A stretch of DNA of 64,000 nucleotides from Luteitalea sp. (lineage in GTDB: Bacteria > Acidobacteriota > Vicinamibacteria > Vicinamibacterales > Vicinamibacteraceae). Below are positions 1-64,000 of this stretch, in pieces. Position numbers and translations under genes: made by a program. The notes beneath the pieces are model-generated. The model had not been told where the DNA came from, ran no database searches, and was given only the letters and a program-made list of their open reading frames with translations. Numbering within the stretch: position 1 is the first letter of the stretch; each line of letters begins with the position of its first letter. The stretch covers positions 1 to 64,000 of the forward strand of contig WHTT01000023.1 of assembly GCA_009377605.1 (NCBI GenBank). The letters are read 5' to 3'.

Positions 1-3000
1 GCTTCCAGCCGGTGGGTTCCGCCGAGCGGGAATGCACGGAATACCGAGAGATCCAGGTTCCAGCCGCCACGACCGCGGAATTGGTTCAGGAGTGTGTTCC
101 CGAAGCGGACACCCTCGGGCTGCGTCCAAGCGCTGGGATCGAAGTAGTAGCCCGCCGCACCGATCTCGCCAATTTCGTTCACCTCGCCGACGAGATCCGC
201 CGTTTGCGTGTTGCCGGGTGTATTCAACACGGTGTCGTCTGCCGTGACCGTGAACGGCGAGCCACTGAACGCCGCAAAGATCCCGTTGATCTGCCAGTCG
301 TTGATCAGGGCCTTCGCGAGACCGCCGTGGCCTCCGTCGCTGTGCCACGGAAGCTGATAGACAAACGCCATCTGGAGGACGTGGGGCCGGTCGGTGTCCG
401 CGCGCGCCCAGTTGCGCGCTTGTGCCTCCGGCGTTGGAAGCTCGTACTGGCGCTCGGGATGAGGTCTGAGCGCCATCGACCGGCTATAGGTGTAGTGTCC
501 CTTGAGGAGCAGCCCGTCGGTCAGTGGCCTGGTCACACCAATCTGTAACGCGTGGTACGTCGTCTTCCGATACGGCGCATAAGTGGTGATGTCGAGCTGT
601 CGTCCGTGCGACTGGAAGTAGGGTCGATCCGTCTCCCCGCCGCCGAGCTGCTGCACGTTGTTGATGTTGATCGTCGTGCCTTCTGAAGGCGGGAGACCAT
701 CGACCAGCCTGTTGCCGACATAAGCGACGTCGATTGAGAGGTCGAACGGCAGCCGCCGCTCCAGCGCCACGTTCCATGAGTGCGTCCGTCCCCGATGCGT
801 GGACCCTGGCACCGCCGTCTGCATGCCGACGGTGTTCGGCAGCGGCACGCGGCCGCTGCTCAAGTCCGGGCCTTCCAGCAGCGGTATACCCTGATCGAGG
901 GTTCCGTACCAGCCGAACTGGGACATCTCCGCAGGCGTCTCGAAGCTCCCGTTGAGGACGAGCGGATAGCTGAAGTCTCCGCGGAATGCCTCTTGCGCAG
1001 CCATCCCTCGAGCGTCGAGCGTGCTACCGTAACCGCTCCGAATCACCGTGTCGTCGTCCAGGCGGTAAACCGCGCCGACGCGCGGCGCAAACGCGTCCTT
1101 CGGCGCCTCCAGACCCATGTTCTCTGGATTGCCGCCAACGCCGCCAATCAGGACATCAAGCGTCTCCAAGTCGAGCATCTCGATCTGCCGGTCCGCGCGC
1201 TTCATGATCGGGTAGTACTCCCAACGCATGCCCAGATCCAGCGTGAGATTCTGATTCACCGTCCAGCGATCGCGGAAGAAGAGCGCATGCTGCCACTCGC
1301 GTCCGGTGAACAGCTCGTATTGGTAGCTCTTGCCTGCGGTGCCCACGAGGCCGAGCAGAAACGCTGCGTACTCGTTGTAGAAGTTCGCTGTCTGCGATCC
1401 TGCCCCGAAGGTCCTGGTCGCGTTCTCGGCAAAAACGAAGCTCCCGCGCGGGTTGGCCCGCTCGGGCTGCCAGTTGTCCAGGGTGAGGTGGTTCAGGAAG
1501 TATCCGCCCTTCAGCTCGTGCCTGCCGGCAAGCTTCGTGATGTTGGTGCTGAACGATTGCGTCTTCTCGTCGCGATAGGTCGGGGTCCACGACGGTGTGT
1601 CACCGAGCGCGCTGAACCCCGTCGAGAATTGCGGCATGCCGGCGTAGCGCGGATCCCCACGCCCCTGGTCGTTCGTGCCAGGAATGCCCAGGTCCAGGCC
1701 CAGCATGCCCAAGCCGAAGTCAGGTGAGCTGACGAACTGATCGAAGACCGACGCACCGAACGAGCTGTCCAACAGCAGCGTTGGGGTGAGAGACCAGGTC
1801 TGCCCCGCGGTGACCAGATACACCTTCGTGTCGCCGCCATCGCCATCATTGCTGCCAATCGGGAACGTGAGCAGGTCGTCGACCAGCGCATTCATGTGGC
1901 TGAACTTGCCCCAGATCTGGTGCGCCGCCGTTCGGTTCCAGTTGATCTTCAGGTCGTAGTGGTGGCGATCGGTCGTATTGCGGCGCGTCGTCCGATAGTT
2001 GTCAGTGAGACCGCCCGCGCCCGTGCCTTCGACGTTGGGCAGGGGATACATCGCGAGCAGCTCCTTCGAGATCGGGTGAATCCGATCGGGCGCGATGACA
2101 CTGCCGGGAAACGGCGTGCGGCCCGTGCCAGTAGTAGGATCGCCGCTCATGGGATCATAGATGCGCTGCCGCGTGCCGTCCGCATTCAGCGCGTTGCTGA
2201 AGTCGCCGTTGCGTAGCGCCGGATCCGGCACGTCGTAGAACTCGAACTCCTCGAGCCGGCTGATGTAGCCCTCGTACGATCCGAAGAAGAACAGCCGGTC
2301 GCGGCGGATCGGACCGCCGAGGGTCCCACCGAACGTCTGGCGCTCGATCGGAAGCTTTTCAGGCGCTTCACCGCGGCCGAAGTAATACGGGGTCGCGTTC
2401 AGCGACTCGTTGTTGAAGAACTCGAACGCCGAGCCCTTGAAGTTGTTCGTGCCCGACTTGGTCGTCACGGTAATCGCCACCCCGGCGGTCATCCCTTCTT
2501 CAGCGTCCATGCTGCTCGTCGTGACGTTGACCGTGTCGAATCGTCTCGGCGGGTGGGACGTAAACGTTGTGGTGCGGCAGCCCGACGTTCACGTTCCTGG
2601 CGCCGTCGATCAGCGTGGTGTTGGCGGCGCCACCTTGCCCGTTGACGTTCATGTTCAGTGTACGTTGCGGCGTGTCGGTCTCGGCGTTCTGGAAGGCCGG
2701 CGGCAACGAGCCAGGCACGAGCACCACCAGCGATTGATAGTTTCGGAACTGATTGAGCGGGAGGTTCGTGATTTCCGTGGAGTTCACCTCCGTGCGAACA
2801 TCTGCCTTGTCCGTCTGCAGGAGCTCGGCGGCCGACGTGACGGTGACGCCTTCACTCAACGCACCGACTTCCAGTTTCAGGTTCACGCGGCTGATTTGAC
2901 CGACCGTGACGGGCACGTCGGATCGAGTCGCTTCACGAAACCCCTCGAGGGCGACCTTGACGTCATACGGCCCAGCCAGGACGTTCACGAAGTTGTAGGC

Positions 3001-3222
3001 GCCCCCGGCGTCGGTGGTTGTCTCGCGCGTGAGGTTGGTTGCCTTGTTGACGATCGTCACGGTCGCGCCAGGGATCACCGCCCCTTGCGCATCGACGACG
3101 ACGCCGAGGATGCTGCCGTACAGGAGCTGCGCCGACACGCGCTCTGCCGCAAGAAGGAAAACGGACAGCCCAATGACGACCAGACAGAAACGCGACCGGA
3201 ACGGACCCGAGTGATCCCTCAC
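1..3222 (-). CDS. TonB-dependent receptor (Oar-like), frameshifted, C-terminus beyond the window edge
   Basis: Outer-membrane TonB-dependent receptor of the Acidobacteria type. The first 24 or so residues form a signal peptide ending near VSAQ. A carboxypeptidase-regulatory-like domain follows (GSILGVVVDAQGAVIPGATV), then a plug-like region (EITNLPLNQFRN). This frame, starting at 3222, is open only to 2500. From about position 2541 leftward homology continues in a different frame, with VTTKSGTNNFKG, FGGTLGGPIRRDRLFFFG and a long barrel reading open to position 1. The junction needs one base removed near 2535-2544, so it is either a real frameshift mutation or a sequencing error. I checked the C-terminal frame at positions 2457, 1893 and 3 and it is continuous. 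The gene end lies outside the window. A propeller kinase lies upstream on the same strand. The transported substrate cannot be inferred. Confidence 0.85.
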
Positions 3223-3396
3223 AGCTCACCTCCTCACCTGAGACGTCCGGATTGTAGCAAGAACGGATCCGCTCTATCCCCTACATGAGTGGGGGGTAGC
3301 TGGCTGAGCAAACAACGGGGTACGCGCAGTTCCGGGCGGCTACCCAACCGTTGGCGCTGAGGGACATCTATGTCGGAGGCCGCGTTTGGTCCCGCA

Positions 3397-6300
3397 TTAC
3401 TGCGGAGATGTCGCTCGACGTGGCGGCGCCGGCATAGCGTCGTCCCTCGAGCGTGCGGGTGGCTCTGCCGTCACCGCAGCAGACGGTGTGACCGCCCCGG
3501 GATCTGCGGTCTTGGTTTTGGAGGAGATGTGGAGCTTCTCCCGACGGCCGCCTTTGTGAAGGGCGCCCCGGCGGCGGCCGTGCCGCCGGATCGGGACCGT
3601 GACCTTGACGCAGGTCCCGGTGCCAGGGGAGGAGGCCACCTCGAGCTCACCATCGAGCGCCCGGGCGCGCCGCTCCATGCTCGTCAGGCCGTTGCCTTCA
3701 CATGCCTCCTGCTCGAGACAAAACCCCTTGCCATCGTCCCGAATCGCTAACGCAACGCTCCCCGCGTGGATGCGAAGGTCGATCTCGGCCGTTGTGCAGG
3801 CTGCATGGCGGATGACGTTGTTGACCGCTTCCTTGAAGATCAGGAACAGCTCGCGGCGGACGTCGGTGCTGAGCGGGAGGTCCTCGTCCGACGCCGGGGC
3901 GACGAAGCGCAGCGCAATCTCGCGCGCCGTGAACACGTCGCTGGCGAAGCGCCGCATGCGCAGCACGAGATCGTGGAGTCGGTCCTTGGTGGGATCGATC
4001 GCCCATACGATGTCACTCATCGCGTCGACCGATTCTTGAGAGATGTTGGCGATGGACGATAGCCGCTCGGCAACCTCGGGGGACTTCTGCGCCACCTGCT
4101 GCGACGTGACACCGCTCAAGAGCGCGACCTTGGAGAGGTTCGAGCCAATATCGTCGTGCAGATCCGTCGCGATGCGCACGCGGACGCGTTCGAGCTCGAC
4201 TAGCCGCGACACGCGATAGCGGTGAACGACCACAGCCAGCGCAGCGATGGCCAGCGCACCCAGCACGAGGAACCACCAGCGGAGCCAGATGGGCGGGAGG
4301 ATACGGAAGGTCACCGACGCCGGCCGCGCGCTTACGACGCCGTCTGCCGTGACCGCGCGGGTGAGAAATCGATAGCTTCCAGGCGCGAGCCGTGCGTACC
4401 GCACGCTTCGCCGGTCTGTCGGCGGGCTCCACTCTTCGTCGGCGCCTTCGAGCTTGTACTGGTAGCGAACCTGACCGCCCGTCCGGAAGCTCGATCCCAC
4501 GACGTCAATCTGCAATGGCCCCGCGCCTGGGATCACCCCGAGCACGACGGCGGCCTCGCCAAGTACGCTCAGCGGTACGGCGCGATCATCGACAAGGGTG
4601 CGATCGATAGCGACCGCTGGTGCCCTCGTGGGCGGGTCGGGCGTGGGAACGTAGCGCGTCAAGCCGCTCGACGCGCTGCCGAACCACAATGCGCCGCGTC
4701 GATCGCGAAACGCGTTCGCAACTTCGTCGGAAGCCAAGCCATCTGACTCGGTGTATCGCCTGATGTGACCAGTGGTTGGATTCAGGCGGTTCACGCCCTG
4801 CGCGGTGGCGAAGTAGATGCGCCCAAAGGTATCTTCAGTGACATCGTACACTTGATTCGTGGTGAGTCCCTGCGCAGTCGTGTATCGCGTGCCTCGGAGC
4901 GGCACCCCATCAGGCCGATCAATTCGAAGAACGCCACCGATATTGCCCGCCACCCACAGTCGACCCGAGCGGTCGACATAAAGCGACGTGTATCCCGCAG
5001 GAATGCCATGACGCTGACCAAACACTGTGAAGCGGCCGTTGCGGTATCGGACCAAGCCGCCGGCGCGCAACCCGACCCAGAGCGTTCCCGAATGGTCCTC
5101 GGCAAAGTTCATTGGGGTGTCAAACGCTGGTAACCCATCGGCATCTGAGTAGATCACCAGGCGGTCAGTCGTGCGTTCCCATCGAGCCAGGACCCGATGG
5201 CCGACCTGGAAAGGGCTAATCCAGATGTCGCCCCTGGCATCCTCGTACAGCTGCGTGACGTCGTCGTTGGGCAGCCCGTCCCGAGTGTCGTAACTTCGCA
5301 GCGGGCGCGTCTGAGGCAGATCTGCTAGCCGAGCACTGGCTGGGAAGCGATGCAACCCATGGCTGGTGGCCACCCACCACTGACCGGTGCGATCCTCCAG
5401 AATGTCGCGCTGTTCCCACGACTGTCGCCCGGTCACGACGAACCGATCGCCGTCAAGGCAACCCAGGAACGCGCCTAGCGCGCGCGCGCACAGCCGGCCG
5501 TCACGAGTCTCGAAGAGCGGACCTCGCAGGCCACTAGCACCTTGCGGCTCGGTGAAGGGTTGAAAGCCGTTTCGTGCGAATCGCATGGCGCCATTGGCCA
5601 ACGTCCCAGCCCATATATGACCGTCGTCATCTTGGATCACCCCTGCCACGTCGCTCCAACTCAAGAGAAACGGGATCTCGTGCGACCGGAAAGTCCGGCC
5701 ATCGAACTCGACGAGCCGGTTGAAGCCCGATATCCACACGTGGCCATCACGGGCGAGCGCCAATGCGAACACCGCTGTCGGAATGTGATGAACCCCGCCG
5801 CTCCACGTCTGCGCCTCCCCGGGCCTCGTTGGAAGCACGATGGCACCGTCCTTCGCAGATCGATCCCCCACCCGAAGTGTGACAAGGTCGTTCTTGACGT
5901 TGAGTGATGCGGCCGGCTCCGGCATGATTACACTCAGGCCGTGGTCGTGTCCGATCCAAAGCCGACCCGCCGCGTCCCGCGTCAACGCCCATACATGACC
6001 GATGTCCGCTGGCCAGCGATAGCGCACGAGGTCGCCATCCGGCAGTCGTCGCGTAAGCCCAGCGCCACTTCCAATCCACAGACTTCCTTCCCGATCCTCA
6101 ACCAAGGCGAACACACGTATCGACCAGTCTCGTGGCCGCTCGACGAGTGACACGCGAGTAGGTCGCAATGGCTCCCGCAAGTCATTCAGCACGAAGAGTC
6201 CGCCGTCGGTCCCCACCCACACTTGGCCCTGTCGATCCTCGAGGAGTACGTTCACGCGGTTGCTCTGCGCCTGCTCGCTGACGGGATGGGCGCGGAATCG

Positions 6301-6741
6301 CCAGGCATGCGTGCCTGAGGGCGGAGCGGAGCGTTGACGCGATCTCGCCGCGTCCGGCCGCGACGAAACGTCGAACGTGATGACGCCGACACCGTTGCTT
6401 GCGATGAGATATCGCCCGTCACGTGTAATAAGCAGGTCGTTGACGACGGAGAACGGGAGTCCCTGGTCAGGGCCGTACGTTGTGAATCGGCTACCGTCGA
6501 AACGACTCACACCGTTGGCAGTGCAAAACCAAAGAAAGCCTTTCGGGTCACGGACGATGCGGAGAACCCGGTTGGATGCCACACCCTGTGCGCGGGAGAA
6601 CGTGCGCATCGGTAGGCCTTCAGCCGTGCTGCCAGTGGGCAGGAGCAGCAGGACGAGGAGTGAGCAGGCGAACGGCACCCAAAGCAGACCGAGGCCGTAG
6701 CTGCGCCGTAGCGCCGGGAGATGGCGTGCGGACAGGACCAT
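3397..6741 (-). CDS. Two-component-regulator-propeller sensor histidine kinase (HisKA_3)
   Basis: Large hybrid-like sensor of about 1114 residues. An N-terminal hydrophobic segment (LLWVPFACSLLVLLLL) exports a periplasmic beta-propeller built of repeated Reg_prop blades of the type DREGSLWIGSGAGLTR, AAGRLWIGHDHGL and RRGALWFGSASSGLTRY. A Y_Y_Y domain (VRYQYKLEGADEEW) follows, then one transmembrane helix (WFLVLGALAIAALAVVV) and a NarL-partner type HisKA_3 domain with DLHDDIGSNLSK (phospho-accepting His about residue 862). The HATPase_c has NNVIRHA and DDGKGF. I prefer the ATG at 6741, preceded by AAAGGG, over a GTG at 6777. No LuxR-type response regulator is adjacent, although such kinases usually have one, so the partner is elsewhere. 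After the kinase core there is an extra basic, Ala/Pro-rich tail of about 60 residues. The downstream neighbour on the same strand is a TonB receptor, which hints at nutrient sensing. Confidence 0.9.
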   Translation of the reverse strand: MVLSARHLPALRRSYGLGLLWVPFACSLLVLLLLPTGSTAEGLPMRTFSRAQGVASNRVLRIVRDPKGFLWFCTANGVSRFDGSRFTTYGPDQGLPFSVVNDLLITRDGRYLIASNGVGVITFDVSSRPDAARSRQRSAPPSGTHAWRFRAHPVSEQAQSNRVNVLLEDRQGQVWVGTDGGLFVLNDLREPLRPTRVSLVERPRDWSIRVFALVEDREGSLWIGSGAGLTRRLPDGDLVRYRWPADIGHVWALTRDAAGRLWIGHDHGLSVIMPEPAASLNVKNDLVTLRVGDRSAKDGAIVLPTRPGEAQTWSGGVHHIPTAVFALALARDGHVWISGFNRLVEFDGRTFRSHEIPFLLSWSDVAGVIQDDDGHIWAGTLANGAMRFARNGFQPFTEPQGASGLRGPLFETRDGRLCARALGAFLGCLDGDRFVVTGRQSWEQRDILEDRTGQWWVATSHGLHRFPASARLADLPQTRPLRSYDTRDGLPNDDVTQLYEDARGDIWISPFQVGHRVLARWERTTDRLVIYSDADGLPAFDTPMNFAEDHSGTLWVGLRAGGLVRYRNGRFTVFGQRHGIPAGYTSLYVDRSGRLWVAGNIGGVLRIDRPDGVPLRGTRYTTAQGLTTNQVYDVTEDTFGRIYFATAQGVNRLNPTTGHIRRYTESDGLASDEVANAFRDRRGALWFGSASSGLTRYVPTPDPPTRAPAVAIDRTLVDDRAVPLSVLGEAAVVLGVIPGAGPLQIDVVGSSFRTGGQVRYQYKLEGADEEWSPPTDRRSVRYARLAPGSYRFLTRAVTADGVVSARPASVTFRILPPIWLRWWFLVLGALAIAALAVVVHRYRVSRLVELERVRVRIATDLHDDIGSNLSKVALLSGVTSQQVAQKSPEVAERLSSIANISQESVDAMSDIVWAIDPTKDRLHDLVLRMRRFASDVFTAREIALRFVAPASDEDLPLSTDVRRELFLIFKEAVNNVIRHAACTTAEIDLRIHAGSVALAIRDDGKGFCLEQEACEGNGLTSMERRARALDGELEVASSPGTGTCVKVTVPIRRHGRRRGALHKGGRREKLHISSKTKTADPGAVTPSAAVTAEPPARSRDDAMPAPPRRATSPQ

Positions 6742-7045
6742 GGTTGCACCCTTTAGTATGAGAACGCCCGGGCTCACCGATCCGAACAGGCGTAAGCTCA
6801 GAAATTGCGAAAGCTCAGCCGATAACTGCTTTGTGTTCTGATGTAAAGCAGAGCTGCTCGTCTATAGCAGAGATACAGTGCGTCCGCACCAAGATACATA
6901 TCCTGCTGGCGGGCGGGTGGCTGGGTGGGCAGAACCGTGCTTCCGCGGCGGCGCTGCGCTGTCGCAAAGACCAGCCGCAGCACCGCGAAGGGTCCACAGT
7001 ATGACGTTTCGAGGGTACCGTACGTTCTGCAGTGCCGTCCGTTCT
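6742..7045. other. Intergenic stretch upstream of the propeller kinase
   Basis: About 300 bases between the BON-protein stop and the kinase start. The part nearest the kinase (6790-6900) is visibly more AT-rich than its surroundings and is the likely minus-strand promoter region, but I see no convincing -35/-10 pair. No repeat element or conserved RNA was recognised. Confidence 0.4.
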
Positions 7046-7615
7046 CTACCTTTCGATGCCGTTCCGGGTGAGCGCCGTGCGCATCTCGGCATCGGTCTTC
7101 AGCTCGTTCTTCACCGAAAACGCGCTCGAGGAGCTTGCCAGCGATTGCGCCAACATGCGGTCCACGTCACTCTGCACGACCCCCGTCAGCGTTACCTGCC
7201 CGCGGCTCACGACGATGTGAATCGGCGGGTTGGGCTGCGTGGCGTACTGCCAAAACGACGGGTTGCCGTAGATGGCGCGCGCGATGCGGAAGCGCAGGTC
7301 GTCGTCGAACTGCGAGACCGGCAGCACGGTGATCTCGTTGCGCACGCTGCGAACGCCGTCAACCTTCGCGACAAGCCGCTCGATGTCCTTGACCTTGTAC
7401 GGCATGGTAACGCTGCCGCTGAGCGTGACGACGCCATCGTCAACGGCCGCGCGGATATCGTCGAATACCGTGAAGTAGACGTAGTTGTTGGCTACCGCCG
7501 CCGCATCCCGAAAGATGCGCGCATCAGTGCGTGCGTCGGCGTACAGGGGAACCGCACCAAGAAGGATGCCCATCAGGCCTACAGATATGAAGTATCGAAC
7601 AAACCGTCTTGCCAT
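7046..7615 (-). CDS. BON-domain periplasmic protein (two BON domains)
   Basis: Small exported protein of about 189 residues. I choose the ATG at 7615 (MARRFVRYFISVGLMG), which gives a compact signal peptide; an upstream in-frame start at 7663 would add 16 low-complexity residues. Two BON domains follow. The first spans about residues 40-105 (AAVDDGVVTLSGSV, VDGVRSVRNEITV). The second spans about 110-175 (VVSRGQVTLTGVVQS, VFSVKNEL-like ending). BON domains bind phospholipid surfaces and stabilise the envelope during osmotic or other stress (OsmY family). The protein stands alone between a kinase and a ZIP transporter, with a repeat-rich spacer upstream. Confidence 0.85.
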   Translation of the reverse strand: MARRFVRYFISVGLMGILLGAVPLYADARTDARIFRDAAAVANNYVYFTVFDDIRAAVDDGVVTLSGSVTMPYKVKDIERLVAKVDGVRSVRNEITVLPVSQFDDDLRFRIARAIYGNPSFWQYATQPNPPIHIVVSRGQVTLTGVVQSDVDRMLAQSLASSSSAFSVKNELKTDAEMRTALTRNGIER

Positions 7616-7685
7616 GATTGTTAGCGCTGTCGGTCGCGGGCCTCGTCCAGCGCCCTCCAACATCCCTGGAATATCAAAGGTCGTG

Positions 7686-7825
7686 CCAACGAGACAGGCG
7701 TCAGGCGTCAGGGATCAGGGATCAGCAGGCGTCAGGGGGGCAGGAAACAGGCATCAGTAGGGGCAGATCAGGGGACACTGGGAGGCGTGACGCCTGATGC
7801 CTGCTGGCCCCTGACCCTGACGCCT
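7686..7825. repeat. Low-complexity inverted spacer, GTCAGG-type
   Basis: The left half repeats words such as CAGGCGTCAGGG and GGGATCAGGGATCAG. The right half carries the complementary words GACGCCTGATGCCTG and CCCTGACCCTGACGCC. The two halves could pair into a long imperfect hairpin between the ZIP and BON genes. Confidence 0.75.
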
Positions 7826-7828
7826 ATC

Positions 7829-8578
7829 TCAATGGGTGAGGCGTTCGAGCAGAATTAGCGTTCCAAGTCCGGCGCCAATCAAGATGACCTGGGCGACAGG
7901 ATGCACTGCCACGTGTCCGCGGTGGAGGCTCGGGATGAGGTCGGCCATGGCCACGTAGAGGAAGCTCCCGGCCGAAAAGGAAAGCACGTACGGGAGGACG
8001 GTCGGGATCGGTCCGAGCGCGAAGTACACGCTCAACGCTCCGAGCATTCCCGTCGCACCAGAAGCGAGGTTCAGGGTGAACGCGCGCCGCTTCGAGAAGC
8101 CAGCCCCGAGCAGAATCGCGAGGTCGCCCAGCTCCTGCGGGAGCTCGTGGGCGGCAGCGGCAATGGCGGTCGTGACCCCCAGGGCGGGTGAGGTGAGAAC
8201 GGCGGCGCTGATGATCGCCCCGTCGACGAACGTGTGAAAGGCGTCGCCCACGATGACCAAGGATGCGGCACTGGAATGGTTGGACGTGTGGGCCGGTTCG
8301 TGAGAATGCCGCCAGAGCAGCAGTTTCTCGAGGATGAAGAACGTGAGAATGCCGGCAACGAGCGAGCCGAACACCTCGGTGGGGGGGAGCACTTCGAGCG
8401 CTTCAGGAACCAGTCCCAGTAGCGCCAGGCCAAGCAGCGTTCCAACAGCGTAGCTAACCAACCACGAGACGAGGCGATCGCGAACGCGACCGTCGAACAG
8501 AAACAGGATCGAAGCGACCAGCGCACCTGCGAGACTACCAAGGGCGCTGAGAAGCAGCGCAAAGACGAGTAAGGGCAC
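7829..8578 (-). CDS. ZIP family divalent metal transporter
   Basis: Integral membrane protein of 249 residues with about eight hydrophobic helices, the usual size of bacterial ZIP (ZupT-like) transporters. The two signature metal-site helices are readable: GDAFHTFVDG (TM4, His and Asp) and AAHELPQELGD (TM5, HExPxE). A short His-rich loop (HSHEPAHTSNHSS) lies between TM3 and TM4, as is typical for Zn or other divalent cation import. The gene follows the VWFA gene on the same strand after only 26 bases, so it may be co-transcribed, although the functions are not obviously linked. Metal specificity cannot be read from the sequence. Confidence 0.92.
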   Translation of the reverse strand: MPLLVFALLLSALGSLAGALVASILFLFDGRVRDRLVSWLVSYAVGTLLGLALLGLVPEALEVLPPTEVFGSLVAGILTFFILEKLLLWRHSHEPAHTSNHSSAASLVIVGDAFHTFVDGAIISAAVLTSPALGVTTAIAAAAHELPQELGDLAILLGAGFSKRRAFTLNLASGATGMLGALSVYFALGPIPTVLPYVLSFSAGSFLYVAMADLIPSLHRGHVAVHPVAQVILIGAGLGTLILLERLTH

Positions 8579-8604
8579 GCGGGGATATTAGCAGGCGTCA
8601 GGGG

Positions 8605-9660
8605 TCACGATGCAGCAAGATAGCCTCGCCTGGCCCGCACGGTGTGGCCACGCTTGTCGACCTCGACCCGAATCGTGTGCCACTTACCATCCTTCTCGCT
8701 TCGCGGCGGCGCGTATGCAAGCAAGTACTGCCGGCTCAACTCGTCGGCGATGCTCGCCACTGCCGGATCGATGTCATCGAACTCCGAGACGATTTCCGTG
8801 CGTCCGCCCGTCTGGTCGGCGAACTCGCGCAGCGCGCGCACGTTCAGGCCGTAGTCGCCTCGCATAACCCGTCCCCGCGGCATGGTGGGCGGCCGTCTCG
8901 TTGGCGGCCACTGCGGCCTGCCGCCCGGCACTGGAAAGGGTCGACCGATCGGCGGGAACTGTTGACCGCCGCCACCGCCACCCATCAACGTGAAGCTCGA
9001 ACCGCCGTTGCCCTCGATGCCAATCGCATAAACGAGCACCTCACTTTGCTGGATGAGCGTCTTGAGGTCGCCGACGCTGGTGTGGCTGGTCGTGTCGTTT
9101 CCGTCGGAGAGGACCACGACTGCCTTCTTGCGATTCCGGCCGCTCTGCGCTTTCTCGACTGCATCGCTGACTCCATCGTAGAGCGCCGTTCCGCCCTGCG
9201 GCCGAAGCTGGCGTAGCGCCTCACGCAATGACGCGCGATCTCGCGACCAGTCGTGCAGCTCCTCCACCTGATCTCCGAATATCGAGATGAAGACCTCGTC
9301 ATCCGGACCGAGGCGCTCGAGAAAGCGTGCCAGCGCCCGTCGCGCGGCGACAATCTTCTCTCCCGCCATGCTGTTGCTCGTATCGACCACGAGCCCCAGG
9401 CTCACCGGAACACGCTCGGCGGAGAAATGCGTGATGGTCTGGGCTTCGTCGTCCTCGAAGACAGTGAAGTCTTCCTTGCGTAGGCCAGAGACGAACCGGC
9501 CGTCGCCGTCCGTCACGGTGGCGGTGACGTTGATCAGCTCGACGCCGCTGCGGAACCGAAAACGCTCATCCGGCTCTTGCTGTGCGGCCACCGTCCCAGA
9601 CGAGACCGGCCCGGCAAGCACGGCGAGGACGGCCACTGACCTAAAGGTCCGGCGTGTCAT
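8605..9660 (-). CDS. VWFA-related Acidobacterial domain protein, secreted
   Basis: Exported protein of 351 residues with signal peptide (VAVLAVLAGPVSSGTVAAQ). The von Willebrand factor A domain begins around residue 90. It has a MIDAS motif DTSNSMAG (DxSxS) and the second metal-site elements GGTALYDGV and VVLSDGNDTT. Upstream lies the Acidobacteria-specific lead-in VNVTATVTDGDGRFVSGLRKEDFTVFEDD-type module (residues about 45-75). A Gly/Pro-rich insert sits near residues 225-265. The start overlaps the stop of the upstream 264-residue gene by four bases (ATGA), indicating translational coupling. Such proteins are abundant in Acidobacteria; their role is thought to be surface protein-protein contact, which is inference. 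Confidence 0.9.
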   Translation of the reverse strand: MTRRTFRSVAVLAVLAGPVSSGTVAAQQEPDERFRFRSGVELINVTATVTDGDGRFVSGLRKEDFTVFEDDEAQTITHFSAERVPVSLGLVVDTSNSMAGEKIVAARRALARFLERLGPDDEVFISIFGDQVEELHDWSRDRASLREALRQLRPQGGTALYDGVSDAVEKAQSGRNRKKAVVVLSDGNDTTSHTSVGDLKTLIQQSEVLVYAIGIEGNGGSSFTLMGGGGGGQQFPPIGRPFPVPGGRPQWPPTRRPPTMPRGRVMRGDYGLNVRALREFADQTGGRTEIVSEFDDIDPAVASIADELSRQYLLAYAPPRSEKDGKWHTIRVEVDKRGHTVRARRGYLAAS

Positions 9661-10451
9661 GGCGCTCCTCCTGCGCGGCGAAGATCGACATGCGGCGCCG
9701 CGCTGCCGTTATTCTGCCGGAAGCTCACACGCAAGCGGCTCGCCCCGGCAGGCAGTGATGCGCGCACCGTGAAAGGCGCCTCGGTGCCAGGTGCGAGCGA
9801 TGACAGTTGGTCCGGCGCGCCCGTGTGCCGCAGCGGCCGGCCCTGTGTATCGAAGAAGAATACAACCGCAGTAATCCCACGGCGCACATCCGCATCCGCA
9901 GGATTGCGCACGACACCGCTCACGACGACGGTGTCACGCTCCTGCTCGTGCTCGAGCGAGAGCAGCTCCAGCGGCGCAGAGGCCGCAGCGGTTGCGGCTG
10001 GCTGGCGGGCTCCTGATGACGACGATAACGCCGAAACCGCGACGAGACCACCGCCGAGCAGCACCGCAACCCCGACCACGAGCGCCCACAGCGGGACGGG
10101 CCGCGCCGCGCCAGGCGCAGTCTGCTGAGCGAAGAGAGTGGACACCAGCACTTTTTCGTCGTGCACGAATGTCTCTGGGTCGTCAGTGGGCGAGATCGGG
10201 CTGGATGCTCCAGCGGTCTCTGCTGGCACGGGAGGCGCGGCGTGCGGCTCGCGGCCAGGTTCGCGCGTCGAGCCATCCGCGTGACCCGGCGAGACAGCTT
10301 CCGAGGAGCCATGCGATGGCAGGGCCCCGATCTCCGCCATCAACACAGCCACGCGGGCGTCGGAGCGCCGCTGTGCCTCCTGTGTGACGCGCCACGCGAG
10401 CACCGCCGCGGCAACCGCCGCCGCGAGTGAGAGGAGGGTGATGAGCAGCAT
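9657..10451 (-). CDS. Hypothetical membrane protein with C-terminal beta-sandwich-like domain
   Basis: 264 residues with two transmembrane segments: residues 1-20 (LITLLSLAAAVAAAVLAW) and about 122-145 (LWALVVGVAVLLGGGLVAVSAL). The linker between them is Pro/Ala/Ser rich and the C-terminal domain extracytoplasmic (TVVVSGVVRNPADADVRR, AVVFFFDTQGRPL). That last part resembles FxLYD-type domains, which describe non-covalent beta sandwiches in bacterial envelope proteins; this is a pattern resemblance only. It is sandwiched between the TonB-like gene (16 bases) and the VWFA gene (4-base overlap), so the three form one transcription unit. Function unknown. Confidence 0.75.
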   Translation of the reverse strand: MLLITLLSLAAAVAAAVLAWRVTQEAQRRSDARVAVLMAEIGALPSHGSSEAVSPGHADGSTREPGREPHAAPPVPAETAGASSPISPTDDPETFVHDEKVLVSTLFAQQTAPGAARPVPLWALVVGVAVLLGGGLVAVSALSSSSGARQPAATAAASAPLELLSLEHEQERDTVVVSGVVRNPADADVRRGITAVVFFFDTQGRPLRHTGAPDQLSSLAPGTEAPFTVRASLPAGASRLRVSFRQNNGSAAPHVDLRRAGGAP

Positions 10452-10467
10452 CGTGTTGATCCGAGCG

Positions 10468-11568
10468 CTATCTCAGGTTGAAGTCCACAGCCACTTCGAC
10501 CAGGACATCCACCGGGACGTCCCTCAGTGTTGCCGGCCTGAACCGCCATTGCTTGACGGCTCGCATAGCTTGGTCGTCGAGGCCAAAGCCCAGCCCGCGC
10601 AGCATGCGAACGTCCCCCACGGTCCCGTCGCGTTGGACGACGACTTCGAGGAGGACCTCGCCAATGATGTTCCGGCGCCGGGCCTCCTCGGTGTAGTCCG
10701 GCTTGACCTCGCGCACGATGACGGGCGGCTCTACACCGCTGCCCGGTCTGTACGGTCCCCCTCCGGTGCCGCCGCCGAAGCCCTCCCCGGCACCCGAGCC
10801 TTCGCCGTCGCCGCGGCCGACGCCCGCACCATCACCTGCGCCTTTGTCTTGACCGGCGCCCTGGCTTTCTTCCTCGGCCTGCCGCGGCTCGAGCACGCCG
10901 GTCTGCTCCTCGGTTTCGGCGGGCACGGCAACGATTGGTGCGCGCAGCGGCTCGAGGTGCATGGGCGGCGGGGGCTCCGGCTCTGGGGGCGGCTCCACCG
11001 GAGGTGGGGGCTCCGGCTCGGGCACTGGGCTGCTCAACAGGCTCGTGCCCTTTCGCTTCGCGCGCGGCACCGGCTTCGGCTCCTGCTGGCCGCCGCCACC
11101 TCCGCCGCCACCTGGGCCCGGCAACGACAGGTATACGAGCCGCGCCGGTTCCTGCTGCAGGTGGCCCACGTCGGTCGTTTCTTCGCCGCCAACGCCCGGT
11201 ATCGCCAGCAGAATCAGAAGCAGAGCGACGAGCCCATGAACGGCCGAAGACACCGCCACCGCGCCTGGCGCTCGCCGCATCGGGAGGCGTGTCGCGAAGA
11301 GCGCCACCGCCCTGGAAACAAAGGCGGATCCTGCATGCGGTGGCGAGATCGGCTCGCCAGCCTTCAGAGCACGGCCGACCCGAACCGCCCCGGCGTGCGC
11401 GATGAATTCGCCGGCGACCGTCGCAATACGTCCTTCGTCCAGGAGCGCGCGCACCCGTGCCACCGGTGTGCCCGCGGCTCGCGCCAGCTCATGCGGCGTG
11501 TAGACGTCAGGGCTCTCTGGCGCTGCCTCTCGTGTGAGCGCCGAACGGATGTGGGAGACCGTCGCCAC
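10468..11568 (-). CDS. TonB-family energy transducer with N-terminal MerR-like helix-turn-helix
   Basis: 366 residues. The C-terminal TonB domain is clear: VKPDYTEEARRRNIIGEV, VVQRDGTVGDVRML, then AVKQWRFRPATLRDVPV. A long Pro/Gly/Glu-rich periplasm-spanning region precedes it. One transmembrane helix lies at about residues 102-125 (AVAVSSAVHGLVALLLILLA). The cytoplasmic N-terminus is unusual: residues 21-70 (VYTPHELARAAGTPVARVR, LLDEGRI) look like the first helices of a MerR-type DNA-binding domain, which ordinary TonB proteins lack. The gene heads the tonB / hypothetical / VWFA unit, without adjoining ExbB or ExbD. It may energise one of the receptors in the window, but this is inference. 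Confidence 0.85.
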   Translation of the reverse strand: MATVSHIRSALTREAAPESPDVYTPHELARAAGTPVARVRALLDEGRIATVAGEFIAHAGAVRVGRALKAGEPISPPHAGSAFVSRAVALFATRLPMRRAPGAVAVSSAVHGLVALLLILLAIPGVGGEETTDVGHLQQEPARLVYLSLPGPGGGGGGGGQQEPKPVPRAKRKGTSLLSSPVPEPEPPPPVEPPPEPEPPPPMHLEPLRAPIVAVPAETEEQTGVLEPRQAEEESQGAGQDKGAGDGAGVGRGDGEGSGAGEGFGGGTGGGPYRPGSGVEPPVIVREVKPDYTEEARRRNIIGEVLLEVVVQRDGTVGDVRMLRGLGFGLDDQAMRAVKQWRFRPATLRDVPVDVLVEVAVDFNLR

Positions 11569-11619
11569 GTGCTATTACCATGGGCAAAAAGCTTGCCTGG
11601 CGCCAAGGGGCAAAGGACA

Positions 11620-11690
11620 CAGGGGCGACAGGCCAGGGACGGGGGCCAGGGACGGGGGTCAGGCCGCCGCGTCACCCACCGACGACAAGA
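11620..11690. repeat. Short G-rich direct repeats
   Basis: Repeats of the words CCAGGGACGGGGG and GGGGCAAAGGACACAGGGG lie in the spacer upstream of the TonB-like gene. They are one of several low-complexity spacer types in this window. Confidence 0.5.
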
Positions 11691-11732
11691 ACGGGCGACG
11701 AGTTGGCCCCCAAGGGTGACAGTCTGAACCTC

Positions 11733-12296
11733 CTACCCTCGTCCCTTCAAAGCTTCGACAAAGACCCAGCCATCACGTTCGGCGAGAATGCGCGCGGCGG
11801 GGAAGGCGCCACCCAGCGCCTGGCGCAGCTGTTCACCGCGACCCACCGGCGTGGGCGGCTTGCCCATGAGGCGCCGGCGTGCGCAACCGGCGAGCGCGAC
11901 TACCCGGCCGCCGGGCCGAAGCACGCGGCGCACCTCGCTGTAGTCGAGCGGCGGCAACGATGCACTGGCGTCGACAATCGCGACGTCGAAGGCGTCAGCG
12001 TCGAACGGAAACCCAGCCTGGAGGTCTTCCGTGGTCACCTCCACGAGCACACCTCGTTGTTCAGCCGCCTGCCGGACACGGGCCGCGGCAGCTTCGTCTG
12101 CAACGAGTGAGCGTGCGCTGCCGCTCAACCCGGTTCGTGTCGCGAGGAGCGCGAGCAGCCCCATATCGGCACCGCCTATGTAGAGCAGCCGATCGCCGAT
12201 CCGCACGCTGCTCATCGAGACAGGGAGGTCGTATTGACCGCTGTTCCCACTCAACCAACGGAAGACCGGACTGTCGCGAAAGACTCGCCCCCACAT
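11733..12296 (-). CDS. SAM-dependent methyltransferase-like protein
   Basis: 187 residues with a class I methyltransferase-like order of motifs. These are a motif I strand (DRLLYIGGADMGLLALLA), an acidic residue after the second strand (SLVADEAAAARV), motif IV FDVAIVDASASLPPLDY and motif VI LRPGGRVVALAG. Motif I lacks the standard GxGxG spacing, so the identification is only moderate and the protein could be a degenerate member. It is isolated, with a tandem 8-mer repeat array immediately upstream and a G-rich spacer downstream. The substrate is unknown. Confidence 0.6.
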   Translation of the reverse strand: MWGRVFRDSPVFRWLSGNSGQYDLPVSMSSVRIGDRLLYIGGADMGLLALLATRTGLSGSARSLVADEAAAARVRQAAEQRGVLVEVTTEDLQAGFPFDADAFDVAIVDASASLPPLDYSEVRRVLRPGGRVVALAGCARRRLMGKPPTPVGRGEQLRQALGGAFPAARILAERDGWVFVEALKGRG

Positions 12297-12298
12297 CC

Positions 12299-12370
12299 TT
12301 GACCCCTTGACCCCTTGATCCCTTGACCCCTTGACCCCTTGACCCCTTGACCCCTTGATCCCTTTGATCC
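12299..12370. repeat. Tandem 8-mer repeat TTGACCCC, about nine units
   Basis: Nine consecutive units of TTGACCCC or TTGATCCC, the last one slightly degenerate, between the divergent methyltransferase-like gene and ino1. The same word family reappears at 31021-31150 and 47721-47750. The array lies in the shared promoter region, so changes in unit number could alter promoter spacing. Confidence 0.9.
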
Positions 12371-12412
12371 GTCCCTGCCCTTGGCCCTAACCCGATGATA
12401 TAGTGACCTGCC

Positions 12413-13726
12413 GTGAACAGCTCACCGGAGATTGCACCAGCGCACGGAAAACTTGGCGTCCTGCTGGTCGGCCTTGGCGCCGTCAGCACAACCACCATTG
12501 CGGGCGTGGCAGCGGTCCGCAAAGGCCTCGCAAAGCCGATCGGATCGCTCACGCAGATGGCGACCATCCGACTCGGCAAGCGGTCCGAAGGACGCTCGCC
12601 GCTCATCTGCGACTTCGTCCCACTCGCGTCACTCGACGACCTGGTGTTCGGCGGATGGGACATCTTCGAAGACAACTGTTACGAAGCGGCCACGACCGCC
12701 GGCGTGTTGGACGAGCAGCTACGAGCTGCGGTGAGGCCGGAGCTCGAAGCCATCACGCCTTGGACGGCCGTCTTCGATCGCCGATATGTCAAACGGCTCG
12801 ACGGTTCGCACACCAAGAAGGGCCAGACGAAGCGCGATCTCGCCGACCAGGTGCGCGACGACATCCGGCGCTTCAAAGAGAGCCATGGTCTCGCGCGCCT
12901 TGTGATGATCTGGTGTGGCAGCACCGAGATCTACATGGAACAAACACCGGCTCACCAGTCGGTCGAATCCTTCGAGCGGGCGCTTGCAGCCAACGACGAG
13001 TCGATCCCGTCGAGCATGGTCTACGCCTACGCGGCGATTCGAGAAGGGGTGCCATTCGCCAATGGTGCACCCAACCTCACCGTCGACGTACCGGCGCTCG
13101 TAGCGCTGGCGGCGCGCGAGCAGGTGCCGCTCGCAGGCAAGGACTTCAAGACAGGCCAGACGCTCATCAAGACCGTGATTGCCCCGGCCCTCAAGGCCCG
13201 CATGCTGGGCGTGCACGGTTGGTACTCGACCAACATTCTCGGTAATCGCGACGGCGAAGTCCTCGACGATCCCGAATCGTTCAAGACGAAGGAGACCAGC
13301 AAGGCGTCGGTGCTCGATTACATTCTCCAGCCCGAGCTCTACCCGGATCTCTACGACGACATCTGCCACGTCGTTCGCATCAATTACTACCCGCCGCGCG
13401 GCGACAACAAAGAGGGGTGGGACAACATCGATCTGTTCGGCTGGCTCGGCTACGACATGCAGCTGAAGGTGAACTTCCTGTGCCGAGATAGTATCCTGGC
13501 CGCTCCGATCGTGTTGGATCTGGCGCTCTTCCTCGATCTCGCACAGCGATCGGGGCTCGTAGGCATCCAGGAGTGGCTCTCCTTCTATTTCAAGAGCCCG
13601 ATGCACGCACCGACCGTGTATCCTGAGCACGATCTGTTCATTCAGCTGATGAAGCTGAAGAACACACTCCGGTACTTGCGCGGCGAGGAGCTCATCACAC
13701 ACCTCGGGCGCGAGTATTACGACTGA
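12413..13726 (+). CDS. ino1: Myo-inositol-1-phosphate synthase
   Basis: 437 residues, the length of bacterial/archaeal type Ino1 enzymes. It converts glucose 6-phosphate to 1D-myo-inositol 3-phosphate (EC 5.5.1.4) in an NAD-dependent oxidation, aldol cyclisation and reduction. The NAD-binding glycine motif VGLGAVSTTTIAG lies at residues about 19-31. The catalytic core segments GKDFKTGQTLIKT, GWYSTNILGNRDG and NYYPPRGDNKEGWDNID include the conserved lysines and asparagines. The start is GTG-free ATG at 12413. The next gene starts two bases after the stop, suggesting an operon with two small membrane proteins, a lipoprotein and an ABC ATPase. The product probably feeds inositol phospholipids or polyol solutes; which one is not visible here. 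Confidence 0.95.
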   Translation: MNSSPEIAPAHGKLGVLLVGLGAVSTTTIAGVAAVRKGLAKPIGSLTQMATIRLGKRSEGRSPLICDFVPLASLDDLVFGGWDIFEDNCYEAATTAGVLDEQLRAAVRPELEAITPWTAVFDRRYVKRLDGSHTKKGQTKRDLADQVRDDIRRFKESHGLARLVMIWCGSTEIYMEQTPAHQSVESFERALAANDESIPSSMVYAYAAIREGVPFANGAPNLTVDVPALVALAAREQVPLAGKDFKTGQTLIKTVIAPALKARMLGVHGWYSTNILGNRDGEVLDDPESFKTKETSKASVLDYILQPELYPDLYDDICHVVRINYYPPRGDNKEGWDNIDLFGWLGYDMQLKVNFLCRDSILAAPIVLDLALFLDLAQRSGLVGIQEWLSFYFKSPMHAPTVYPEHDLFIQLMKLKNTLRYLRGEELITHLGREYYD

Positions 13727-13727
13727 C

Positions 13728-14303
13728 GTGTCGAGCAAACTGCAGCCTGCACTGCTTGCCGGCTTGACGATTGGCATCCTTTCGGGGTTGCCGTTCGTCA
13801 ACATGGTGAACGTCTGCTGTTGCCTGTGGGTGGTGGGAGGCGGTGTGCTGGCCGCGTACTTGCTCCAGCAGAACCAACCACTCCCCATCTCGTACGGCGA
13901 CGGTGCGCTGGTCGGATTGCTCGCGGGCATCCTGGGGTTCCTCGTCTCGAGCTTGGTTGGCATGTTCGTGAGCTTGCTACCGCCACCGATTGGCGGTCCA
14001 TTTCACGAGCGCCTCTCGGAGATGATGCGTGAGATGCCGCCCGACGCGCGCGAGATCATCGAGCAGGTAGGCGTTGGCGCTCTGAGCGTCTTCTTTGCGT
14101 TCATTGGATTCTGCGTGACGGCGGTCATGGCCGCGGTCGGTGGTCTCATCGGCACGGCGATCTTCCAGAGCAAGCTGCCTCCGGGCGGAACGCAGGAAGG
14201 GCAGCTCGTGGTCCTCCCACCTGGCATTCCACAGACGCCAGGGGAGCCGCCCACGTCGCCGCCGCCACCGATACCACCGGCACCACCAGCACCGAACGCG
14301 TAG
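13728..14303 (+). CDS. Small multi-spanning membrane protein, paralogue A
   Basis: 191 residues, starting with GTG at 13728, two bases after the ino1 stop. Three to four hydrophobic helices are visible: LLAGLTIGILSGLPFV, LWVVGGGVLAAYLL, ALVGLLAGILGFLVSSLVGMF, VFFAFIGFCVTAVMAAVGGLIGTAIF. A Cys-rich turn VNVCCCLW lies after helix 1, and a Pro-rich cytoplasmic or periplasmic tail after residue 165. It is clearly paralogous to the following gene: both have the pattern N-x-C-C-x-LW-x-V-x-GG-x2-AAYL and a DGA-x-VG motif. The family resembles DUF4199/DUF5518-like membrane proteins by layout, which I could not verify. Function unknown. Confidence 0.8.
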   Translation: MSSKLQPALLAGLTIGILSGLPFVNMVNVCCCLWVVGGGVLAAYLLQQNQPLPISYGDGALVGLLAGILGFLVSSLVGMFVSLLPPPIGGPFHERLSEMMREMPPDAREIIEQVGVGALSVFFAFIGFCVTAVMAAVGGLIGTAIFQSKLPPGGTQEGQLVVLPPGIPQTPGEPPTSPPPPIPPAPPAPNA

Positions 14304-14315
14304 CAGCCGCCGATG

Positions 14316-14392
14316 GAGATCTTAGGTAGGGACGCCTCGCCGGAAAAGGAACCGGGTACCTTTTCCGGCAAGCGCGCCTTACCTTTGAGGAG
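14316..14392. repeat. Nested palindromic repeat with perfect 10-bp hairpin
   Basis: CCGGAAAAGG at 14340-14349 and CCTTTTCCGG at 14359-14368 form a perfect 10-bp stem around AACCGGGTA. The core is framed by AGGTAGGGACGCC on the left and GCGCGCCTTACCT on the right, which are again roughly complementary. The core word GGAACCGGGTACC recurs at 16104 and 53475. The element separates the two paralogous membrane-protein genes and may terminate or attenuate transcription. Confidence 0.85.
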
Positions 14393-14397
14393 GAGGC

Positions 14398-14829
14398 ATG
14401 AGACGTACGAAGCTGCAACCGGGCGTCGTAGGCGGGCTCCTGATCGGCGTGCTCACGGCGATTCCGTACGTTCAGGTGGCGAACTGCTGTGGCCTGTGGC
14501 TGGTGAGCGGTGGCCTCGTCGCGGCCTATCTCGCCGAGCGGCAGCGTCCCACCCCGCTCTCGTTCACGGACGGCGCCGTGGTGGGAATGATGGCTGGTGT
14601 GACCGGGTTCGCCACGAGCCTCGTATTATCGATCCCGTTTGCCAGCGCCGGCGTGGCAACGCCGTCGCTCTCCCGACAGCTTGCCGAGCTGATGGATCGT
14701 CAACAGGATGGGAGCCAGGCGGCCATGATGGTGGTTCTCACGCTCATCTTCTTCCTCCTCTGTCTCGTTATTCCCACGCTTGGCGGGATTCTCGGCGCCG
14801 CGCTGTTTCGTGAGGAGGCCAGCCGGTGA
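14398..14829 (+). CDS. Small multi-spanning membrane protein, paralogue B
   Basis: 143 residues, ATG at 14398 preceded by a strong AGGAGGAGG Shine-Dalgarno sequence. Same architecture as the preceding gene: helix VVGGLLIGVLTAIPYV, the motif VANCCGLWLVSGGLVAAYL, a TPLSFTDGAVVGMMAG segment and a last helix MMVVLTLIFFLLCLVIPTLGGILGA. It lacks the Pro-rich tail of paralogue A. The stop overlaps the GTG start of the next gene (GTGA), so translation is coupled to the lipoprotein gene. Possibly the membrane part of a small transport or sensing complex with the ATPase downstream; this is inference. Confidence 0.8.
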   Translation: MRRTKLQPGVVGGLLIGVLTAIPYVQVANCCGLWLVSGGLVAAYLAERQRPTPLSFTDGAVVGMMAGVTGFATSLVLSIPFASAGVATPSLSRQLAELMDRQQDGSQAAMMVVLTLIFFLLCLVIPTLGGILGAALFREEASR

Positions 14830-15347
14830 CGTGGCGCAGCTGGACGCCCGCTGTGATCCTGCTGGCGCTCTGCACGGGCGCATGCGGCGAGGAGACGGAG
14901 ACGTCCCAACCGGCCAGTGCGGCAGCCGAGCCACCGGCCGAGGCGCCGAAGCCCCTAGCCGAAGCGGTTGGCGACGAGCGCACATTGAAGGTGCAGGTGA
15001 TCTCCCTCAGGCGCGACTCGGCCGCGACGATTGCGCTGGAGCTCGCACTGCTCAACACGTCGAGCGAGCCGGGCTCGATTGACTTGAGCCAGCGCTTCGC
15101 GTCGGCGGCGCCTGACCGCGGCACCCTCGCCGATGTCTATTTGGCGCAGGCCAGAGCGAACCAGGGCCGTAAATTGTTCGTCCTACGAGATGGGCAGGAG
15201 CGCCCTGACACGTCGAGGGATCTCAGGGCGCTCGAGGCGGGCCAGCGGAGGGTCGTGCGCGCTCGATTTCCGGCGCCGCCGGACGAGGTTCGAGAGCTCG
15301 AGGTGCACGTTCCTCTCGTGCCGGCGATGCGGGTCCCGATATCCTGA
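14826..15347 (+). CDS. Predicted lipoprotein of unknown function
   Basis: 173 residues, GTG start at 14826 overlapping the previous stop. The N-terminus [19 protein letters not shown] is a type II signal peptide with lipobox LCTGAC, the lipidated cysteine near residue 20. A Pro/Ala/Glu-rich linker follows, then a compact beta-rich domain ([40 protein letters not shown]). No recognised family. It lies ten bases before the ABC ATPase start, so it is likely co-transcribed with it. Confidence 0.75.
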
Positions 15348-15357
15348 GGGAACGACT

Positions 15358-16101
15358 ATGGCGTTAATCGAGACGCGAGACCTGTGGAAAACCTACTTGA
15401 TGGGCGCAGAGGAGATTCATGCGCTGCGCGGCGTATCCATTGAGATCGAGCGAGGCGCGTACGTCGCCATCATGGGGCCTTCCGGGTCGGGCAAGTCGAC
15501 CCTCATGAACCTGATTGGTTGCCTCGACACGCCGTCGCGGGGGACCTACCTCCTGAACACCAAGGAGGTCAGCCAGATGGACGACGACGAGCTCGCACGA
15601 ATCCGTAACGAGGAGATTGGATTCGTGTTCCAAACGTTCAATCTCTTGCCGCGTGCGACGGCCCTTCACAATGTGGAGCTCCCGCTCGTCTACGCGGGCG
15701 TGGGCTCTCCAGACCGTATCCAGCGCGCCACCGCTGCCCTCGAGCGTGTCGAGCTCGCCGACCGCATGGGACACCGGCCAAACGAGCTCTCCGGCGGCCA
15801 GCGTCAACGTGTCGCGGTCGCGCGTGCGCTCGTCAACAATCCGTCGATCCTCCTCGCCGACGAGCCGACCGGCAACCTCGATACGAAGACCGGCGACGAG
15901 ATCATGGCCTTGTTCGATCGCCTCCACAAGCAAGGCCACACCATCATCCTGGTCACCCACGAGCCCGACATCGCCGCGAACGCGCAGCGTGTCATCAACC
16001 TTCGCGACGGCCACATCGAGAAGGACGCCCGCAAGGCAAAGAGGGCGCCTTCCCGGCCGCGTGGCCCGAAAACTGCCGTCGACACCGCCAGTAATCAGTA
16101 A
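15358..16101 (+). CDS. ABC transporter ATPase, MacB/LolD type
   Basis: 248 residues, ATG at 15358. Walker A is GPSGSGKST (residues about 41-49), the Q-loop [13 protein letters not shown], the signature [15 protein letters not shown], Walker [13 protein letters not shown] and the switch histidine VTHEP. The EPTGNLD and FQTFNLLP forms are typical of the MacB/LolD/FtsE group that powers FtsX-fold permeases. No FtsX-like permease or membrane-fusion protein is adjacent; the operon instead supplies two small membrane proteins and a lipoprotein. The C-terminus has a basic Lys/Arg/Pro extension of about 25 residues. Either it serves a permease elsewhere or an atypical complex. Confidence 0.9.
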
Positions 16102-16125
16102 TTGGAACCGGGTACCTTTCGCTCG
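16099..16125. repeat. Copy of the GGAACCGGGTACC palindromic word
   Basis: GGAACCGGGTACCTTTC at 16104 matches the loop-plus-arm of the hairpin at 14340-14368 and lies between two convergent genes. This copy has lost the full left arm. Confidence 0.6.
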
Positions 16126-16135
16126 GGGCCCCGCG

Positions 16136-16783
16136 CTATGCCCCTGGGAGCGGTGAAAGCTGGTCGCCCAGGATCAGTCGCCGCTTGCCCTGTTCGAGAT
16201 CGAGCAGGTACTGCTTTCGCCACAGCCCGCCGCCATATCCACCTAGCTTGCCATCTGCGTTGACGACGCGATGACAGGGAATCACGATGGACACACGGTT
16301 GAGACCATTGGCATGGCCAACCGCACGAGATGCGCCTGGGCTGTCGAGCTCGCGGGCGATCTGGTTGTACGAGCGCATCTCCCCGTAGGGAATGCGCCGT
16401 AGCGTGTCCCACACACGCCGCTGGAACTCGGTGCCGGGGGAGTCCAACGGAAGTGTGAACTCGGTCAGTGTTCCCGCGAAATAGCAGCCAAGCTCGTCGC
16501 TCAGCTGGTCGAGTAACGCGTGCTCTCCGTGCACCAGACGACACTGAAAGCGTTGTCGAAGGCTCGCGACTTGGGTTGCAAGGCGCCGAGGATTGCTGAA
16601 CTCGAGCAAGCAAAGTCCACGTGTGGAAGCACCTGCAACGAGCAGGCCCAGTGGGCTCTCCACCCAGGACATGACGATGCATTCATCGCCACGAGTCGGC
16701 GCGGACGGGGCGCCGAGCAACCGTGCAAACGCGTCGCGGAAACCGGGCTCCATGTCGCTCACGGATTGAAGGGTTGAGGTCAT
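16136..16783 (-). CDS. ogt: Methylated-DNA--[protein]-cysteine S-methyltransferase
   Basis: 215 residues. A suicide DNA-repair protein that moves the O6-alkyl group from guanine to its own cysteine. The active site IPCHRVV places the acceptor cysteine at about residue 170. The helix-turn-helix and arginine finger segment GEMRSYNQIARE and ASRAVGHANGLN precede it. The N-terminal ribonuclease-H-like domain is present (SPLGLLVAGASTRGLCLLEF). The first 33 residues are extra relative to minimal Ogt and look like a remnant of the region before the Ada C-terminal domain; no AraC domain remains. Convergent with the ATPase gene at its left; the spacer holds the GGAACCGGGTACC repeat. Confidence 0.93.
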   Translation of the reverse strand: MTSTLQSVSDMEPGFRDAFARLLGAPSAPTRGDECIVMSWVESPLGLLVAGASTRGLCLLEFSNPRRLATQVASLRQRFQCRLVHGEHALLDQLSDELGCYFAGTLTEFTLPLDSPGTEFQRRVWDTLRRIPYGEMRSYNQIARELDSPGASRAVGHANGLNRVSIVIPCHRVVNADGKLGGYGGGLWRKQYLLDLEQGKRRLILGDQLSPLPGA

Positions 16784-16811
16784 GATGTTCTGTCTTTGTG
16801 CACCGGACCAC

Positions 16812-17771
16812 TTAGATTGCCGCCCAGTGATCCTGCGCCACCTCGCGCAGATTGGTATCCGGATCGAATGTTGTCTGATCGAATCTTACCCGAGTGCCGC
16901 GCTGGCCGGGATCCGACCCCAGCGCTGCCGACAGCAAGGCGCGGGTGTAGGGATGCTGCGGCGTCTCGAAGAGGCTGGCCGACGATGCGAGCTCCACGAT
17001 ACGTCCACGGTACATGACGGCGACGCGTGCGCAAAAATGCTCGACCAGGCGCAGGTCATGCGTAATGAAGAGATACGTCAAACGTAGCCGTCGCTGAAGA
17101 TCGGCGAGAAGCTGGACGATCTGCGCTTGGACGGGAGCATCGAGCGAGGATACTGGTTCGTCGCACACGATGAACGACGGATTGAGCGCGAGCGCGCGCG
17201 CCAGACCAATACGTTGACGTTGACCACCGCTCAGCTCGTGCGGGTAGCGCCGGGTCATGGAAGCGTCGAGGTCCACCTGCTCGAACAGCTCAGTGACGCG
17301 TGTCTGGCGCTCCAATCGCGACCCAAGCGCGTGAATGATCAACGGCTCCTCGACGATGGGCCCGACCCGCATCCGTGGATTGAGCGACGAGTAAGGATCC
17401 TGGAAGACCATCTGCATCTCACGGCGAGCGCGGCGCAAGCGCTGACGTGAAAAGGCGAGCACGTTCTCGCCGCGGAACCGGACCTCGCCGTCGGTCGGCT
17501 CCACGAGCCGCAAGAGGCAGCGTCCCGTCGTGCTCTTCCCGCTGCCCGATTCGCCGACCAAGGCCAGCGCCTCCCCTTCATCGATGGCAAAGCTCACCCG
17601 ATCGACGACCCGCACATCGTCTGAGCGCCGAAAGAGACTTTGGCCTCGAGGATATGTCTTGACGAGACCGCATACCTCGATCAGCGGGCAAAGAGAGCCG
17701 TTGCCTTCTGGCCCTCGATCGCCTGCCGCCTTCACCTCGCCAATATTGTCCGCGCCCTCCACGGATGTCAC
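16812..17771 (-). CDS. Oligopeptide-type ABC transporter ATPase (OppF/DppF-like)
   Basis: 319 residues with GTG start at 17771. Walker [11 protein letters not shown]-loop [14 protein letters not shown], signature [15 protein letters not shown], Walker [13 protein letters not shown], and switch FITHDLRL are all intact. The [11 protein letters not shown] form and the C-terminal oligo_HPY region ([10 protein letters not shown]) mark the OppF subgroup. The end after about residue 290 is longer than usual. It lies 12 bases after the OppD-like gene, the standard order D-F. No permease or substrate-binding protein accompanies the pair here, so the rest of the importer must be encoded elsewhere. Confidence 0.92.
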
Positions 17772-17812
17772 CTTGTCACCCTGTCACCCCGTCACCCGCC
17801 CGCCCAGTCGCC
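17762..17812. repeat. GTCACC-type low-complexity spacer, partly coding
   Basis: Runs of GTCACCCTGTCACCCCGTCACCC-like 9-mers link the two ABC ATPase genes and encode the last residues of the OppD-like protein and the start codon region of the OppF-like protein. Confidence 0.6.
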
Positions 17813-18593
17813 CAGCGCGCATCAAATCGACCGTATAAGGGTGCTGTGGCGCCTCGAACAACGTCCGCACGGGTGCCTCCTCGATGATGCGTCCAGCTTG
17901 CATCACGGCGACACGATCGGCCGTGTGCGCAACCACATCGGGGTCATGCGAGATCAAGAGCAGCGCGAGGCCATGCTTCTTTCTCAGCTGTGCGAGCAGG
18001 TCGAGAATCTCCGCCTGAATCGTGACGTCCAGCGCAGTCGTCGGCTCGTCGGCAATGAGCAGCACGGGCCGACAGGCCAGCGCGAGGGCAATGAGCGCAC
18101 GCTGGCGCAGGCCTCCCGAGAGTTGATGGGCGTATTGGTCCAGGCGCCGCGCCGGGTCGTCCACCGCGGCTTCGGTAAGCAGCTCGACCGCACGCGTTCG
18201 CGGATCGGGCACGGTCATGCCGTGCACGCGCAAGGTTTCTTCTATGTGCCGCCCGATTGTCAGCACCGGGTTGAGCGCGCTCATGGGCTCTTGGAAGATG
18301 AGCCCAATCCGTGCGCCACGCACCAGCTGCATCTCTGGCTCGGAGAGCGTGGTCAGCTCTCGCCCCTCGAAGCGAACGGAGCCGCCCAGGATTCGACCCG
18401 GCGGCGGCGTGAGCCGCAGGAGGGCCAGAGCGGTCATCGTCTTGCCGCACCCAGATTCGCCGACCAGCGCCAGCACTTCACCGCGCGCGATAGTCAAGCT
18501 CACTTCCGAGACGACGTGAACCCACCCGTTGGGGGAGGGAAAGCCGACCGTGAGCTGATCGATCTCGAGCAGAGACTGGCCGTCGCGTGTCAT
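17784..18593 (-). CDS. Oligopeptide-type ABC transporter ATPase (OppD/DppD-like)
   Basis: About 269 residues from the ATG at 18593 (MTRDGQSLLEIDQLTVGF); a longer reading to 18797 would add an Arg/Gly-rich stretch without homology. Walker A GESGCGKTM, Q-loop LIFQEPMSALNPV, signature LSGGLRQRALIALAL, Walker B LLIADEPTTALD, switch LISHDPD and the terminal PQHPYT motif all belong to OppD. The cysteine in Walker A and the LSGGLRQR signature are usual variants. The protein stops early after the HPY motif, compared with about 330 residues in E. coli OppD. Its last codons overlap a low-complexity GTCACC repeat (17762-17812). Forms a pair with the downstream OppF-like gene. Confidence 0.9.
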   Translation of the reverse strand: MTRDGQSLLEIDQLTVGFPSPNGWVHVVSEVSLTIARGEVLALVGESGCGKTMTALALLRLTPPPGRILGGSVRFEGRELTTLSEPEMQLVRGARIGLIFQEPMSALNPVLTIGRHIEETLRVHGMTVPDPRTRAVELLTEAAVDDPARRLDQYAHQLSGGLRQRALIALALACRPVLLIADEPTTALDVTIQAEILDLLAQLRKKHGLALLLISHDPDVVAHTADRVAVMQAGRIIEEAPVRTLFEAPQHPYTVDLMRAGRLGGRVTG

Positions 18594-18640
18594 GGTCCGA
18601 CGAAGCTGCGAGATGAGAGGGCGCCCTGACCCTGACCCCT

Positions 18641-20191
18641 TCAATCCGAAACCTGCTGATGTTCTCCAAACACCGAGCGGAGGGTGTCCGCGATCTCGCC
18701 GAGCGTGGCGCGTGCCTCGACCGCAGCGACGATCGGCGGCACCAGATTCGACACATCGCGTGCGGTGCGGGCGACATGTTCGAGCGCCAGGCGACAAGCG
18801 GCTTGATCTCGGCCGGCGCGTACAGCGCGCACACGCTCTATTTGCTTCCGCTCGATCGCTGCGTCGATGGCGAGCACCTCTGGGCGGACCGGTTCGCTCG
18901 CACAGAAGCGATTGACGCCTACGATCACCGTCTCTCCCTGCTCGATAGCCTGCTGCGCAGCGTAGGCCGACTCCTGAATCTCGCGCGACACGAGACCGGA
19001 CTCAATGGCCGTGAGGGTGCCGCCGAGCCGATCGATACGATCGATGATCTCGCACACCTGCTGCTCGATCCCGTCCGTGAGCCGCTCGATGGTGTACGCA
19101 CCGGCGACCGGATCGACCGTGTTCGCCACACCGCTTTCGTGGGCGACGATCTGCTGCGTGCGCAACGCGATCCGCGCGGATTCTTCGGTGGGAAGCGCCA
19201 ATGCCTCGTCGCGCGCGTTGCAGTGGAGCGACTGCGTCCCCCCAAGCGCAGCCGCCAGCGCTTGAATCGTCACGCGGACGATATTGTTGTTCGATTGCTG
19301 CGCGGTGAGCGTGCTGCCCGCTGTTTGCGTGTGGAAGCGCAGTTGTTGGGCACGGGGGTTCGTGACGTCGAACCGCTCGCGCATCAGGCGGGCCCAGAGA
19401 CGGCGTGCGGCGCGGAACTTGGCCACCTCTTCGAGAAAGTCGTTGTGACAGGCAAAGAAGAACGAGAGACGTTGACCGAGCGCGTCGATGTCGAGGCCCC
19501 GCGCGCGTGCGGCTTCGACGTACGCGATGGCGTTGGAGAAGGTGAACGCCAGCTCTTGAACGGCGGTCGCACCTGCCTCGCGAATGTGGTAGCCGCTGAT
19601 GGAGATCGTGTTCCAGTTCGGCAGCTCGGCCTCGCAGTACTCGAAGATGTCGGTTACGATACGGAGTGAGGGCCGCGGTGGATAGATATAGGTGCCGCGG
19701 GCTGCGTACTCCTTCAAGATGTCGTTTTGTACGGTGCCGGAGAGCGCTCGCGGCGCGACACCCTGGCGCCTTGCCGTGGCGATTGAGAGCGCCAGCAAGA
19801 TGATGGCGGTCGCGTTGATGGTCATCGACGTCGACACACGATCGAGCGGAATACCGGCAAAGAGCTCCGCCATGTCTTCGATCGAGTCGATTGCCACACC
19901 CGCGCGGCCCACCTCCCCCGCCGCAAGCGGATGATCGGAGTCGTAGCCCATCTGCGTGGGGAGATCGAAGGCGACGCTGAGGCCCGTGACGCCGTGCGAG
20001 AGGAGATAGCGATACCGTTGGTTGGATTCGCCCGCCGTGCCGAAGCCGGCGTACTGCCGCATCGTCCACAGACGACCGCGGTACATCGTGGGATGGATTC
20101 CACGCGTGAATGGGAACCGGCCCGGGTACCCTCCGTCGCGCGTATACTCCCACGGGCCAAGATCAGCTGGTGTATCCACAACGTTTGGCAT
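18641..20191 (-). CDS. Methylmalonyl-CoA mutase, catalytic (alpha) subunit without B12 domain
   Basis: About 516 residues from the ATG at 20191 ([18 protein letters not shown]). Catalyses adenosylcobalamin-dependent interconversion of succinyl-CoA and methylmalonyl-CoA. Recognised by [20 protein letters not shown], the substrate-channel segment [16 protein letters not shown], the TIM-barrel motif [20 protein letters not shown] and [16 protein letters not shown]. The C-terminal cobalamin-binding DxHxxG domain is absent, so this is the stand-alone catalytic chain of the split form; the small B12 subunit and the MeaB/ArgK GTPase are not in the window. An upstream reading to 20326 adds 45 Arg/Pro-rich residues overlapping a palindromic repeat and was rejected. 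It precedes the Opp ATPase genes by 48 bases on the same strand. Confidence 0.93.
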
Positions 20192-20523
20192 TTCTCGAAC
20201 TCTTGGCTCACAAGCTCGATGGTAGGGCGCGTCAGCCTCCCGCGCCGTCGGCCGCCTCGGCGAGGCGGCCCTACCTAAAACTGAGGGCGGTCCCCTATCT
20301 CCCAAGGTCCCCGTGTGCTGCACCAAGCACTATTGTAAACACGGTCGTTTCTTGACAGTGTTGAAGGCGACAGCTAGAATCGCAAATAAATCCCACACTG
20401 CTCGCCGCATAGCCATGAATCGCCCGCAAGCGCCCGATCGTCGATCTCCTGCCCTTCTCGAGATCGGTCGCGCCACGGGCTGCCGCCCGGCACCCAGCCC
20501 GGTGGTGGCGAGGAGATGAGTCG
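20192..20523. other. Intergenic region with a GGTAGGGC-bounded palindrome
   Basis: This divergent region between the mutase and a small plus-strand gene holds the palindromic element at 20221-20276 and an AT-richer patch at 20320-20415 that could hold promoters for either side. I see no RNA gene. Confidence 0.5.
20221..20276. repeat. REP-like palindrome bounded by GGTAGGGC / GCCCTACC
   Basis: Outer arms GGTAGGGCG and CGGCCCTACC frame an inner perfect 9-bp hairpin: GGCCGCCTC at 20250-20258 and GAGGCGGCC at 20262-20270 around GGC. Related outer arms appear at 14316-14392 and GCGCCCTACC occurs at 27860. Confidence 0.8.
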
Positions 20524-20823
20524 ATGGACGATACCGTCAATCGCCTAGTCAAGGATCTCGCCGATGCCATCGCGGCGGCCGTTGCCGCGGATCCCGCAGT
20601 GGCAGCAGTTCAAGCCCGTGCGCGCGCAGCCGGGTTCGATATGCGGGTGTCCTTGGAAGCATCGGTGGGATTTGCCCGACTGAAGGGCAAGGCGGTCGCG
20701 AAGAGCTCGACCACCAAAGGGGTCACGCGGCATCAGGCCGAACTGGTCCTGAGCGCCAACGATCGACGATTCTTGCGCTCCCTCCGAATTGCACCTGACG
20801 AGTTCGCCGAAGAGGTAGAGTGA
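20524..20823 (+). CDS. Small hypothetical protein (99 residues)
   Basis: 99 residues with a good ribosome site (GAGGAGATGAG) upstream of ATG 20524. It is Ala-rich and helical at the N-terminus (VNRLVKDLADAIAAAVAADP). It then has an amphipathic segment MRVSLEASVGFARLKGK, a basic Ser/Thr stretch (AKSSTTKGVTRHQ), and ends with LSANDRRFLRSLRIAPDEFAEEVE, a pattern that looks like a compact DNA- or protein-binding tail. No family recognised and no membrane segment. It stands alone, convergent with gpmA; the spacer holds a hairpin that may terminate both. Confidence 0.65.
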   Translation: MDDTVNRLVKDLADAIAAAVAADPAVAAVQARARAAGFDMRVSLEASVGFARLKGKAVAKSSTTKGVTRHQAELVLSANDRRFLRSLRIAPDEFAEEVE

Positions 20824-20839
20824 GACAGTGACGCGCGGC

Positions 20840-20878
20840 CTTCCGCCTTCGCATAAAGCTTCGGCGGACTCGCCGTAG
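20840..20878. terminator. Hairpin between convergent genes
   Basis: TCCGCC at 20842-20847 pairs with GGCGGA at 20863-20868 around an AT-rich loop, and a second small hairpin CGCC/GGCG follows. There is no T-run. The position between two convergent stops suggests bidirectional termination, but the same words also mark REP-like repeats. Confidence 0.45.
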
Positions 20879-20893
20879 CCTTGGCGGAGCCGG

Positions 20894-21646
20894 TCAGGCC
20901 CCGCGTGCCTGTCCTTGGCTCGCCACGCGCTCGGCTGCTCGCCTGACGTCGTCTGGATCGCCAAGATAGTAATGACTACGCGGTGCAAGCGAGCCATCCA
21001 GCTCATATACGAGCGGAATCCCAGTCGGAATGTTCAAGCCCACGATGTCGGCGTCTGAAATGTTGTCGAGGTACTTGACCAGAGCGCGCAGACTGTTCCC
21101 GTGGGCTGCGACGAGCACACGCTCGCCGCGTTGGATGGCAGGCGCGATGGTCTCGTGCCAATAGGGAAGAAAGCGGGAAACCGTATCCTTCAGCGCTTCG
21201 GCCGACGGCAGCTCTTCGGGGCCGAGCGCGTGGTAACGGCGATCGTGCAACGGATGACGGGGATCATCCATCGTGAGGGGCGGTGGGGGGATGTCGTAGC
21301 TGCGGCGCCAAATCTTCACCTGTTCCTCGCCGTGTTGCGCCGCCATCTCCGCCTTGTTCAGGCCTTGCAAGGCGCCGTAGTGCCGCTCGTTCAGGCGCCA
21401 GTCGCGGTGCACGGGAATCCACATGAGATCCATTTCGTCGAGCGCGATCCACAACGTGCGGATCGCCCGCTTGAGCACGGAGGTGAAGGCGACGTCGAAC
21501 GTAAAACCTTCTCCTGCGAGCAGGCGAGCACCGCGGCGTGCTTCCTCGACGCCGCCCTCGGAGAGATCGACGTCGGTCCAGCCGGTAAAGCGATTCTCTT
21601 TGTTCCACACGCTCTCGCCGTGGCGGAGCAGTACGAGTCGATGCAT
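20894..21646 (-). CDS. gpmA: 2,3-bisphosphoglycerate-dependent phosphoglycerate mutase
   Basis: About 250 residues from the ATG at 21646, preceded by GGAAGG; a TTG at 21664 is less likely. Interconverts 3- and 2-phosphoglycerate. The phosphohistidine motif [10 protein letters not shown] is at residues about 6-15. The cofactor-contacting [11 protein letters not shown], the [12 protein letters not shown] block and the second histidine [15 protein letters not shown] are all present, which makes it the dPGM rather than a generic histidine phosphatase. It follows eno by 35 bases on the same strand, giving a two-gene lower-glycolysis operon. Confidence 0.95.
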
Positions 21647-21681
21647 GGTGCCTTCCGCTTTCAACGACCTTCGTGGCTCGC

Positions 21682-23010
<1,329 letters not shown>

Positions 23011-23017
23011 CTAATTT

Positions 23018-24307
23018 CTACCTGCCTCCGACCTCTAGCCCCGCCCTGCGATCGGCTTCCTCTTCGATCGCAAGCGCCTCCGCAGGAGGTGATACCACGC
23101 GGGGCTCATCGTCGGCGGTGACGACGACGACGCCCGTTTCGGTCACGGTGTGGCGCTTGGCGTCCTCCTCGAGGTCGTGGCCGATGCTGGCGCCACGCGG
23201 AATGAACACGTCGCGGTCGATGATGGCGCGCCGGATGCGTGCGTGCCGGCCAACCCGTACGCCAGGCATCAAAATACTTTCTTGGATGTGACAGAAGCTA
23301 TGGACCCGCACGTTCGGGCAGAGCACGCTGCGGTCGACGCGACTGCCGGAAATGATGACGCCGTTCGAGATGACCGAGTCGAGTGCCTGCCCGCAGCGTT
23401 TGCCCTCCTCCGCGAAGACGAACTTTGCCGGCGGCGCTTGCATTTGATAGGTGCGAATCGGCCATTCGGGATCGTACAGGTTGAACTCCGGATTCACCTG
23501 ACACAGATCCATGCTGGCCTCGTAGTAGGCGTCCAGCGTGCCGATATCCCGCCAGTATTTTGCCGCCTTCTTGTTCTCGTCGTAGAAGCGATACACATAG
23601 ACCGGCACCTGTTCGATGAGCGCCGGAATCACGTTCTTGCCAAAATCGTGTGCCGTCGACCGTGCGGCGTCCTCCTCCAGCGCGCGCACCATCACGTCCG
23701 CGTCGAAGACATAAACGCCCATCGAGGCCAGGGCGCCACCGGAGCCGGGTGCAGGCGCCAGGTCCTTTGGCTTCTCGAGAAAGCCGACGACCCGCTCGGT
23801 CTCATCCACCCGGAGTATGCCAAAGCGCGACGCATCTGCCACGTCCACCTCGATCGCGGCCAGCGTCAGTGCGGCGCCCTTTTCGCGGTGAAAACGCAGC
23901 ATCTTCGCATAGTCCATCTTGTAGACGTGGTCGCCCGACAGCACGATGACATGCTGGGGCGCCTCGCGCTCGATCGAATACAGGTTCTGGTAGACCGCGT
24001 CCGCGGTGCCGAGATACCAGTTCTCGCTCACGCGTTTCTGGGGGGGAATGATCTCGACGAACTCTCCGAGCTCTTCCGACACGACGCCCCAACCCATCCG
24101 AATGTGGCGGTTGAGCGAGAGGCTCTTGTACTGCGTGGCGATGAAGATCCGGCGAAAGCCCGCATTCACGCAGTTGCTCAGCGTGAAGTCGATGATGCGG
24201 TAAGGGCCCCCAAAGTAGACAGCAGGCTTCGCGCGCTCTCTGGTCAACGGATAGAGGCGTTCCCCGACACCTCCCGCGAGCACGATGACGAGCGTGTTGT
24301 CCTGCAT
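23018..24307 (-). CDS. glgC: Glucose-1-phosphate adenylyltransferase
   Basis: 429 residues. Makes ADP-glucose from ATP and glucose 1-phosphate for glycogen synthesis. The N-terminal nucleotidyltransferase motif is GGVGERLYPLTRERAKPA, followed by PYRIIDFTLSNCVNAG. Glucose-1-phosphate contacts and active-site segments VLSGDHVYKMDYAKML, FLEKPKD and YWRDIGTLDAYYEA are intact. The C-terminal left-handed beta helix has hexapeptide-like stretches (VISNGVIISGSRVDRSVLCP, GVRVGRHARIRRAIIDRDV). No other glg gene is adjacent. ATG at 24307; the upstream side is a repeat-rich spacer. Confidence 0.96.
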   Translation of the reverse strand: MQDNTLVIVLAGGVGERLYPLTRERAKPAVYFGGPYRIIDFTLSNCVNAGFRRIFIATQYKSLSLNRHIRMGWGVVSEELGEFVEIIPPQKRVSENWYLGTADAVYQNLYSIEREAPQHVIVLSGDHVYKMDYAKMLRFHREKGAALTLAAIEVDVADASRFGILRVDETERVVGFLEKPKDLAPAPGSGGALASMGVYVFDADVMVRALEEDAARSTAHDFGKNVIPALIEQVPVYVYRFYDENKKAAKYWRDIGTLDAYYEASMDLCQVNPEFNLYDPEWPIRTYQMQAPPAKFVFAEEGKRCGQALDSVISNGVIISGSRVDRSVLCPNVRVHSFCHIQESILMPGVRVGRHARIRRAIIDRDVFIPRGASIGHDLEEDAKRHTVTETGVVVVTADDEPRVVSPPAEALAIEEEADRRAGLEVGGR

Positions 24308-24361
24308 AAGGGCGTGGGGCCAGCGGCGGAAAGGAGCCGCGAATCAGGCGGATGATATCAC

Positions 24362-24525
24362 GGTGAAAAGGTTCAAGGTTCGAGGCGCAGCGTGCGAGGT
24401 GCGAGGGCAAGATTCTCGATTGAAAATTCAACGTAAACGGCTCAAGGCCAGCTGGTTACGGGGACCTCGAACCTCGAGCCTTGCCCCTCTTATCTCGAAC
24501 CTCGAACTTGAACCTTGAACCTTCG
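24362..24525. repeat. Inverted low-complexity spacer, GGTTCAAGG / GGTTCGAGG type
   Basis: The left arm (24366-24413) carries AAGGTTCAAGGTTCGAGG and the right arm (24468-24523) carries the complementary series CTCGAACCTCGAAC and TTGAACCTTGAACCTT. The arms can pair over roughly 45 bases with interruptions, with an unrelated centre. The same word family fills 60786-61070. Confidence 0.8.
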
Positions 24526-24573
24526 TCGAGCGACCGATATGATGAGCCGATTTCGGCGGTTGGAGGAAGATTC

Positions 24574-25773
24574 ATGCTGTCGTTGGCGAGGCTCGTTCGA
24601 ACGCTCTGGGTGTCCAGCCTGATGTGGGCCATGGTGGCCCTGTCTGCCGCGGCCCAGAACACCGCCCAGCCTCAGACCGGCGCCCAGCCGGCACAAGAGA
24701 AACCGCCAGAGCAGCAACAACCACCAGAGGCCGCAGAGCCGGACAAAGCGGTCGTCGAGCAGGTCAAGCCGCTCTACGCGCTGGTCAGCGAGGCCATGAA
24801 GAGCGAGACTGCCGGCGCGTCGGCCTGGAATGTCGATCCGAGCGGCAAGCAACCACCAAGCGCCACCACGGCACCGTCCGACCCGACGCTCACGACCGAC
24901 TTCGTGGGCTTCCCGGACAATCAAGTTTACGTGCCGTTTCAGCTCACGCTCGATTCGCAGGCGATTCCCTCGCCTGCGGTAGCGGTGTATGTGCGGGCCG
25001 TTGCGAAGGCGCGACAGGCACCAGGCGGTAGCGAGGCGAGCGCCGCTGGACAACAAGCGACAGAGCAGAAACAGGAACGGAGCGAGGATCAAGCCGGCGA
25101 AGATGCCGGCGAGACGAAGTTCCCCTTCGAGGATTATTACGTCGCGACGGCGAAGCAACTCGGGCCGAACGAGCCAAGCGTCCTGAGCGGTTATGCCCTG
25201 CTCCCAACCGGTTCATACGATCTCTATGTCGCGCTGCGTGAGCGGGCTGGTGACGCGTCCAAGCCGTTCCAAGCCATTGTCGTGAAGCAGGCGCTAGACG
25301 TCCCGGACTTCCTTGGCGGCGACCTCACCACGAGCTCTGTGTTACTCGCCAAGAACATGGAGGAGTTGCCCAACGAGCCCACCCCGCAAGAACGGCACGA
25401 AAATCCCTACACTCTCGGCCGGGCGCGGCTCAGCATCGCCGCGGACGGCCTGTTCACGCAGGGAGACGAGGTCAACCTCGTGCTGTTCGTCTACAACTTT
25501 GGCACGGACCCCAATCAAAAGCCGGACGTGACGGTCGAGTATCAGCTCTTCGAAAAACAAGGAGAGGCCGAGAAGGAATTCGTGAAGCTGGAGCCTCAAA
25601 CGTACGACGCATCGACCGTGGATCAGAGCGCCGATCGGCTCGCTGTAAGCTTGAGCTTTGCGGTGTCGGATCTCAAGAAGGACGGCGATTTCCGACTCGT
25701 CATCAAGGTGACGGACAATATCAGCGGGAAGTCCCTCACGCGGGATGCCCCGTTCAAGGTCGCGGCGTCGTAG
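24574..25773 (+). CDS. Secreted hypothetical protein, paired with small barrel protein
   Basis: About 399 residues from ATG 24574, with ribosome site GGAGGAAG; an upstream reading from 24481 runs through the repeat and is rejected. Signal peptide LVRTLWVSSLMWAMVALSAAAQ. A Gln/Pro/Glu-rich linker follows, then a beta-rich body (DFVGFPDNQVYVPFQLTLDS, YALLPTGSYDLYVALRERAG, VNLVLFVYNFGTDPNQKPDV). The phrasing resembles the C-terminal, non-catalytic part of GWxTD/VWFA-type Acidobacterial secreted proteins, which handle extracellular beta-sandwich domains; this is only a resemblance. The next gene on the same strand starts 83 bases later after a hairpin. Confidence 0.7.
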   Translation: MLSLARLVRTLWVSSLMWAMVALSAAAQNTAQPQTGAQPAQEKPPEQQQPPEAAEPDKAVVEQVKPLYALVSEAMKSETAGASAWNVDPSGKQPPSATTAPSDPTLTTDFVGFPDNQVYVPFQLTLDSQAIPSPAVAVYVRAVAKARQAPGGSEASAAGQQATEQKQERSEDQAGEDAGETKFPFEDYYVATAKQLGPNEPSVLSGYALLPTGSYDLYVALRERAGDASKPFQAIVVKQALDVPDFLGGDLTTSSVLLAKNMEELPNEPTPQERHENPYTLGRARLSIAADGLFTQGDEVNLVLFVYNFGTDPNQKPDVTVEYQLFEKQGEAEKEFVKLEPQTYDASTVDQSADRLAVSLSFAVSDLKKDGDFRLVIKVTDNISGKSLTRDAPFKVAAS

Positions 25774-25820
25774 AATAAGGAGGCAGTCCCGGACCGAGGC
25801 TCAGGGCTGCACCCTGTCGC

Positions 25821-25855
25821 CCGGACCTAGGGTCCGGGGGAAAGAGGGGGGTTTC
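25821..25855 (+). promoter_or_regulatory. Leader hairpin and ribosome site
   Basis: CCGGACC at 25821-25827 and GGTCCGG at 25831-25837 form a perfect 7-bp stem with a three-base loop, immediately followed by the purine-rich ribosome site GAGGGGGG before ATG 25857. It could attenuate translation or just separate the two genes. Confidence 0.45.
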
Positions 25856-25856
25856 G

Positions 25857-27800
25857 ATGACTCGTCCGCCCGTCCTCGTCGCGGCAGTGATGGTCGGTGT
25901 GTTGAGCTCGGCGATCCCGGGCGGCGCGCAGCCGGTCGCCCGCGTGGCGAGGTCGGGCGAGGTGTCGATCTTGTCGCTTCGCACGGCGACGCTCACCTCG
26001 GGCCGGATCGAAGGGGTTGTCACAGACGACCGGGGCTCCCCGCTCTCTGGCGTGGCGATATCGGCATTTGGGCCGGACGCCCTCTTCACGCTCAGCGACC
26101 CATTAGGGCGATTCTCCTTCTCGGCTGTTCCTGTTGGCATCTATCTCCTGCGCGCTCAGCTGCCTGGCTACGCGGCGTCTCTGCGTGGACGGATCGAGGT
26201 CCGACCCTCGACTCCAGTGCGGGAAGTCTTCCAGCTCGCCCCGCTCACCGGCGTGGCAGTCACAGCGCAACCGCGGTCGCTGCTCACAGCGGGGTTTGGT
26301 GGGAACACGACACAGCCGAAGGCAGTCGAGCCATCGGCCAATGACGCAGAAGCCGAGACGCCTGACGACAGCGCGCGCGCGTGGCGCTTACGTCACACCA
26401 GGCGGTCTGTGTTGCGCAGTGCCGAGGGTGACGTGGTCGTCGCCGGCACCAGCCTCGACGACCCATCCTGGCTCGTCGAGCGGGCCTCACTGTTGCGCCG
26501 CATGCCGGGAGCGTCGCTGGGGAACACGGGGCTGTTCGCAAACGACGCCTCGCTGTCCGGTCAGTTCCGTCTGCTGACGGCAAGCCACTTCGCTGGCGAC
26601 GGTCCGTTCGACTGGCTGACGGCCGAGAACACGCCGCGCGGCGTTGCGTACGGCACGCTTGGTGCGCCGATCGGCCAGAACGGCCGATGGGAAGTGCAGG
26701 GGGCGCTCACCAACGGCGACATTTCCTCCTGGATCCTCGCCGGCGCGTACACGCGCGCGCCATCCAGCGGCCACGCGCTCAACCTCGGCGCCTCGTTCAG
26801 CGCACAGCAGTACGACGAGGACACGCCTGCCGCGCTTCTCGCAATCGACGAGCAGAGTCGCAGCGTCGGTGTGGTGCACGCCGTCGACCGCTGGATGCTC
26901 TCGCGTCGGGCGATGTTCACTTACGGCGCCCGCTACGCCTGGCACGACTACCTCGATCGGGAAGGCCTGCTCAGTCCAACTGCAGCCTTCGTCTTCTCGC
27001 CGATGGCCGATACGTGGGTTCGAGCCGCAGTCTCGCAGCAGATGCTGGCGCCTGGAGCCGAGGAGTTCGAGCCGCGCGGCATGACCAGCTTCGTTCTGCC
27101 GCCACAACGCACGTTTGCGCCGCTGGGCGCCGACGACAACTTCAGCGTCGAGCGCACACGGCACATCGAGCTCGGCATCGAACGAGAGGTGGCCTCCTTC
27201 GTGGTCGGCGTGCGTCGCTTCGAGCAGGCGATCGACAACCAGCTCGTCGCCTTGTTCAACTCCAGCGACTCGCCCGAGCCCATCGACGCTGACCTTGGAC
27301 ACTATCGCGTGGCCAACGCCGGCAATCTCACTGCCGGCGGTTGGGCGTTCAGCGTTGCGCGGCCCGTGGCAGGCCCGGTGCGCGGCGAGGTCGAGTACTC
27401 GGTGGCAACGGCCGAGTGGGAAAGCGTTGGTGACAAAGCGCTGCTGCTCCTGTGGGCGCCCGACGCCGTACGTCTCGCCCATGAGCGCATTCACGACGTG
27501 ACCGCCACCGTTGCCACCGACGTCGCTCGCACCCAGACGAACGTCGTCGCCGTCTACAAGATCAACACCGCGTTCACCGACCGTAACGTGCCGGATGCAG
27601 CACCCGGCGTTGCGTATCGCTTCGATGTGCAGGTCACACAGCACCTCCCGTTTCTCACCACGGGCCACACGCGTTGGGAAGCGCTGGTCTCGGTGCGGAA
27701 CCTGTTCCGCGAAAGCGTCCCCGGCGCCTCTCTCTACGACGAGCTGCTGGTGGTCGGCCCGCCGAAGCGTATGGTGGGCGGGCTGCTGGTGCGATTCTGA
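25857..27800 (+). CDS. TonB-receptor-like outer-membrane barrel without a plug
   Basis: 647 residues. Signal peptide VLVAAVMVGVLSSAIPGGAQ. A carboxypeptidase-regulatory-like domain lies at about residues 48-105 (GRIEGVVTDDRGSPLSGVAI, DPLGRFSFSAVPVGIYLLRA). Beta-barrel type alternating strands follow (SSWILAGAYTRAPSSGHALN, FTYGARYAWHDYLDREGLLS, VRAAVSQQMLAPGAEEFEPR, YRFDVQVTQHLPFLTTGHTR), with a terminal phenylalanine (GGLLVRF) as in outer-membrane proteins. The plug domain of a true receptor is replaced by about 100 residues of low-complexity linker, and the barrel is short. It may be a non-transporting adhesin or pore. Co-directional with the secreted 399-residue protein upstream. Confidence 0.75.
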   Translation: MTRPPVLVAAVMVGVLSSAIPGGAQPVARVARSGEVSILSLRTATLTSGRIEGVVTDDRGSPLSGVAISAFGPDALFTLSDPLGRFSFSAVPVGIYLLRAQLPGYAASLRGRIEVRPSTPVREVFQLAPLTGVAVTAQPRSLLTAGFGGNTTQPKAVEPSANDAEAETPDDSARAWRLRHTRRSVLRSAEGDVVVAGTSLDDPSWLVERASLLRRMPGASLGNTGLFANDASLSGQFRLLTASHFAGDGPFDWLTAENTPRGVAYGTLGAPIGQNGRWEVQGALTNGDISSWILAGAYTRAPSSGHALNLGASFSAQQYDEDTPAALLAIDEQSRSVGVVHAVDRWMLSRRAMFTYGARYAWHDYLDREGLLSPTAAFVFSPMADTWVRAAVSQQMLAPGAEEFEPRGMTSFVLPPQRTFAPLGADDNFSVERTRHIELGIEREVASFVVGVRRFEQAIDNQLVALFNSSDSPEPIDADLGHYRVANAGNLTAGGWAFSVARPVAGPVRGEVEYSVATAEWESVGDKALLLLWAPDAVRLAHERIHDVTATVATDVARTQTNVVAVYKINTAFTDRNVPDAAPGVAYRFDVQVTQHLPFLTTGHTRWEALVSVRNLFRESVPGASLYDELLVVGPPKRMVGGLLVRF

Positions 27801-28123
27801 CCATTCGACTCGTCTGACGGCCCGCCTTCGGCGAGCCGTCAGGCTCGCTCATGGCGAGCGCGCCCTACCAGCCTGTCACCCCATCATCTGCCACCCCGTC
27901 AGCCATAACTCTCCTTGATTCAAATTCTTGGACATTCCATACTCGATTCTTGGAGCCGCCTCTGCATCCATCGGGATTGGCGCCTGGAAACGCCCGCGTC
28001 TAAAGGTCCCGAGCGGCCGCAGCCAGAGCGGACCGTGGTATGTCCTTTGCTTCCCTGGTAACACGCCCCACAACTCGACCGCTTCCCTGGGTGTTTGGCG
28101 GTCTGCTGGTGCGTGTTTCCTCC
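27801..28123. other. Intergenic region with a double hairpin
   Basis: Two adjoining hairpins at 27815-27864 (TGACGGC/GCCGTCA and GCTCGC/GCGAGC) follow the barrel gene and likely end its transcript; there is no T-run. GCGCCCTACC at 27860 links the site to the REP-like family at 20221. The remaining bases precede the PDZ kinase, which could also be read from an upstream ATG at 28040. Confidence 0.5.
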
Positions 28124-31024
28124 ATGTTGGACCGTCTCTCGCACACCTCGGCGACGCTTCGCGGGCGGTTCGGCCCCTGGGTCCATGGCACGTTGGCTGT
28201 CCTCGTGGTGGCCGCCCTGCTGGCGCTGGCCGTGAGCAACTTCTTCGCTCAGGCGACCTTGCGGGCGGTCGAGGATGGTGTGCTCTGGGAGGGGCGTTCC
28301 GACGGTGTCGTGGCGATCGAGGTGGCCGCCGATAGCGCCGGCGCGCGCGCCGGCCTGCGGTCCGGCGACATGTTGCTGGCCATCAATGACCAGCCTGTCG
28401 AGAATGCCGAGCAGGTTTTCAACTGGCAGCACGGAAGCACGCGGGGCACGCGGCTTCGATATCAGATTCGTCGCGCTAGCGGCCCGAGCATTCAGGAGAT
28501 CGAGCTCGCCCCGGCGCCGGCTGGTCACCGGTCGGTGTACTTTCCGTTCGCCGCGGTTGGTATCTTCACGCTGCTCGTCGGCTGTTCCATTCGACTGCAG
28601 CGGCCTCACCATCAGGCCACGCTCCACTTCTTCTGGCTCACCATCGCCTTCTTTGGCATTTGCGCCTTCTCCTATACGGGCCAGCTCGATCGGCTCGACT
28701 GGGTCTACTACTGGGCAGACGTGGTCGCCATGCTGGCGTTGCCGCCGCTCTTCATGCACTTCGCGCTGGTCTTCCCAGAGCGGCCGAGCGCCTGGGTGCG
28801 CACGGCGGCTGGGCGCGCACTCGTTCCGCTTCTCTATGCACCGGCGGTGTTGCTGGGCGGCGCGCGCGCAGCGCTCTTCCTCTCAGAGGTGAACGGCGAG
28901 ACCTTTTCGCGGCTGCTCGAGCAGATCGATCGCTTGGAGATGGTGTACCTGGCTGTGGGACTCATTGCCGGGCTCGCCATCATGGTGCACGCGCTGCGGC
29001 GGATGCGATCCGTGACGGCGCGTCGGCAGCTTCGCTGGATCGTCTGGGGCACGACGCTCGGGGCGCTGCCATTCATCGCCGGCTACGGCCTACCGTGGAT
29101 GTTGGGCTTCGAGCCGTGGGGGCAGCTCGGGCTGCTCGCTATCCCGCTGGCGCTGGTCCCGCTGGCTTTTGCATCGGCGGTGGTGCGCTACCGCCTGATG
29201 GATGTCGAGGTCATCATCAAGCGCACGGTCGTGTACGCCACGGCCATTGCGGCGATTGCGGCAATCTACGCGGTGCTCTTGAAGCTAGCCAGCGAAGTGC
29301 TCCTCGGTGGCTCGCAGCCGACCAACTCGGTCATTGCCATCCTCGCCACGCTGGTGGTCGTCCTGCTTGCGCCCATCGTGAAGAACGCCATTCAAACCGC
29401 GCTCGACAAGGCGCATTACCGCGATCGCTACGACTACCGGCGCGCGCTGATTGGCTTTGCCCGCGACCTCAATCGCGATCTCGACATCCATCGGCTGAGC
29501 GAGCGTCTCGTCCATCGCGTCATGGAGACGCTGGACGTCGATCGAATGGCGCTTCTGTCGACGCCGCTCTCGGAGCAGCCGGGCGCGCTGGCCGCCATTC
29601 ACCAACGCGGGTTTGGCGACGAGCTGGTGCGATTGCCGCGCGAGTCCGGCATTGGCGAGTGGCTCGCCGCCGGACACACCGTCGCCCTCGACGAGCTCTT
29701 GACCGCGCGCCGCTTCAGCGCCGACGAGGTGCGGAGCTGGCGTGAGCAGGGTGTCCACTACTTCGTGCCTTGTCACTCGAAGGAGGGGCTCATCGCGGTC
29801 ATGGCCCTCGGCGCTCGGCCGACCGGTGAGCCCTTGAGCAGCGAGGACATGACCCTGCTCTCGGCCGTGGCGGGCCAAGTGGCGACCGCCATCGAGAACG
29901 GCCGCCTCTATCATCAGTTGCACGAGAAGGCGCGTGAGCTCGACCGCTTGCACGGCTTCAACGAGAACGTGCTGCGGTCCCTGCAGGACGGTCTTCTGGT
30001 GACCGACCTCGACAACCGCGTCGTGCGTTGGAATGTGGCGATGGAGCGGCTCTACGGATCGAGCGCGGAGGCAGCCATCGGCCGGCCGCTGGACGAGCTG
30101 TTCGACTCGGCGTTTCTCGACACGGTCAGCCGCGCGCAGCAGGGGGGAGGACCAGGCGCGATTGCGTATCGTGTGCCGCTGGCGTCGCGTCATCCCGACC
30201 AGCCGCGGACACTGCTCGTCAATGCGGCCATGGCGCCTTTACGCACCCCCGACGGCGAGACCGCTGGCACGATTCTCATCATCGAGGACACGACACAGCG
30301 GGTCCAGCTCGAAGAGCAGCTCCAGATCTCGGAGAAGATGGCGTCGCTGGGTTTGCTCGCCGCCGGCGTCGCCCACGAGGTGAACACGCCGCTCACCGGT
30401 ATCTCGAGCTTCACCCAGATGCTCCTGGAGCAGTCGGCGCCTTCGGATCCCAAGAGACGCCTTCTCGAGAAGATCGAGCGCCAGACGTTCCGCGCAGCCA
30501 AGATCGTGAATGGTCTGCTGAACCTGGCTCGACCGGCGCAAGTCGATGCGGCGCCCATCGACGTGCATCTGGTCATCAATGACGTGCTCTCGCTGGTCGA
30601 GCACCAGTTCCGAACCAGCCGGGTGCAGGTGCGCAAAGCCTTCGACGCCAATCAGCCGGTTATCAGGGCCGTGGAGCACAAGCTGCAACAGGTCTTTCTC
30701 AATCTGTTCCTCAACGCGCGCGACGCCATGCCCAAGGGGGGCTGGCTCTCGGTGGCGACACGCAGCAGCGACGCCGACGTCACCATCGAGATCGCCGACA
30801 CCGGCAGCGGGATCCCGAGCGAGCATCTCTCACGAATCTACGACCCCTTCTTCACGACGAAGCCAATCGGCGAGGGAACCGGTCTCGGCCTCTCCATTAC
30901 GTACGGCATCGTGCATGACCATGACGGTACGATAACGTGTGAGGCGCGGCCCGATCAGGGCACGAGGTTCACGCTGACGTTTCCGAGAGCCTCAGCTTTG
31001 GGAGCGAGGCGGAGCGAAGGGTAA
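28124..31024 (+). CDS. Membrane sensor histidine kinase with PDZ, GAF and PAS domains
   Basis: About 966 residues from the ATG at 28124 (MLDRLSHTSATLRGRFG); an in-frame ATG at 28040 adds 28 residues. A first transmembrane helix leads to a PDZ-like periplasmic domain (VAADSAGARAGLRSGDMLLA) and then about seven more helices. A GAF domain (LVHRVMETLDVDRMALLS to GQVATAIENGRLY), a PAS domain (LQDGLLVTDLDNRVVRWN) and a HisKA dimerisation domain with GVAHEVNTPLTG (His about residue 751) follow. The HATPase_c has FLNLFLNARDAM, IADTGSGIP and GTGLGLSI. The domain order resembles PrsK-type kinases. Its regulator follows at 31161, separated by an inverted repeat. Confidence 0.93.
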   Translation: MLDRLSHTSATLRGRFGPWVHGTLAVLVVAALLALAVSNFFAQATLRAVEDGVLWEGRSDGVVAIEVAADSAGARAGLRSGDMLLAINDQPVENAEQVFNWQHGSTRGTRLRYQIRRASGPSIQEIELAPAPAGHRSVYFPFAAVGIFTLLVGCSIRLQRPHHQATLHFFWLTIAFFGICAFSYTGQLDRLDWVYYWADVVAMLALPPLFMHFALVFPERPSAWVRTAAGRALVPLLYAPAVLLGGARAALFLSEVNGETFSRLLEQIDRLEMVYLAVGLIAGLAIMVHALRRMRSVTARRQLRWIVWGTTLGALPFIAGYGLPWMLGFEPWGQLGLLAIPLALVPLAFASAVVRYRLMDVEVIIKRTVVYATAIAAIAAIYAVLLKLASEVLLGGSQPTNSVIAILATLVVVLLAPIVKNAIQTALDKAHYRDRYDYRRALIGFARDLNRDLDIHRLSERLVHRVMETLDVDRMALLSTPLSEQPGALAAIHQRGFGDELVRLPRESGIGEWLAAGHTVALDELLTARRFSADEVRSWREQGVHYFVPCHSKEGLIAVMALGARPTGEPLSSEDMTLLSAVAGQVATAIENGRLYHQLHEKARELDRLHGFNENVLRSLQDGLLVTDLDNRVVRWNVAMERLYGSSAEAAIGRPLDELFDSAFLDTVSRAQQGGGPGAIAYRVPLASRHPDQPRTLLVNAAMAPLRTPDGETAGTILIIEDTTQRVQLEEQLQISEKMASLGLLAAGVAHEVNTPLTGISSFTQMLLEQSAPSDPKRRLLEKIERQTFRAAKIVNGLLNLARPAQVDAAPIDVHLVINDVLSLVEHQFRTSRVQVRKAFDANQPVIRAVEHKLQQVFLNLFLNARDAMPKGGWLSVATRSSDADVTIEIADTGSGIPSEHLSRIYDPFFTTKPIGEGTGLGLSITYGIVHDHDGTITCEARPDQGTRFTLTFPRASALGARRSEG

Positions 31025-31150
31025 AGGGATCAAGGGGTAAAGGGATAGGATAAAGGGATTGAGGGATCAAGGGAGACTGCGGATGTTGGGCGCCGCCGTC
31101 GCTTGAACCCCTGAATCCCTTCAGCCCTTGGTCCCTTCGGCCTTTACCCT
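31018..31150. repeat. Inverted low-complexity spacer, AAGGGATC / GATCCCTT type
   Basis: The left half repeats AAAGGGATCAAGGGG and AAAGGGATTGAGGG; the right half repeats CCCCTGAATCCCTT, CCCTTGGTCCCTT and CCTTTACCCTTGA. The halves are complementary enough to fold into a long imperfect hairpin between kinase and regulator. The first bases also encode the last residues of the kinase. Confidence 0.8.
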
Positions 31151-31160
31151 TGAAAAGAAC

Positions 31161-32657
31161 ATGAAGCAGCACGGAACTGTCCTGGTTGTTGACGATGAAG
31201 AGGTGATGCGTGAGGTGCTCGAAACGCTTCTAACGCGTGAGGGGTACCAGGTACGTCTTGCCGCGAGCGGATCGGAGGGCCTCGAGATTGCCCGCTCGAT
31301 GCCGTTCGATGCGGCCATCGTCGACATCATGATGCCTGGCCTCGATGGCATCAGCACCCTGGAAGAGCTCAAGAGGATCGATGAGGAGCTCCCAGTGCTG
31401 ATGCTGACGGCTTTTGCCTCGGTCGAGACCGCCATCGCGGCAATGAAGCGGGGCGCGTTCGACTACATCTCCAAGCCGTTCAAGAACGACGAAGTGCTCG
31501 TGGTCCTCCGTAACGCGGTCGAGCGCCGGCGCCTCGTCAACGAGAACCGCGCGCTCAAACAGAGCCTCCAGCACGGCGCGATCAAATTCGACAGCATCAT
31601 CGGCCGGAGCGGGAAGATGCGAGAGGTGTTCAACCTCGTCATCCAGGTCGCACCGAGCCGTTCGACGGTCCTCGTGTGCGGAGAGAGTGGCACAGGCAAG
31701 GAGCTGATCGCACGAGCCCTGCATACGCACTCCACGCGCGCCGAGAGGTCGTTTGTCACCGTGAACTCCGGTAACCTGCCGCCCGACCTGCTGGAGTCGA
31801 ACCTCTTCGGTCACGTCAAGGGGGCGTTCACGGGGGCGATCGCGCCCAAGAAGGGGCTGTTCGAGATTGCCGACAAGGGGAGCATCTTCTTCGATGAGAT
31901 CGGCACCGTGCCCGTCGACACGCAGGCCAAGCTGCTGCGTGTGATGCAAGAGCGCGAGTTCATGCGCCTCGGCGGCGTGGAAACGATCAAGGTCGATGTG
32001 CGCATCATCGCGGCGACCAACGTCGACCTGCAGCAGTTGACAGAGGAGGGGAAGTTTCGAGAAGATCTCTACTACCGACTGCACGTCATCGCCGTGGCGC
32101 TTCCTCCTCTCCGCGAGCGCAAGGAGGACATCCCGCTGCTGGTGCAGCACTTTCTGGAGAAGTACGGCGAGGAGAACAACCGCAAGGATATCGAGCTCGC
32201 ACCGGACGCACTGGACCTGCTGATGGAGTACGGCTGGCCCGGCAACGTGCGGGAGTTGGAGAACGTCGTCGAGCGGGCGGTCGTCCTGGGCTCAGGTGAC
32301 CGGATTGGACCCGAGCTCATTCCGGATCAGGTCAAGGGCCAGCGCCGCTTCCAGCTTCCTTCCATCGTCGTGCCGCCCGACGGCATCTCGTTCAAAGAGG
32401 TGACCGGCAACTTCGAGCGGCAGCTCATCGAGGCGACGCTCGAGGCCGCCGGTGGCGTCCAGAAGAAGGCGGCGGAGCTCCTGCACATCAAGCCGACGAC
32501 GCTCAACGAGATGATCAAGCGATACGACATCCGGCCACGCCGCAAGAGAGCTGGCGCAGACGATGGTGGCCGCGTCTCGGTGGCTGAGGAAGAGGCGGGC
32601 GTGGAAGAGTCCGCAGGACAGGTGCCCGCCGCGGTCGGCGAGTCACGTGAGGACTAA
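31161..32657 (+). CDS. Sigma-54-dependent response regulator (NtrC family)
   Basis: 498 residues from ATG 31161. The receiver domain occupies residues 1-120 (VLVVDDEEVM; phospho-accepting Asp at about 55 in IVDIMMPG; Lys in FDYISKPF). The AAA+ central domain has Walker A GESGTGKE (174-181), the sigma-54-contacting GAFTGA (221-226), Walker B FFDEIGTV and the R-finger region REDLYYRLHVIAVALPPLRER. The C-terminal Fis-type helix-turn-helix (TLEAAGGVQKKAAELLHIKP) is followed by a 40-residue acidic tail. It is the obvious partner of the upstream PDZ kinase and would activate sigma-54 promoters. The stop is followed by the left palindromic element. Confidence 0.96.
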   Translation: MKQHGTVLVVDDEEVMREVLETLLTREGYQVRLAASGSEGLEIARSMPFDAAIVDIMMPGLDGISTLEELKRIDEELPVLMLTAFASVETAIAAMKRGAFDYISKPFKNDEVLVVLRNAVERRRLVNENRALKQSLQHGAIKFDSIIGRSGKMREVFNLVIQVAPSRSTVLVCGESGTGKELIARALHTHSTRAERSFVTVNSGNLPPDLLESNLFGHVKGAFTGAIAPKKGLFEIADKGSIFFDEIGTVPVDTQAKLLRVMQEREFMRLGGVETIKVDVRIIAATNVDLQQLTEEGKFREDLYYRLHVIAVALPPLRERKEDIPLLVQHFLEKYGEENNRKDIELAPDALDLLMEYGWPGNVRELENVVERAVVLGSGDRIGPELIPDQVKGQRRFQLPSIVVPPDGISFKEVTGNFERQLIEATLEAAGGVQKKAAELLHIKPTTLNEMIKRYDIRPRRKRAGADDGGRVSVAEEEAGVEESAGQVPAAVGESRED

Positions 32658-33347
32658 CAAGTTCCGCCCTGTACTTTGCGCTCGCTGCTCACTGGGTTCA
32701 GCGCTTTCCGGGGCCGTGGGACGCGGCCCGCGTCGCTCGAACACCCGGTTCCGCCGGCCGGAAAAACACCTCTCCGGCGGCTTGTCACAGCAGGCGTGGG
32801 GCCCCCGAGTACCCCACGCCGGACTCGGCGCCTCCGAGGTGTTTTTCAGACTATCGCGTGACGGCCGGCTCCACAGGGTGTTCTCCGCGACGCGTGCCGC
32901 GTCCCCGGCGCCCACCTCACGACAGCTCCCACGCTGATTGGGACCGTGCTGATTGCACGGCCACAAGGCTGCCGGCCGTCCTTCATGGTGCCTGGGCAGT
33001 GCCCGAGCTGGAGGCGATGGCGGTGCCGGCACCGCTGCCGCCGTGCACAACGTCGCCCGTGTGAACGTACGCTTCGGGTTGACTGCGCGACACCCACAGT
33101 GGTGCAGTGTGCGGCGAGGGGAGAAACTTCGGCAACTTGGTACGAGAGATCGACCACATGATGGAGGAGCCCTCGTGGGCGGCAGCGTGAAATCTGCCTA
33201 CGCGGATGACGAGTGGACGCCCGTCTCACACAGAATCACAACGCGCGGACGTGACATAATTGCTCCGCTTTGTAACGTCCGCGCTCCGTCCGCATCCGGG
33301 CCCTCGTCGAGCGTGACGCGTAGATTGTTAGTCGCGAGAGTGCGCAG
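32658..33347. other. Gene-free stretch with palindromic element and non-coding spacer
   Basis: The left 186-bp element (32719-32904) is described separately. The rest, 32905-33347, shows no recognisable gene in any frame. It is GC-rich up to about 33060, then becomes less so toward the start of the ATPase gene. Promoter signals for that gene would lie in 33200-33347, but none are convincing. Confidence 0.5.
32719..32904 (+). mobile_element. Palindromic MITE-like element, copy 1
   Basis: A 186-bp near-palindrome. The outer arms GGACGCGG...CGTCGC and GCGACGCG...CCGCGTCC pair, as do AAAAACACCTC at 32762-32772 and GAGGTGTTTTT at 32836-32846, and the apical GGCGTGGGG/CCCCACGCC around a ten-base loop. 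Copy 2 at 35831-36016 is its inverted equivalent with 8 mismatches. No transposase or coding sequence inside. It starts 61 bases after the NtrC gene stop. Confidence 0.8.
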
Positions 33348-35677
33348 ATGGGCAATGGTGAAACCTTTGTTGCGCATGCTTCGATGCCGCGAGCCATTGG
33401 CGACACGATCGAAGCAGCAGTTCGACAGATCCAGGACCGCTCAGGCCTGTCCACGATCAAGACTTGGATAGAGACTGACATAGCCGGTCGCTTCGTTGGA
33501 ACGGAGGTCCTCGGCGCGATAGCAAGTTCAACACACTTCCTTGCAGATGTGACGGTTCTCAACTTCAACGTGACCTACGAGATTGGGTACGCGATCGGCC
33601 TTGAGAAACCCCTGGTCCTCGTACGAAATGCAGCAATTCAGGACGCTGGGCCCACTATTGGCGAGGTCGGTGTCTTCGATACCCTCGGTTACCGGACTTA
33701 CGAGAACTCGTCAGACCTCTCCGCGATCTTCCGGGCCATACCTGAAGCCAAGCCTATCAGATTGCCTCCAGCTGAGCTGAATCGCAAGGCGCCAGTGTAC
33801 GTCACCGACGCGAAGTTCAAGACCGATCCGGCGACACGTATTATCGCCAGAGTAAAGAAGGCCCGTTTGGGCTTCCGGAGCTTCGACCCGAATGAACAGC
33901 CGCGCTTGTCTGGTCCCGATGCGATTCGTCAGGTCGCACAGTCGTTTGGCATCTTGGTTCACTTTGTTCCCAACACGGTTGCCGACGCCCGCGTTCACAA
34001 CCTTCGAAGCGCTTTCCTCGCTGGCTTGTCCCATGGGATGGGGAGAGTCACTCTGCTATTGCAGAACGGGGATGAGCCAGTGCCTATCGACTACAGAGAC
34101 CTCGTTGTTGCGTTCTACCATCCCGACCAGATTGACGAATCAGTAGCAGAGTTTGCGACGAGGGTAACCGAAGCCTTTCAGGTTTCCGTTGAATCGCCGG
34201 TCCGAGTGCCCAGGAACCTTCTGGAGAAGGTGAACCTTGGAGCGTCGTCAGCTGAGAATGAACTACGCGACCTCGCGGAGTACTACCTTGAGATCAACGC
34301 ATACCAGCGCGCCCTGCGCGGAGACGTGCGAGTTGTCGTTGGGCGTAAGGGGTCAGGTAAATCGGCTATTTTCCATCGCGTGAGGGATCGCATTCGGTCT
34401 GCCAAGGGCAACATCGTTCTGGATCTCAAGCCAGAGGGCTACAAGCTCTTGAAGTTCAAGGAGGACGTACTCAGGCTCATGACGTCTGGCACCCTGGAGC
34501 ATACGGTCACGGCGTTCTGGGAGTACCTGCTGCTGCTTGAGATTTGCTACAAGATCCTTGAAAAGGACCGAGTCCCTCACACTCGTGATCCGCGACTGTT
34601 TGAGCCGTATCGCTCTCTCGCGGGTGCCTATGATTCCGATCTCTACGTAGGCGAAGGAGATTTCTCTGAACGTCTATCGGTATTGCTGGAGCGCATTGGG
34701 TCGGAATTCAAAGCCAAATACGGAAGCGATGCTCATGTACGGCTGTCTGAGGGTCAGCTTACTGAATTGCTCTATGTCCATGACGTGAGGGCGCTCAGGG
34801 AGCAGGTCGAGCGCTATTTGCAACTGAAGGATTCGCTATGGTTGCTATTTGACAACATAGACAAGGGCTGGCCGGCTCATGGTATCCAAGGCGAGGACCT
34901 CGTTATCATTCGGGCTCTCTTGGAAGCGACACGAAAGATTGAAAGGCAGCTTGAGCGCCACGAGGTCGCGTGTAGGACGCTCGTGTTCCTGCGAAACGAC
35001 GTATACGAGCTTCTCGTTCAGCAGACGCCAGACAGGGCAAGGACACGAAGGTCGCCTTGGACTGGACGGATGCGGATCTTCTGCGTGAGTTGCTCAGGCG
35101 CCGTTTCGTCTTTAATGGGTTCGACGAGAATCAAGCGTTCGAGGACATCTGGCGCTCGCTGGCGGTGAGCCATGTCGCCGGAGAGGAGAGTTCTCAATAC
35201 GTGATCGAGCGATGCCTGATGAGGCCTCGGGCTCTACTGGACTTGCTCAATCATTGCCGAAGCGTAGCAATCAATCTTCGGCACGAGCGCATTGAAGAGT
35301 CGGACTTCAGGAAAGGCGTAGCGGCATTCTCTGCGGATCTTTTGGCTGAGATCGGGCTGGAGATCAGAGACGTGCTGGTTGAGGCCGAGAATGTTCTCTA
35401 CGAATTCATCGGCAGCAAGGAGCGCATGCCGTCTTCGGACGTGGAGGCCATTCTGTCGAAGGTTAGCGGGTCAGAGCAAGAGAGAGACGCGTTTCTTGAG
35501 ATCCTCTTGTGGTACGGAGTGCTGGGCTTGGTCAGATTGGACGGAGAGGTGACCTACATCTATTCGGTCAGCTACGACTTGCACCGCCTGCTCGCTGTTC
35601 GGCAGAGGTTGAAGGAGTCAGGCCTAGTCTACGCCATCAATCCGGCCTTCGTGGCCGGCCTAGATGTCGAGGTGTAG
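33348..35677 (+). CDS. Candidate defence protein: tandem TIR/NDT-like modules fused to P-loop ATPase, frameshifted
   Basis: Encoded in two frames (33348-35168 and about 35038-35677) that join into one protein of about 776 residues if one G is restored in the GGG run at 35035-35037. Residues 1-130 resemble TIR/nucleoside-deoxyribosyltransferase folds, with NFNVTYEIGYAIGLEKP at about 72-88, close to the family motif NVxYExGxAxGxxKP. Residues about 148-280 look like a second Rossmann-like module (NLRSAFLAGLSHGMGRVTLL). The ATPase has Walker A GRKGSGKS (332-339), Walker B LWLLFDNID (497-505) and RTLVFLRNDVY, reminiscent of the Sll1717-type P-loop group; this call is by eye. Two sampled 60-base lines are 52% GC versus 68% in a sampled neighbour line, which suggests transfer. 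It is the only gene between two inverted 186-bp palindromes. An NAD- or nucleotide-cleaving abortive-infection role is inferred from domain type only. Confidence 0.75.
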
Positions 35678-36120
35678 CCCGCAGGTCCCCAAAGGCGACT
35701 GGGCGCACTTTCAGAGTACCGTAATCTGCTTACAGTCGACCAGGGGTGTAAGCAGAGACCGCGACCACGCAATGAGCTTAACAAGACTACGCCTCATGAG
35801 AGGGGTGAAGTGCCGAGAGGTGGGCGGCCCGGACGCGGAGCGCGTCGCGGAGAACACCCTGTGGAGCCGGCCGGCACGCGATAGTTTGAAAAACGCCTCG
35901 GAGGCGCCGAGTCCGGCGTGGGGTACTCGGGGGCCCCACGCCTGCTGTGACAAGCCGCCGGAGAGGCGTTTTTCCGGCCGGCGGAACCGGGTGTTCGAGC
36001 GACGCGCTCCGCGTCCGTGGCCCCCGAGCGTCCGAAGGCCGTCATAGCTCGATTGGGTCTGTCGGTATATCGCAGCTCTATGTTCTCGTAGATAGTCCGG
36101 ACCCTTAACTCCTCGCAGCG
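35678..36120. other. Gene-free stretch with palindromic element, copy 2 side
   Basis: Contains a short hairpin GCTTACA...TGTAAGC near 35728-35754 just after the ATPase gene (possible terminator), then the right-hand palindromic element (35831-36016), then about 100 unremarkable bases to the GntR gene stop. Confidence 0.5.
35831..36016 (-). mobile_element. Palindromic MITE-like element, copy 2 (inverted)
   Basis: Reverse-complement copy of the element at 32719-32904. I count 178 identities over 186 positions. Two arm positions differ as pairs: the AC-GT pair region of copy 1 (AAAAACACCTC/GAGGTGTTTTT) reads AAAAACGCCTC/GAGGCGTTTTT here, and an outer C-G pair is A-T here, so pairing is preserved. 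It lies 104 bases from the GntR gene stop. Confidence 0.8.
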
Positions 36121-36804
36121 CTACTGAGCCTGCCGCAGATCTTCCACGAGCGCTTGTCCCGCACGCCGAATGTGACGATCCAGCAGTGACACGAGACGAG
36201 CCGTGTCCCGGGCTTCGATCGCCTCCAGGATGGCGCGGTGCTCGCGCCGCTCTTCGACGAGCCGGGGCTCGTCCGGCCGCCGGCGCAAGTGAATGCGCGC
36301 AATGGTCAGGTGCGCATTCTGATTGCGATAGAGCTCGGCGAGTCGCCGATTGCCCGAGGCTTCCACGAGCAGCGTGTGTAGCTCGACGTTGTGCCGTTCG
36401 TGTTGCAGGCGATCGCGATCGGTCGCCACGGGCCGATCGAGCGCCTCGACGATCGCGGTGAAGCGGGCGAGCAGGCCAGGCGTGAGGCGGGCGCCGATCG
36501 TCTCAGCCGCCAGGCACTCCAGGGCCCGGCGGATTTGGAAGATCTCGGCGACCGCCTCCGGCGTGAGGCCCGCGACAAATGTGCCGCTGCGCGGACGGAT
36601 CTCGATGAGACCCTCGGCGGCCAGGCGGTTCACGGCGTCTTTGACTGGTGTGGCACTCACGCCGAGCTGGTGCGCCAAGGCCCGGACGTCGAGACGCTGG
36701 CCCGGGCGAAAGACGCGGGTGAGGATCCTCTCGCGGATCACCTCGAACACCGAATCCGACGCGCGGGCACGATCGAGCTTGGGAAGTGTGGGCACGGCCG
36801 CCAT
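36121..36804 (-). CDS. GntR family transcriptional regulator, FCD subgroup
   Basis: 227 residues. N-terminal winged helix (VIRERILTRVFRPGQRLDVR, LAHQLGVSATPVKDAVNRLA) and an all-helical FCD effector-binding domain. That domain has metal-ligand type residues in the usual places (EIFQIRRALECLAAE, ERHNVELHTLLVEASGNRR, EERREHRAILEAIEARD). FCD regulators usually sense sugar acids or other carboxylates. It is the last gene of the aldolase / secreted protein / GH88 unit, 30 bases after the GH88 stop, and is the natural candidate to control the divergent locus. A possible operator word ATTGTAATATCAGA sits just upstream at 36826 and a similar one at 41655. Confidence 0.93.
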   Translation of the reverse strand: MAAVPTLPKLDRARASDSVFEVIRERILTRVFRPGQRLDVRALAHQLGVSATPVKDAVNRLAAEGLIEIRPRSGTFVAGLTPEAVAEIFQIRRALECLAAETIGARLTPGLLARFTAIVEALDRPVATDRDRLQHERHNVELHTLLVEASGNRRLAELYRNQNAHLTIARIHLRRRPDEPRLVEERREHRAILEAIEARDTARLVSLLDRHIRRAGQALVEDLRQAQ

Positions 36805-36819
36805 GTGTAATGCCGCAGA

Positions 36820-36840
36820 TCCTGAATTGTAATATCAGAG
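36820..36840. promoter_or_regulatory. Possible GntR operator, site 1
   Basis: CTGAATTGTAATATCAG, an AT-rich imperfect palindrome, lies directly upstream of the GntR start and overlaps the GH88 stop. It shares ATTGTAA with a site in the divergent promoter region at 41655. Suggestive only. Confidence 0.3.
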
Positions 36841-37854
36841 CCCTGACCGCTCGTGTTCTCCGTCTCCGTCGAGTTGCCGCGAAAGCGCGAGGAGCGCTGG
36901 ACCCTGTCCCCAGGGATATACGCCGAAGGCCCGCGTGGCGTACATCTCGCGTGATCCTATCGGCGTCGCTTCAGTGACCAATTGCAGGGCACCCGTCTGA
37001 TCGATGAGCGCCGGGATTGCCTCCCGGGCGCGGCGTTCCATCGATTCATGTGTCGACCGGTCGAGAAGGCCGGATCGAACAGCCCCGGGAAGCGCGGATG
37101 CGACCATCGCCGCCAGCGTGGATTCCGCGAATGTCCGCTCGTCATCGATGATCGTGTGCCACAAGCCATCTGTCCGCTGAGCTCTGGCAAGTCCGTCGGA
37201 CAGAGCCCGCAGCCGCTGGTGCAGCTCCAGCCGCGCCGGATGTTCGGATGGGAGCTCGACGAGTGTGTCGACCAGGCCCAGCAGCGCCCAGCCGTTGCCG
37301 CGAGCCCAGCGCTCGCCATTGGGACCACAGCGTAGCTCGTGACCGTGCACGAAGAGACCGGTCCTCTCGTCTTGTAGCAAGCGCGCGTAGGCCAGGAGCT
37401 CGCCAGCGCCCTGATCGTAATAGCGGTCTTCGGACGTGGCCGTGGCGAGTCTGACGAGAAAGGGCGGATCGACGTGCATGCAGTCCACCCAGATTTGATG
37501 CTGCCAGCCGGCCTGATCGGGGCGATGCCAGCGCGCACCGGATTCATGCTGCGGAAAGGAGGCGTGCAGCGCTGCCAGCCCGCGGGCCGCTTCGAGAAAC
37601 GCGGGATCACCGGTTCGTCGCCAGAGCGCCAACAGCTCACATCCCGGGCCGACGTGGTCTGCAGCGGAGCAGGCGACACCTCGTCCGAACCACGCCCGGA
37701 GCAGGCCATGCACGAATGCTGGGGCGGCGGCATCCCCGACAGCATCGGCGAAGACCATGAGGCCACGCAAGGCAATCGCTTCCCCAAAGCCCCAGACGCG
37801 AAAGTTCCAGGTCATGGTGCGTCGCGCCACGCGCCGCAGCCTGTCGACGCTCAC
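36835..37854 (-). CDS. Glycoside hydrolase, GH88/GH105-like (unsaturated glucuronyl or rhamnogalacturonyl hydrolase)
   Basis: 339 residues, an (alpha/alpha)6-barrel. The motif WVDCMHVDPPFLVRLA contains the catalytic Asp of YteR/GH88 enzymes. A second conserved block, WARGNGWALLGLVDTLVELP, and the loop RTDGLWHTIIDDERTFAES complete the signature. These enzymes hydrate the 4,5-unsaturated uronic acid at the end of oligosaccharides produced by polysaccharide lyases. No signal peptide is seen, so it acts in the cytoplasm or is exported by another route. Start at 37854 overlaps the upstream 935-residue gene stop by four bases (translational coupling). The N-terminal 12 residues are Arg-rich and could be trimmed to an internal Met. 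Confidence 0.9.
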   Translation of the reverse strand: MSVDRLRRVARRTMTWNFRVWGFGEAIALRGLMVFADAVGDAAAPAFVHGLLRAWFGRGVACSAADHVGPGCELLALWRRTGDPAFLEAARGLAALHASFPQHESGARWHRPDQAGWQHQIWVDCMHVDPPFLVRLATATSEDRYYDQGAGELLAYARLLQDERTGLFVHGHELRCGPNGERWARGNGWALLGLVDTLVELPSEHPARLELHQRLRALSDGLARAQRTDGLWHTIIDDERTFAESTLAAMVASALPGAVRSGLLDRSTHESMERRAREAIPALIDQTGALQLVTEATPIGSREMYATRAFGVYPWGQGPALLALSRQLDGDGEHERSGL

Positions 37855-40658
37855 CGCAGGAGCCGCGTCGTTGTGGTGCGAGCCGTTCCGCCACCTGGCT
37901 GGGACAGCTCGACGTAATATTCAAACGCATGCTCTTCGTCTGGGATTGGCAGGCTGAACTCGAACGGATGCGCGTCATCGACCATCGACGCCCAGGATTG
38001 CCCGGCCCGGTAGTGAAGCGTCGCGGACGTGATCTGTTTCTCCGAGGCTTGGAGCCAGACGAAGGCGTTGGTCTCTCGGCGACCCATCGAGATCATCATG
38101 CCAGTGACGTTACCGAGCGACGTCGCCTGCACGCGGTGACTCTCGGCGCTCAGGGGCTTCGTCGCCTGGTCGAAATAGCTGTCGTGGAGACGCGTGAACA
38201 CCGGCATCTCCTCGACCACGAGCGCGGTGAGGCCCCTGGGCGAGATGGGGACCGTCAACCGTCCGTCGATGGCGGCAATGGTATCCGAGACCTTTCCGTC
38301 GTGCCACACACGAACGCGGTAGCGCTTGCCGACGGAGTACGGGAGGTAGTCTCGGTTCAGCTGAATCTCGGCTTGTGACCGACGAGGCGATTCGTTCGCG
38401 AGTGCGAGGTAGAAGTTGCCGTTGCCGTAGCCGGAGAGATAGTTGATCTGCGGATCACCGATCGAGACGATGTGCTTCGGCATCCACAAGCGGACGCCAG
38501 AATCGCCATAGAACGTGCCAGGACGGTCTCCGTAGACCTTGCTCTGCAGATACGCATATCCCTGCGCATACCGGGACGGGAACGTGATCTCATGCTTCGA
38601 TCGCACCTCCACGTCGGACACCAGGTAGTCGACGAGCAGCGCAATGTGCGGCCACACGTGGTTGTAGTAGACCTGGTTGTACGAGAAGGCGCCAAACAGA
38701 CGCCGTGGATAGTCGGCACGCGCGTACACATCGCTGAACTCGACGTTGATATCGTAGCCGGGATAGTTGGCGTATCGGCCGATGACGGCGGATCGCGCGA
38801 CGGCACGCAGGAACGGATCGTTGCTTGCGTCGGCCACACGCAAGAAGTACGCAGCGTAGTGCGCCAGAAGGACGGCAGGATTGCCCTGAAAGGTGGTCGA
38901 GGCCTCCGGCGTGAGACCAATCTGTGAGACACGCCACGCTGGAAGCGTTTGCTCGGGCGTGCGCATGTGGAAGTTGCGCCCGCGATACCCCCATCCAATC
39001 GGCGCCTTGTTGTCGAGGTCCACGGTGACGCTGCCTGCGGGGGGCGTGGGATACAGCCAGCAGAACGAGGCATAGCGCTCGGCGCCACGGGTCGCCGCGT
39101 CCAGGTACCGCTGATCGCCCGTTTCCTCGTACAGCTCGAAGAGGTCCACCCATTTCGGTGCGAAGTCGGTCCAGAACTGCCCGCCGGTCTCGACGTGGAC
39201 GTCCGTGAAGTCGGTTTGTGGCGTGTCGATGCGTTCTTCGACGTAGGCGTCCGCAAGTTGCCTGGCCGTGTCGAGATAGCGCTGTTCTCCCGTGAGCCGG
39301 TACAAGGCGAGATTGTTCTGGAACGTGTTCGTTTCGCTGACCATGTCGAGGTTGAGCGCCCGAGGTGTCTTGGCCATCTCCAATGCGTAGCGATGAAACA
39401 CCGGGCTACGTTCCCGCGTGACGTGGAACAGCTCGGCGAGCTCGCTGACTTCAGCGCTCGGCCCGTTCATGTTGTGCGATGCGCCCTGCCCCTCGATGTG
39501 CGTGGCCTCGGAGAACAGATACTTCTCGCGCGACATCAAATACTCGGTGACCGGAAGGGCGCGTCGGCGATAGATCGCGGGGTCGTCTCGCAGCAGTGCA
39601 ACCGACAGGGGATGGAGCGCCGACACCACCTTGACCGTGCCCTCGACGTCACTGGCGTAGTCGAATCCCTTCAGATCCGGAACCCAGCCCGAATACTGAT
39701 CGTCCATCGCGAAATCGATCATGTTCGTGATCGTGTCGTTGAGCGAGTGCTCCGTGTTCTCTCGAAGATCACGGAAGTCGAAGAGCGACTTCGCGATGTG
39801 CTGGAACGCGGCGTACCAGTTGCCGTTCACCAGGACGGGACGCATGCGAAACGCAAAAGCTCGACCTGCTTCCATCCGTGACCCGGCCTTGCCGAAGAGC
39901 GGAGCAAACACCATCGGCTGCGCTCCGCCGGCGGGGTTGCGAAGCATCAGCCCGAATCGAGAGTTGTCGATGTTCGGCAACCGGTACGGGCTCTCGGCGG
40001 GATCCGTGGCGAGGCCGAGCGTGGCGCCGTTACGCGATACGAGCGTCGCGGGCAGAGTGGCCATGAACTCTGCCGTCAACAGCGGCGCACGCGGAAAGCG
40101 TTTTTCCTGCCAGACGAGCGGCTGCCAGAAGCCCTCCGCCGTGGGCGGATCCGTCTCCGGCGCTCCCGTGTATCCGATGGTGTACCAGCCAGCCCGCTTC
40201 GGCGTGAACCGGAAGGAGAGAATCGGCTCCTTTCCGTCTCCGGCCGGCTCGATTGTGGCTTCGAGCGCGAAGTCGTCCCGAGCCGGGAAGATCCACTCTA
40301 TGGCGCCCGTGCTCGTTGTATTTGCGGACGCAGCCTCGACGGTCTGCACGGTTCCGGCTTCGAACAGCACGTCGGTGCGTCCCTCCGAGCCCTGCTTCTG
40401 CCACGAAGGCAGCGCATACGCTTCGGGATCCGTCATCTGCGTGCGTCGACGTGGATCGGAGAACGCCCGGGTCATCGCCATCTCAGGGTCCGCATCGGCT
40501 CGGATGACCGTGAAGCGAGGCCGAAAGCGTTCCTTCATCGGGCCACGCGTCACTTCAACACTTCGATCCGGCAGCGGCCGTATCGAATACGCTGACTCGT
40601 CTGCCGAGAGAAGCGCCATGCTCGCGACGAGCAGCGTCACGACGAGCGAAGCAGTCAT
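37851..40658 (-). CDS. Large secreted protein of unknown family, carbohydrate locus
   Basis: About 935 residues from ATG 40658, which has AGGAG eight bases upstream. Signal peptide TASLVVTLLVASMALLSAD. The N-terminal about 280 residues are beta-rich (FTPKRAGWYTIGYTGAPETD). The middle (about 290-700) is helical with Trp/Tyr/His-rich repeats typical of an (alpha/alpha) toroid (YFLRVADASNDPFLRAVARS, WTDFAPKWVDLFELYEETGD, SHNMNGPSAEVSELAELFHV). The C-terminal part is again beta (RVRVWHDGKVSDTIAA, TSATLHYRAG-like). The layout matches polysaccharide-active enzymes such as lyases or family GH127-like hydrolases, but I cannot assign a family. Translation is coupled to the aldolase upstream (TGA within the Shine-Dalgarno) and to GH88 downstream. 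Confidence 0.7.
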   Translation of the reverse strand: MTASLVVTLLVASMALLSADESAYSIRPLPDRSVEVTRGPMKERFRPRFTVIRADADPEMAMTRAFSDPRRRTQMTDPEAYALPSWQKQGSEGRTDVLFEAGTVQTVEAASANTTSTGAIEWIFPARDDFALEATIEPAGDGKEPILSFRFTPKRAGWYTIGYTGAPETDPPTAEGFWQPLVWQEKRFPRAPLLTAEFMATLPATLVSRNGATLGLATDPAESPYRLPNIDNSRFGLMLRNPAGGAQPMVFAPLFGKAGSRMEAGRAFAFRMRPVLVNGNWYAAFQHIAKSLFDFRDLRENTEHSLNDTITNMIDFAMDDQYSGWVPDLKGFDYASDVEGTVKVVSALHPLSVALLRDDPAIYRRRALPVTEYLMSREKYLFSEATHIEGQGASHNMNGPSAEVSELAELFHVTRERSPVFHRYALEMAKTPRALNLDMVSETNTFQNNLALYRLTGEQRYLDTARQLADAYVEERIDTPQTDFTDVHVETGGQFWTDFAPKWVDLFELYEETGDQRYLDAATRGAERYASFCWLYPTPPAGSVTVDLDNKAPIGWGYRGRNFHMRTPEQTLPAWRVSQIGLTPEASTTFQGNPAVLLAHYAAYFLRVADASNDPFLRAVARSAVIGRYANYPGYDINVEFSDVYARADYPRRLFGAFSYNQVYYNHVWPHIALLVDYLVSDVEVRSKHEITFPSRYAQGYAYLQSKVYGDRPGTFYGDSGVRLWMPKHIVSIGDPQINYLSGYGNGNFYLALANESPRRSQAEIQLNRDYLPYSVGKRYRVRVWHDGKVSDTIAAIDGRLTVPISPRGLTALVVEEMPVFTRLHDSYFDQATKPLSAESHRVQATSLGNVTGMMISMGRRETNAFVWLQASEKQITSATLHYRAGQSWASMVDDAHPFEFSLPIPDEEHAFEYYVELSQPGGGTARTTTTRLLR

Positions 40659-40669
40659 CGGGTCACTCC

Positions 40670-41578
40670 TCAAGTCGCCCAGGTCAGCGCCCGCATGGGG
40701 ACGCGTTCTCGCAGCGCCGCCAGCTCGCGCAGGCCGATCTCGTCCAATGTACGCGTGGGGTGGCGGACGCGGGCGCTGGCAATCACACCGCCTGCCGCGA
40801 GGTTGTGCTTCATTGCAGAGACGCCGAGCCCAGGCTGGAGCTCGTAGCGGATGATCGGTAGGTACCGCGTGATCTCGTCACGCGCGGTAGCCTCGTCTCC
40901 GGCCTTCCACGCCTGATGGACGCGCACGAACATGTCCGTGAGATCAGAGCCGGGCATGATGCCGCGCGCGCCCCTGTTCAATTCCTCGATCAGGAATTGG
41001 CCGTTGAGGCCGCCAAAGATCGTCAATTGGTCGCCGGCCAGGCGGCGGACTTCGGTCATCTTCGGGCCCGTCGGCGGCGCCTCGATCTTGGCGTAGCAGG
41101 CGCGTGGCAGCGTTCCAGCGAGCCGTGCGAGGAGCCCCGGAGCCATGGCGACGCCGGTCATGAGCGGCGCGTCCTGCACCATGATGGGAATCTCGAGCGC
41201 CGCGTCGATCGCTCGGTAGTACTCGAAGATGCCTTCGGCATCCGGCTTCAGGTAGTAGGGAGGGACGACCATCACGCCCGCCGCCCCTTCCTTTTGGGCC
41301 TGCACGCTGAGCGCCACGGCGACGTCGGTGCCGGTGTGTCCTGTCGAGACGATGATCGGGATGCGGCCATCGACCTCACGCACGATCGCGCGCAGGAGGG
41401 TCAGGCGCTCCTCGCTGCTGAGCGTGTACCCTTCGCCCGCCGTGCCAAAGAGGGCGAGACCCTGGGCGCCGCAATCGAGCAGGAAGCGAACCAGGCAGAG
41501 CTGGCTGTCGAGGTCGAGCCCGCCAGCTTCGTCGAACGTCGTGTTGACGATGGGGAAGATGCCTTCGAAGCGATTCAC
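40670..41578 (-). CDS. Dihydrodipicolinate-synthase-family aldolase
   Basis: About 302 residues from the GTG at 41578 (VNRFEGIFPIVNTTF), which has AGGAGGGG at the right distance; an upstream reading to 41635 lacks a ribosome site. TIM-barrel class I aldolase/lyase: the loop LFGTAGEGYTLSSEER, the Tyr/Thr proton relay (STGHTGTD, PPYYLKPD) and the Schiff-base lysine in CYAKIEAPP are readable. In this locus it probably cleaves a 2-keto-3-deoxy sugar acid to pyruvate and an aldehyde, downstream of the dehydratase at 50017, rather than making lysine; that role is inference from context. First gene of the minus-strand unit. Confidence 0.88.
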   Translation of the reverse strand: MNRFEGIFPIVNTTFDEAGGLDLDSQLCLVRFLLDCGAQGLALFGTAGEGYTLSSEERLTLLRAIVREVDGRIPIIVSTGHTGTDVAVALSVQAQKEGAAGVMVVPPYYLKPDAEGIFEYYRAIDAALEIPIMVQDAPLMTGVAMAPGLLARLAGTLPRACYAKIEAPPTGPKMTEVRRLAGDQLTIFGGLNGQFLIEELNRGARGIMPGSDLTDMFVRVHQAWKAGDEATARDEITRYLPIIRYELQPGLGVSAMKHNLAAGGVIASARVRHPTRTLDEIGLRELAALRERVPMRALTWAT

Positions 41579-41735
41579 CCGGTTCCCCCTCCTTTGCCCT
41601 CGCCACTTTCCCTGACCGCGGCAAGCGTAGCACATTCAGTCTTCGATGTGACATTGTAAATCTGAAATGTTCCATTTGATATTAAAAAGGCCCTGTGCTA
41701 CCGTTTGCTCCCAGCCAACCACAAGGAGCTGCGCC
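41579..41735. promoter_or_regulatory. Divergent promoter region of the sugar locus
   Basis: Shared control region between the aldolase (minus) and the TonB receptor (plus). Positions 41640-41690 are strikingly AT-rich. They hold ATTGTAAATCTGA at 41655, resembling the word before the GntR gene, and an inverted repeat AAATG-TTC-CATTT at 41664-41676. Both are candidate operators for the GntR protein. AAGGAG at 41723 is the ribosome site of the receptor. Confidence 0.45.
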
Positions 41736-44700
41736 ATGCCCGTGAACGCTCGCCCCTGTCGCTGGGGGCAGGTCGCCATCCGTCGCGCCTGCCGCTGGGT
41801 TTCTGTGCTGACCTTCTGGTTGATCGCGGTCACGACCGCTTTCGCCCAGCAGGGGCGAGGTACCATTCTCGGCACCGTCACCGACAGCACGGGGGTCGCG
41901 CTGCCTGGCGTGACGGTCGAGGTCGCGAACGTCGCCACGGAGGTGTCGACGAGCGTGACGACCAACGCGCAGGGCGCCTACGCGGTGCCGAACCTGCTGG
42001 TAGGTGAATACACCGTCACGTTCAGCCTCGAAGGCTTCACCAAGATCGTCCGCGCCGGCATTCTCCTCGAAGTGGACCAACGTGCCCAGGTGGATGTGCG
42101 GCTCGAGGTCGGCTCGGTGAGCGAAGTGGTCGAGGTCAACGCCAGCGCGTCTCGCGTCGACACCACCACCGCCACGCTTGGCAAGGTGGTCGAAAACCGC
42201 CAGATACAGGAGCTGCCACTGAACGGCCGCAACGCGCTCTCGCTGGTGCTGCTGACGCCTGCGGTGCAGTCGGGCGTCGGGCCGTCGGCCAGCGGGTTCG
42301 GCGATCGCGGCACTGAGCTTGCGCTGATCCGCATCAACGGCAGTCCGCTGGCCGCGAATAACTTCCTCGTGGACGGCCTGAGCAGCACGAACCCGTACTA
42401 TCCCGATCTCAACATCAGTCCGACCGTGGACGCGGTGCAGGAATTCAAGGTCCAGACCAGCACGATGTCGTCGGAATACGGCTTTACGCTCGGCGGCGTC
42501 GTCAACCTCGTGACAAAGTCCGGGACCAACAGCTATCACGGCACGCTGTACGAGTTCGTCCGCAACGACGCGCTCGATGCGAACAGTTGGCAGAACAACC
42601 GTACCGATAGCGAGAAGGCGCCGCTCGACTACAATCAGTTCGGCGGCTCGCTCGGCGGGCCGGTTCGCCTCCCCTCATGGCTGGGGGGCCTTGACGGCCG
42701 CGGGCGCAGCTTCTTCTTCTACAACTTCGAAGGATATGAGTTCACCACAAGCCGCAGCGGCTTTCTGACGGTGCCGACCGAGGCCATGCGCCGCGGGGAT
42801 TTCTCGGAGTTACGTGACGGCGAGGGCCATCTCATCACGATTTTCGATCCTGCCACGACGCGGCCGAATCCCAACGCCAATGGCTTCATCCGCGATCCCT
42901 TCCCCGGAAACATCATTCCAGAGGACCGTCTCGACCCGGTCGCACAAAACATCACGGCGTTCTATCCGTTGCCGAACCGCACGCCGGACAATGCCCCCTC
43001 GCGACTGAACAACTACGTCGGTACCGTCTCGAACGAACGCGAGTTCCGCCAACACGTCGCACGCATCGACCACGGCATCTCGGATCGCAATCAGCTCGCC
43101 GTCCGCTACGTCTACTCTCGGCAGTTCACGGACCAGGGCACGTCGAACCTCTACCCAGATCCGGTCGTCCGGACACGGAACGATCCGTTCCGCGGCCACA
43201 ACATCGTCGTGACCGACCAGCACACCTTCTCGCCGACGCTCTTGCACGAAACGCGATTCGGGCTGGCCAAACAGGTGTTCGACTTCACGGTCGTAAGCTT
43301 CGGCGGCAACTGGCCGCAGCAACTCGGACTGCCGGCGAGCGTGCCACCGGATACCTTCCCGCAAATCCGCAATGGTCTACCCACTTTCATGACGGGCACC
43401 GTCGGCAACCGCGGCGGCGAGGTGTGGCAGCTCGCGGATACCTTCACGTGGCTGCGCGGCAATCACTCGCTGAAATTCGGCACGCAGCTCAGGTGGACCG
43501 AGGCCGAGAATTTCCAAGCGGCCGATCCTTCCGGTGACTTCACCTTCTCGAGCAGCCTGACCAACAACGCCTCGCCGGATCCCACCGCGCGCATCAACAC
43601 CGGCGATGGGTTTGCGACGTTCATGCTCGGGGCCGTCGACGAAGCCAACGTGACCACCCATCTCCCTGAGGAGCAGGTCGGCGGCGCGGTAGCCTTGTTC
43701 TTCAATGACGAGTGGCGAGTCTCGTCGCGGTTGTCCGTCAGCCTCGGCGTGCGCTACGACCTGCAGCAGCAGCCGTCCGAGCGGAACTGCGGCACGTCGA
43801 ACTTCAATCCGTTTGCCACCAATCCCACCAACGGCCTGCTCGGTCGGACGGAGTTTGCCTGCGTCGACGTCGACCGTCCGTTTGCCCGCACGGACACGAA
43901 CGACGTGGCGCCGCGCGTAGGCTGGGCCTGGGACGTGCTCGGGGATCAGTCGACCGTGATACGAGGTGGCTACGGCATGTTTTATGCTGGCGCGTTCCAG
44001 TTCGGCATCCTGAATCTTGAAAGCACGAACGGCTTTGGGACGACCTCGACCACGTTTCTGCCGCCAGGCAACAACACACTGCTGGCGGCCTTCCAGTTGC
44101 ACGACGGCTTCCCGTCGCCGCCGCTGACGTCACAAGGCGCGGACTTCGGGCCGAACCTGTTCGCCCTCACGAACAATGCCCAATATCGCGCGGCGGACCA
44201 GCCGACGCCGGTCTCGCACCAGTGGGGCCTGTCCCTCCAGCGGCAGCTCGCTGGCAGCTGGATCGTGGAGGCGGCATACTCCGGAAACCGCGGCCTGCAC
44301 CTGATCGCCGGGAACTACGATTTGAACCAGGCAGACCCCGCGCTCATCCGCGAGCTCGGCTTGGCGGGCGAGCTCGATAACCTGGTGCCGAACCCGTTCG
44401 CTGGACAAGTGCCCGGCGAGCTCGGCGCGGCGGAGATTACCCAAGAGCAGGCGCTTCGCCCGTATCCGTACGTCGGCGACATTCCCGTGCGATCGCCGCA
44501 CCTGGGCTCGTCAACGTACAATTCGCTGTTGCTCTCGGCGCAAAAGCGCTTCTCTGACGGCTTTTCGCTCCTGGCCTCGTACACCTATGCGCACTTCGAG
44601 AGCGATTCGGTGCGGAACCCCATCAACTTCGTCGCGACGGAAGGCGGGGGTGAGTTCGACTTTCAGAATGGGCGGTTCGACCGGGACGCCGAGTGGTCAG

Positions 44701-45281
44701 AGGACCCCTCGAACGCCCCACATCGGCTCGTGCTCAGCGGTGTGTGGGATCTGCCCATCGGCCGAGGACGCGCCGTCAACATCGACAATGGTCTGCTCAA
44801 TGCGATCGCCGGCGGTTGGCAGCTGAACGGCATCGGCACCTTCGTCTCTGGCGCGCCGCTCATCGTCCGCGGCGCGAGTAACGGCCTGGCCGATCGGCCG
44901 GATTTGCTGCGAGACCCGTCGTTGCCGGACGATCACGTGGACGAGCATCCGGAGCGGGGCGTGCTGTTCTTCGACCCGACCGCCTTCGCCAATCCGGAGC
45001 CGTTCACCTTCGGGAACACACCGCGCGCCGTCAGCAGCGCGCGCACGCCCGGTGCGGTCATGGTCGATCTGTCGCTGTTCAAGACCGTCCGGTTCTCGAA
45101 CGGCACCGCGCTGCAGTTTCGTCTCGAGGCGTTCAACGCGCTCAATCATGTGAATCTTGGACGGCCAGCCATGTCGTTTGGGGCCGGTCCGGACGGCCTG
45201 AACAGCAGCGATAGCTTTGGCCGCGCCACGACAGCCCGCGCGCCGCGCCAAGTGCAAGTGGGGATAAAGCTAATTTTCTGA
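41736..45281 (+). CDS. TonB-dependent receptor (Oar-like), intact
   Basis: About 1181 residues from ATG 41736, with AAGGAG upstream; a reading from 41667 would precede the signal peptide. The basic N-region and core WVSVLTFWLIAVTTAFAQ form the signal peptide. Then comes the carboxypeptidase-regulatory-like domain (GTILGTVTDSTGVALPGVTV), a plug (QELPLNGRNALSLVLLTPAV, VKSGTNSYHGTLYEFVRNDA-type) and a long beta barrel. It ends in QVQVGIKLIF with the terminal aromatic residue needed for BAM insertion. It is the first gene of the plus-strand half of the sugar locus and is likely the oligosaccharide importer, although receptors of this family are not specific by sequence. The gene following is 11 bases away. 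Confidence 0.93.
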   Translation: MPVNARPCRWGQVAIRRACRWVSVLTFWLIAVTTAFAQQGRGTILGTVTDSTGVALPGVTVEVANVATEVSTSVTTNAQGAYAVPNLLVGEYTVTFSLEGFTKIVRAGILLEVDQRAQVDVRLEVGSVSEVVEVNASASRVDTTTATLGKVVENRQIQELPLNGRNALSLVLLTPAVQSGVGPSASGFGDRGTELALIRINGSPLAANNFLVDGLSSTNPYYPDLNISPTVDAVQEFKVQTSTMSSEYGFTLGGVVNLVTKSGTNSYHGTLYEFVRNDALDANSWQNNRTDSEKAPLDYNQFGGSLGGPVRLPSWLGGLDGRGRSFFFYNFEGYEFTTSRSGFLTVPTEAMRRGDFSELRDGEGHLITIFDPATTRPNPNANGFIRDPFPGNIIPEDRLDPVAQNITAFYPLPNRTPDNAPSRLNNYVGTVSNEREFRQHVARIDHGISDRNQLAVRYVYSRQFTDQGTSNLYPDPVVRTRNDPFRGHNIVVTDQHTFSPTLLHETRFGLAKQVFDFTVVSFGGNWPQQLGLPASVPPDTFPQIRNGLPTFMTGTVGNRGGEVWQLADTFTWLRGNHSLKFGTQLRWTEAENFQAADPSGDFTFSSSLTNNASPDPTARINTGDGFATFMLGAVDEANVTTHLPEEQVGGAVALFFNDEWRVSSRLSVSLGVRYDLQQQPSERNCGTSNFNPFATNPTNGLLGRTEFACVDVDRPFARTDTNDVAPRVGWAWDVLGDQSTVIRGGYGMFYAGAFQFGILNLESTNGFGTTSTTFLPPGNNTLLAAFQLHDGFPSPPLTSQGADFGPNLFALTNNAQYRAADQPTPVSHQWGLSLQRQLAGSWIVEAAYSGNRGLHLIAGNYDLNQADPALIRELGLAGELDNLVPNPFAGQVPGELGAAEITQEQALRPYPYVGDIPVRSPHLGSSTYNSLLLSAQKRFSDGFSLLASYTYAHFESDSVRNPINFVATEGGGEFDFQNGRFDRDAEWSEDPSNAPHRLVLSGVWDLPIGRGRAVNIDNGLLNAIAGGWQLNGIGTFVSGAPLIVRGASNGLADRPDLLRDPSLPDDHVDEHPERGVLFFDPTAFANPEPFTFGNTPRAVSSARTPGAVMVDLSLFKTVRFSNGTALQFRLEAFNALNHVNLGRPAMSFGAGPDGLNSSDSFGRATTARAPRQVQVGIKLIF

Positions 45282-45291
45282 GGGAGCCTGC

Positions 45292-47652
45292 ATGCGCTTC
45301 TTTCGACGCGCGTTCTTCAGCCGTCTCGGCTGGCTGGTGGCTGGTGGCGTGCCGGCAGCGCGAGCGGCCACGTCCGAGGCCGTCAGTCTGCCCGCGGACC
45401 AGGCAGCCACAGGGCCAGCAGACGAGGCGGAGGTCATCCGTGCCGACTACGACCTCATTGTGGTTGGGGGCGGCATCTCGGGAACGTCCGCCGCGATTAG
45501 CGCCGCCCGCAACGGCCTACGCGTCGCCCTCGTGCACGAGCGTTCCATGCTCGGCGGCAACTCGTCGAGCGAGGTCAAGCTCTTTCCAGAGAACAACGGG
45601 GGCAACCAGCCGTGGATTCGAGAAGGCGGCATCCACGAGGAGTTCCACACCGAAGAGCGCGTCCGCAACCATCTCGCCTACGTGGAAGGCACGATGAACT
45701 GCCATTGGGACCTCGTGCTCTACGAGTGGGTCATGCGTGAGAAGGGCATCCGCCTCTATCTCAACACCCACATGCATCGCGTGCTCATGCGCGACGAGTC
45801 ACACATCCGTGCAGTGCACTGTATCCAGCTCGGGACCGAGAAGACATTCGAGCTGAGCGCACCACTCTTCCTCGATGCGACCGGTGACGGCGTCCTCGCG
45901 CACCGCGCGAAGGCAGACGTCAGATGGGGGCGCGAATCTCGGAGTGAGTACGGTGAGGCGCTCGCGCCGGAAGAAGCGGACGAGCGGGTGATGGGGAACA
46001 CGCTGTTCTTTCGAGCCCTGGACACCGGTCGTCCCGTGCCGTTCAAGCGACCTGAATGGGCCGCCGAGCTTCCGACAGAAGCCGACCTCACGCGGCGAGG
46101 TCACAGTTTCATCGATGGCGGCTACTGGTGGATCGAGGTGGGCGCGCCGCATCACCCCATCACGGACAACGAAGAAATCCGCCACGAGGCACTTCGCCAG
46201 TTGCTCGGTGTCTGGGATCACATCAAGAACAAGGGCGACCATGGCGCCGAGAACTACGGCCTCGAGTTCGTCGGCTTCTGGCCCTACAAGCGGGAGTCTC
46301 GCCGCGTCATCGGCGACTTCGTCCTGACGCAGGCGCACGTGCAAGACCCGACCCCGTTGGACGATACGGTTGCGTATGGGTGTTGGGGGATCGACATCCA
46401 CACGCAGGGTGGGATACTGACACGCAACGTCGAGCCGTATCCGCCGCCTCGCACGGACGAGAACTGGGAGACCTTGGGAACGGCGGTGTACGGCATTCCA
46501 CTGCGCGCGCTCTACTCACGGAAGATCCAGAATTTGATGATGGCCGGACGTCCAATCAGTTGCTCGTACGTGGCATTTGCCTCGTCGCGCGTGCTATCCA
46601 CGGGCTCGATTGTCGGCCAAGCCGTCGGCGTCGCCGCGGCGCTGTGTCGGAGGCACGAGACCACGCCGCGCGACGTCGCTCGTCGTCATGCCAAGGAGTG
46701 CCAGCAGATCATCCTGCGTCAGGACGGCCACATTCCAGGCGTCGAGAACGAGGATCCAGCCGATCTGGCACGCCAGGCGCAGGTCACCGCCAGCAGCGAA
46801 TGGCCTCTGGTGTGGCCGGAGCCGAACGACGAGCGCGAGCTCACGACGCCTCACGCACAACTGTTCCCGGTGTCCGGCGACCGCATCGACAGCGTGAAGC
46901 TGCTGCTTGAGTCGAAGCTGGATCGAGCCGTGACGCTCGATGTCGGCCTGCGCGCCGCGCCGCACGTGTGGGACTTCCGATCGACCCGCGACCTGGCCAC
47001 GGCGCGGACCACGATTGATGCCGGACAGTGCGGGTGGGTCACGGTGCCCTTGAAGGCCCGTGTGGAGCAGACGAGGCTCTATTACGTGCACGTCAGCGGG
47101 CAGCCGGGCATTTTCTGGAAGCTGTTCAAGGAGGTCGACGGTGAGCCGAATCGGTGTCCGCCAGCCACGTGCCCGGCGACCCTGCCCGGCGAGCGACGGT
47201 GGCGGCCCCTCACCGGAGGCTATAGCTTGTGCCTCGATGTGGCGCCGCAGTCGAAGCCTTTTGATCCAGGCAACGTCATTCGCGGTACGAACCGGCCAGA
47301 CCGCTGGTCGAACGTGTGGATCTCCGATCCAGCCCAACGACTGCCTGCCTGGATTGCGCTACAGTGGCCGGCGCCGCAGTCGTTCAACACCATTCATGTC
47401 ACCTTCGACACCGATGCGAATCGCCGCGTGACCTTGCCGCTGTTTCGCTATCCAGACTGCGTCCGCGATTATCGAGTGGAATGTTGGTCGAACGGCGCCT
47501 GGAAGACTCTGGTGGAAGCTCGCGACAACTACGTTCGGCGGCGGGTGCACCGCTTCGACACCGTGCAGTCCGAGCGCGTTCGGTTGACAATATTGGCAAC
47601 GAACGGCGCCCCCTCGGCGCGTGTGTACGAGATGCGAGTGTACCTAGAATGA
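45292..47652 (+). CDS. FAD-dependent oxidoreductase with Tat-type signal
   Basis: 786 residues. N-terminus MRFFRRAFFSRLGWLVAGG matches the twin-arginine pattern RRxFF followed by a hydrophobic core and an Ala-rich cleavage site, which suits export of a protein folded around its cofactor. The FAD-binding motif GGGISGTSAAISAARNGLRV follows at about residue 57, with a MLGGNSSSEVKLFPENNGG active-site block typical of the FAD_oxidored (PF12831-like) family. The C-terminal about 150 residues look like a discoidin/F5-8C-type carbohydrate-binding beta sandwich (WIALQWPAPQSFNTIHVTFD). Likely oxidises a polysaccharide-derived sugar; the substrate is unknown. Tandem after the TonB receptor. Confidence 0.88.
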   Translation: MRFFRRAFFSRLGWLVAGGVPAARAATSEAVSLPADQAATGPADEAEVIRADYDLIVVGGGISGTSAAISAARNGLRVALVHERSMLGGNSSSEVKLFPENNGGNQPWIREGGIHEEFHTEERVRNHLAYVEGTMNCHWDLVLYEWVMREKGIRLYLNTHMHRVLMRDESHIRAVHCIQLGTEKTFELSAPLFLDATGDGVLAHRAKADVRWGRESRSEYGEALAPEEADERVMGNTLFFRALDTGRPVPFKRPEWAAELPTEADLTRRGHSFIDGGYWWIEVGAPHHPITDNEEIRHEALRQLLGVWDHIKNKGDHGAENYGLEFVGFWPYKRESRRVIGDFVLTQAHVQDPTPLDDTVAYGCWGIDIHTQGGILTRNVEPYPPPRTDENWETLGTAVYGIPLRALYSRKIQNLMMAGRPISCSYVAFASSRVLSTGSIVGQAVGVAAALCRRHETTPRDVARRHAKECQQIILRQDGHIPGVENEDPADLARQAQVTASSEWPLVWPEPNDERELTTPHAQLFPVSGDRIDSVKLLLESKLDRAVTLDVGLRAAPHVWDFRSTRDLATARTTIDAGQCGWVTVPLKARVEQTRLYYVHVSGQPGIFWKLFKEVDGEPNRCPPATCPATLPGERRWRPLTGGYSLCLDVAPQSKPFDPGNVIRGTNRPDRWSNVWISDPAQRLPAWIALQWPAPQSFNTIHVTFDTDANRRVTLPLFRYPDCVRDYRVECWSNGAWKTLVEARDNYVRRRVHRFDTVQSERVRLTILATNGAPSARVYEMRVYLE

Positions 47653-47720
47653 ACGTCACTGCCCAGTTCATGTACTCGTGATGTGCGTCGGGCTTGCCGA
47701 TGGACTACACCGACGGCCCC

Positions 47721-47755
47721 CTTGATCCCTTGATCCCTTGACCCCTTTCTTCTCC
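47721..47755. repeat. Short TTGATCCC-type repeat run
   Basis: About four units of CCTTGATCCCTTGA/CCCTTGACCCC type before the SDR gene; same word family as 12299-12370. Confidence 0.7.
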
Positions 47756-47756
47756 C

Positions 47757-48530
47757 ATGCGTCTCGCTGACAAGATCGCTATCGTGACGGGCGCTGGCAG
47801 CGGGATCGGCCGCGCCATCGCGACCCGCTTCGGGCGGGAGGGTGCGCGGGTGACAGTGGTCGATCGGAGTCGCGAACGCGTTGACGAGGTCGTTGCCGCC
47901 ATTCAGCACGCGGGTGGCGAGGCACTGGCAGCCGTTGCCGACGTAACCGTAGACGCGGAGGTCGGCCGCTTCGTGAAGGCGACGACCGAGGCAGCTGGCC
48001 GTCTCGACGTGCTCGTGAACTGCGCCGGGGTGACGGCATTCGGGACGGTCGCGGACAGTCCGGCCAGCGAGCTCGACCGGGTGCTGGCCATCAACCTGCG
48101 AAGCATTTGGACCGTCTCGCAGGCTTGCATCCCACACTTGCGCCGCTCCGGCGGCTCGATTGTCAACATGGCGTCAATCACGGGCGTTGTCGGCGCGCCC
48201 GGCATGGCGGCGTACGCCACGTCGAAGGGAGCCGTTATCACACTGACGCGCACGCTCGCGCTGGAGGTCGCTGAGGCCGCCATTCGCGTGAACTGTATCT
48301 GTCCCGCCTCGATCGACACACCGATGCTCCAGGCGTCCTTCGAACGTCAGGCCGATCCAAGCGCTGCCCGAGCGCGCAATGTCAAGCGGCACCCGCTCGG
48401 ACGGCTCGGCACGCCAGAGGATGTTGCCAACCTGGCGTTGTTTCTCGCCTCGGACGAAGCCAGCTTCATCACTGGTGGCACCTACGTCATCGATGGTGGC
48501 GCGTTGCTCGCGCGGCGCTGGCAGGACTAG
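47757..48530 (+). CDS. Short-chain dehydrogenase/reductase
   Basis: 257 residues of the classical SDR type. NAD(P)-binding TGAGSGIG at residues about 11-18, Asp after the second strand (VVDRSRERV) favouring NAD, the NAG-like NCAGVTAFG, the catalytic Ser in MASITG and Tyr/Lys in YATSKGAV, and a C-terminal GGTYVIDGGALL. In this locus it probably oxidises a free sugar (such as a deoxy- or ordinary aldose) or a uronate derivative at C1 or C4; the substrate is inferred only. Its stop codon TAG at 48528-48530 lies exactly on the end of the MITE at 48527, so the element is at the gene border. Confidence 0.9.
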   Translation: MRLADKIAIVTGAGSGIGRAIATRFGREGARVTVVDRSRERVDEVVAAIQHAGGEALAAVADVTVDAEVGRFVKATTEAAGRLDVLVNCAGVTAFGTVADSPASELDRVLAINLRSIWTVSQACIPHLRRSGGSIVNMASITGVVGAPGMAAYATSKGAVITLTRTLALEVAEAAIRVNCICPASIDTPMLQASFERQADPSAARARNVKRHPLGRLGTPEDVANLALFLASDEASFITGGTYVIDGGALLARRWQD

Positions 48531-48692
48531 TGGGCTGTATCAGTCATTTGTGAAGTGGCTTGCGGAGCGCGGCGCCCGGCTGGCCAGGCGCGAGGAGGGA
48601 GCATACAGGCGGTATATGACCGACGAGCAACGCAGCCAGGCGGGATGCCCCGCCCGCAAGGCACTTTACAAATGACTGATACAGCCCACTAG
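48527..48692 (+). mobile_element. 166-bp MITE with about 37-bp terminal inverted repeats
   Basis: Left end CTAGTGGGCTGTATCAGTCA and right end TGACTGATACAGCCCACTAG are perfect inverses, and similarity continues to about 37 bases with one or two mismatches (TTTGTGAAGTGGCTTGCGG against TTTGTAAAGTGCCTTGCGG). The internal sequence carries no transposase. CTAG appears at both borders. The left border overlaps the SDR stop codon. The ends resemble a DDE-type transposon terminus, so it is a likely non-autonomous element mobilised by a transposase elsewhere. Confidence 0.9.
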
Positions 48693-48730
48693 CCGTGCAC
48701 GATCCGACCAGGCCAACGGCGTCGCGTCCG

Positions 48731-49984
48731 ATGCTGAGGATCCCCCATCTGCGATGGGGGATCCTCGGCCTCCTGTTCCTGTCGACGGTCATCAACTATA
48801 TCGATCGTCAGGCGCTGTCGGTGCTTGCCCGCACAATCCAAGACGAGCTCGGCATGGACGACGTCGCGTATGCGAGGGTTGTGCAAGCCTTTCTGCTGGC
48901 GTACACCCTGTCATATCTCGTGTCAGGGCGCATCACGGACTGGTTGGGGACGCGCACCAGCATGGCGGCGTTCATCACCTGGTGGTCGCTCGCGAACGTG
49001 GCCACAGCATTTGCAACCTCTGCGTTCACGCTCGGCTTGTATCGATTTCTGTTGGGGGTGGGAGAGCCGGGGAACTACACGGTCGGACCAAAGGCCATCG
49101 CCGAATGGTTTCAGCCTCGCGAGCGCGGCCTGGCGTACGGCATCTACACGATGGGCGCGACCGTCGGCGCCACCCTGGCACCGCCGCTGATTGCGTGGGT
49201 CGCGGTGTCGCTCGGCTGGCGTGCGGCCTTCGTGATTACCGGTGCTCTCGGCCTGATATGGATCCTGCCCTGGCTATGGCTGTATCGCGCGCCCTATCAG
49301 CATCCGCGCCTCACTGAAGCGGAGCGACTTGTCGTGCCAGCGCCGGACCCGGTCCGCGCTCAGGCGCCCATATCCGAATGGGCTCGGTGGCGACCGCTCC
49401 TGTTGCAGCGAGATACCTGGCTGCTGCTCGCCAGTCGTGTCTTGACGGATCCGGTGTGGTACTTCTATTTGTTCTGGTTTCCAAAGTACCTGACCGACGC
49501 GCGCGGGCTCTCGCTCGTCCAGCTTGGGCAGGTCGCGTGGGTCGTGTACCTGGCGGCCGATCTCGGCTCCGTTGGTGGCGGCTGGCTCTCGGGCCGTTTC
49601 ATTGCGCGCGGCGCTGCACCCATTGCCGCACGAAAGGCCGTGCTCCGTGTTGCTGCGGTGCTCGTCCTGATAGGACCGTCGGTGGCCTTTGCTCCCTCGA
49701 TTCCTCTCGCGCTCGCCGCTGCGTGCTGCGTCGCGTTCGCGCATCTCGCCTGGCAGGCTACGATCGGCGCGCTCATCGTGGATCGGTACCCGCAGGCTTC
49801 GCTGGCGACGACCTTCGGCATCATCGCGGCGGGTAGCGGCTTCGGCGGCATGGTTTCAACGGGAATCGTCGGCTACCTCGTCACGACGTATTCGTACACA
49901 CCCGTGTTCGTCGGGATGGCGGCGCTGCATCCGCTGGCGTTGTTGCTCGTGTGGCGCGTGCGAGCCGGTCGCCATGACAGGTAG
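48731..49984 (+). CDS. MFS transporter, hexuronate/anion:cation symporter (ACS) type
   Basis: About 418 residues from ATG 48731; a GTG at 48695 is possible but lies just 2 bases after the MITE. Twelve hydrophobic helices. Diagnostic segments are FLSTVINYIDRQALSVLA after helix 1 (the INYxDR motif of ExuT-like ACS carriers), the loop LVSGRITDWLGTRTSMAAFI and LLGVGEPGNYTVGPKAIAEW. These suggest symport of an acidic sugar such as galacturonate, glucuronate or galactonate; the exact substrate is not readable. Between SDR and enolase-superfamily genes in the sugar locus. A perfect 14-bp hairpin begins five bases after the A of ATG, possibly affecting initiation. Confidence 0.9.
   Translation: MLRIPHLRWGILGLLFLSTVINYIDRQALSVLARTIQDELGMDDVAYARVVQAFLLAYTLSYLVSGRITDWLGTRTSMAAFITWWSLANVATAFATSAFTLGLYRFLLGVGEPGNYTVGPKAIAEWFQPRERGLAYGIYTMGATVGATLAPPLIAWVAVSLGWRAAFVITGALGLIWILPWLWLYRAPYQHPRLTEAERLVVPAPDPVRAQAPISEWARWRPLLLQRDTWLLLASRVLTDPVWYFYLFWFPKYLTDARGLSLVQLGQVAWVVYLAADLGSVGGGWLSGRFIARGAAPIAARKAVLRVAAVLVLIGPSVAFAPSIPLALAAACCVAFAHLAWQATIGALIVDRYPQASLATTFGIIAAGSGFGGMVSTGIVGYLVTTYSYTPVFVGMAALHPLALLLVWRVRAGRHDR
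48736..48766 (+). repeat. Perfect 14-bp hairpin at the start of the MFS gene
   Basis: GAGGATCCCCCATC at 48736-48749 and GATGGGGGATCCTC at 48753-48766 around the three-base loop TGC, inside the codons just after ATG 48731. An RNA hairpin this stable over the initiation region would be expected to repress translation. Confidence 0.95.
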
Positions 49985-50016
49985 CGATGACAGCGCGTGC
50001 CTCAATTGGGGAAACC

Positions 50017-51243
50017 ATGAAGATCACAAACGTCGAAGCCTTCGCCATTCAAGCAGAGCCCAGTGACAAGAGGGCCTATTGGGGCAGCCGCGCCTGGGGA
50101 GAGAGCCGCCCTACGCAGCGGAAGACCGAAGTCTCCACCGAATATCCCCCTCCACAGCGACGTCGTCCTATCTATTCACGGACGATCGACACCGTCCTGG
50201 TGCGCGTCAGCACAGACGAGGGTCTCATTGGTTACGGCGAAGCCAAAGCCCCTGTTGCTCCACAAGTGACCAGGCAGATCATCGATCTACTGCTCAAAGA
50301 CGTCGTGATGGGCCAGGATCCGCGTGACATCACGGTGCTGTGGGAACGCATGTATGCCGGGATGCGCGTGCGTGGCCACCGTGCGGGCTTCTACCTCGAA
50401 GCGATTGCCGGCCTGGACATCGCTCTGTGGGATCTGGCGGGCAAGGCCGCCGGCGCTCCAATCCATCGGCTCATGGGCGGGGCATTTCGCAATCCGGTCC
50501 GCGTGTATGCATCGGGACTGCCCGCGCTGGACATCAATCGGTCCGACGAGCAGTTCGAGGCGCTGGCCGAAGAGGCTGCGGACATTCAGCGCCGTGGGTT
50601 CACCGGCTTGAAGATGGCGCTCGGTCGGGGAATCGAAGGCGATTTGAAGTCGGTCCGGATCGTGCGGGAGAAGCTCGGCGACGAGTTCATCATTCATGCC
50701 GATGCCGCTGGGGTGTACGATCGCGCGCAAGCCTTGCGGCTCGGCAGGGAGCTCGAAGCGTTGAATCTCGGCTTCTTCGAGCTCCCGATCCCGCCCGAAG
50801 ACATTGAGGGCTACGCCCAACTGGCGAACGCGCTCGCGATTCCGATTGCGTGCGACACGCTGATGATCCGGCACGAGGCGGCAGACTATCTGCGGCGCGG
50901 CGGACTGGACATCGTGCAACCGGACGTGTGCCGCGCCGGCGGCATCACCGAATGCCGCCGCATCGCGGAGCTCGCCGACGTGTTCGGCGCGGCATTCGCA
51001 CCGCATCTCAGCATCGGATCAGCCATTCAATTCGCCGCCAGCGCGCATCTCGCCAGCGCGATGCCCAACACCATCACGTGTGAATACTGGATCGGCGACA
51101 ATCCGCTTGGTAATTGCCTGCTGAAAGAACCGCTCCGATTGGAGAACGGCTACCTGCACACACCGGACGCGCCCGGGCTGGGCATCGAGCTCAGACCAGA
51201 GGGCCTAGCGCAGTTTGGAGTAGTGCCGCACCCGGCGGAGTAA
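50017..51243 (+). CDS. Enolase-superfamily sugar-acid dehydratase (mandelate racemase-like)
   Basis: About 408 residues from ATG 50017; a reading from 49987 is possible. Full capping domain plus barrel. Barrel residues: the KxK-type second strand reads FTGLKMALGRG, so the second lysine is replaced. Ligand Asp in IIHADAAGVYD, Glu in FFELPIPPED, then the strand with IACDTLMIRHE, the QPD motif GGLDIVQPDVCRAGGITECRR and the catalytic-His region FAPHLSIGSAIQFAAS. Members dehydrate aldonic acids to 2-keto-3-deoxy acids. This fits upstream of the DHDPS-family aldolase here. The substituted lysine means the exact mechanism may be atypical. Its end overlaps the RES toxin gene's end by 39 bases on the other strand. 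Confidence 0.88.
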   Translation: MKITNVEAFAIQAEPSDKRAYWGSRAWGESRPTQRKTEVSTEYPPPQRRRPIYSRTIDTVLVRVSTDEGLIGYGEAKAPVAPQVTRQIIDLLLKDVVMGQDPRDITVLWERMYAGMRVRGHRAGFYLEAIAGLDIALWDLAGKAAGAPIHRLMGGAFRNPVRVYASGLPALDINRSDEQFEALAEEAADIQRRGFTGLKMALGRGIEGDLKSVRIVREKLGDEFIIHADAAGVYDRAQALRLGRELEALNLGFFELPIPPEDIEGYAQLANALAIPIACDTLMIRHEAADYLRRGGLDIVQPDVCRAGGITECRRIAELADVFGAAFAPHLSIGSAIQFAASAHLASAMPNTITCEYWIGDNPLGNCLLKEPLRLENGYLHTPDAPGLGIELRPEGLAQFGVVPHPAE

Positions 51244-51741
51244 CGCCGCTGGCGGGTGAGCGGCGTCTGCGATGAGCCACCCGATCATCCGGTCCGGTGG
51301 GCCGAACAAAACGATGACACGAGCGTCGCGCGCCGCGCTGGGATGCACGCCGTTTTGCACGACATAACCGGCTGCCGCCCCGGGGAGGAGGGCGGCCGAT
51401 GGAACCTCCAGACGCGCGATACCTGTCTCACGCAGGACGCGCGCGGCCCGCTGGCACGCGGGCCAGGTATTCGGGTCCCCGGTGAGCACGTGCGCCGGCA
51501 GATCGACCCGAGCAGCGCTTGTCTCCTCGACCTCGACTACCCACAGTGCCCGGCGGATGGTCTCGAGATCCGCCGTGTCGGTGATCTCCTCGTGCCGGAG
51601 CAGCTCGGCCCAAGCACCATCCGGCGTGTCCGCGAAATAGCGTGCCGGGCCTTCTCCCGGACCGTGCCACCGCCCCTCAGGCTGCGCGGTGCTTTCCCAG
51701 GCAAAGGGGTACCGCGGATCGGCCTGGCGAAAGAGCTTCAT
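51205..51741 (-). CDS. RES-domain toxin
   Basis: 178 residues from ATG 51741 (MKLFRQADPRYPFAWES). RES-domain toxins are NAD+-degrading enzymes. Conserved parts are GRWHGPGEGPARYFADTPDG with the Arg and Tyr, AWAELLRHEEI with Glu, and the carboxy-terminal region GWLIADAAHPPAALL. The start overlaps the stop of the antitoxin gene by four bases (ATGA), the usual tight coupling of a type II toxin-antitoxin pair. The 3' end overlaps the dehydratase gene. Typical RES toxins are about 150-200 residues, so it is full length. Confidence 0.9.
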   Translation of the reverse strand: MKLFRQADPRYPFAWESTAQPEGRWHGPGEGPARYFADTPDGAWAELLRHEEITDTADLETIRRALWVVEVEETSAARVDLPAHVLTGDPNTWPACQRAARVLRETGIARLEVPSAALLPGAAAGYVVQNGVHPSAARDARVIVLFGPPDRMIGWLIADAAHPPAALLRRVRHYSKLR

Positions 51742-52346
51742 GTACTGGCGAGCGAGACGAGCGATTGAGCAAGGGCCCGCACGCGCTGCGGTCCTGGATC
51801 CTCGGGTGCCCATGCGCCCCGGAGCAACGAGGCTGGGCTCTTTCCATCCAGGGCGGTCCGACGTCGGTCGAACCAGCGGCGGATGCCGATCTCGTTGTAC
51901 GTGCCGGCCAGGTCTCCGACGATGAGCGCCAGCCAGTGGAGTCGCGCAGCCACCTCGTCTGGCGTGGTACGCGCGCCGCTCTGATAGCGCCGCAGGCTCG
52001 AAAAGGACACACCAAGCAGCGACGCGAGCTGCTCGCTGTCGAACACGGCAGAGATCGCTTTCCACTCGTAGACCGGTGCGGGCGACGCTTCCAGCGCCGC
52101 GATCACCATCGTCAGAAGCTCCGCGAGCTCCGCTGGCGTGGGCTCCTCGACGTTGGCAAGGGCGCGGGCCGCGTCGCGGGCAATCCCCGCTCGCTCGATA
52201 CGGCGTGCCAGCCGCTGAAGGCCTGCGGCATCGAACGGCACGACGTCAGCCGTACGGCCAAGGCCCATGGCCTCCGCGCGCCGCGCGGTCTCAATCGCTA
52301 GCCGCAACGGGCTCCCGACCGCATCAGGAACAGGAACGGACGACAT
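51738..52346 (-). CDS. Xre/MbcA/ParS-type antitoxin of the RES toxin
   Basis: 202 residues. The middle has a helix-turn-helix-like stretch (SEQLASLLGVSFSSLRRYQS). The C-terminal toxin-binding MbcA/ParS domain carries LHWLALIVGDLAGTYNEIGIRRWFDRRRTAL and GKSPASLLRGAWAPED. Cognate antitoxins of RES toxins have exactly this order. Its N-terminal about 100 residues form a less typical helical domain. It would bind and autoregulate its own promoter near 52350. It is the first gene of the pair. Confidence 0.88.
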   Translation of the reverse strand: MSSVPVPDAVGSPLRLAIETARRAEAMGLGRTADVVPFDAAGLQRLARRIERAGIARDAARALANVEEPTPAELAELLTMVIAALEASPAPVYEWKAISAVFDSEQLASLLGVSFSSLRRYQSGARTTPDEVAARLHWLALIVGDLAGTYNEIGIRRWFDRRRTALDGKSPASLLRGAWAPEDPGPQRVRALAQSLVSLAST

Positions 52347-52423
52347 ATGGAATATCTCCAGGTCCCGATTCTATTCTGATCGTTGGCCGCCGTCAAGGCT
52401 CGGTGACACGAGAAAACGCGACG

Positions 52424-53008
52424 CTAATCGAGGATCCGCTGAAGGGCGCCGGCCCCCACCAGCGCCATCAGATAGCCGGCGAGAATGTCGCTGGGCCAAT
52501 GGGCGCCGAGGGTCACCCTGGCCGCACCGGCTGCGAGCAGGATGACCACGCAGCCGGTGGCGAGCAGCCAACGCCGGGGTCGGCGGACGAGCGCCAGCAA
52601 CGCCAGCGATCCCAATACCGATCCGTAGACAATGGCAGCAGTCGAGGGGAAGGAGGCGCCGGTCGGCTGTCCAACGACGTCCACGAGCGATGCCGCCGGG
52701 CGCGGCCGCGCCACGAGCGCTTTCAGCCAGTCACCCAACGGGGGGAGCGCAAGCGTGGCCACCAGCACCACGGTCGCGCCACGCCAGGTCGCGACATACC
52801 AGCCGAGCAACGCGCCAGCGCCGGCCAGCACGTACTTCCACGGGGCCCCGGCCGCCTCGGTCAATGCTTGGGCCCATGCCACGCCGGGTACGCTCGTCTG
52901 CACGAGCCGCGCGAGCGCGACGTCGCCGGGAAAGTATGGATAAAGTGCCGCCGCCGCCGAGAGGACGAACAGGACGGCCAGGCCCATCAGGAGTGTAGAG
53001 GCTCGCAT
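52424..53008 (-). CDS. PAP2-family phosphatase-like membrane protein, PSGH motif altered
   Basis: About 194 residues from ATG 53008 (MRASTLLMGLAVLFV); a reading to 53158 adds a non-membrane N-terminus. Five hydrophobic helices. The first phosphatase motif reads KALVARPRP. The second is ASFPSTAAIVYG, where the expected PSGH histidine is an alanine. The third is AARVTLGAHWPSDILAG, with its Arg, His and Asp in place. Loss of the general acid suggests low or changed activity; a lipid-binding or cofactor role is possible. Close to the unrelated small gene at 53035. Confidence 0.8.
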   Translation of the reverse strand: MRASTLLMGLAVLFVLSAAAALYPYFPGDVALARLVQTSVPGVAWAQALTEAAGAPWKYVLAGAGALLGWYVATWRGATVVLVATLALPPLGDWLKALVARPRPAASLVDVVGQPTGASFPSTAAIVYGSVLGSLALLALVRRPRRWLLATGCVVILLAAGAARVTLGAHWPSDILAGYLMALVGAGALQRILD

Positions 53009-53034
53009 GCCGCTCAGTATAGAGCCGGCCGGGC

Positions 53035-53397
53035 TCACTGTGCTGTGTGTGGCAGCTGCGCCGGGTCCGCCACCCACTCCGCGATCTGCTCGCGTGTCCA
53101 GTGGTGCTTGTCGTTGAGATGCACGATGAGCCAGCCGATCGGCAGGCGCTTCATACACCCTTCAGGGCAGCGCCGAATCACGCCTTCGAGGCAATCGAAG
53201 AACCGATCCAGTCGCATCGGCCGCAGGCCTTCGGCAGCTTCAGGCAAGCGATAGATTCCCTCGTAGGCCGCGCCGAGCGCACAAGAGCTCTGCTGGCCCC
53301 TGTAGTACTCGCCGAATGCTTGGATTGGCCGCCGCTTTGCACCCACCAGGATCGCATCTGCGAGCTCGCGCTGGTCGTCTCTTGCGGGTTCCACCAT
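53035..53397 (-). CDS. Small conserved-looking hypothetical protein
   Basis: About 121 residues from ATG 53397. N-terminal part DDQRELADAILVGAKRRPIQ and a Cys-containing stretch SCALGAAYEGIYRLPEAAEG. It ends with a CxxxC-like IRRCPEGCMKRLPIGWLIVH and HLNDKHHWTREQIAEWV, the latter phrase being frequent in small proteins of unknown function. No signal peptide or membrane helix. It sits on the same strand as PAP2, 26 bases upstream. Confidence 0.65.
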   Translation of the reverse strand: MVEPARDDQRELADAILVGAKRRPIQAFGEYYRGQQSSCALGAAYEGIYRLPEAAEGLRPMRLDRFFDCLEGVIRRCPEGCMKRLPIGWLIVHLNDKHHWTREQIAEWVADPAQLPHTAQ

Positions 53398-53470
53398 CAC
53401 ATGCCTCCGCGACTGCAAGACAACGGAGAACCTGAACCGAGAATATAGACAATTCTACTGCGGATCAGAG

Positions 53471-53496
53471 AAAAAGGTACCCGGTTCCTTTTCCTA
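53471..53496. repeat. Third copy of the GGAACCGGGTACC palindromic word
   Basis: AAAAAGGTACCCGGTTCCTTTT at 53471 is the reverse complement of the core at 14340-14368, now directly downstream of the glycosyltransferase operon. Confidence 0.7.
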
Positions 53497-54756
53497 GGCG
53501 GCGCGAACTGCCGCTATGAGCTGCTCGTACTTCGACAAGATGACATCCCAGCGGTAGTTGCGGCGCACATAGTCGCGCCCGTTGCGGCCCATCGCGGAGC
53601 GCAGCCGCTCATGGGACAACAGCAGCTTCAGGCCCTCGACGAACTCGTCCTTGTCCGCGTAGTAGAGCCCCGCATTGCTCGTCCGACAATGCTCGACGAC
53701 CACTTCGCTTCGAGCGTTGGCGAGAATCGGCGTCCCAACCGCAAAGGACTCGAGCGCGAGCAGCGACAAGCTCTCGAATGGCGACGGCACGGCGACCACG
53801 GTGGCAGCTTCGAGCGCCGCGGCGCGCTCCACTTCGGAGAGCAGGCCCGCAAAGCGTACGGACGGCGCCTCCGGAATCGGCATCAGCTTGGCGCCCATGA
53901 GCACGAGCGTTGCGTCGCCACCCTCGGCCGCGTACGTGCTGAAGTACTCGAACAGCTCTTCACAGCCCTTGCCAGGATCGATGCGCCCGCCGTAGAGGAT
54001 CATCGGGCCATAGAGCCGATGCCGGCGACGGAACGTCCAGCCCCGCTCACGGCTCCAACCGTTGTCGCGCCGCCGCTGATGCGGCGGCGACGCGGCGCCC
54101 GCCTCGTCCGAAGGATCGCGGCGCAGCGATTGGCCAGACGACGGCGGCGGAAGGTCGACCCCACAGCCGATGACGTCTTCCACGCGCGCGGTGATACGAA
54201 AGGTGTCGGTCACGAACCGCCGCTCGGCGTTCGTCTGGTACGCGATCGCCGCCGGCAGCGAGAAGACCTCTTTGTAGAGGTCGAGACGGATAGCCGGCTC
54301 GTCGTGCGCCGTGGGGACCAGGATGCTGCGCGAGGGCGCGATCTTCAGCCCGAGGACGGTGGGTGCGTACAGATACGTGAAGAAGATCAACAGGTCGTAG
54401 GAGGAGTGGCAGCGCTCGAGGTACTCGACGAGCCCGGGGCACCACGGTCCCTGCTGCGTGAGCCATTCGCGCTCGTCATCGGCGGTGTGCGGATAGTGAA
54501 AGATCCAATCCGAATAGCGGTTGAACGACTCGATGTCTCGCTCCCGGACGCTCGGGAACCTGCGAACGGTCACACCGCGAATGCGGTCAGCACCCTCGGC
54601 ATACTCGTTCTTCCAGGTCACGTAGTTGCGGGCGCACGTGGTGAGAACCTCGACCTCGTGGCGCGACGCCATCCGCTCCGCGATGAGCCGGCAAGAGTAC
54701 TCGGAACCGCCGAGGATGTCTGCGCCGTACCGCTGGACAATGAACGCAATTCGCAT
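53494..54756 (-). CDS. Glycosyltransferase family 4-like
   Basis: About 420 residues from ATG 54756 (MRIAFIVQRYGADILGG); an overlapping GTG at 54765 is possible. GT-B fold: N-terminal donor-less domain with GGSEYSCRLIAERMASRHEV and the C-terminal nucleotide-sugar domain with YGGRIDPGKGCEELFEYF, VLMGAKLMPIP, and the EX7E-like block FESLSLLALESFAVGTPILAN. Last transcribed gene of a four-glycosyltransferase operon. Similar in length and motifs to the first-transcribed one at 57109, suggesting duplication. An internal His-Arg-rich insert near residues 215-250 is extra. The donor and acceptor are unknown. Confidence 0.9.
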   Translation of the reverse strand: MRIAFIVQRYGADILGGSEYSCRLIAERMASRHEVEVLTTCARNYVTWKNEYAEGADRIRGVTVRRFPSVRERDIESFNRYSDWIFHYPHTADDEREWLTQQGPWCPGLVEYLERCHSSYDLLIFFTYLYAPTVLGLKIAPSRSILVPTAHDEPAIRLDLYKEVFSLPAAIAYQTNAERRFVTDTFRITARVEDVIGCGVDLPPPSSGQSLRRDPSDEAGAASPPHQRRRDNGWSRERGWTFRRRHRLYGPMILYGGRIDPGKGCEELFEYFSTYAAEGGDATLVLMGAKLMPIPEAPSVRFAGLLSEVERAAALEAATVVAVPSPFESLSLLALESFAVGTPILANARSEVVVEHCRTSNAGLYYADKDEFVEGLKLLLSHERLRSAMGRNGRDYVRRNYRWDVILSKYEQLIAAVRAA

Positions 54757-54761
54757 AGATC

Positions 54762-55835
54762 TCACCGCTGCCGACCGACACGAGCGAGCAGGCCGTCGAG
54801 GTGGCGCTCGATGGCTGCATCCGAAAAGGCCGTGAGCCGCGCCCGCTGTCCGGCGATGACGCGCTGCCGCACCTCGTCATCGTAAGCGAGAATTCCCAGC
54901 AACTCGGCCGCATACTCCAGATGTTTGGGTGAGAAGACAACACCCGCTCCTCCCAAGGTTTCTTGTACCGCTCCTGCGGCGTATGCGAGCACCGGAACAT
55001 CAGCCGCCATCGCTTCGACGAGCGGCACACAAAATCCTTCGTGATCGCTCAGGGACAGATAGACGGACGCGCACCGATAGAAGGTCGCGAGATCGTCGTC
55101 TGGGACCGGTCCGGTGAAGATGAACCGGTCCGGCAACATCTGGAACCGCGCGATCAGCGCACGTAGCGTCGCGTAGTATGCGGGTGCCGCGTCGCACTTG
55201 CCGACAAAAATGAAGCGATAGTCAGCATCCACGTACCGCTTGTAGTGCTCTGCCAACCGCAGGATGTCTTCGAGGCGCTTGTTCGGCGCCACGCGTCCCA
55301 CGAACAGGAAGTTTACCAGCCCATCGTCGAGCACGCGCTCGAGGGCCGGCCGGCGTGGCGCCTCGGTGATGCGGGTCGTGTTGACGGCAATCGGCATCAC
55401 GCCCGTCGGGGCGAAGCCCAACGCCTCCAGCTCCTGCCGGTTGTACTCGGAGTCTCCCAGCGCCAGATCCACCTTGCCCACCAGCGTGCAAAGCTCCGCT
55501 CGGCCCAGCTCGGCAAGTCGGTACAGGCTGCTGTCGTAGGGGGCAAAGAAGGAGGCAGGCGTGATGTTGTGATATTGGAGCACGCGCGTGTGCTCCAGGG
55601 CACCAAACGCATCTGTCATCCGAGACGGCAGCGCAAAGTGGAAGATCGTGACCTCTCCCGACCGCGCCGCCGGATGGCCGAACGGCCGCACGTCGCCACG
55701 GAGGTCGTCATCCATGGTCAGCGCGAAGATCTCCGATTCGTGCCCGCGTGCACGCAGGAGATCGCGCACACGCCGCGCACTGTCCCCAATGGCGTCGCCT
55801 CGGTGCGCGGCAGGTACCCACTGGTGAATGATCAT
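54762..55835 (-). CDS. Glycosyltransferase family 4-like
   Basis: About 357 residues from ATG 55835 (MIIHQWVPAAHRGDAIGD). GT-B enzyme: acceptor domain with VLQYHNITPASFFAPYD and GDSEYNRQELEALGFAPTGV; donor domain with FLFVGRVAPNKRLEDILRLA, FIFTGPVPDDDLATFYRCAS and EGFCVPLVEAMAADVPVLAY. Closely paralogous to the next upstream gene (55861), which has the same GDSEYNRQELExLGF and EGFCVPLVEAx phrases. It precedes the downstream glycosyltransferase by a few bases. Probably in cell-surface polysaccharide or lipid-linked glycan assembly. Confidence 0.9.
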   Translation of the reverse strand: MIIHQWVPAAHRGDAIGDSARRVRDLLRARGHESEIFALTMDDDLRGDVRPFGHPAARSGEVTIFHFALPSRMTDAFGALEHTRVLQYHNITPASFFAPYDSSLYRLAELGRAELCTLVGKVDLALGDSEYNRQELEALGFAPTGVMPIAVNTTRITEAPRRPALERVLDDGLVNFLFVGRVAPNKRLEDILRLAEHYKRYVDADYRFIFVGKCDAAPAYYATLRALIARFQMLPDRFIFTGPVPDDDLATFYRCASVYLSLSDHEGFCVPLVEAMAADVPVLAYAAGAVQETLGGAGVVFSPKHLEYAAELLGILAYDDEVRQRVIAGQRARLTAFSDAAIERHLDGLLARVGRQR

Positions 55836-55844
55836 GACAGTGAC

Positions 55845-55873
55845 GAGTGACGAGTGACTGTCACTCGTCACTC
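55845..55873. repeat. Perfect 14-bp inverted repeat over the gene junction
   Basis: GAGTGACGAGTGAC at 55845-55858 and GTCACTCGTCACTC at 55860-55873 separated by one T. It covers the stop codon of the 55861 gene and lies just ahead of the next start. It may limit polar translation or terminate transcription. Confidence 0.9.
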
Positions 55874-57060
55874 TCCAGCGGCAGCGCCAGAAACGCCGCG
55901 GGCCGAGACTGCCGGAGCTCACCGAGACGCTCGTGGCGCTCGAACTGCTGCCAAAAGTCAGGTGTCACATGGGGTGTCCTCGATGGCGCTGCGACCGCCT
56001 GCTCGACGAAGCGCAGCAGCGATCGCGCGAAATCGCGCCGCTGCAGACGCTCCAGCGCTGCGTCCTGGGCGGCTATCAGGCGCGCCTGGAGCCCCTCGTC
56101 CTGCAGGACCGTGTCCATCAGCGCCGCGACCGAGACGGGCTCCTTGGTGTCGTACAAGAGCCCGGCCCCGTCCAGCGTCGCCGGCACGGCGGCGGCGGCG
56201 TACGCGATCACAGGCACGCGTTTGTAGAACGCCTCCACGAGCGGCACGCAAAAGCCTTCGTGCTCGCTGGCGCACAAGAAGAGATCGGCGACGTCGTAGA
56301 AGGCCGTCAGCTCCTCGTTGCTGACGTGGCCAAAGAAGAACACATCCGGCGTGCGGAGTCGCACGACGAGCTGTTGCAGCATGGCGTAGTACGACTCGAA
56401 GCCGGCATGCGATCCGACGAGCAGCAGCCGCGAGCGGGGGTTGTACAACGTCCGGTAAGCGTGGAAGAATCGAATGAGGTCATCGATCTTCTTGCTCGGA
56501 ACGATGCGCCCCACGAACAGGATGTTCGTCCAGTCGTCGTCGAAGCCGCCAGCCATGAGGCACTGCGGCGTGACGTCGAGATGTGAGAAGTCCGGCACGA
56601 CCGGAAGGACGCCCGTCTGCGGGAACCCGAGCCCCTCGAGCTCTTGACGGTTGTACTCGGAGTCGCCGACGGCGAGCACGCAGCGGTCGGCGTACGCGGA
56701 GAGCTCGCGTCGTCCCATGAAGCACTGCTGCACCAGGTGCGGGTGCACACCGAGGAAGTACTGGGGCGGCGTGATGTTGTGGTACACGAGCAACATCTTC
56801 GCGGGGAGCGCATAGGCGACGCGCGACGCCATCGCGCCAATCGAGAAATGATGGATGAGCACGTGATCCGCCGCGCACGCGCCGATGAGGTCACGGTAGT
56901 GCCGGCTCGTCGCGCTGACACGTGGCTCGGCAGTCTCGACGAAGATATCCGATTGATAACCTGCCTCGCGCAGCACCCGCTGGATGCCGATCACTTCGTG
57001 GCCGATCGCATCTCCATAGGCCAGCGAGGCGAGAACCTGATGCACCGGACAATGGCTCAT
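55861..57060 (-). CDS. Glycosyltransferase family 4-like
   Basis: 399 residues. GT-B enzyme with AYGDAIGHEVIGIQRVLREA, LLVYHNITPPQYFLGVHPH, GDSEYNRQELEGLGFPQTG and the donor-domain pieces ILFVGRIVPSKKIDDLIRFF, FFFGHVSNEELTAFYDVADL and EGFCVPLVEAFYKRVPVIAY. C-terminal extension of about 60 residues (HVTPDFWQQFERHERLGELR). A perfect 14-bp inverted repeat covers its stop codon, before the start of the next gene at 55835. Third in the operon by position; upstream gene at 57109. Confidence 0.9.
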   Translation of the reverse strand: MSHCPVHQVLASLAYGDAIGHEVIGIQRVLREAGYQSDIFVETAEPRVSATSRHYRDLIGACAADHVLIHHFSIGAMASRVAYALPAKMLLVYHNITPPQYFLGVHPHLVQQCFMGRRELSAYADRCVLAVGDSEYNRQELEGLGFPQTGVLPVVPDFSHLDVTPQCLMAGGFDDDWTNILFVGRIVPSKKIDDLIRFFHAYRTLYNPRSRLLLVGSHAGFESYYAMLQQLVVRLRTPDVFFFGHVSNEELTAFYDVADLFLCASEHEGFCVPLVEAFYKRVPVIAYAAAAVPATLDGAGLLYDTKEPVSVAALMDTVLQDEGLQARLIAAQDAALERLQRRDFARSLLRFVEQAVAAPSRTPHVTPDFWQQFERHERLGELRQSRPAAFLALPLESDE

Positions 57061-57108
57061 CTCAAATCAATTCTGAATGCCCAGTAACGCCCGACCCAAA
57101 GGTCCGGC

Positions 57109-58455
57109 CTACAGAGGGGGCCGCCTTCTCCGGACGTGGGGCGGGACGACCTGATGACGGCGGGGCCGGGCCGCTCCAGTGGGTACCGCTGCCAGGACGT
57201 CGTTGGCTGGCGCGAGCCTCCGTCGGCGGCGTGCGAGCCAACCAGGCAACGGTTCGAGCGTACTGAGCGCCTGGCCGCGCCGATCCGCTGCGGCGAGGCT
57301 GGTCAGCATCGCTTCGTACTTGTGGTCGATTACGGGCCACGCGTAGTGGCGCTGGAAGTACTCGCGACCCGATTGGCCCAGCCTTCGATTCAAGACGCGG
57401 TCGGTCCAGAGCAGGTGGAGCGCTTCACTGAACTCGATGCCGTTCTCATAGAAGAGTCCGGCGTTGCTCCGGAGGCACTGCCCCGCCAGGACATCACAGC
57501 GGCCGTTGGCGAGCACCGGGCGGCCGAGCGCCCATGCCTCGAGGGCGACCATCGAGAGGCTCTCGAAGAACGATGGCGTCACCAGCGCCTCGCACGCCGC
57601 AAGCGCATCGAACTTGTCGTCGTCGGGCACGAAGCCGAGATGATGAATGGAGGCATGTTCCGGGATGGGCAGAATCGAGTTGCCAAGGAGCACCAGCTGC
57701 AAGGCGCCGCTCTGTGCCGTCGGCTGGGTCAGGAAGAAGCGGAACAGCTCGCCGCATCCCTTGTTCTCGTCGATGCGACCGACGTAGAGCACGAACGGCC
57801 CCGTGATCCCGTACTTTTGCCTGAATCGCGCCGGGTGAGCACGGCCCGGAACGTGCGACGATACGCCGACGACGACGCCAGGCACCGCCTCGTTGTGGGC
57901 GATGGCTCCGATCATCGCACGCTCCTCGAGCGAGTTGTACATGATGGCGCGCACGGCACGGAAGATCGGCGCGAACAAGGCGAGACCGACCGCCGGGTCG
58001 CGCTCTGCCGTGGGAACCAGGATGGCACGATCCGGGACCGCGCGCACACCGTGGAACGCCAGGTAGTAGCGATAGCTGAAGAAAATGACGTAGTCGTAGG
58101 CTTCCCGCTGCGATGCGAGATGCGCCACCAGCGCAGGGCTCGTCGGCCCCTCGCTCTCGAGCCACGCGAGCTCGTCGGCCAGCGAGTGGCGGTCTTCGAA
58201 CACGCGCAGCGACCACCGGCTGAAGTCGTCCGGCCGCCGGGCGCGCGCGACAGAGAAGCGCCGCACGCGCAGGCCGTTCACCTGGTCCTCACCGGCTGGA
58301 TACGCATCCGCCCAGGTGACGTAATCCCGCGCGCACGTGGTGAGGATATCGACCTGATGGCGCCGGGCGAGCCGCTCGGCAATATAGCGCGCGTGGAGCT
58401 CCGCGCCACCGTTGATTTCGGCGCCGTACCGCTGAACGACAACCGCGAGCTTCAC
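57109..58455 (-). CDS. Glycosyltransferase family 4-like
   Basis: 448 residues. N-terminal motif KLAVVVQRYGAEINGGAELH matches the 53494 gene; CARDYVTWADAYPAGEDQV and the donor-domain motifs YVGRIDENKGCGELFRFF, LVLLGNSILPIPEHASIHH and FESLSMVALEAWALGRPVLA follow. Basic Arg-rich C-terminus of about 60 residues (ARRRRRLAPANDV). ATG at 58455 overlaps the stop of the upstream gene by four bases. The alternation of two related pairs in one operon suggests stepwise sugar additions to one glycan. Confidence 0.9.
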   Translation of the reverse strand: MKLAVVVQRYGAEINGGAELHARYIAERLARRHQVDILTTCARDYVTWADAYPAGEDQVNGLRVRRFSVARARRPDDFSRWSLRVFEDRHSLADELAWLESEGPTSPALVAHLASQREAYDYVIFFSYRYYLAFHGVRAVPDRAILVPTAERDPAVGLALFAPIFRAVRAIMYNSLEERAMIGAIAHNEAVPGVVVGVSSHVPGRAHPARFRQKYGITGPFVLYVGRIDENKGCGELFRFFLTQPTAQSGALQLVLLGNSILPIPEHASIHHLGFVPDDDKFDALAACEALVTPSFFESLSMVALEAWALGRPVLANGRCDVLAGQCLRSNAGLFYENGIEFSEALHLLWTDRVLNRRLGQSGREYFQRHYAWPVIDHKYEAMLTSLAAADRRGQALSTLEPLPGWLARRRRRLAPANDVLAAVPTGAARPRRHQVVPPHVRRRRPPL

Positions 58456-59267
58456 GTCTCTGACGTCGAAGAGTCGTCGGCCGGCGTGCCTGCCGACGAT
58501 GGTGCCACCGAATCCGCACGCTCAGTGCGGCGATCGTCCAAGCCTGATTCCTGATTCCCGAGTCCTGATTCCTGACTCCTGATTCCCGAGTCCTGATTCC
58601 TGTTTTCCGTTTCCTGTTTCCCGATCGAGCGCTTCCGGCCCCGCCGGCGGCGACGTCGTCTCGTAGCCCGTTCGCCCTCGGCGTCCGCTTCTCCCCCCTC
58701 GGCTTCGCTCGCGTCCTTGTCGGCGCGGTACTCGACCACCCCTTCCAACGCACGCGCGCGACGCTCGTGGAAGTCGAGTCGGCTCTGGATCGACTCGATC
58801 CGCATCTTCAGGTTGCGGTTCTCGATGCCCAGCCGCGTCAGCTCCACGACGATGTTGTGAAAGAGCTCGAACTGCAGCGCATCGCGGCCCAGGAAGTGGT
58901 CGTTCATCTTGCTCTGCAGGTGCAGCGCATGCGAGACGACGGGCGCGCTGAAGAACAGCTTCAATATCGGATTGAGCGCTCGGCGGATCAACACGAGCAT
59001 GCGGCCCAGCGCGCCCCGCGAGGAGGCATAGAGCGTATCCTCCTCGAAGCGGAAGTTGGGAGGCAGGTCTTGTCGCTTGCGGTACGCCTTGAGCAGCTCG
59101 GAGCGAACCGACTGCGGGTCGAGAAACTGCTCGAGTCGCACCGACGCGAGGTCGCGCAGCTCCTGCTCGGTGTAGTCGACGCCGCGCTTCTCCCGGACCC
59201 GCGCCCGGATCTGGCGCATGATCTCCTCGACGTCGACATGATCGGAACGGAGCGTGAACTCGGACAT
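58452..59267 (-). CDS. Coiled-coil hypothetical protein with repeat-encoded C-terminal tail
   Basis: 271 residues, ATG 59267. Mostly helical: VDVEEIMRQIRARVREKRGV, then LLKAYRKRQDLPPNFRFEED and a coiled-coil-like segment (VELTRLGIENRNLKMRIESIQSRLD, shown in parts). The C-terminal 70 residues are Arg-rich followed by NRNQDSGIRSQESGLGNQES, which is translation of a DNA repeat of CTGATTCC-type words at 58545-58612. Proteins of this layout open glycosyltransferase operons in several bacteria and may be scaffolds; this is inference. Translation is coupled to the next gene by ATGA. Confidence 0.75.
   Translation of the reverse strand: MSEFTLRSDHVDVEEIMRQIRARVREKRGVDYTEQELRDLASVRLEQFLDPQSVRSELLKAYRKRQDLPPNFRFEEDTLYASSRGALGRMLVLIRRALNPILKLFFSAPVVSHALHLQSKMNDHFLGRDALQFELFHNIVVELTRLGIENRNLKMRIESIQSRLDFHERRARALEGVVEYRADKDASEAEGGEADAEGERATRRRRRRRGRKRSIGKQETENRNQDSGIRSQESGLGNQESGLDDRRTERADSVAPSSAGTPADDSSTSET
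58545..58612 (-). repeat. CTGATTCCCGAGTC-type repeat inside the coding tail
   Basis: Near-tandem copies of TCCTGATTCCCGAG and TCCTGATTCCTGA, in one orientation, encoding Gln/Glu-Ser-Gly units at the tail of the coiled-coil protein. Similar repeats are otherwise intergenic in this window. Confidence 0.85.
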
Positions 59268-59371
59268 GGTGGCTCTGAGTGATCTGGCGAGCCTGGGCGG
59301 CCACGAGGGGCGCCCGGCTCCCTCTATTCTGGACCGCCATGCGGCCCGTTACGTGAAATTTGTTCTCGTTG

Positions 59372-60298
59372 TCACCCGATCCAATACCCCAGCGGCCGGT
59401 AGATGATCAGCGAAACCGTCAGTGCCCAGAGCGCCACGCAGAGCAGCAGCGGGCGATCCGTGAGCAGCACCTCGGACGGACTCCCACCTTTGTCCTTCCG
59501 GTGTACCAAGTACAAATAGCGAAAAAGGCCGTAAAGAGGGAACGGCAGGGTAAACACCAGGGATTCCGTGCCGAACTTCGCCACCGTTTCCGGGCTCATC
59601 GTGTAGAAGGTGTACCCGATGAGCGTCGATGCCGCCACGACCGCAATCATCTGATCGAGCAGATACGGGCTATATTCCTTCAAAATCGCGCGATGGTTGG
59701 CCGCATCGTCGGCCAGGAGCACGAGCTCATGGCGCCTCTTGCTCAGGGCGAGGAACAGCGCGAGCAAGATCGTGCAAACCAGCAGCCACTTGCTGATGGG
59801 GACGTTCACCGCGACGCCGCCGGCCGCTGCCCGGAGCACGAAGCCGATAGCAATCACCAGGACATCCAGGATGACGATCTGCTTCAGCGGCCCGGAGTAG
59901 AGCAGCAGAAGGCCCAGGTACGTGCCGGCGACGAGCGCAAAGGCACGCCCGAGGGCGAGCGCGCCGGCGATTGCCAGACATCCCAGGAGAAACGCCGCGA
60001 GGATGGCAACCGGGACGGGGAGCTGCCCAGAGGCGACGGGACGCCGAGCCTTGATGGGATGTCGTCGGTCCGCCTCCCGGTCGAGCACGTCGTTGGCGAG
60101 ATAGACGGCACCGGACAGCGCGCAAAAGATCGCAAGTGCTGCCGTGGATCTCGCAACCGCCGTTGGATTGAACAGCTCACGCCCGAAGAGCAGCGGTGCA
60201 AAGACAATCAGGTTCTTCGTCCACTGCCCGGGCCGAAGCGAATACACCAACGCGGAGACGAGCCCACTGCGCTCGTCCACTCCGCTTGATGAAGACAT
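59372..60298 (-). CDS. UbiA-family prenyltransferase, decaprenyl-phosphate phosphoribosyltransferase-like
   Basis: About 308 residues from ATG 60298 (MSSSSGVDERSG). Nine or so transmembrane helices, with the Asp-rich prenyl-phosphate motif NDVLDREADRRHPIKARRP and a second one around LLYSGPLKQIVILDVLVIA. Members of this subfamily add phosphoribose to decaprenyl phosphate, the first step to arabinofuranose carriers, or catalyse other prenyl transfers. Its position after a glycosyltransferase operon and before a STAS gene fits lipid-linked sugar supply. The assignment to the DPPR group is by motif likeness only. Confidence 0.82.
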   Translation of the reverse strand: MSSSSGVDERSGLVSALVYSLRPGQWTKNLIVFAPLLFGRELFNPTAVARSTAALAIFCALSGAVYLANDVLDREADRRHPIKARRPVASGQLPVPVAILAAFLLGCLAIAGALALGRAFALVAGTYLGLLLLYSGPLKQIVILDVLVIAIGFVLRAAAGGVAVNVPISKWLLVCTILLALFLALSKRRHELVLLADDAANHRAILKEYSPYLLDQMIAVVAASTLIGYTFYTMSPETVAKFGTESLVFTLPFPLYGLFRYLYLVHRKDKGGSPSEVLLTDRPLLLCVALWALTVSLIIYRPLGYWIG

Positions 60299-60340
60299 GG
60301 TTGACGTGGCGCGTGCGGGTCTCGCTCGCCGTCGCCCCAA

Positions 60341-60679
60341 TCACGCGAAACTGCGGACCGCGTCCTGCTCGGCGTCGAACGTATCGAATACCGTGAGAAG
60401 CTTCGTAATGGAGAGCAAGTCCTCGATGCGCTTGGTGACATGCAGGAGCTTCATCTTGCCCCCCTGCCGGCTCACGGTCGTGTAGGCCCGGACGATCTCC
60501 CCGAGGCCGGCGCTGTCGATGTACGGCACGTCGGCGAGGTTGAGGAGGATCTTCTTCTGCCCCTGATTCAACAGGCTGTGAACCTTGTCCTTCAGGAGCT
60601 CGTCCCCCTCGCCAAGCGTCATCTTGCCCTTCAAATCCAGAATCGTCACGTCGTCCACGACGCGCTGATCAATCTGCAT
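60341..60679 (-). CDS. STAS-domain protein (anti-sigma-factor antagonist)
   Basis: 112 residues, a complete stand-alone STAS domain. Opening VDDVTILDLKGKMTLGEGDE and the phospho-acceptor segment VPYIDSAGLGEIVRAYTTV with the Ser in DSAG are the SpoIIAA signature. The rest is GGKMKLLHVTKRIEDLLSIT. Such proteins release a sigma factor by binding its anti-sigma factor when dephosphorylated. No kinase, anti-sigma or phosphatase gene is adjacent, so the partner is unknown. Confidence 0.9.
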   Translation of the reverse strand: MQIDQRVVDDVTILDLKGKMTLGEGDELLKDKVHSLLNQGQKKILLNLADVPYIDSAGLGEIVRAYTTVSRQGGKMKLLHVTKRIEDLLSITKLLTVFDTFDAEQDAVRSFA

Positions 60680-61065
60680 GACATCGCACTCCTGCGGCGC
60701 ATTCGGTTGTGCCCAAACGACTTAGAAACAAGGGGGTCGAGAGCCAGGGGCCATCCCTCAGGCAGCCGAAACTAGCACGAAGGCGGGTGAAGGTTCAAGG
60801 TTCGAGGTTCAAGGTTCGAGGTCGTGGCAGGACGCAGCTTCGGTGGCTTAGCCGACTTGCGTCCGGGCAGAAGCGCCGCGCGTCGCGAGGTTAAGGTTCG
60901 ACTCCAACCTCGGACCTCCATCCTTGAACCTCGAGCCTCCTACCCGGCCAGCCGCCGTCGGCCCCAACCGTTGACCCCTTCCACTTCAAACCTCGAACCT
61001 CTGACCTCGAACCTTCGACTCCCGACCTCCCCCAACCTTGAACCTCGAACCTCGAACCTCGAACC
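60680..61065. repeat. Inverted GGTTCGAGG/CCTCGAACC repeat spacer
   Basis: Left part (60786-60830) repeats AAGGTTCAAGGTTCGAGG. The right part (60895-61070) repeats the complement, CTTGAACCTCGAACCTCGAACC. A non-repetitive centre (60830-60895) lies between. The same word family as 24362-24525. The region could fold into a long hairpin ahead of the STAS gene. I see no gene here. Confidence 0.85.
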
Positions 61066-61263
61066 TTACTCCGACTCCCGGCGCTGCTTCTTACGACTGC
61101 GCTTGCGCGCAAGAGCCTGCTTGGCCCGGCGCTTGTCGCCAGGCTTCAAATAGAAGGAGTGCTTCTTGATGTCCTTGATGATGTCTTCCTGCTGCACCTT
61201 GCGCTTGAAGCGCCGCAAGGCGCTCTCGATCGACTCACCGTCTTGAACCTTGACTTCAGCCAC
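61066..61263 (-). CDS. rpsU: 30S ribosomal protein S21
   Basis: 65 residues from the GTG at 61263, giving the usual start (V)AEVKVQDGESIESALRRF. The rest has FKRKVQQEDIIKDIKKHSFY and the Arg/Lys-rich tail KRSRKKQRRESE, all typical of S21, the late-assembling small-subunit protein involved in initiation. A reading to 61311 would add a Pro/Arg-rich segment and is not needed. The repeat spacer follows its stop. Confidence 0.95.
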   Translation of the reverse strand: MAEVKVQDGESIESALRRFKRKVQQEDIIKDIKKHSFYLKPGDKRRAKQALARKRSRKKQRRESE

Positions 61264-61437
61264 GCGAGACGTCACCCCCCTCCGAGGCTGCGGCGTCCGG
61301 ACACGCCCCACGCGTGCCCGGTGAACATGCTAGGCTACCACACGCAGGAGGGCGGCCGGTAATCTCGACCGTAGACCGGCGCGGCCTCGGTTCGGCCTCT
61401 GTCCTGGAGGCCGCGGACCTCGTCCCGACGTCAAGCC

Positions 61438-62706
61438 ATGAAAGTCCTCGTTGTTGGAAGCGGTGCGCGCGAGCACGCCCTGGTGTGGAAGCTCGCTCGA
61501 GAGACATCGGTCGAGCGCGTCATCTGCGCGCCCGGCAACCCCGGGATCGAAGACATCGCCAGCTGCCAAGCCATTGATTCGATGGCGGTCCCTGCCCTGG
61601 TCGAGCTTGCGCGGCGCGAGCGGATCGACCTCACCGTCGTCGGTCCCGAGCAGCCGCTCGAACGGGGCATCGCCGACGCGTTTGCGACAGCGGGGCTGCC
61701 TCTGTTCGGGCCGACACAGAGCGCGGCGCGGCTCGAGACAAGCAAGGCCTTTGCCAAGCAGTTCATGATGCGCCACGGTATCCCGACCGCTCGCGGCATT
61801 ATCTGCCGCAAGCCGGGCGAGGCCAACGACGCCGTCGCCGAGCTCGGTCTCCCGGTCGCCATCAAAGCCGACGGTCTTGCCGCGGGCAAGGGGGTGACCA
61901 TCGCGACCGACCATGAGACGGCCCGTGTCGCCATCGCTGCCGCGATGGTCAGCCACCAGTTCGGTGAAGCGGGCCGCACGCTGGTTGTCGAGGAGTTTCT
62001 GAGCGGGACCGAAGTGTCCTGTTTTGCCCTGTGCGATGGCGAGCGTGCGCTGCCGCTGGTTGCCGCGCAGGACCACAAGCGGCTCTTCGACCACGATCGC
62101 GGGCCCAACACCGGCGGGATGGGTGCCTTCGCGCCGAGTCCCCTGGTCACAGAGGAGGTTCAGGGCACTGTCACGCGCACCATTGTCCGGCGCGTCGTCG
62201 AGGGGATGGCGCACGAGGGAACGCCGTTTCGGGGCGTGCTCTACTGTGGACTGATGCTGACCGCAGAAGGGCCGAAGGTCGTCGAGTTCAACGTGCGTCT
62301 TGGTGACCCGGAGGCTCAGGTGATCCTGCCGCTGATGGAGGCGGACCTCGCGCCCCTGATGCGCGACGCCGCAGCCGGCGAGTTGAGCGCTACCGCTGTT
62401 CCGGTCAAATCCGGCGTCCAGGTTGGCGTGGTCCTGGCGTCCCGTGGCTACCCGGGCCAAGCCGAGGTTGGACTGCCAATCTCAGGCGTGGAATACCCAC
62501 CGGGCGACATCCTGGTGTTTCACGCCGGCACACGTCACGCCGGCGGCCGCATCGTCACGGCCGGCGGCCGAGTGCTGACGGTGGTCGCCGGAGGGCCAGA
62601 TTTCAGCACCGCCATTCAGCAGGTGTACGAGGGTGTGGGTCAGATCTCGTTTCCAGGAATGCAGTGGCGTCGAGACATTGGGAGGAAGGCGCTCGCAGGG
62701 ACGTAA
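61438..62706 (+). CDS. purD: Phosphoribosylamine--glycine ligase
   Basis: 422 residues, ATP-grasp enzyme of purine synthesis. The start MKVLVVGSGAREHALVWKLA is the conserved opening. Other landmarks: DLTVVGPEQPLERGIADAF, FGPTQSAARLETSKAFAKQF, LPVAIKADGLAAGKGVTIAT, GPNTGGMGAFAPSPL and VVEFNVRLGDPEAQVILPLM. Full length. It is divergent from rpsU over a 175-bp gap and followed by a CACGAAGG repeat spacer. Confidence 0.97.
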   Translation: MKVLVVGSGAREHALVWKLARETSVERVICAPGNPGIEDIASCQAIDSMAVPALVELARRERIDLTVVGPEQPLERGIADAFATAGLPLFGPTQSAARLETSKAFAKQFMMRHGIPTARGIICRKPGEANDAVAELGLPVAIKADGLAAGKGVTIATDHETARVAIAAAMVSHQFGEAGRTLVVEEFLSGTEVSCFALCDGERALPLVAAQDHKRLFDHDRGPNTGGMGAFAPSPLVTEEVQGTVTRTIVRRVVEGMAHEGTPFRGVLYCGLMLTAEGPKVVEFNVRLGDPEAQVILPLMEADLAPLMRDAAAGELSATAVPVKSGVQVGVVLASRGYPGQAEVGLPISGVEYPPGDILVFHAGTRHAGGRIVTAGGRVLTVVAGGPDFSTAIQQVYEGVGQISFPGMQWRRDIGRKALAGT

Positions 62707-62711
62707 CCACG

Positions 62712-62848
62712 AAGGTACGAAGATGCACCAGGAAGGTCACGAAGGATCCACCACGAAGGACACGAAGATCACGAAGAAAACCAATTGATTTCTTCGTGCC
62801 CTTCGTGTTCTTCGTGGTGAGTGTCCTTCGTGTTCTTCCTGTCTTTCG
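62712..62848. repeat. Inverted CACGAAGGA / TCCTTCGTG repeat spacer
   Basis: The left arm repeats CACGAAGGACACGAAG; the right arm the complement TTCGTGCCCTTCGTG and TCCTTCGTG, around the AT-rich centre AAACCAATTGATTT. Lies between the convergent purD and rlmN genes and could fold as a terminator-like hairpin. Confidence 0.85.
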
Positions 62849-62852
62849 CTCG

Positions 62853-63947
62853 CTACTGGTTGGCACCGATGTGCGCCGCGAGGCGCTGGCCGGGCGAGCG
62901 GCGCTGGCCTTCGACGATGAGCTGACCGCATGCCGCGCGAATGTCTCGACCGCGGCTTTTCCGTACGGAGACTGTGACCCCGCGGGCGGCGAGCGTCCGC
63001 GCGAACGCGTCGACACGCGCTTCGGATGGTCGGCAGAACGGAATCCCCGGCGCTTCGTTGAGCGGCAGCAGATTGACCTTTGCCTCGAGGCTGCTGACGA
63101 GCGTCCCGAGGCGCCGCGCATCGTCGGTTGTGTCGTTGACGCCTTCCAGCAGCACGTACTCGAACGTAATCCGCCGCCGCCGGCCGAGCGGCAGCCGTTT
63201 GCAGGCCTCCACGAGCGAGGCCAGCGAATATTTGTCGTTGATCGGAACGAGCTCGCTCCGCTGTGCCTCAGTCGTTGCGTGGAGCGAGATTGCGAGATTC
63301 GGTATCAGGGGCTCCGAGGCGAGCCGCTCGATTGCCGGCACGAGCCCGACGGTCGAGAGCGTGACGCGTCGTGGGGGAACGGCCAAGCCCTCCCTGGCTG
63401 AGAGCATCCGGAGCGCCTTCATTGTGTGGTCGTAGTTGTGGAGCGGCTCTCCCATGCCCATCAAGACGATGTTGAACGCGCGCTCCAACATGCCGAGCTC
63501 GCGCGCGAGCACGCGCGCTTGGCCCGCAATCTCGCCGGCGCTCAAATGGCGGACGAGCCCCATCTTCCCAGTCAGGCAGAACGCGCATCGCATCGCGCAG
63601 CCCGCCTGCGTCGAGATACAAAACGTCTGTGACGGTGTGTCCGGGATGTAAACCGCTTCAATATCTCGGCCGTCGACCAGTCGTAACAGGAACTTCGTCG
63701 TGCCGTCCACCGACACCTCGGTTCTGATGACATGAGGGGTCGACACGTAGCAAGCTGCCGAGAGCTGCGTCCGTAGCGTTCGTGACAGGTCCGTCATATC
63801 CGCGAAGTCGGTCACGCCTTTGCGGTACACCCACCGGTAGAGTTGACGCGCGTGGAACGGCGCGACACCGAGCGCAGATAGGAGCGCCTCCAGCTGTGGA
63901 AGCTCCAGTTCCGCCACGTCGGTCCGTCCGTCCTTCGAGTGCGTCAT
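62853..63947 (-). CDS. rlmN: Dual-specificity 23S rRNA A2503 / tRNA A37 C2-methyltransferase
   Basis: About 364 residues from ATG 63947 (MTHSKDGRTDVAELELPQLE). Radical SAM enzyme: the cluster cysteines CAMRCAFC in STQAGCAMRCAFCLTGKMG are clear, and the preceding catalytic region (YRWVYRKGVTDFADMTDLSR) is RlmN-like. LMGMGEPLHNYDHTMKALRM and the C-terminal Cys in SKRGRDIRAACGQL-like RGRDIRAACGQLIVEG complete the family pattern. It methylates A2503 of 23S rRNA and tRNA A37. The gene runs into a purD-convergent end; the final residues overlap the spacer. Confidence 0.95.
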   Translation of the reverse strand: MTHSKDGRTDVAELELPQLEALLSALGVAPFHARQLYRWVYRKGVTDFADMTDLSRTLRTQLSAACYVSTPHVIRTEVSVDGTTKFLLRLVDGRDIEAVYIPDTPSQTFCISTQAGCAMRCAFCLTGKMGLVRHLSAGEIAGQARVLARELGMLERAFNIVLMGMGEPLHNYDHTMKALRMLSAREGLAVPPRRVTLSTVGLVPAIERLASEPLIPNLAISLHATTEAQRSELVPINDKYSLASLVEACKRLPLGRRRRITFEYVLLEGVNDTTDDARRLGTLVSSLEAKVNLLPLNEAPGIPFCRPSEARVDAFARTLAARGVTVSVRKSRGRDIRAACGQLIVEGQRRSPGQRLAAHIGANQ

Positions 63948-64000
63948 CTCACGTTCTCTCAACAACTTACCCCGTCACGCGCCCATGGCTGTACGATAGC

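Follow-up and report, generated by a model that had tools for sequence, protein, structure and literature searches.

A probable family of MITE-like hairpins in the Vicinamibacterales that keeps its fold while its arm sequences turn over

The two palindromes found in a 64,000-nucleotide stretch of Luteitalea sp. DNA (the window) are members of an undescribed, order-specific repeat family of ~160-250-base hairpins, in which long-term compensatory change keeps the fold while the sequence of the arms turns over almost completely. The explanation that we favor for the family as a whole, and consider probable, is that these hairpins are MITE-like elements, that is, non-autonomous mobile DNA specific to this order and with a long-lasting fold.

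Paired differences between the two palindromes of the window

The two copies lie in opposite orientation on either side of an ATPase gene, and the features of the locus, followed by the base pairs of the predicted fold that differ between the copies, are as follows.

31128-32657, plus strand: gene for a sigma-54 response regulator that flanks the pair on the left; conserved in the congener G001
32719-32904, plus strand: hairpin copy 1, model orientation plus (covariance model R1, 151 bits)
32847-32860 (limits approximate), plus strand: bulge on the 3' side only of the core, flanked by GTTTTTC and CGGCC
33348-35677, plus strand: P-loop ATPase gene of the Sll1717 family, between the hairpins (ORFs 33348-35168 and 35057-35677)
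35831-36016, minus strand: hairpin copy 2, model orientation minus (covariance model R1, 150 bits)
36121-36804, minus strand: gene for a GntR/FCD regulator that flanks the pair on the right; conserved in the congener G001
32768/32840 in copy 1, 35967/35895 in copy 2: pair 50/122, A-T in copy 1 and G-C in copy 2
32727/32896 in copy 1, 36008/35839 in copy 2: pair 9/178, C-G in copy 1 and A-T in copy 2
32728/32895 in copy 1, 36007/35840 in copy 2: pair 10/177, C.T mismatch in copy 1 and G-C in copy 2

The copies differ at 8 of 186 positions, and their inverted similarity reaches to ~32709-32924 and ~35811-36026 (216 nt, 92%). Six of the eight differences make up three base pairs of the predicted fold, and only positions 131 and 143 (32849 and 32861) differ on a single side. 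When eight positions were placed at random in simulations, the probability that at least three pairs were hit on both sides was 5e-6, and that of at least two compensated pairs was 7e-4. The sequence-only reading of this DNA had counted eight differences in 186 positions, four of which preserved pairing; recomputation in the predicted fold assigns these four to pairs 50/122 and 9/178, and the claim that the arm substitutions covary was correct but slightly understated, since the neighboring pair 10/177 has also changed on both sides. Both a DNA search and the covariance model yielded two palindrome copies in total, and no third, in the genome of the window, so the test of covariation over all copies was moved to related genomes.

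A hairpin family confined to one order

A DNA search of 100 relatives returned weaker matches in 12 other genomes. Of 162 genomes of the same order, 44, belonging to 30 of 86 genera, proved to contain the family when searched with a covariance model built from the consensus hairpin of 24 aligned copies; most genomes of the order lack the hairpin, and copy number ranges from 0 to ~29. The model matched twice in the window's genome, 10-12 times each in G007, G008 and G022, and 29 times in G017, counts that include a few matches that are weak or lie on the reverse strand of a copy already matched. Among the 396 genomes of the phylum that were searched, no genome sampled outside the order contained the family, a distribution to be read as a lower bound because the search filters were strict. 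Rfam 15 held no match over the hairpin at or above the gathering score. A pattern representing the 22-base core had no match in viral contigs, and in genome contigs only its matches in the relative G017 fit the covariance model; matches in Streptomyces and Micrococcales did not fit and were rejected. A phage or plasmid origin was likewise considered and set aside, blastn of copy 1 having given no match. On G059:C25 (L115/L126), a stretch of 9 kb contains three identically oriented hairpin copies, two of them ~1 kb apart, and in G056 a match to 6S RNA (72 bits, L113:339-525) lies ~1 kb from a hairpin copy.

Compensatory change maintains the fold

Each element is a single long bulged hairpin whose outer arms vary freely yet remain self-complementary. 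Inward of the outer arms follow a helix, a one-sided bulge, a helix with an A/T run, internal loops and, at the apex, a GC hairpin. The bulge measures 10-17 nt with 0-1 nt opposite in 101 of 102 copies.

Both-sided change was observed at 11 of 30 pairs in an unconstrained MAFFT alignment of 24 copies, which contained 50 covariation cells versus 13.7 in shuffles, and the observed score was reached in none of 500 shuffles. The check that had been proposed in the sequence-only reading, covariation under a covariance model, was run on 102 copies from related genomes and gave compensatory change at 29 of the 30 core pairs, with 492 cells versus 121 in shuffles and 95% of the cells paired, in an alignment (A2) that was fitted to the model and thus leans towards it. 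Judged by covariation above shuffled controls, the family has a structured fold. Pairing energies of the outer arms, which are independent of any alignment, averaged -67 kcal/mol for arms of the same copy and -39 kcal/mol for arms swapped between genomes. The same comparison within single genomes gave -80 versus -48 in G056 and -72 versus -34 in G035, and a copy's own arms paired better than same-genome swaps in G056, G035, G473, G090, G497 and G498, with arm identity of ~41-46%. The outer arms of different copies are unrelated in sequence, and each copy is self-complementary.

Covariation and own-arm pairing support the earlier proposal that either the folded hairpin is under selection or palindrome-specific copying has taken place, and the bulge and the strand asymmetry described below argue that selection is needed. 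That proposal was to fail if further copies had random mismatches in the arms, and such mismatches are indeed seen in part: most differences within a young 16-copy subfamily of G017 are one-sided, whereas covariation prevails over the 102 copies. Pair 49/121 in G017 is GC in 9 copies, AC in 6 and AT in 1, representing stepwise intermediates. Since the changes in young G017 copies are mostly one-sided, compensation is a long-term outcome that need not be seen in every young copy.

One core under two kinds of transposon ends

Transposon-type terminal repeats and target duplications show that the hairpin has been mobile in two lineages. The G017 copies are near-identical, most of them 182-184 or 225-228 bp long, with ends GGTAGTGGGTCAGTTTGG...CCAAACTGACCCACTACC, and are flanked by 8-bp target duplications that match at at least 7 of 8 positions in 6 of 17 copies (2.2% for re-paired flanks). 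No autonomous transposase with ends of this 8-bp-duplication kind was found near the TIR loci examined in the G017 assembly, which is 87% complete. Elements in G007, G008, G022 and G462 instead carry the IS1380-type ends CCCGGATTATTCATGAA, and exact 4-bp duplications accompany 12 of 27 such elements (expected, 11%), a set that takes in two IS copies and a second, different G007 repeat. These ends also flank IS1380-type (PF13701) transposase genes, one intact (G008, L174) and one with a frameshift (L079). Taken together, the G017 and IS1380-type ends show a single hairpin core combined with transposon ends of two kinds. G007 also contains many copies of a second repeat (L057, L066, L068, L070 and L077), an imperfect palindrome of ~230 bp with IS1380-type ends and 4-bp duplications that apparently lacks the family core.

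With respect to the features by which MITEs are recognized, terminal inverted repeats matching a transposase-bearing element are present in the form of the IS1380-type ends (G007, G008, G022 and G462), and target site duplications are present as 8 bp in G017 and 4 bp with IS1380-type ends, but the window copies have neither: no clear terminal repeats of the IS1380 or G017 type and no target duplication were found at either copy. The elements are noncoding and intergenic, and most copies with defined ends are ~183-300 bp long, compared with 70-300 bp for MITEs. Because the window's genome contains no further copies, the mobility of the window hairpins is deduced from their relatives. Copies within most genomes have arms that differ from one another, unlike those of a recently moving element with fixed ends.

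Selection on the fold, template switching and candidate roles

Template switching during replication is documented and is able to create multi-base compensatory changes (PMC8794818). By copying one arm onto the other (quasipalindrome correction), it would generate covariation without any selection on the fold, which would be consistent with the joint difference of adjacent pairs 9 and 10 between the window copies, with the wholesale replacement of outer arms that keep their complementarity, and with one intergenic site shared by the congeners G035 (L109) and G472 (L233), where the arms of the two hairpins are unrelated. This pair of congeners is the whole of the orthologous-site evidence, and its hairpin cores (identity 0.67, compared with 0.74 for L233 versus L122) are no closer than paralogues, so that independent insertion at the same site is possible. 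A second candidate site, in G070 and G473, was set aside, its flanks showing an inversion and a repeated 3' flank; hairpins of these genomes (L108, L239 and L241) share a longer 3' flank of ~150-180 nt at an apparent inversion boundary between both species. However, template switching should erase the one-sided bulge and the internal loops, yet 101 of 102 copies have kept them; it is also at odds with the stepwise intermediates at pair 49/121 in G017 and, being strand-symmetric copying, does not predict strand-asymmetric mismatches. Such asymmetry, of moderate effect size, was observed among mismatches strictly outside the model, where A.C outnumbers G.T by 96 to 60 (p 0.005; genome-wise sign test, 0.027) and C.T outnumbers G.A by 77 to 35 (p 9e-5; genome-wise sign test, 0.007). 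G.U and G.A are the mismatches best tolerated in an RNA helix. The excess of A.C and C.T corresponds to G.U and G.A on the complementary strand, which suggests that the folded strand is the complement of the model orientation, namely the minus strand for copy 1 and the plus strand for copy 2. Since the near-invariant bulge and the strand-asymmetric mismatches call for selection on the folded strand, we infer that such selection on a folded single strand is probably the reason why the fold is kept. Template switching as the source of the covariation is accordingly rated doubtful; it may contribute to some of the paired changes, and the changes at pairs 9 and 10 may be a single template-switch event.

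What the fold might do was considered in light of gene context. Hairpin copies occupy intergenic gaps between tandem (31), convergent (27) and divergent (10) genes, and their orientation relative to tandem genes is not fixed (19 same, 12 opposite). A bidirectional intrinsic terminator, with a GC stem and five Ts on both strands between genes, would account for the AAAAACGCC/GGCGTTTTT helix present in most copies, for the one terminator-like match in each window copy and for the excess of convergent over divergent neighbors, but it is quite unlikely: in about one fifth of the copies, G-C pairs or TGCATGTGT-type sequence take the place of the A/T run with pairing intact, a scan gave 4 terminator-like sites versus 2.9 in shuffles, and tandem neighbors account for almost half of the copies. 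A structured non-coding RNA (or ssDNA element) with a putative host function, spread by transposition and with its fold selected by the hosts, is a tentative possibility to which the covariation, the fixed bulge, the strand asymmetry, the one intergenic site at which two congeners both carry a hairpin and the occurrence in 30 genera all point, whereas the variable orientation to neighboring genes, the range in copy number and the absence of the hairpin from most genomes of the order argue against it. With similar reserve, the family could be described as a new class of structured nucleic acid particular to this order: a putative RNA (or ssDNA) of ~250 nt, folded in a strand-specific way and having a fixed one-sided bulge, that is dispersed by borrowing differing transposon ends and kept by compensatory evolution during near-complete arm turnover. 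The locus in the window raises the further idea of a composite transposon that carries the ATPase gene and has the two hairpins as its long terminal repeats. The hairpins are the only two copies of their genome, are inverted and 96% identical, and enclose 2.9 kb with a GC content of 0.57 versus 0.64 in the surroundings; between the same two flanking genes, the congener G001 (L170, C12) has a different 2.5 kb with other genes and no hairpin. Nevertheless, a composite transposon is unlikely, given that no target duplication surrounds the whole pair with its insert, that no transposase was recognized between the hairpins, that 160 further genomes of the order yielded no second occurrence of the Sll1717-family ATPase, and that one other inverted pair (G007, C13) encloses a gene resembling an ordinary glgC. 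The ATPase gene bracketed by the inverted hairpins is a foreign gene at a variable spot. It is split by a frameshift near 35045, with profile positions 1-250 and 259-453 falling on the two ORFs, and may be a pseudogene, an assembly error or a case of frameshifting. The 2.5-kb segment of G001 includes a protein with a Fic-like look, and the spot appears to be a site of gene exchange.

A mobile hairpin with disposable arms

According to the explanation that we favor, MITE-like hairpins with a long-lasting fold, resident DDE transposases (IS1380-type in one lineage) would move the hairpin in trans, and the moved copies would settle in intergenic gaps, more often at the 3' ends of genes. Lineages in which one strand retains its fold would persist, and the folded strand, probably the complement of the model orientation, would be either RNA read through from neighboring genes or ssDNA formed in transposition. 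Mobile hairpins are usually recognized by conserved sequence; here the arm sequence is disposable and it is the fold that lasts, and transposon ends of two different kinds carry the same core. The family, which numbers more than 100 copies from dozens of genomes, is a natural data set for telling apart template-switch correction and selection on a fold. This question has been raised for RNA genes in general (PMC8794818).

Comparison with known systems

Two systems were rejected as counterparts of the family. An integron attC site was set aside on the features that the middle of the hairpin is its most conserved part and that the target duplications are of the DDE type, and a retron was set aside with no reverse transcriptase gene noticed on inspection of the surroundings of the window pair. 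IS1380-type elements (PF13701 transposase) share the terminal sequence CCCGGATTATTCATGAA and 4-bp duplications with the elements of G007, G008, G022 and G462; the hairpins differ from them in having no transposase gene, the insertion sequences lack the hairpin core, and the window copies are without IS1380-type ends. ERIC-type palindromes are single long imperfect palindromes located in intergenic regions. The hairpins share this form and location, but in a comparison based on the description of ERIC they differ in the fixed one-sided bulge and in the near-complete turnover of arms with pairing kept. REP units are 20-40 bp long and are linked to RAYT tyrosine transposases (PMC3116915, PMC3733652). 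Like the hairpin family, REP/BIME and REPIN elements are extragenic hairpins that occur dispersed and are predicted to form in ssDNA or mRNA (PMC3116915, PMC3733652), and the family is set apart from them by its single hairpins of ~160-250 nt and by target duplications, of 4 or 8 bp, in two of its lineages. Bacterial MITEs, among which RUP, NEMIS, Nezha and similar elements have been listed (PMC3733652), resemble the family in being short, non-coding and intergenic, in their terminal inverted repeats, in the target duplications seen in some lineages and in an apparent dependence on a resident transposase. Unlike MITEs, the hairpins have a conserved bulged core under two unrelated kinds of ends, and in most genomes every copy has its own self-complementary arms.

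Follow-up and report, generated by a model that had tools for sequence, protein, structure and literature searches.

A short inverted-repeat element at a dehydrogenase stop codon in Luteitalea shares its interior with elements that carry other transposon ends

MITEs are usually seen as emptied copies of one insertion sequence (IS). REP/REPIN sequences are palindromes of 20–40 nt, tagged with GTAG or CGTC, that occur with RAYT transposases. The RUP element of Streptococcus pneumoniae is described as having one set of ends and a length of 107 bp (PMC2229807). In Geobacter metallireducens, "predicted global regulator binding sites" of classes 1–4 are described as multicopy and paired, with one of the classes resembling sequences from many further genomes (PMC2700814).

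An element at the junction of two genes

We analysed a stretch of 64,000 nucleotides (hereafter the window) from a Luteitalea sp. genome (hereafter the source genome; GCA_009377605.1, contig WHTT01000023.1, positions 1 to 64,000). It contains an element between an SDR-family dehydrogenase gene and an MFS transporter gene, with the following features:

47,757–48,530, plus strand: SDR-family dehydrogenase gene, with C-terminus RRWQD and stop, the same in the sister species G001
48,528–48,530, plus strand: SDR stop codon TAG, its TA shared with the target duplication and its G with the element
48,528–48,529, no strand: left copy of the TA target duplication; the target is CTAG here and TTAG in the sister species
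48,530–48,689, plus strand (that of the G.A-rich fold): non-autonomous element with type A ends, 160 bp
48,530–48,551, plus strand: left terminal inverted repeat GTGGGCTGTATCAGTCATTTGT, from the window letters and end-pattern matches
48,572–48,650, plus strand: conserved core hairpin (model R1, 104.7 bits), common to elements with differing ends
48,590–48,632, plus strand: tip hairpin with opposed tandem GA/GA motifs; the pairs between the motifs covary in 60 distinct tips
48,668–48,689, minus strand: right terminal inverted repeat, from the window letters and end-pattern matches
48,690–48,691, no strand: right copy of the TA target duplication, from the window letters and the sister-species comparison
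48,695–49,984, plus strand: MFS transporter gene with a GTG start, originally 2 nt past the SDR stop and now about 164 nt past it

In the window, CTAG occurs at 48,527–48,530 and again at 48,689–48,692, with the element between. A reading of the sequence alone had described ends inverted perfectly for 20 bases and nearly so for about 37; its coordinates hold, and the repeat is better given as 25 perfect bases (CTAGTGGGCTGTATCAGTCATTTGT, of which 22 lie within the element and three in the CTA/TAG flank), extending in an inverted-repeat search to 64 nt at 81%. The 20-base end occurred twice in the window, against 0 expected from shuffles. The 164-nt stretch folded as a single hairpin, with z-scores of −11.9 as DNA and −13.8 as RNA and none of 200 shuffles as good. 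Chance accounts for neither the inverted repeat nor the hairpin fold of the element. Rfam gave no match in the window above the gathering score, only one RNase P in 14 other loci, and, for the core, weak miRNA matches under the cut-off; a known RNA family was excluded on the lack of an Rfam match above the gathering score.

The sister species G001, whose SDR protein is 89% identical to that of the window, has an empty site at the corresponding position, where only CC lies between TTAG and the GTG start codon of the MFS gene. The window junction reads GACTA, the element, then TAGCCGTG, and comparison with the empty site identifies the target as YTAG including the stop codon. Since the element begins with G and the target contains the stop codon, insertion restored the stop. 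The sequence-only reading had placed a MITE exactly at the SDR stop, which the recurring ends and the empty site bear out; it had also taken the stop to be supplied by the CTAG of the element, whereas the uninterrupted gene in G001 already has TAG in this position, a codon that is restored when the element enters between TA and G. The comparison of the SDR C-terminus with an element-free relative that this reading had proposed gave the same residues, RRWQD followed by TAG, and the SDR protein and the MFS start are unaltered by the insertion. What changed is the spacing of the two genes, from 2 nt without the element to about 164 nt with it: a strong mRNA hairpin now separates the SDR and MFS genes at what was a tight junction. 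We found no promoter-like site within the element, which leaves the suggestion that it might carry a promoter unsupported. Separately, the start of the MFS gene contains a 20-nt inverted repeat at 48,730–48,772, 90% complementary, with a 3-nt loop.

The full element is present seven times in the source genome, window copy included, at 92–100% identity, along with one fragment at a contig end. As had been proposed, we searched the genome for the 20-base end, and the end pattern gave 15 matches, all in the seven complete copies and the fragment. All seven full copies have the form CTA, GTG..CAC, TAG, with TA duplicated within CTAG and ends starting with GTG. The element is thus short and non-coding, with terminal inverted repeats, a target duplication, many copies and an empty site. 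A transposase with these ends had also been anticipated, and none with exactly type A ends was found in the source genome or in 162 genomes of the order. Among those 162 genomes, type A ends occurred only in the source genome, apart from one relict in G071; this relict is a single end, seen without paired ends or a transposase, and was rejected. Type A ends are alike at 18 of 26 positions with a second type, B, found in the same genome. Because no transposase with the same ends was found, type A was filed as IS630-like by target and ends only; IS630 is likely the partner class of type A ends rather than a demonstrated partner.

A core between the ends of several IS families

Many BLAST rows in the source genome matched only the interior of the element. 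When aligned, these interior-only copies had about 79–94 nt in common, with differing outer arms. A core covariance model, built from 22 cores, returned 39 rows in the source genome at E up to 1; the core of about 79 nt is present there in 36 copies at E below 1e-6, mostly between other terminal repeats. These outer arms are of several types, three of which have IS partners in the same genome. The source genome contains an IS630 (NF033545, 277 bits) with ends GTGTCCTGACCGCGTGG, identical at 22 of 28 positions to the ends of type B elements, together with a second copy of its left end (L332). In G043, an IS1182-like transposase (170 bits to its best model, NF033551, short of the cut-off of 270) is bounded by CTA followed by GCAGCCCGTGGTGAAA, the same ends as those of the core elements in that genome. 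In G162, the ends of an IS5-like element (NF033580 as best model, at 106 bits where the cut-off is 110) are GGGCGTGTTAACACTA, like the GGGCCTGTTAACGCTA of the core elements there. At locus L333, a further IS630 (ends GTACATCGTCCGATTAGT) lies directly against a type B element, and the two share one CTAG.

The core is thus common to IS630-, IS5- and IS1182-like ends and belongs to no single IS family. Our scan of 37 IS loci for a core inside the ISs gave one match, which was an adjacent separate element. In the source genome, cores of types A and B resembled each other (0.898 on average) as closely as cores of one type did (0.920 and 0.908); type H cores are distinct, at 0.72 to both. In this comparison both ends could be typed alike in only 32 of 131 tips. 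Types may also be mixed in a single element: at L083 the left end is of IS1182 type and the right end of type B (IS630 type), and at L088 type B arms are combined with a type C-like tip. We infer that ends are exchanged by recombination between cores; a further step, for instance arm-to-arm copying, would then be required to make them symmetric.

The core extends beyond the source genome. The covariance model matched 53 of 100 genomes comprising the source genome and its relatives, and, in a sample taken across the phylum, 13 of 119 genomes. When GTDB contigs were scanned with a pattern, at least 80 loci matched; among the matches listed, contig labels included Acidobacteria, Gammaproteobacteria, Deltaproteobacteria, Desulfobacterales, Myxococcales and Elusimicrobia, labels that are mostly those of metagenome-assembled genomes and counts that are not prevalence. 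For Gammaproteobacteria, the contig is a chromosome of 3.1 Mb in which 16 matches were found. We set aside an Alphaproteobacteria label (L140) as added breadth, since its element looks identical, over the compared part, to that at L087, whose genome belongs to the same order as the source genome, and the contig may be misbinned. Distant blastn with the core gave no match in plasmids, E. coli genomes or phages, and the exact pattern gave 0 matches in IMG/VR. The widely conserved part is the interior, not the ends. In eight of 84 tips of the GTDB loci (L141, L163, L166, L172, L178, L182, L197 and L200), the 3' arm of the core has an extra small hairpin of the CCCCAACGCG..CGCGTTGGGG type, at the same place in all eight, as if a side branch had been inserted. 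Two loci with Desulfobacteraceae core elements (L195 and L196) hold other long inverted repeats (in L195 with ends GGAACGGGGACGAAATAA), possibly another mobile family.

These elements could be ordinary IS630 MITEs whose interior is neutral filler left behind by an ancient internal deletion in an IS, with shared cores that reflect common descent; this would fit the terminal inverted repeats, the TA duplication, the multiple copies and the lack of a notable ORF. We consider this quite improbable: the core lies between the ends of three transposase families, the tested ISs are without it, its fold and length are kept across phyla, and neutral filler would not retain G.A motifs with covarying pairs between them, as described below. 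Given the directly observed copies, empty site, matching IS ends, covariation and near-fixed length, the elements are probably satellite transposons of two modules, with exchangeable ends acted on in trans and a near-constant folded interior. The first module would consist of the two ends, each of about 24 bp, on which a cut-and-paste transposase resident in the genome would act in trans; for the window copy, with IS630-type ends, this would entail insertion at CTAG/YTAR with duplication of TA, the target often being a stop codon that is regenerated. The second would be the near-constant interior of about 112 bp, one G.A-rich strand of which would form a hairpin with stacked tandem G.A motifs; its occurrence between IS630, IS5 and IS1182-like ends suggests that it outlives changes of transposase.

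Tip fold, element length and gene context

We next consider the tip of the core, for which we compiled 60 distinct tips from the 80 GTDB loci listed after dropping 20 identical ones. The GTDB search pattern fixes most tip letters, and so only free positions count as evidence and the invariance of fixed letters does not. Watson-Crick pairs at the free positions were formed in 57, 57 and 51 of the 60 tips, compared with shuffle maxima of 43, 47 and 40 with G-T allowed. Over the eleven tip pairs, 96.7% of cells were paired, against 79.2% in shuffles (0 of 500) and 17.9–50.2% when slid, and 115 cells were changed on both sides, against 47.9 in shuffles; five of the eleven pairs never vary, partly because the search pattern fixed them. 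The opposed GA/GA motifs stand between the covarying pairs, and the third motif is GA/GA in 39 tips, GC/AA in 18 and others in three. Tandem G.A pairs of this kind would be sheared. We took the G.A strand as the folding strand because, on the complementary strand, TC would face TC. The tip appears to fold as one strand and the fold appears to be under selection, given the placement of the G.A motifs between covarying pairs and the excess of paired cells over shuffles. In G162 (L283–L289), TTTGG/CCAAA replaces the ATA/TAT terminal stem of the tips, with the G.A part largely kept.

The palindromic arms could instead be maintained mainly by mutational arm-to-arm copying (quasi-palindrome template switching) rather than by selection. 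This would explain why type B ends, which vary freely at three positions, match each other in nearly all copies, and why the outer arms are close to perfect. Such copying would erase opposed G.A mismatches, however, and these persist while the pairs between them flip from C-G to G-C. As a general explanation we therefore regard it as rather unlikely; arm-to-arm copying is likely true for the arms and not for the tip. The window copy has one broken tip pair (C.A), which counts against a near-constant folded interior moved by exchangeable ends.

Of the 144 tips, half (72) belonged to elements whose symmetric ends, flanked by TA or TWA, fell in range; 58 were without such ends, and the remaining 14 were located at the edge of a locus. 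A length of 155–160 bp is shared by 65 of the 72 symmetric-ended elements, and in nearly all of these 65 the tip lies 59–62 bp from the left end irrespective of end type or taxon. The 58 tips without symmetric ends show that many copies are decayed or were missed by the end-finder, and they too weigh against the two-module reading. In a second form, the element has two tips, one on each strand; all four such elements that we measured, from two genomes and with differing ends (L216, GTGTTGTGAGTC; L283, L285 and L287 in G162, IS5-like GGGCCTGTT), are 265 bp long. In three of the four the search pattern finds one tip, the other being degenerate. Opposite-strand tips recall the multicopy sites of G. 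metallireducens, which are reported to be mostly paired, with class 1, of repeat GTTGCTYN, on opposite strands (PMC2700814), and the tip might likewise bind a bending protein (IHF/HU) in double-stranded form, as has been suggested for those paired sites. This is highly improbable, since a duplex site would not be expected to show covariation of paired positions together with G.A mismatches.

Turning to insertion sites, an end of the element coincided with a stop called by a home-made GC-periodicity gene caller in 21 of 34 clean-ended elements when ORFs of at least 300 nt were called, or in 16 of 34 when the limit was 450 nt. At 52 further CTAG sites in these loci, the numbers at a called stop under the two limits were 15 and 14, and at 141 further YTAR sites they were 21 and 20. 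Clean ends were used for these counts because the end-finder can take an internal TA as the end in some type C elements. Stop-codon insertion is a simple result of the YTAR target, which regenerates TAG or TAA. With the same gene caller, and with 40 tips near locus edges dropped, 29 of 112 classified elements lay between convergent genes and five between divergent genes, and we saw no clear transcription-strand bias, with 27 sense and 18 antisense between tandem genes. In G043 there was no replication-strand bias, with 29 leading and 32 lagging by a hand count that placed origin and terminus from sparse GC skew.

The preponderance of gene ends, together with the strong RNA fold, would be expected if the core were a structured RNA acting in cis on adjacent mRNAs, as a processing site, stabiliser or terminator-like 3' end kept for the host genes. 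That role needs the G.A strand in sense, yet sense and antisense copies both occur between tandem genes, and the gene-end position fits the YTAR target; we consider a cis-acting role unlikely. The lack of orientation bias is easier to reconcile with a role for the element itself than with one for each neighbouring gene, though in itself it shows no role.

In the two-module reading, the fold would help the element itself to spread, acting either as a transcript or as single-stranded DNA and probably by binding a protein, and its ends would be renewed through recombination between cores and arm-to-arm copying. More tentatively, and at somewhat less than even odds in our estimation, the core may be a mobile structured nucleic acid found across phyla: a conserved, selected folded single strand (RNA or ssDNA, with stacked tandem sheared G.A) that swaps in the ends of active ISs, in forms of about 160 bp with one tip or 265 bp with two tips on opposite strands. 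The conservation of one fold with unrelated transposon ends may point to an unrecognised function of the fold, and it makes testable the question of whether small non-autonomous elements have a selfish structural function. The stacked tandem G.A fold is seen in several phyla and is without an Rfam family. A conserved interior with exchangeable ends, as in this widespread mobile hairpin family, is unusual.

Comparison with described elements

In the open-licence literature we found no description of one core between the ends of several IS families. Like REP/REPIN sequences, the elements are high-copy, palindromic and extragenic; unlike them, they are 160 bp long, insert at CTAG, and have true terminal repeats with DDE-type ends, a target duplication and DDE-transposase partners. 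By eye, no R or L box of an integron attC site was seen in the element.

The nearest published statement to the core elements is that on the G. metallireducens sites, as far as the portion of PMC2700814 describing them goes. The class 1 repeat resembles the complement of the 3' side of the tip; the sites of classes 1–4 are read there as protein-binding sites, with neither a fold nor transposon ends described in that portion, and the comparison is by description (PMC2700814). The Chunjie MITE of Geobacter uraniireducens is likewise a MITE inserted in an operon, but is set apart, by its description in the relevant part of PMC10969869, by a variable size of 178–235 bp. Correia/NEMIS elements of Neisseria, at about 107 and 155 bp, share TA ends, hairpin transcripts and a proposed effect on neighbouring mRNAs; they are related Neisseria elements for which the section of PMC2229807 that covers them describes no exchange of IS-family ends and no tandem G.A tip. 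RUP, an IS630-type MITE, is similar in being non-autonomous and under 200 bp, with a TA target, IS630-like ends and a long stem-loop, according to the corresponding section (PMC2229807); the elements described here differ from it in that one core, at near-constant length and across phyla, is found with the ends of several transposase families.
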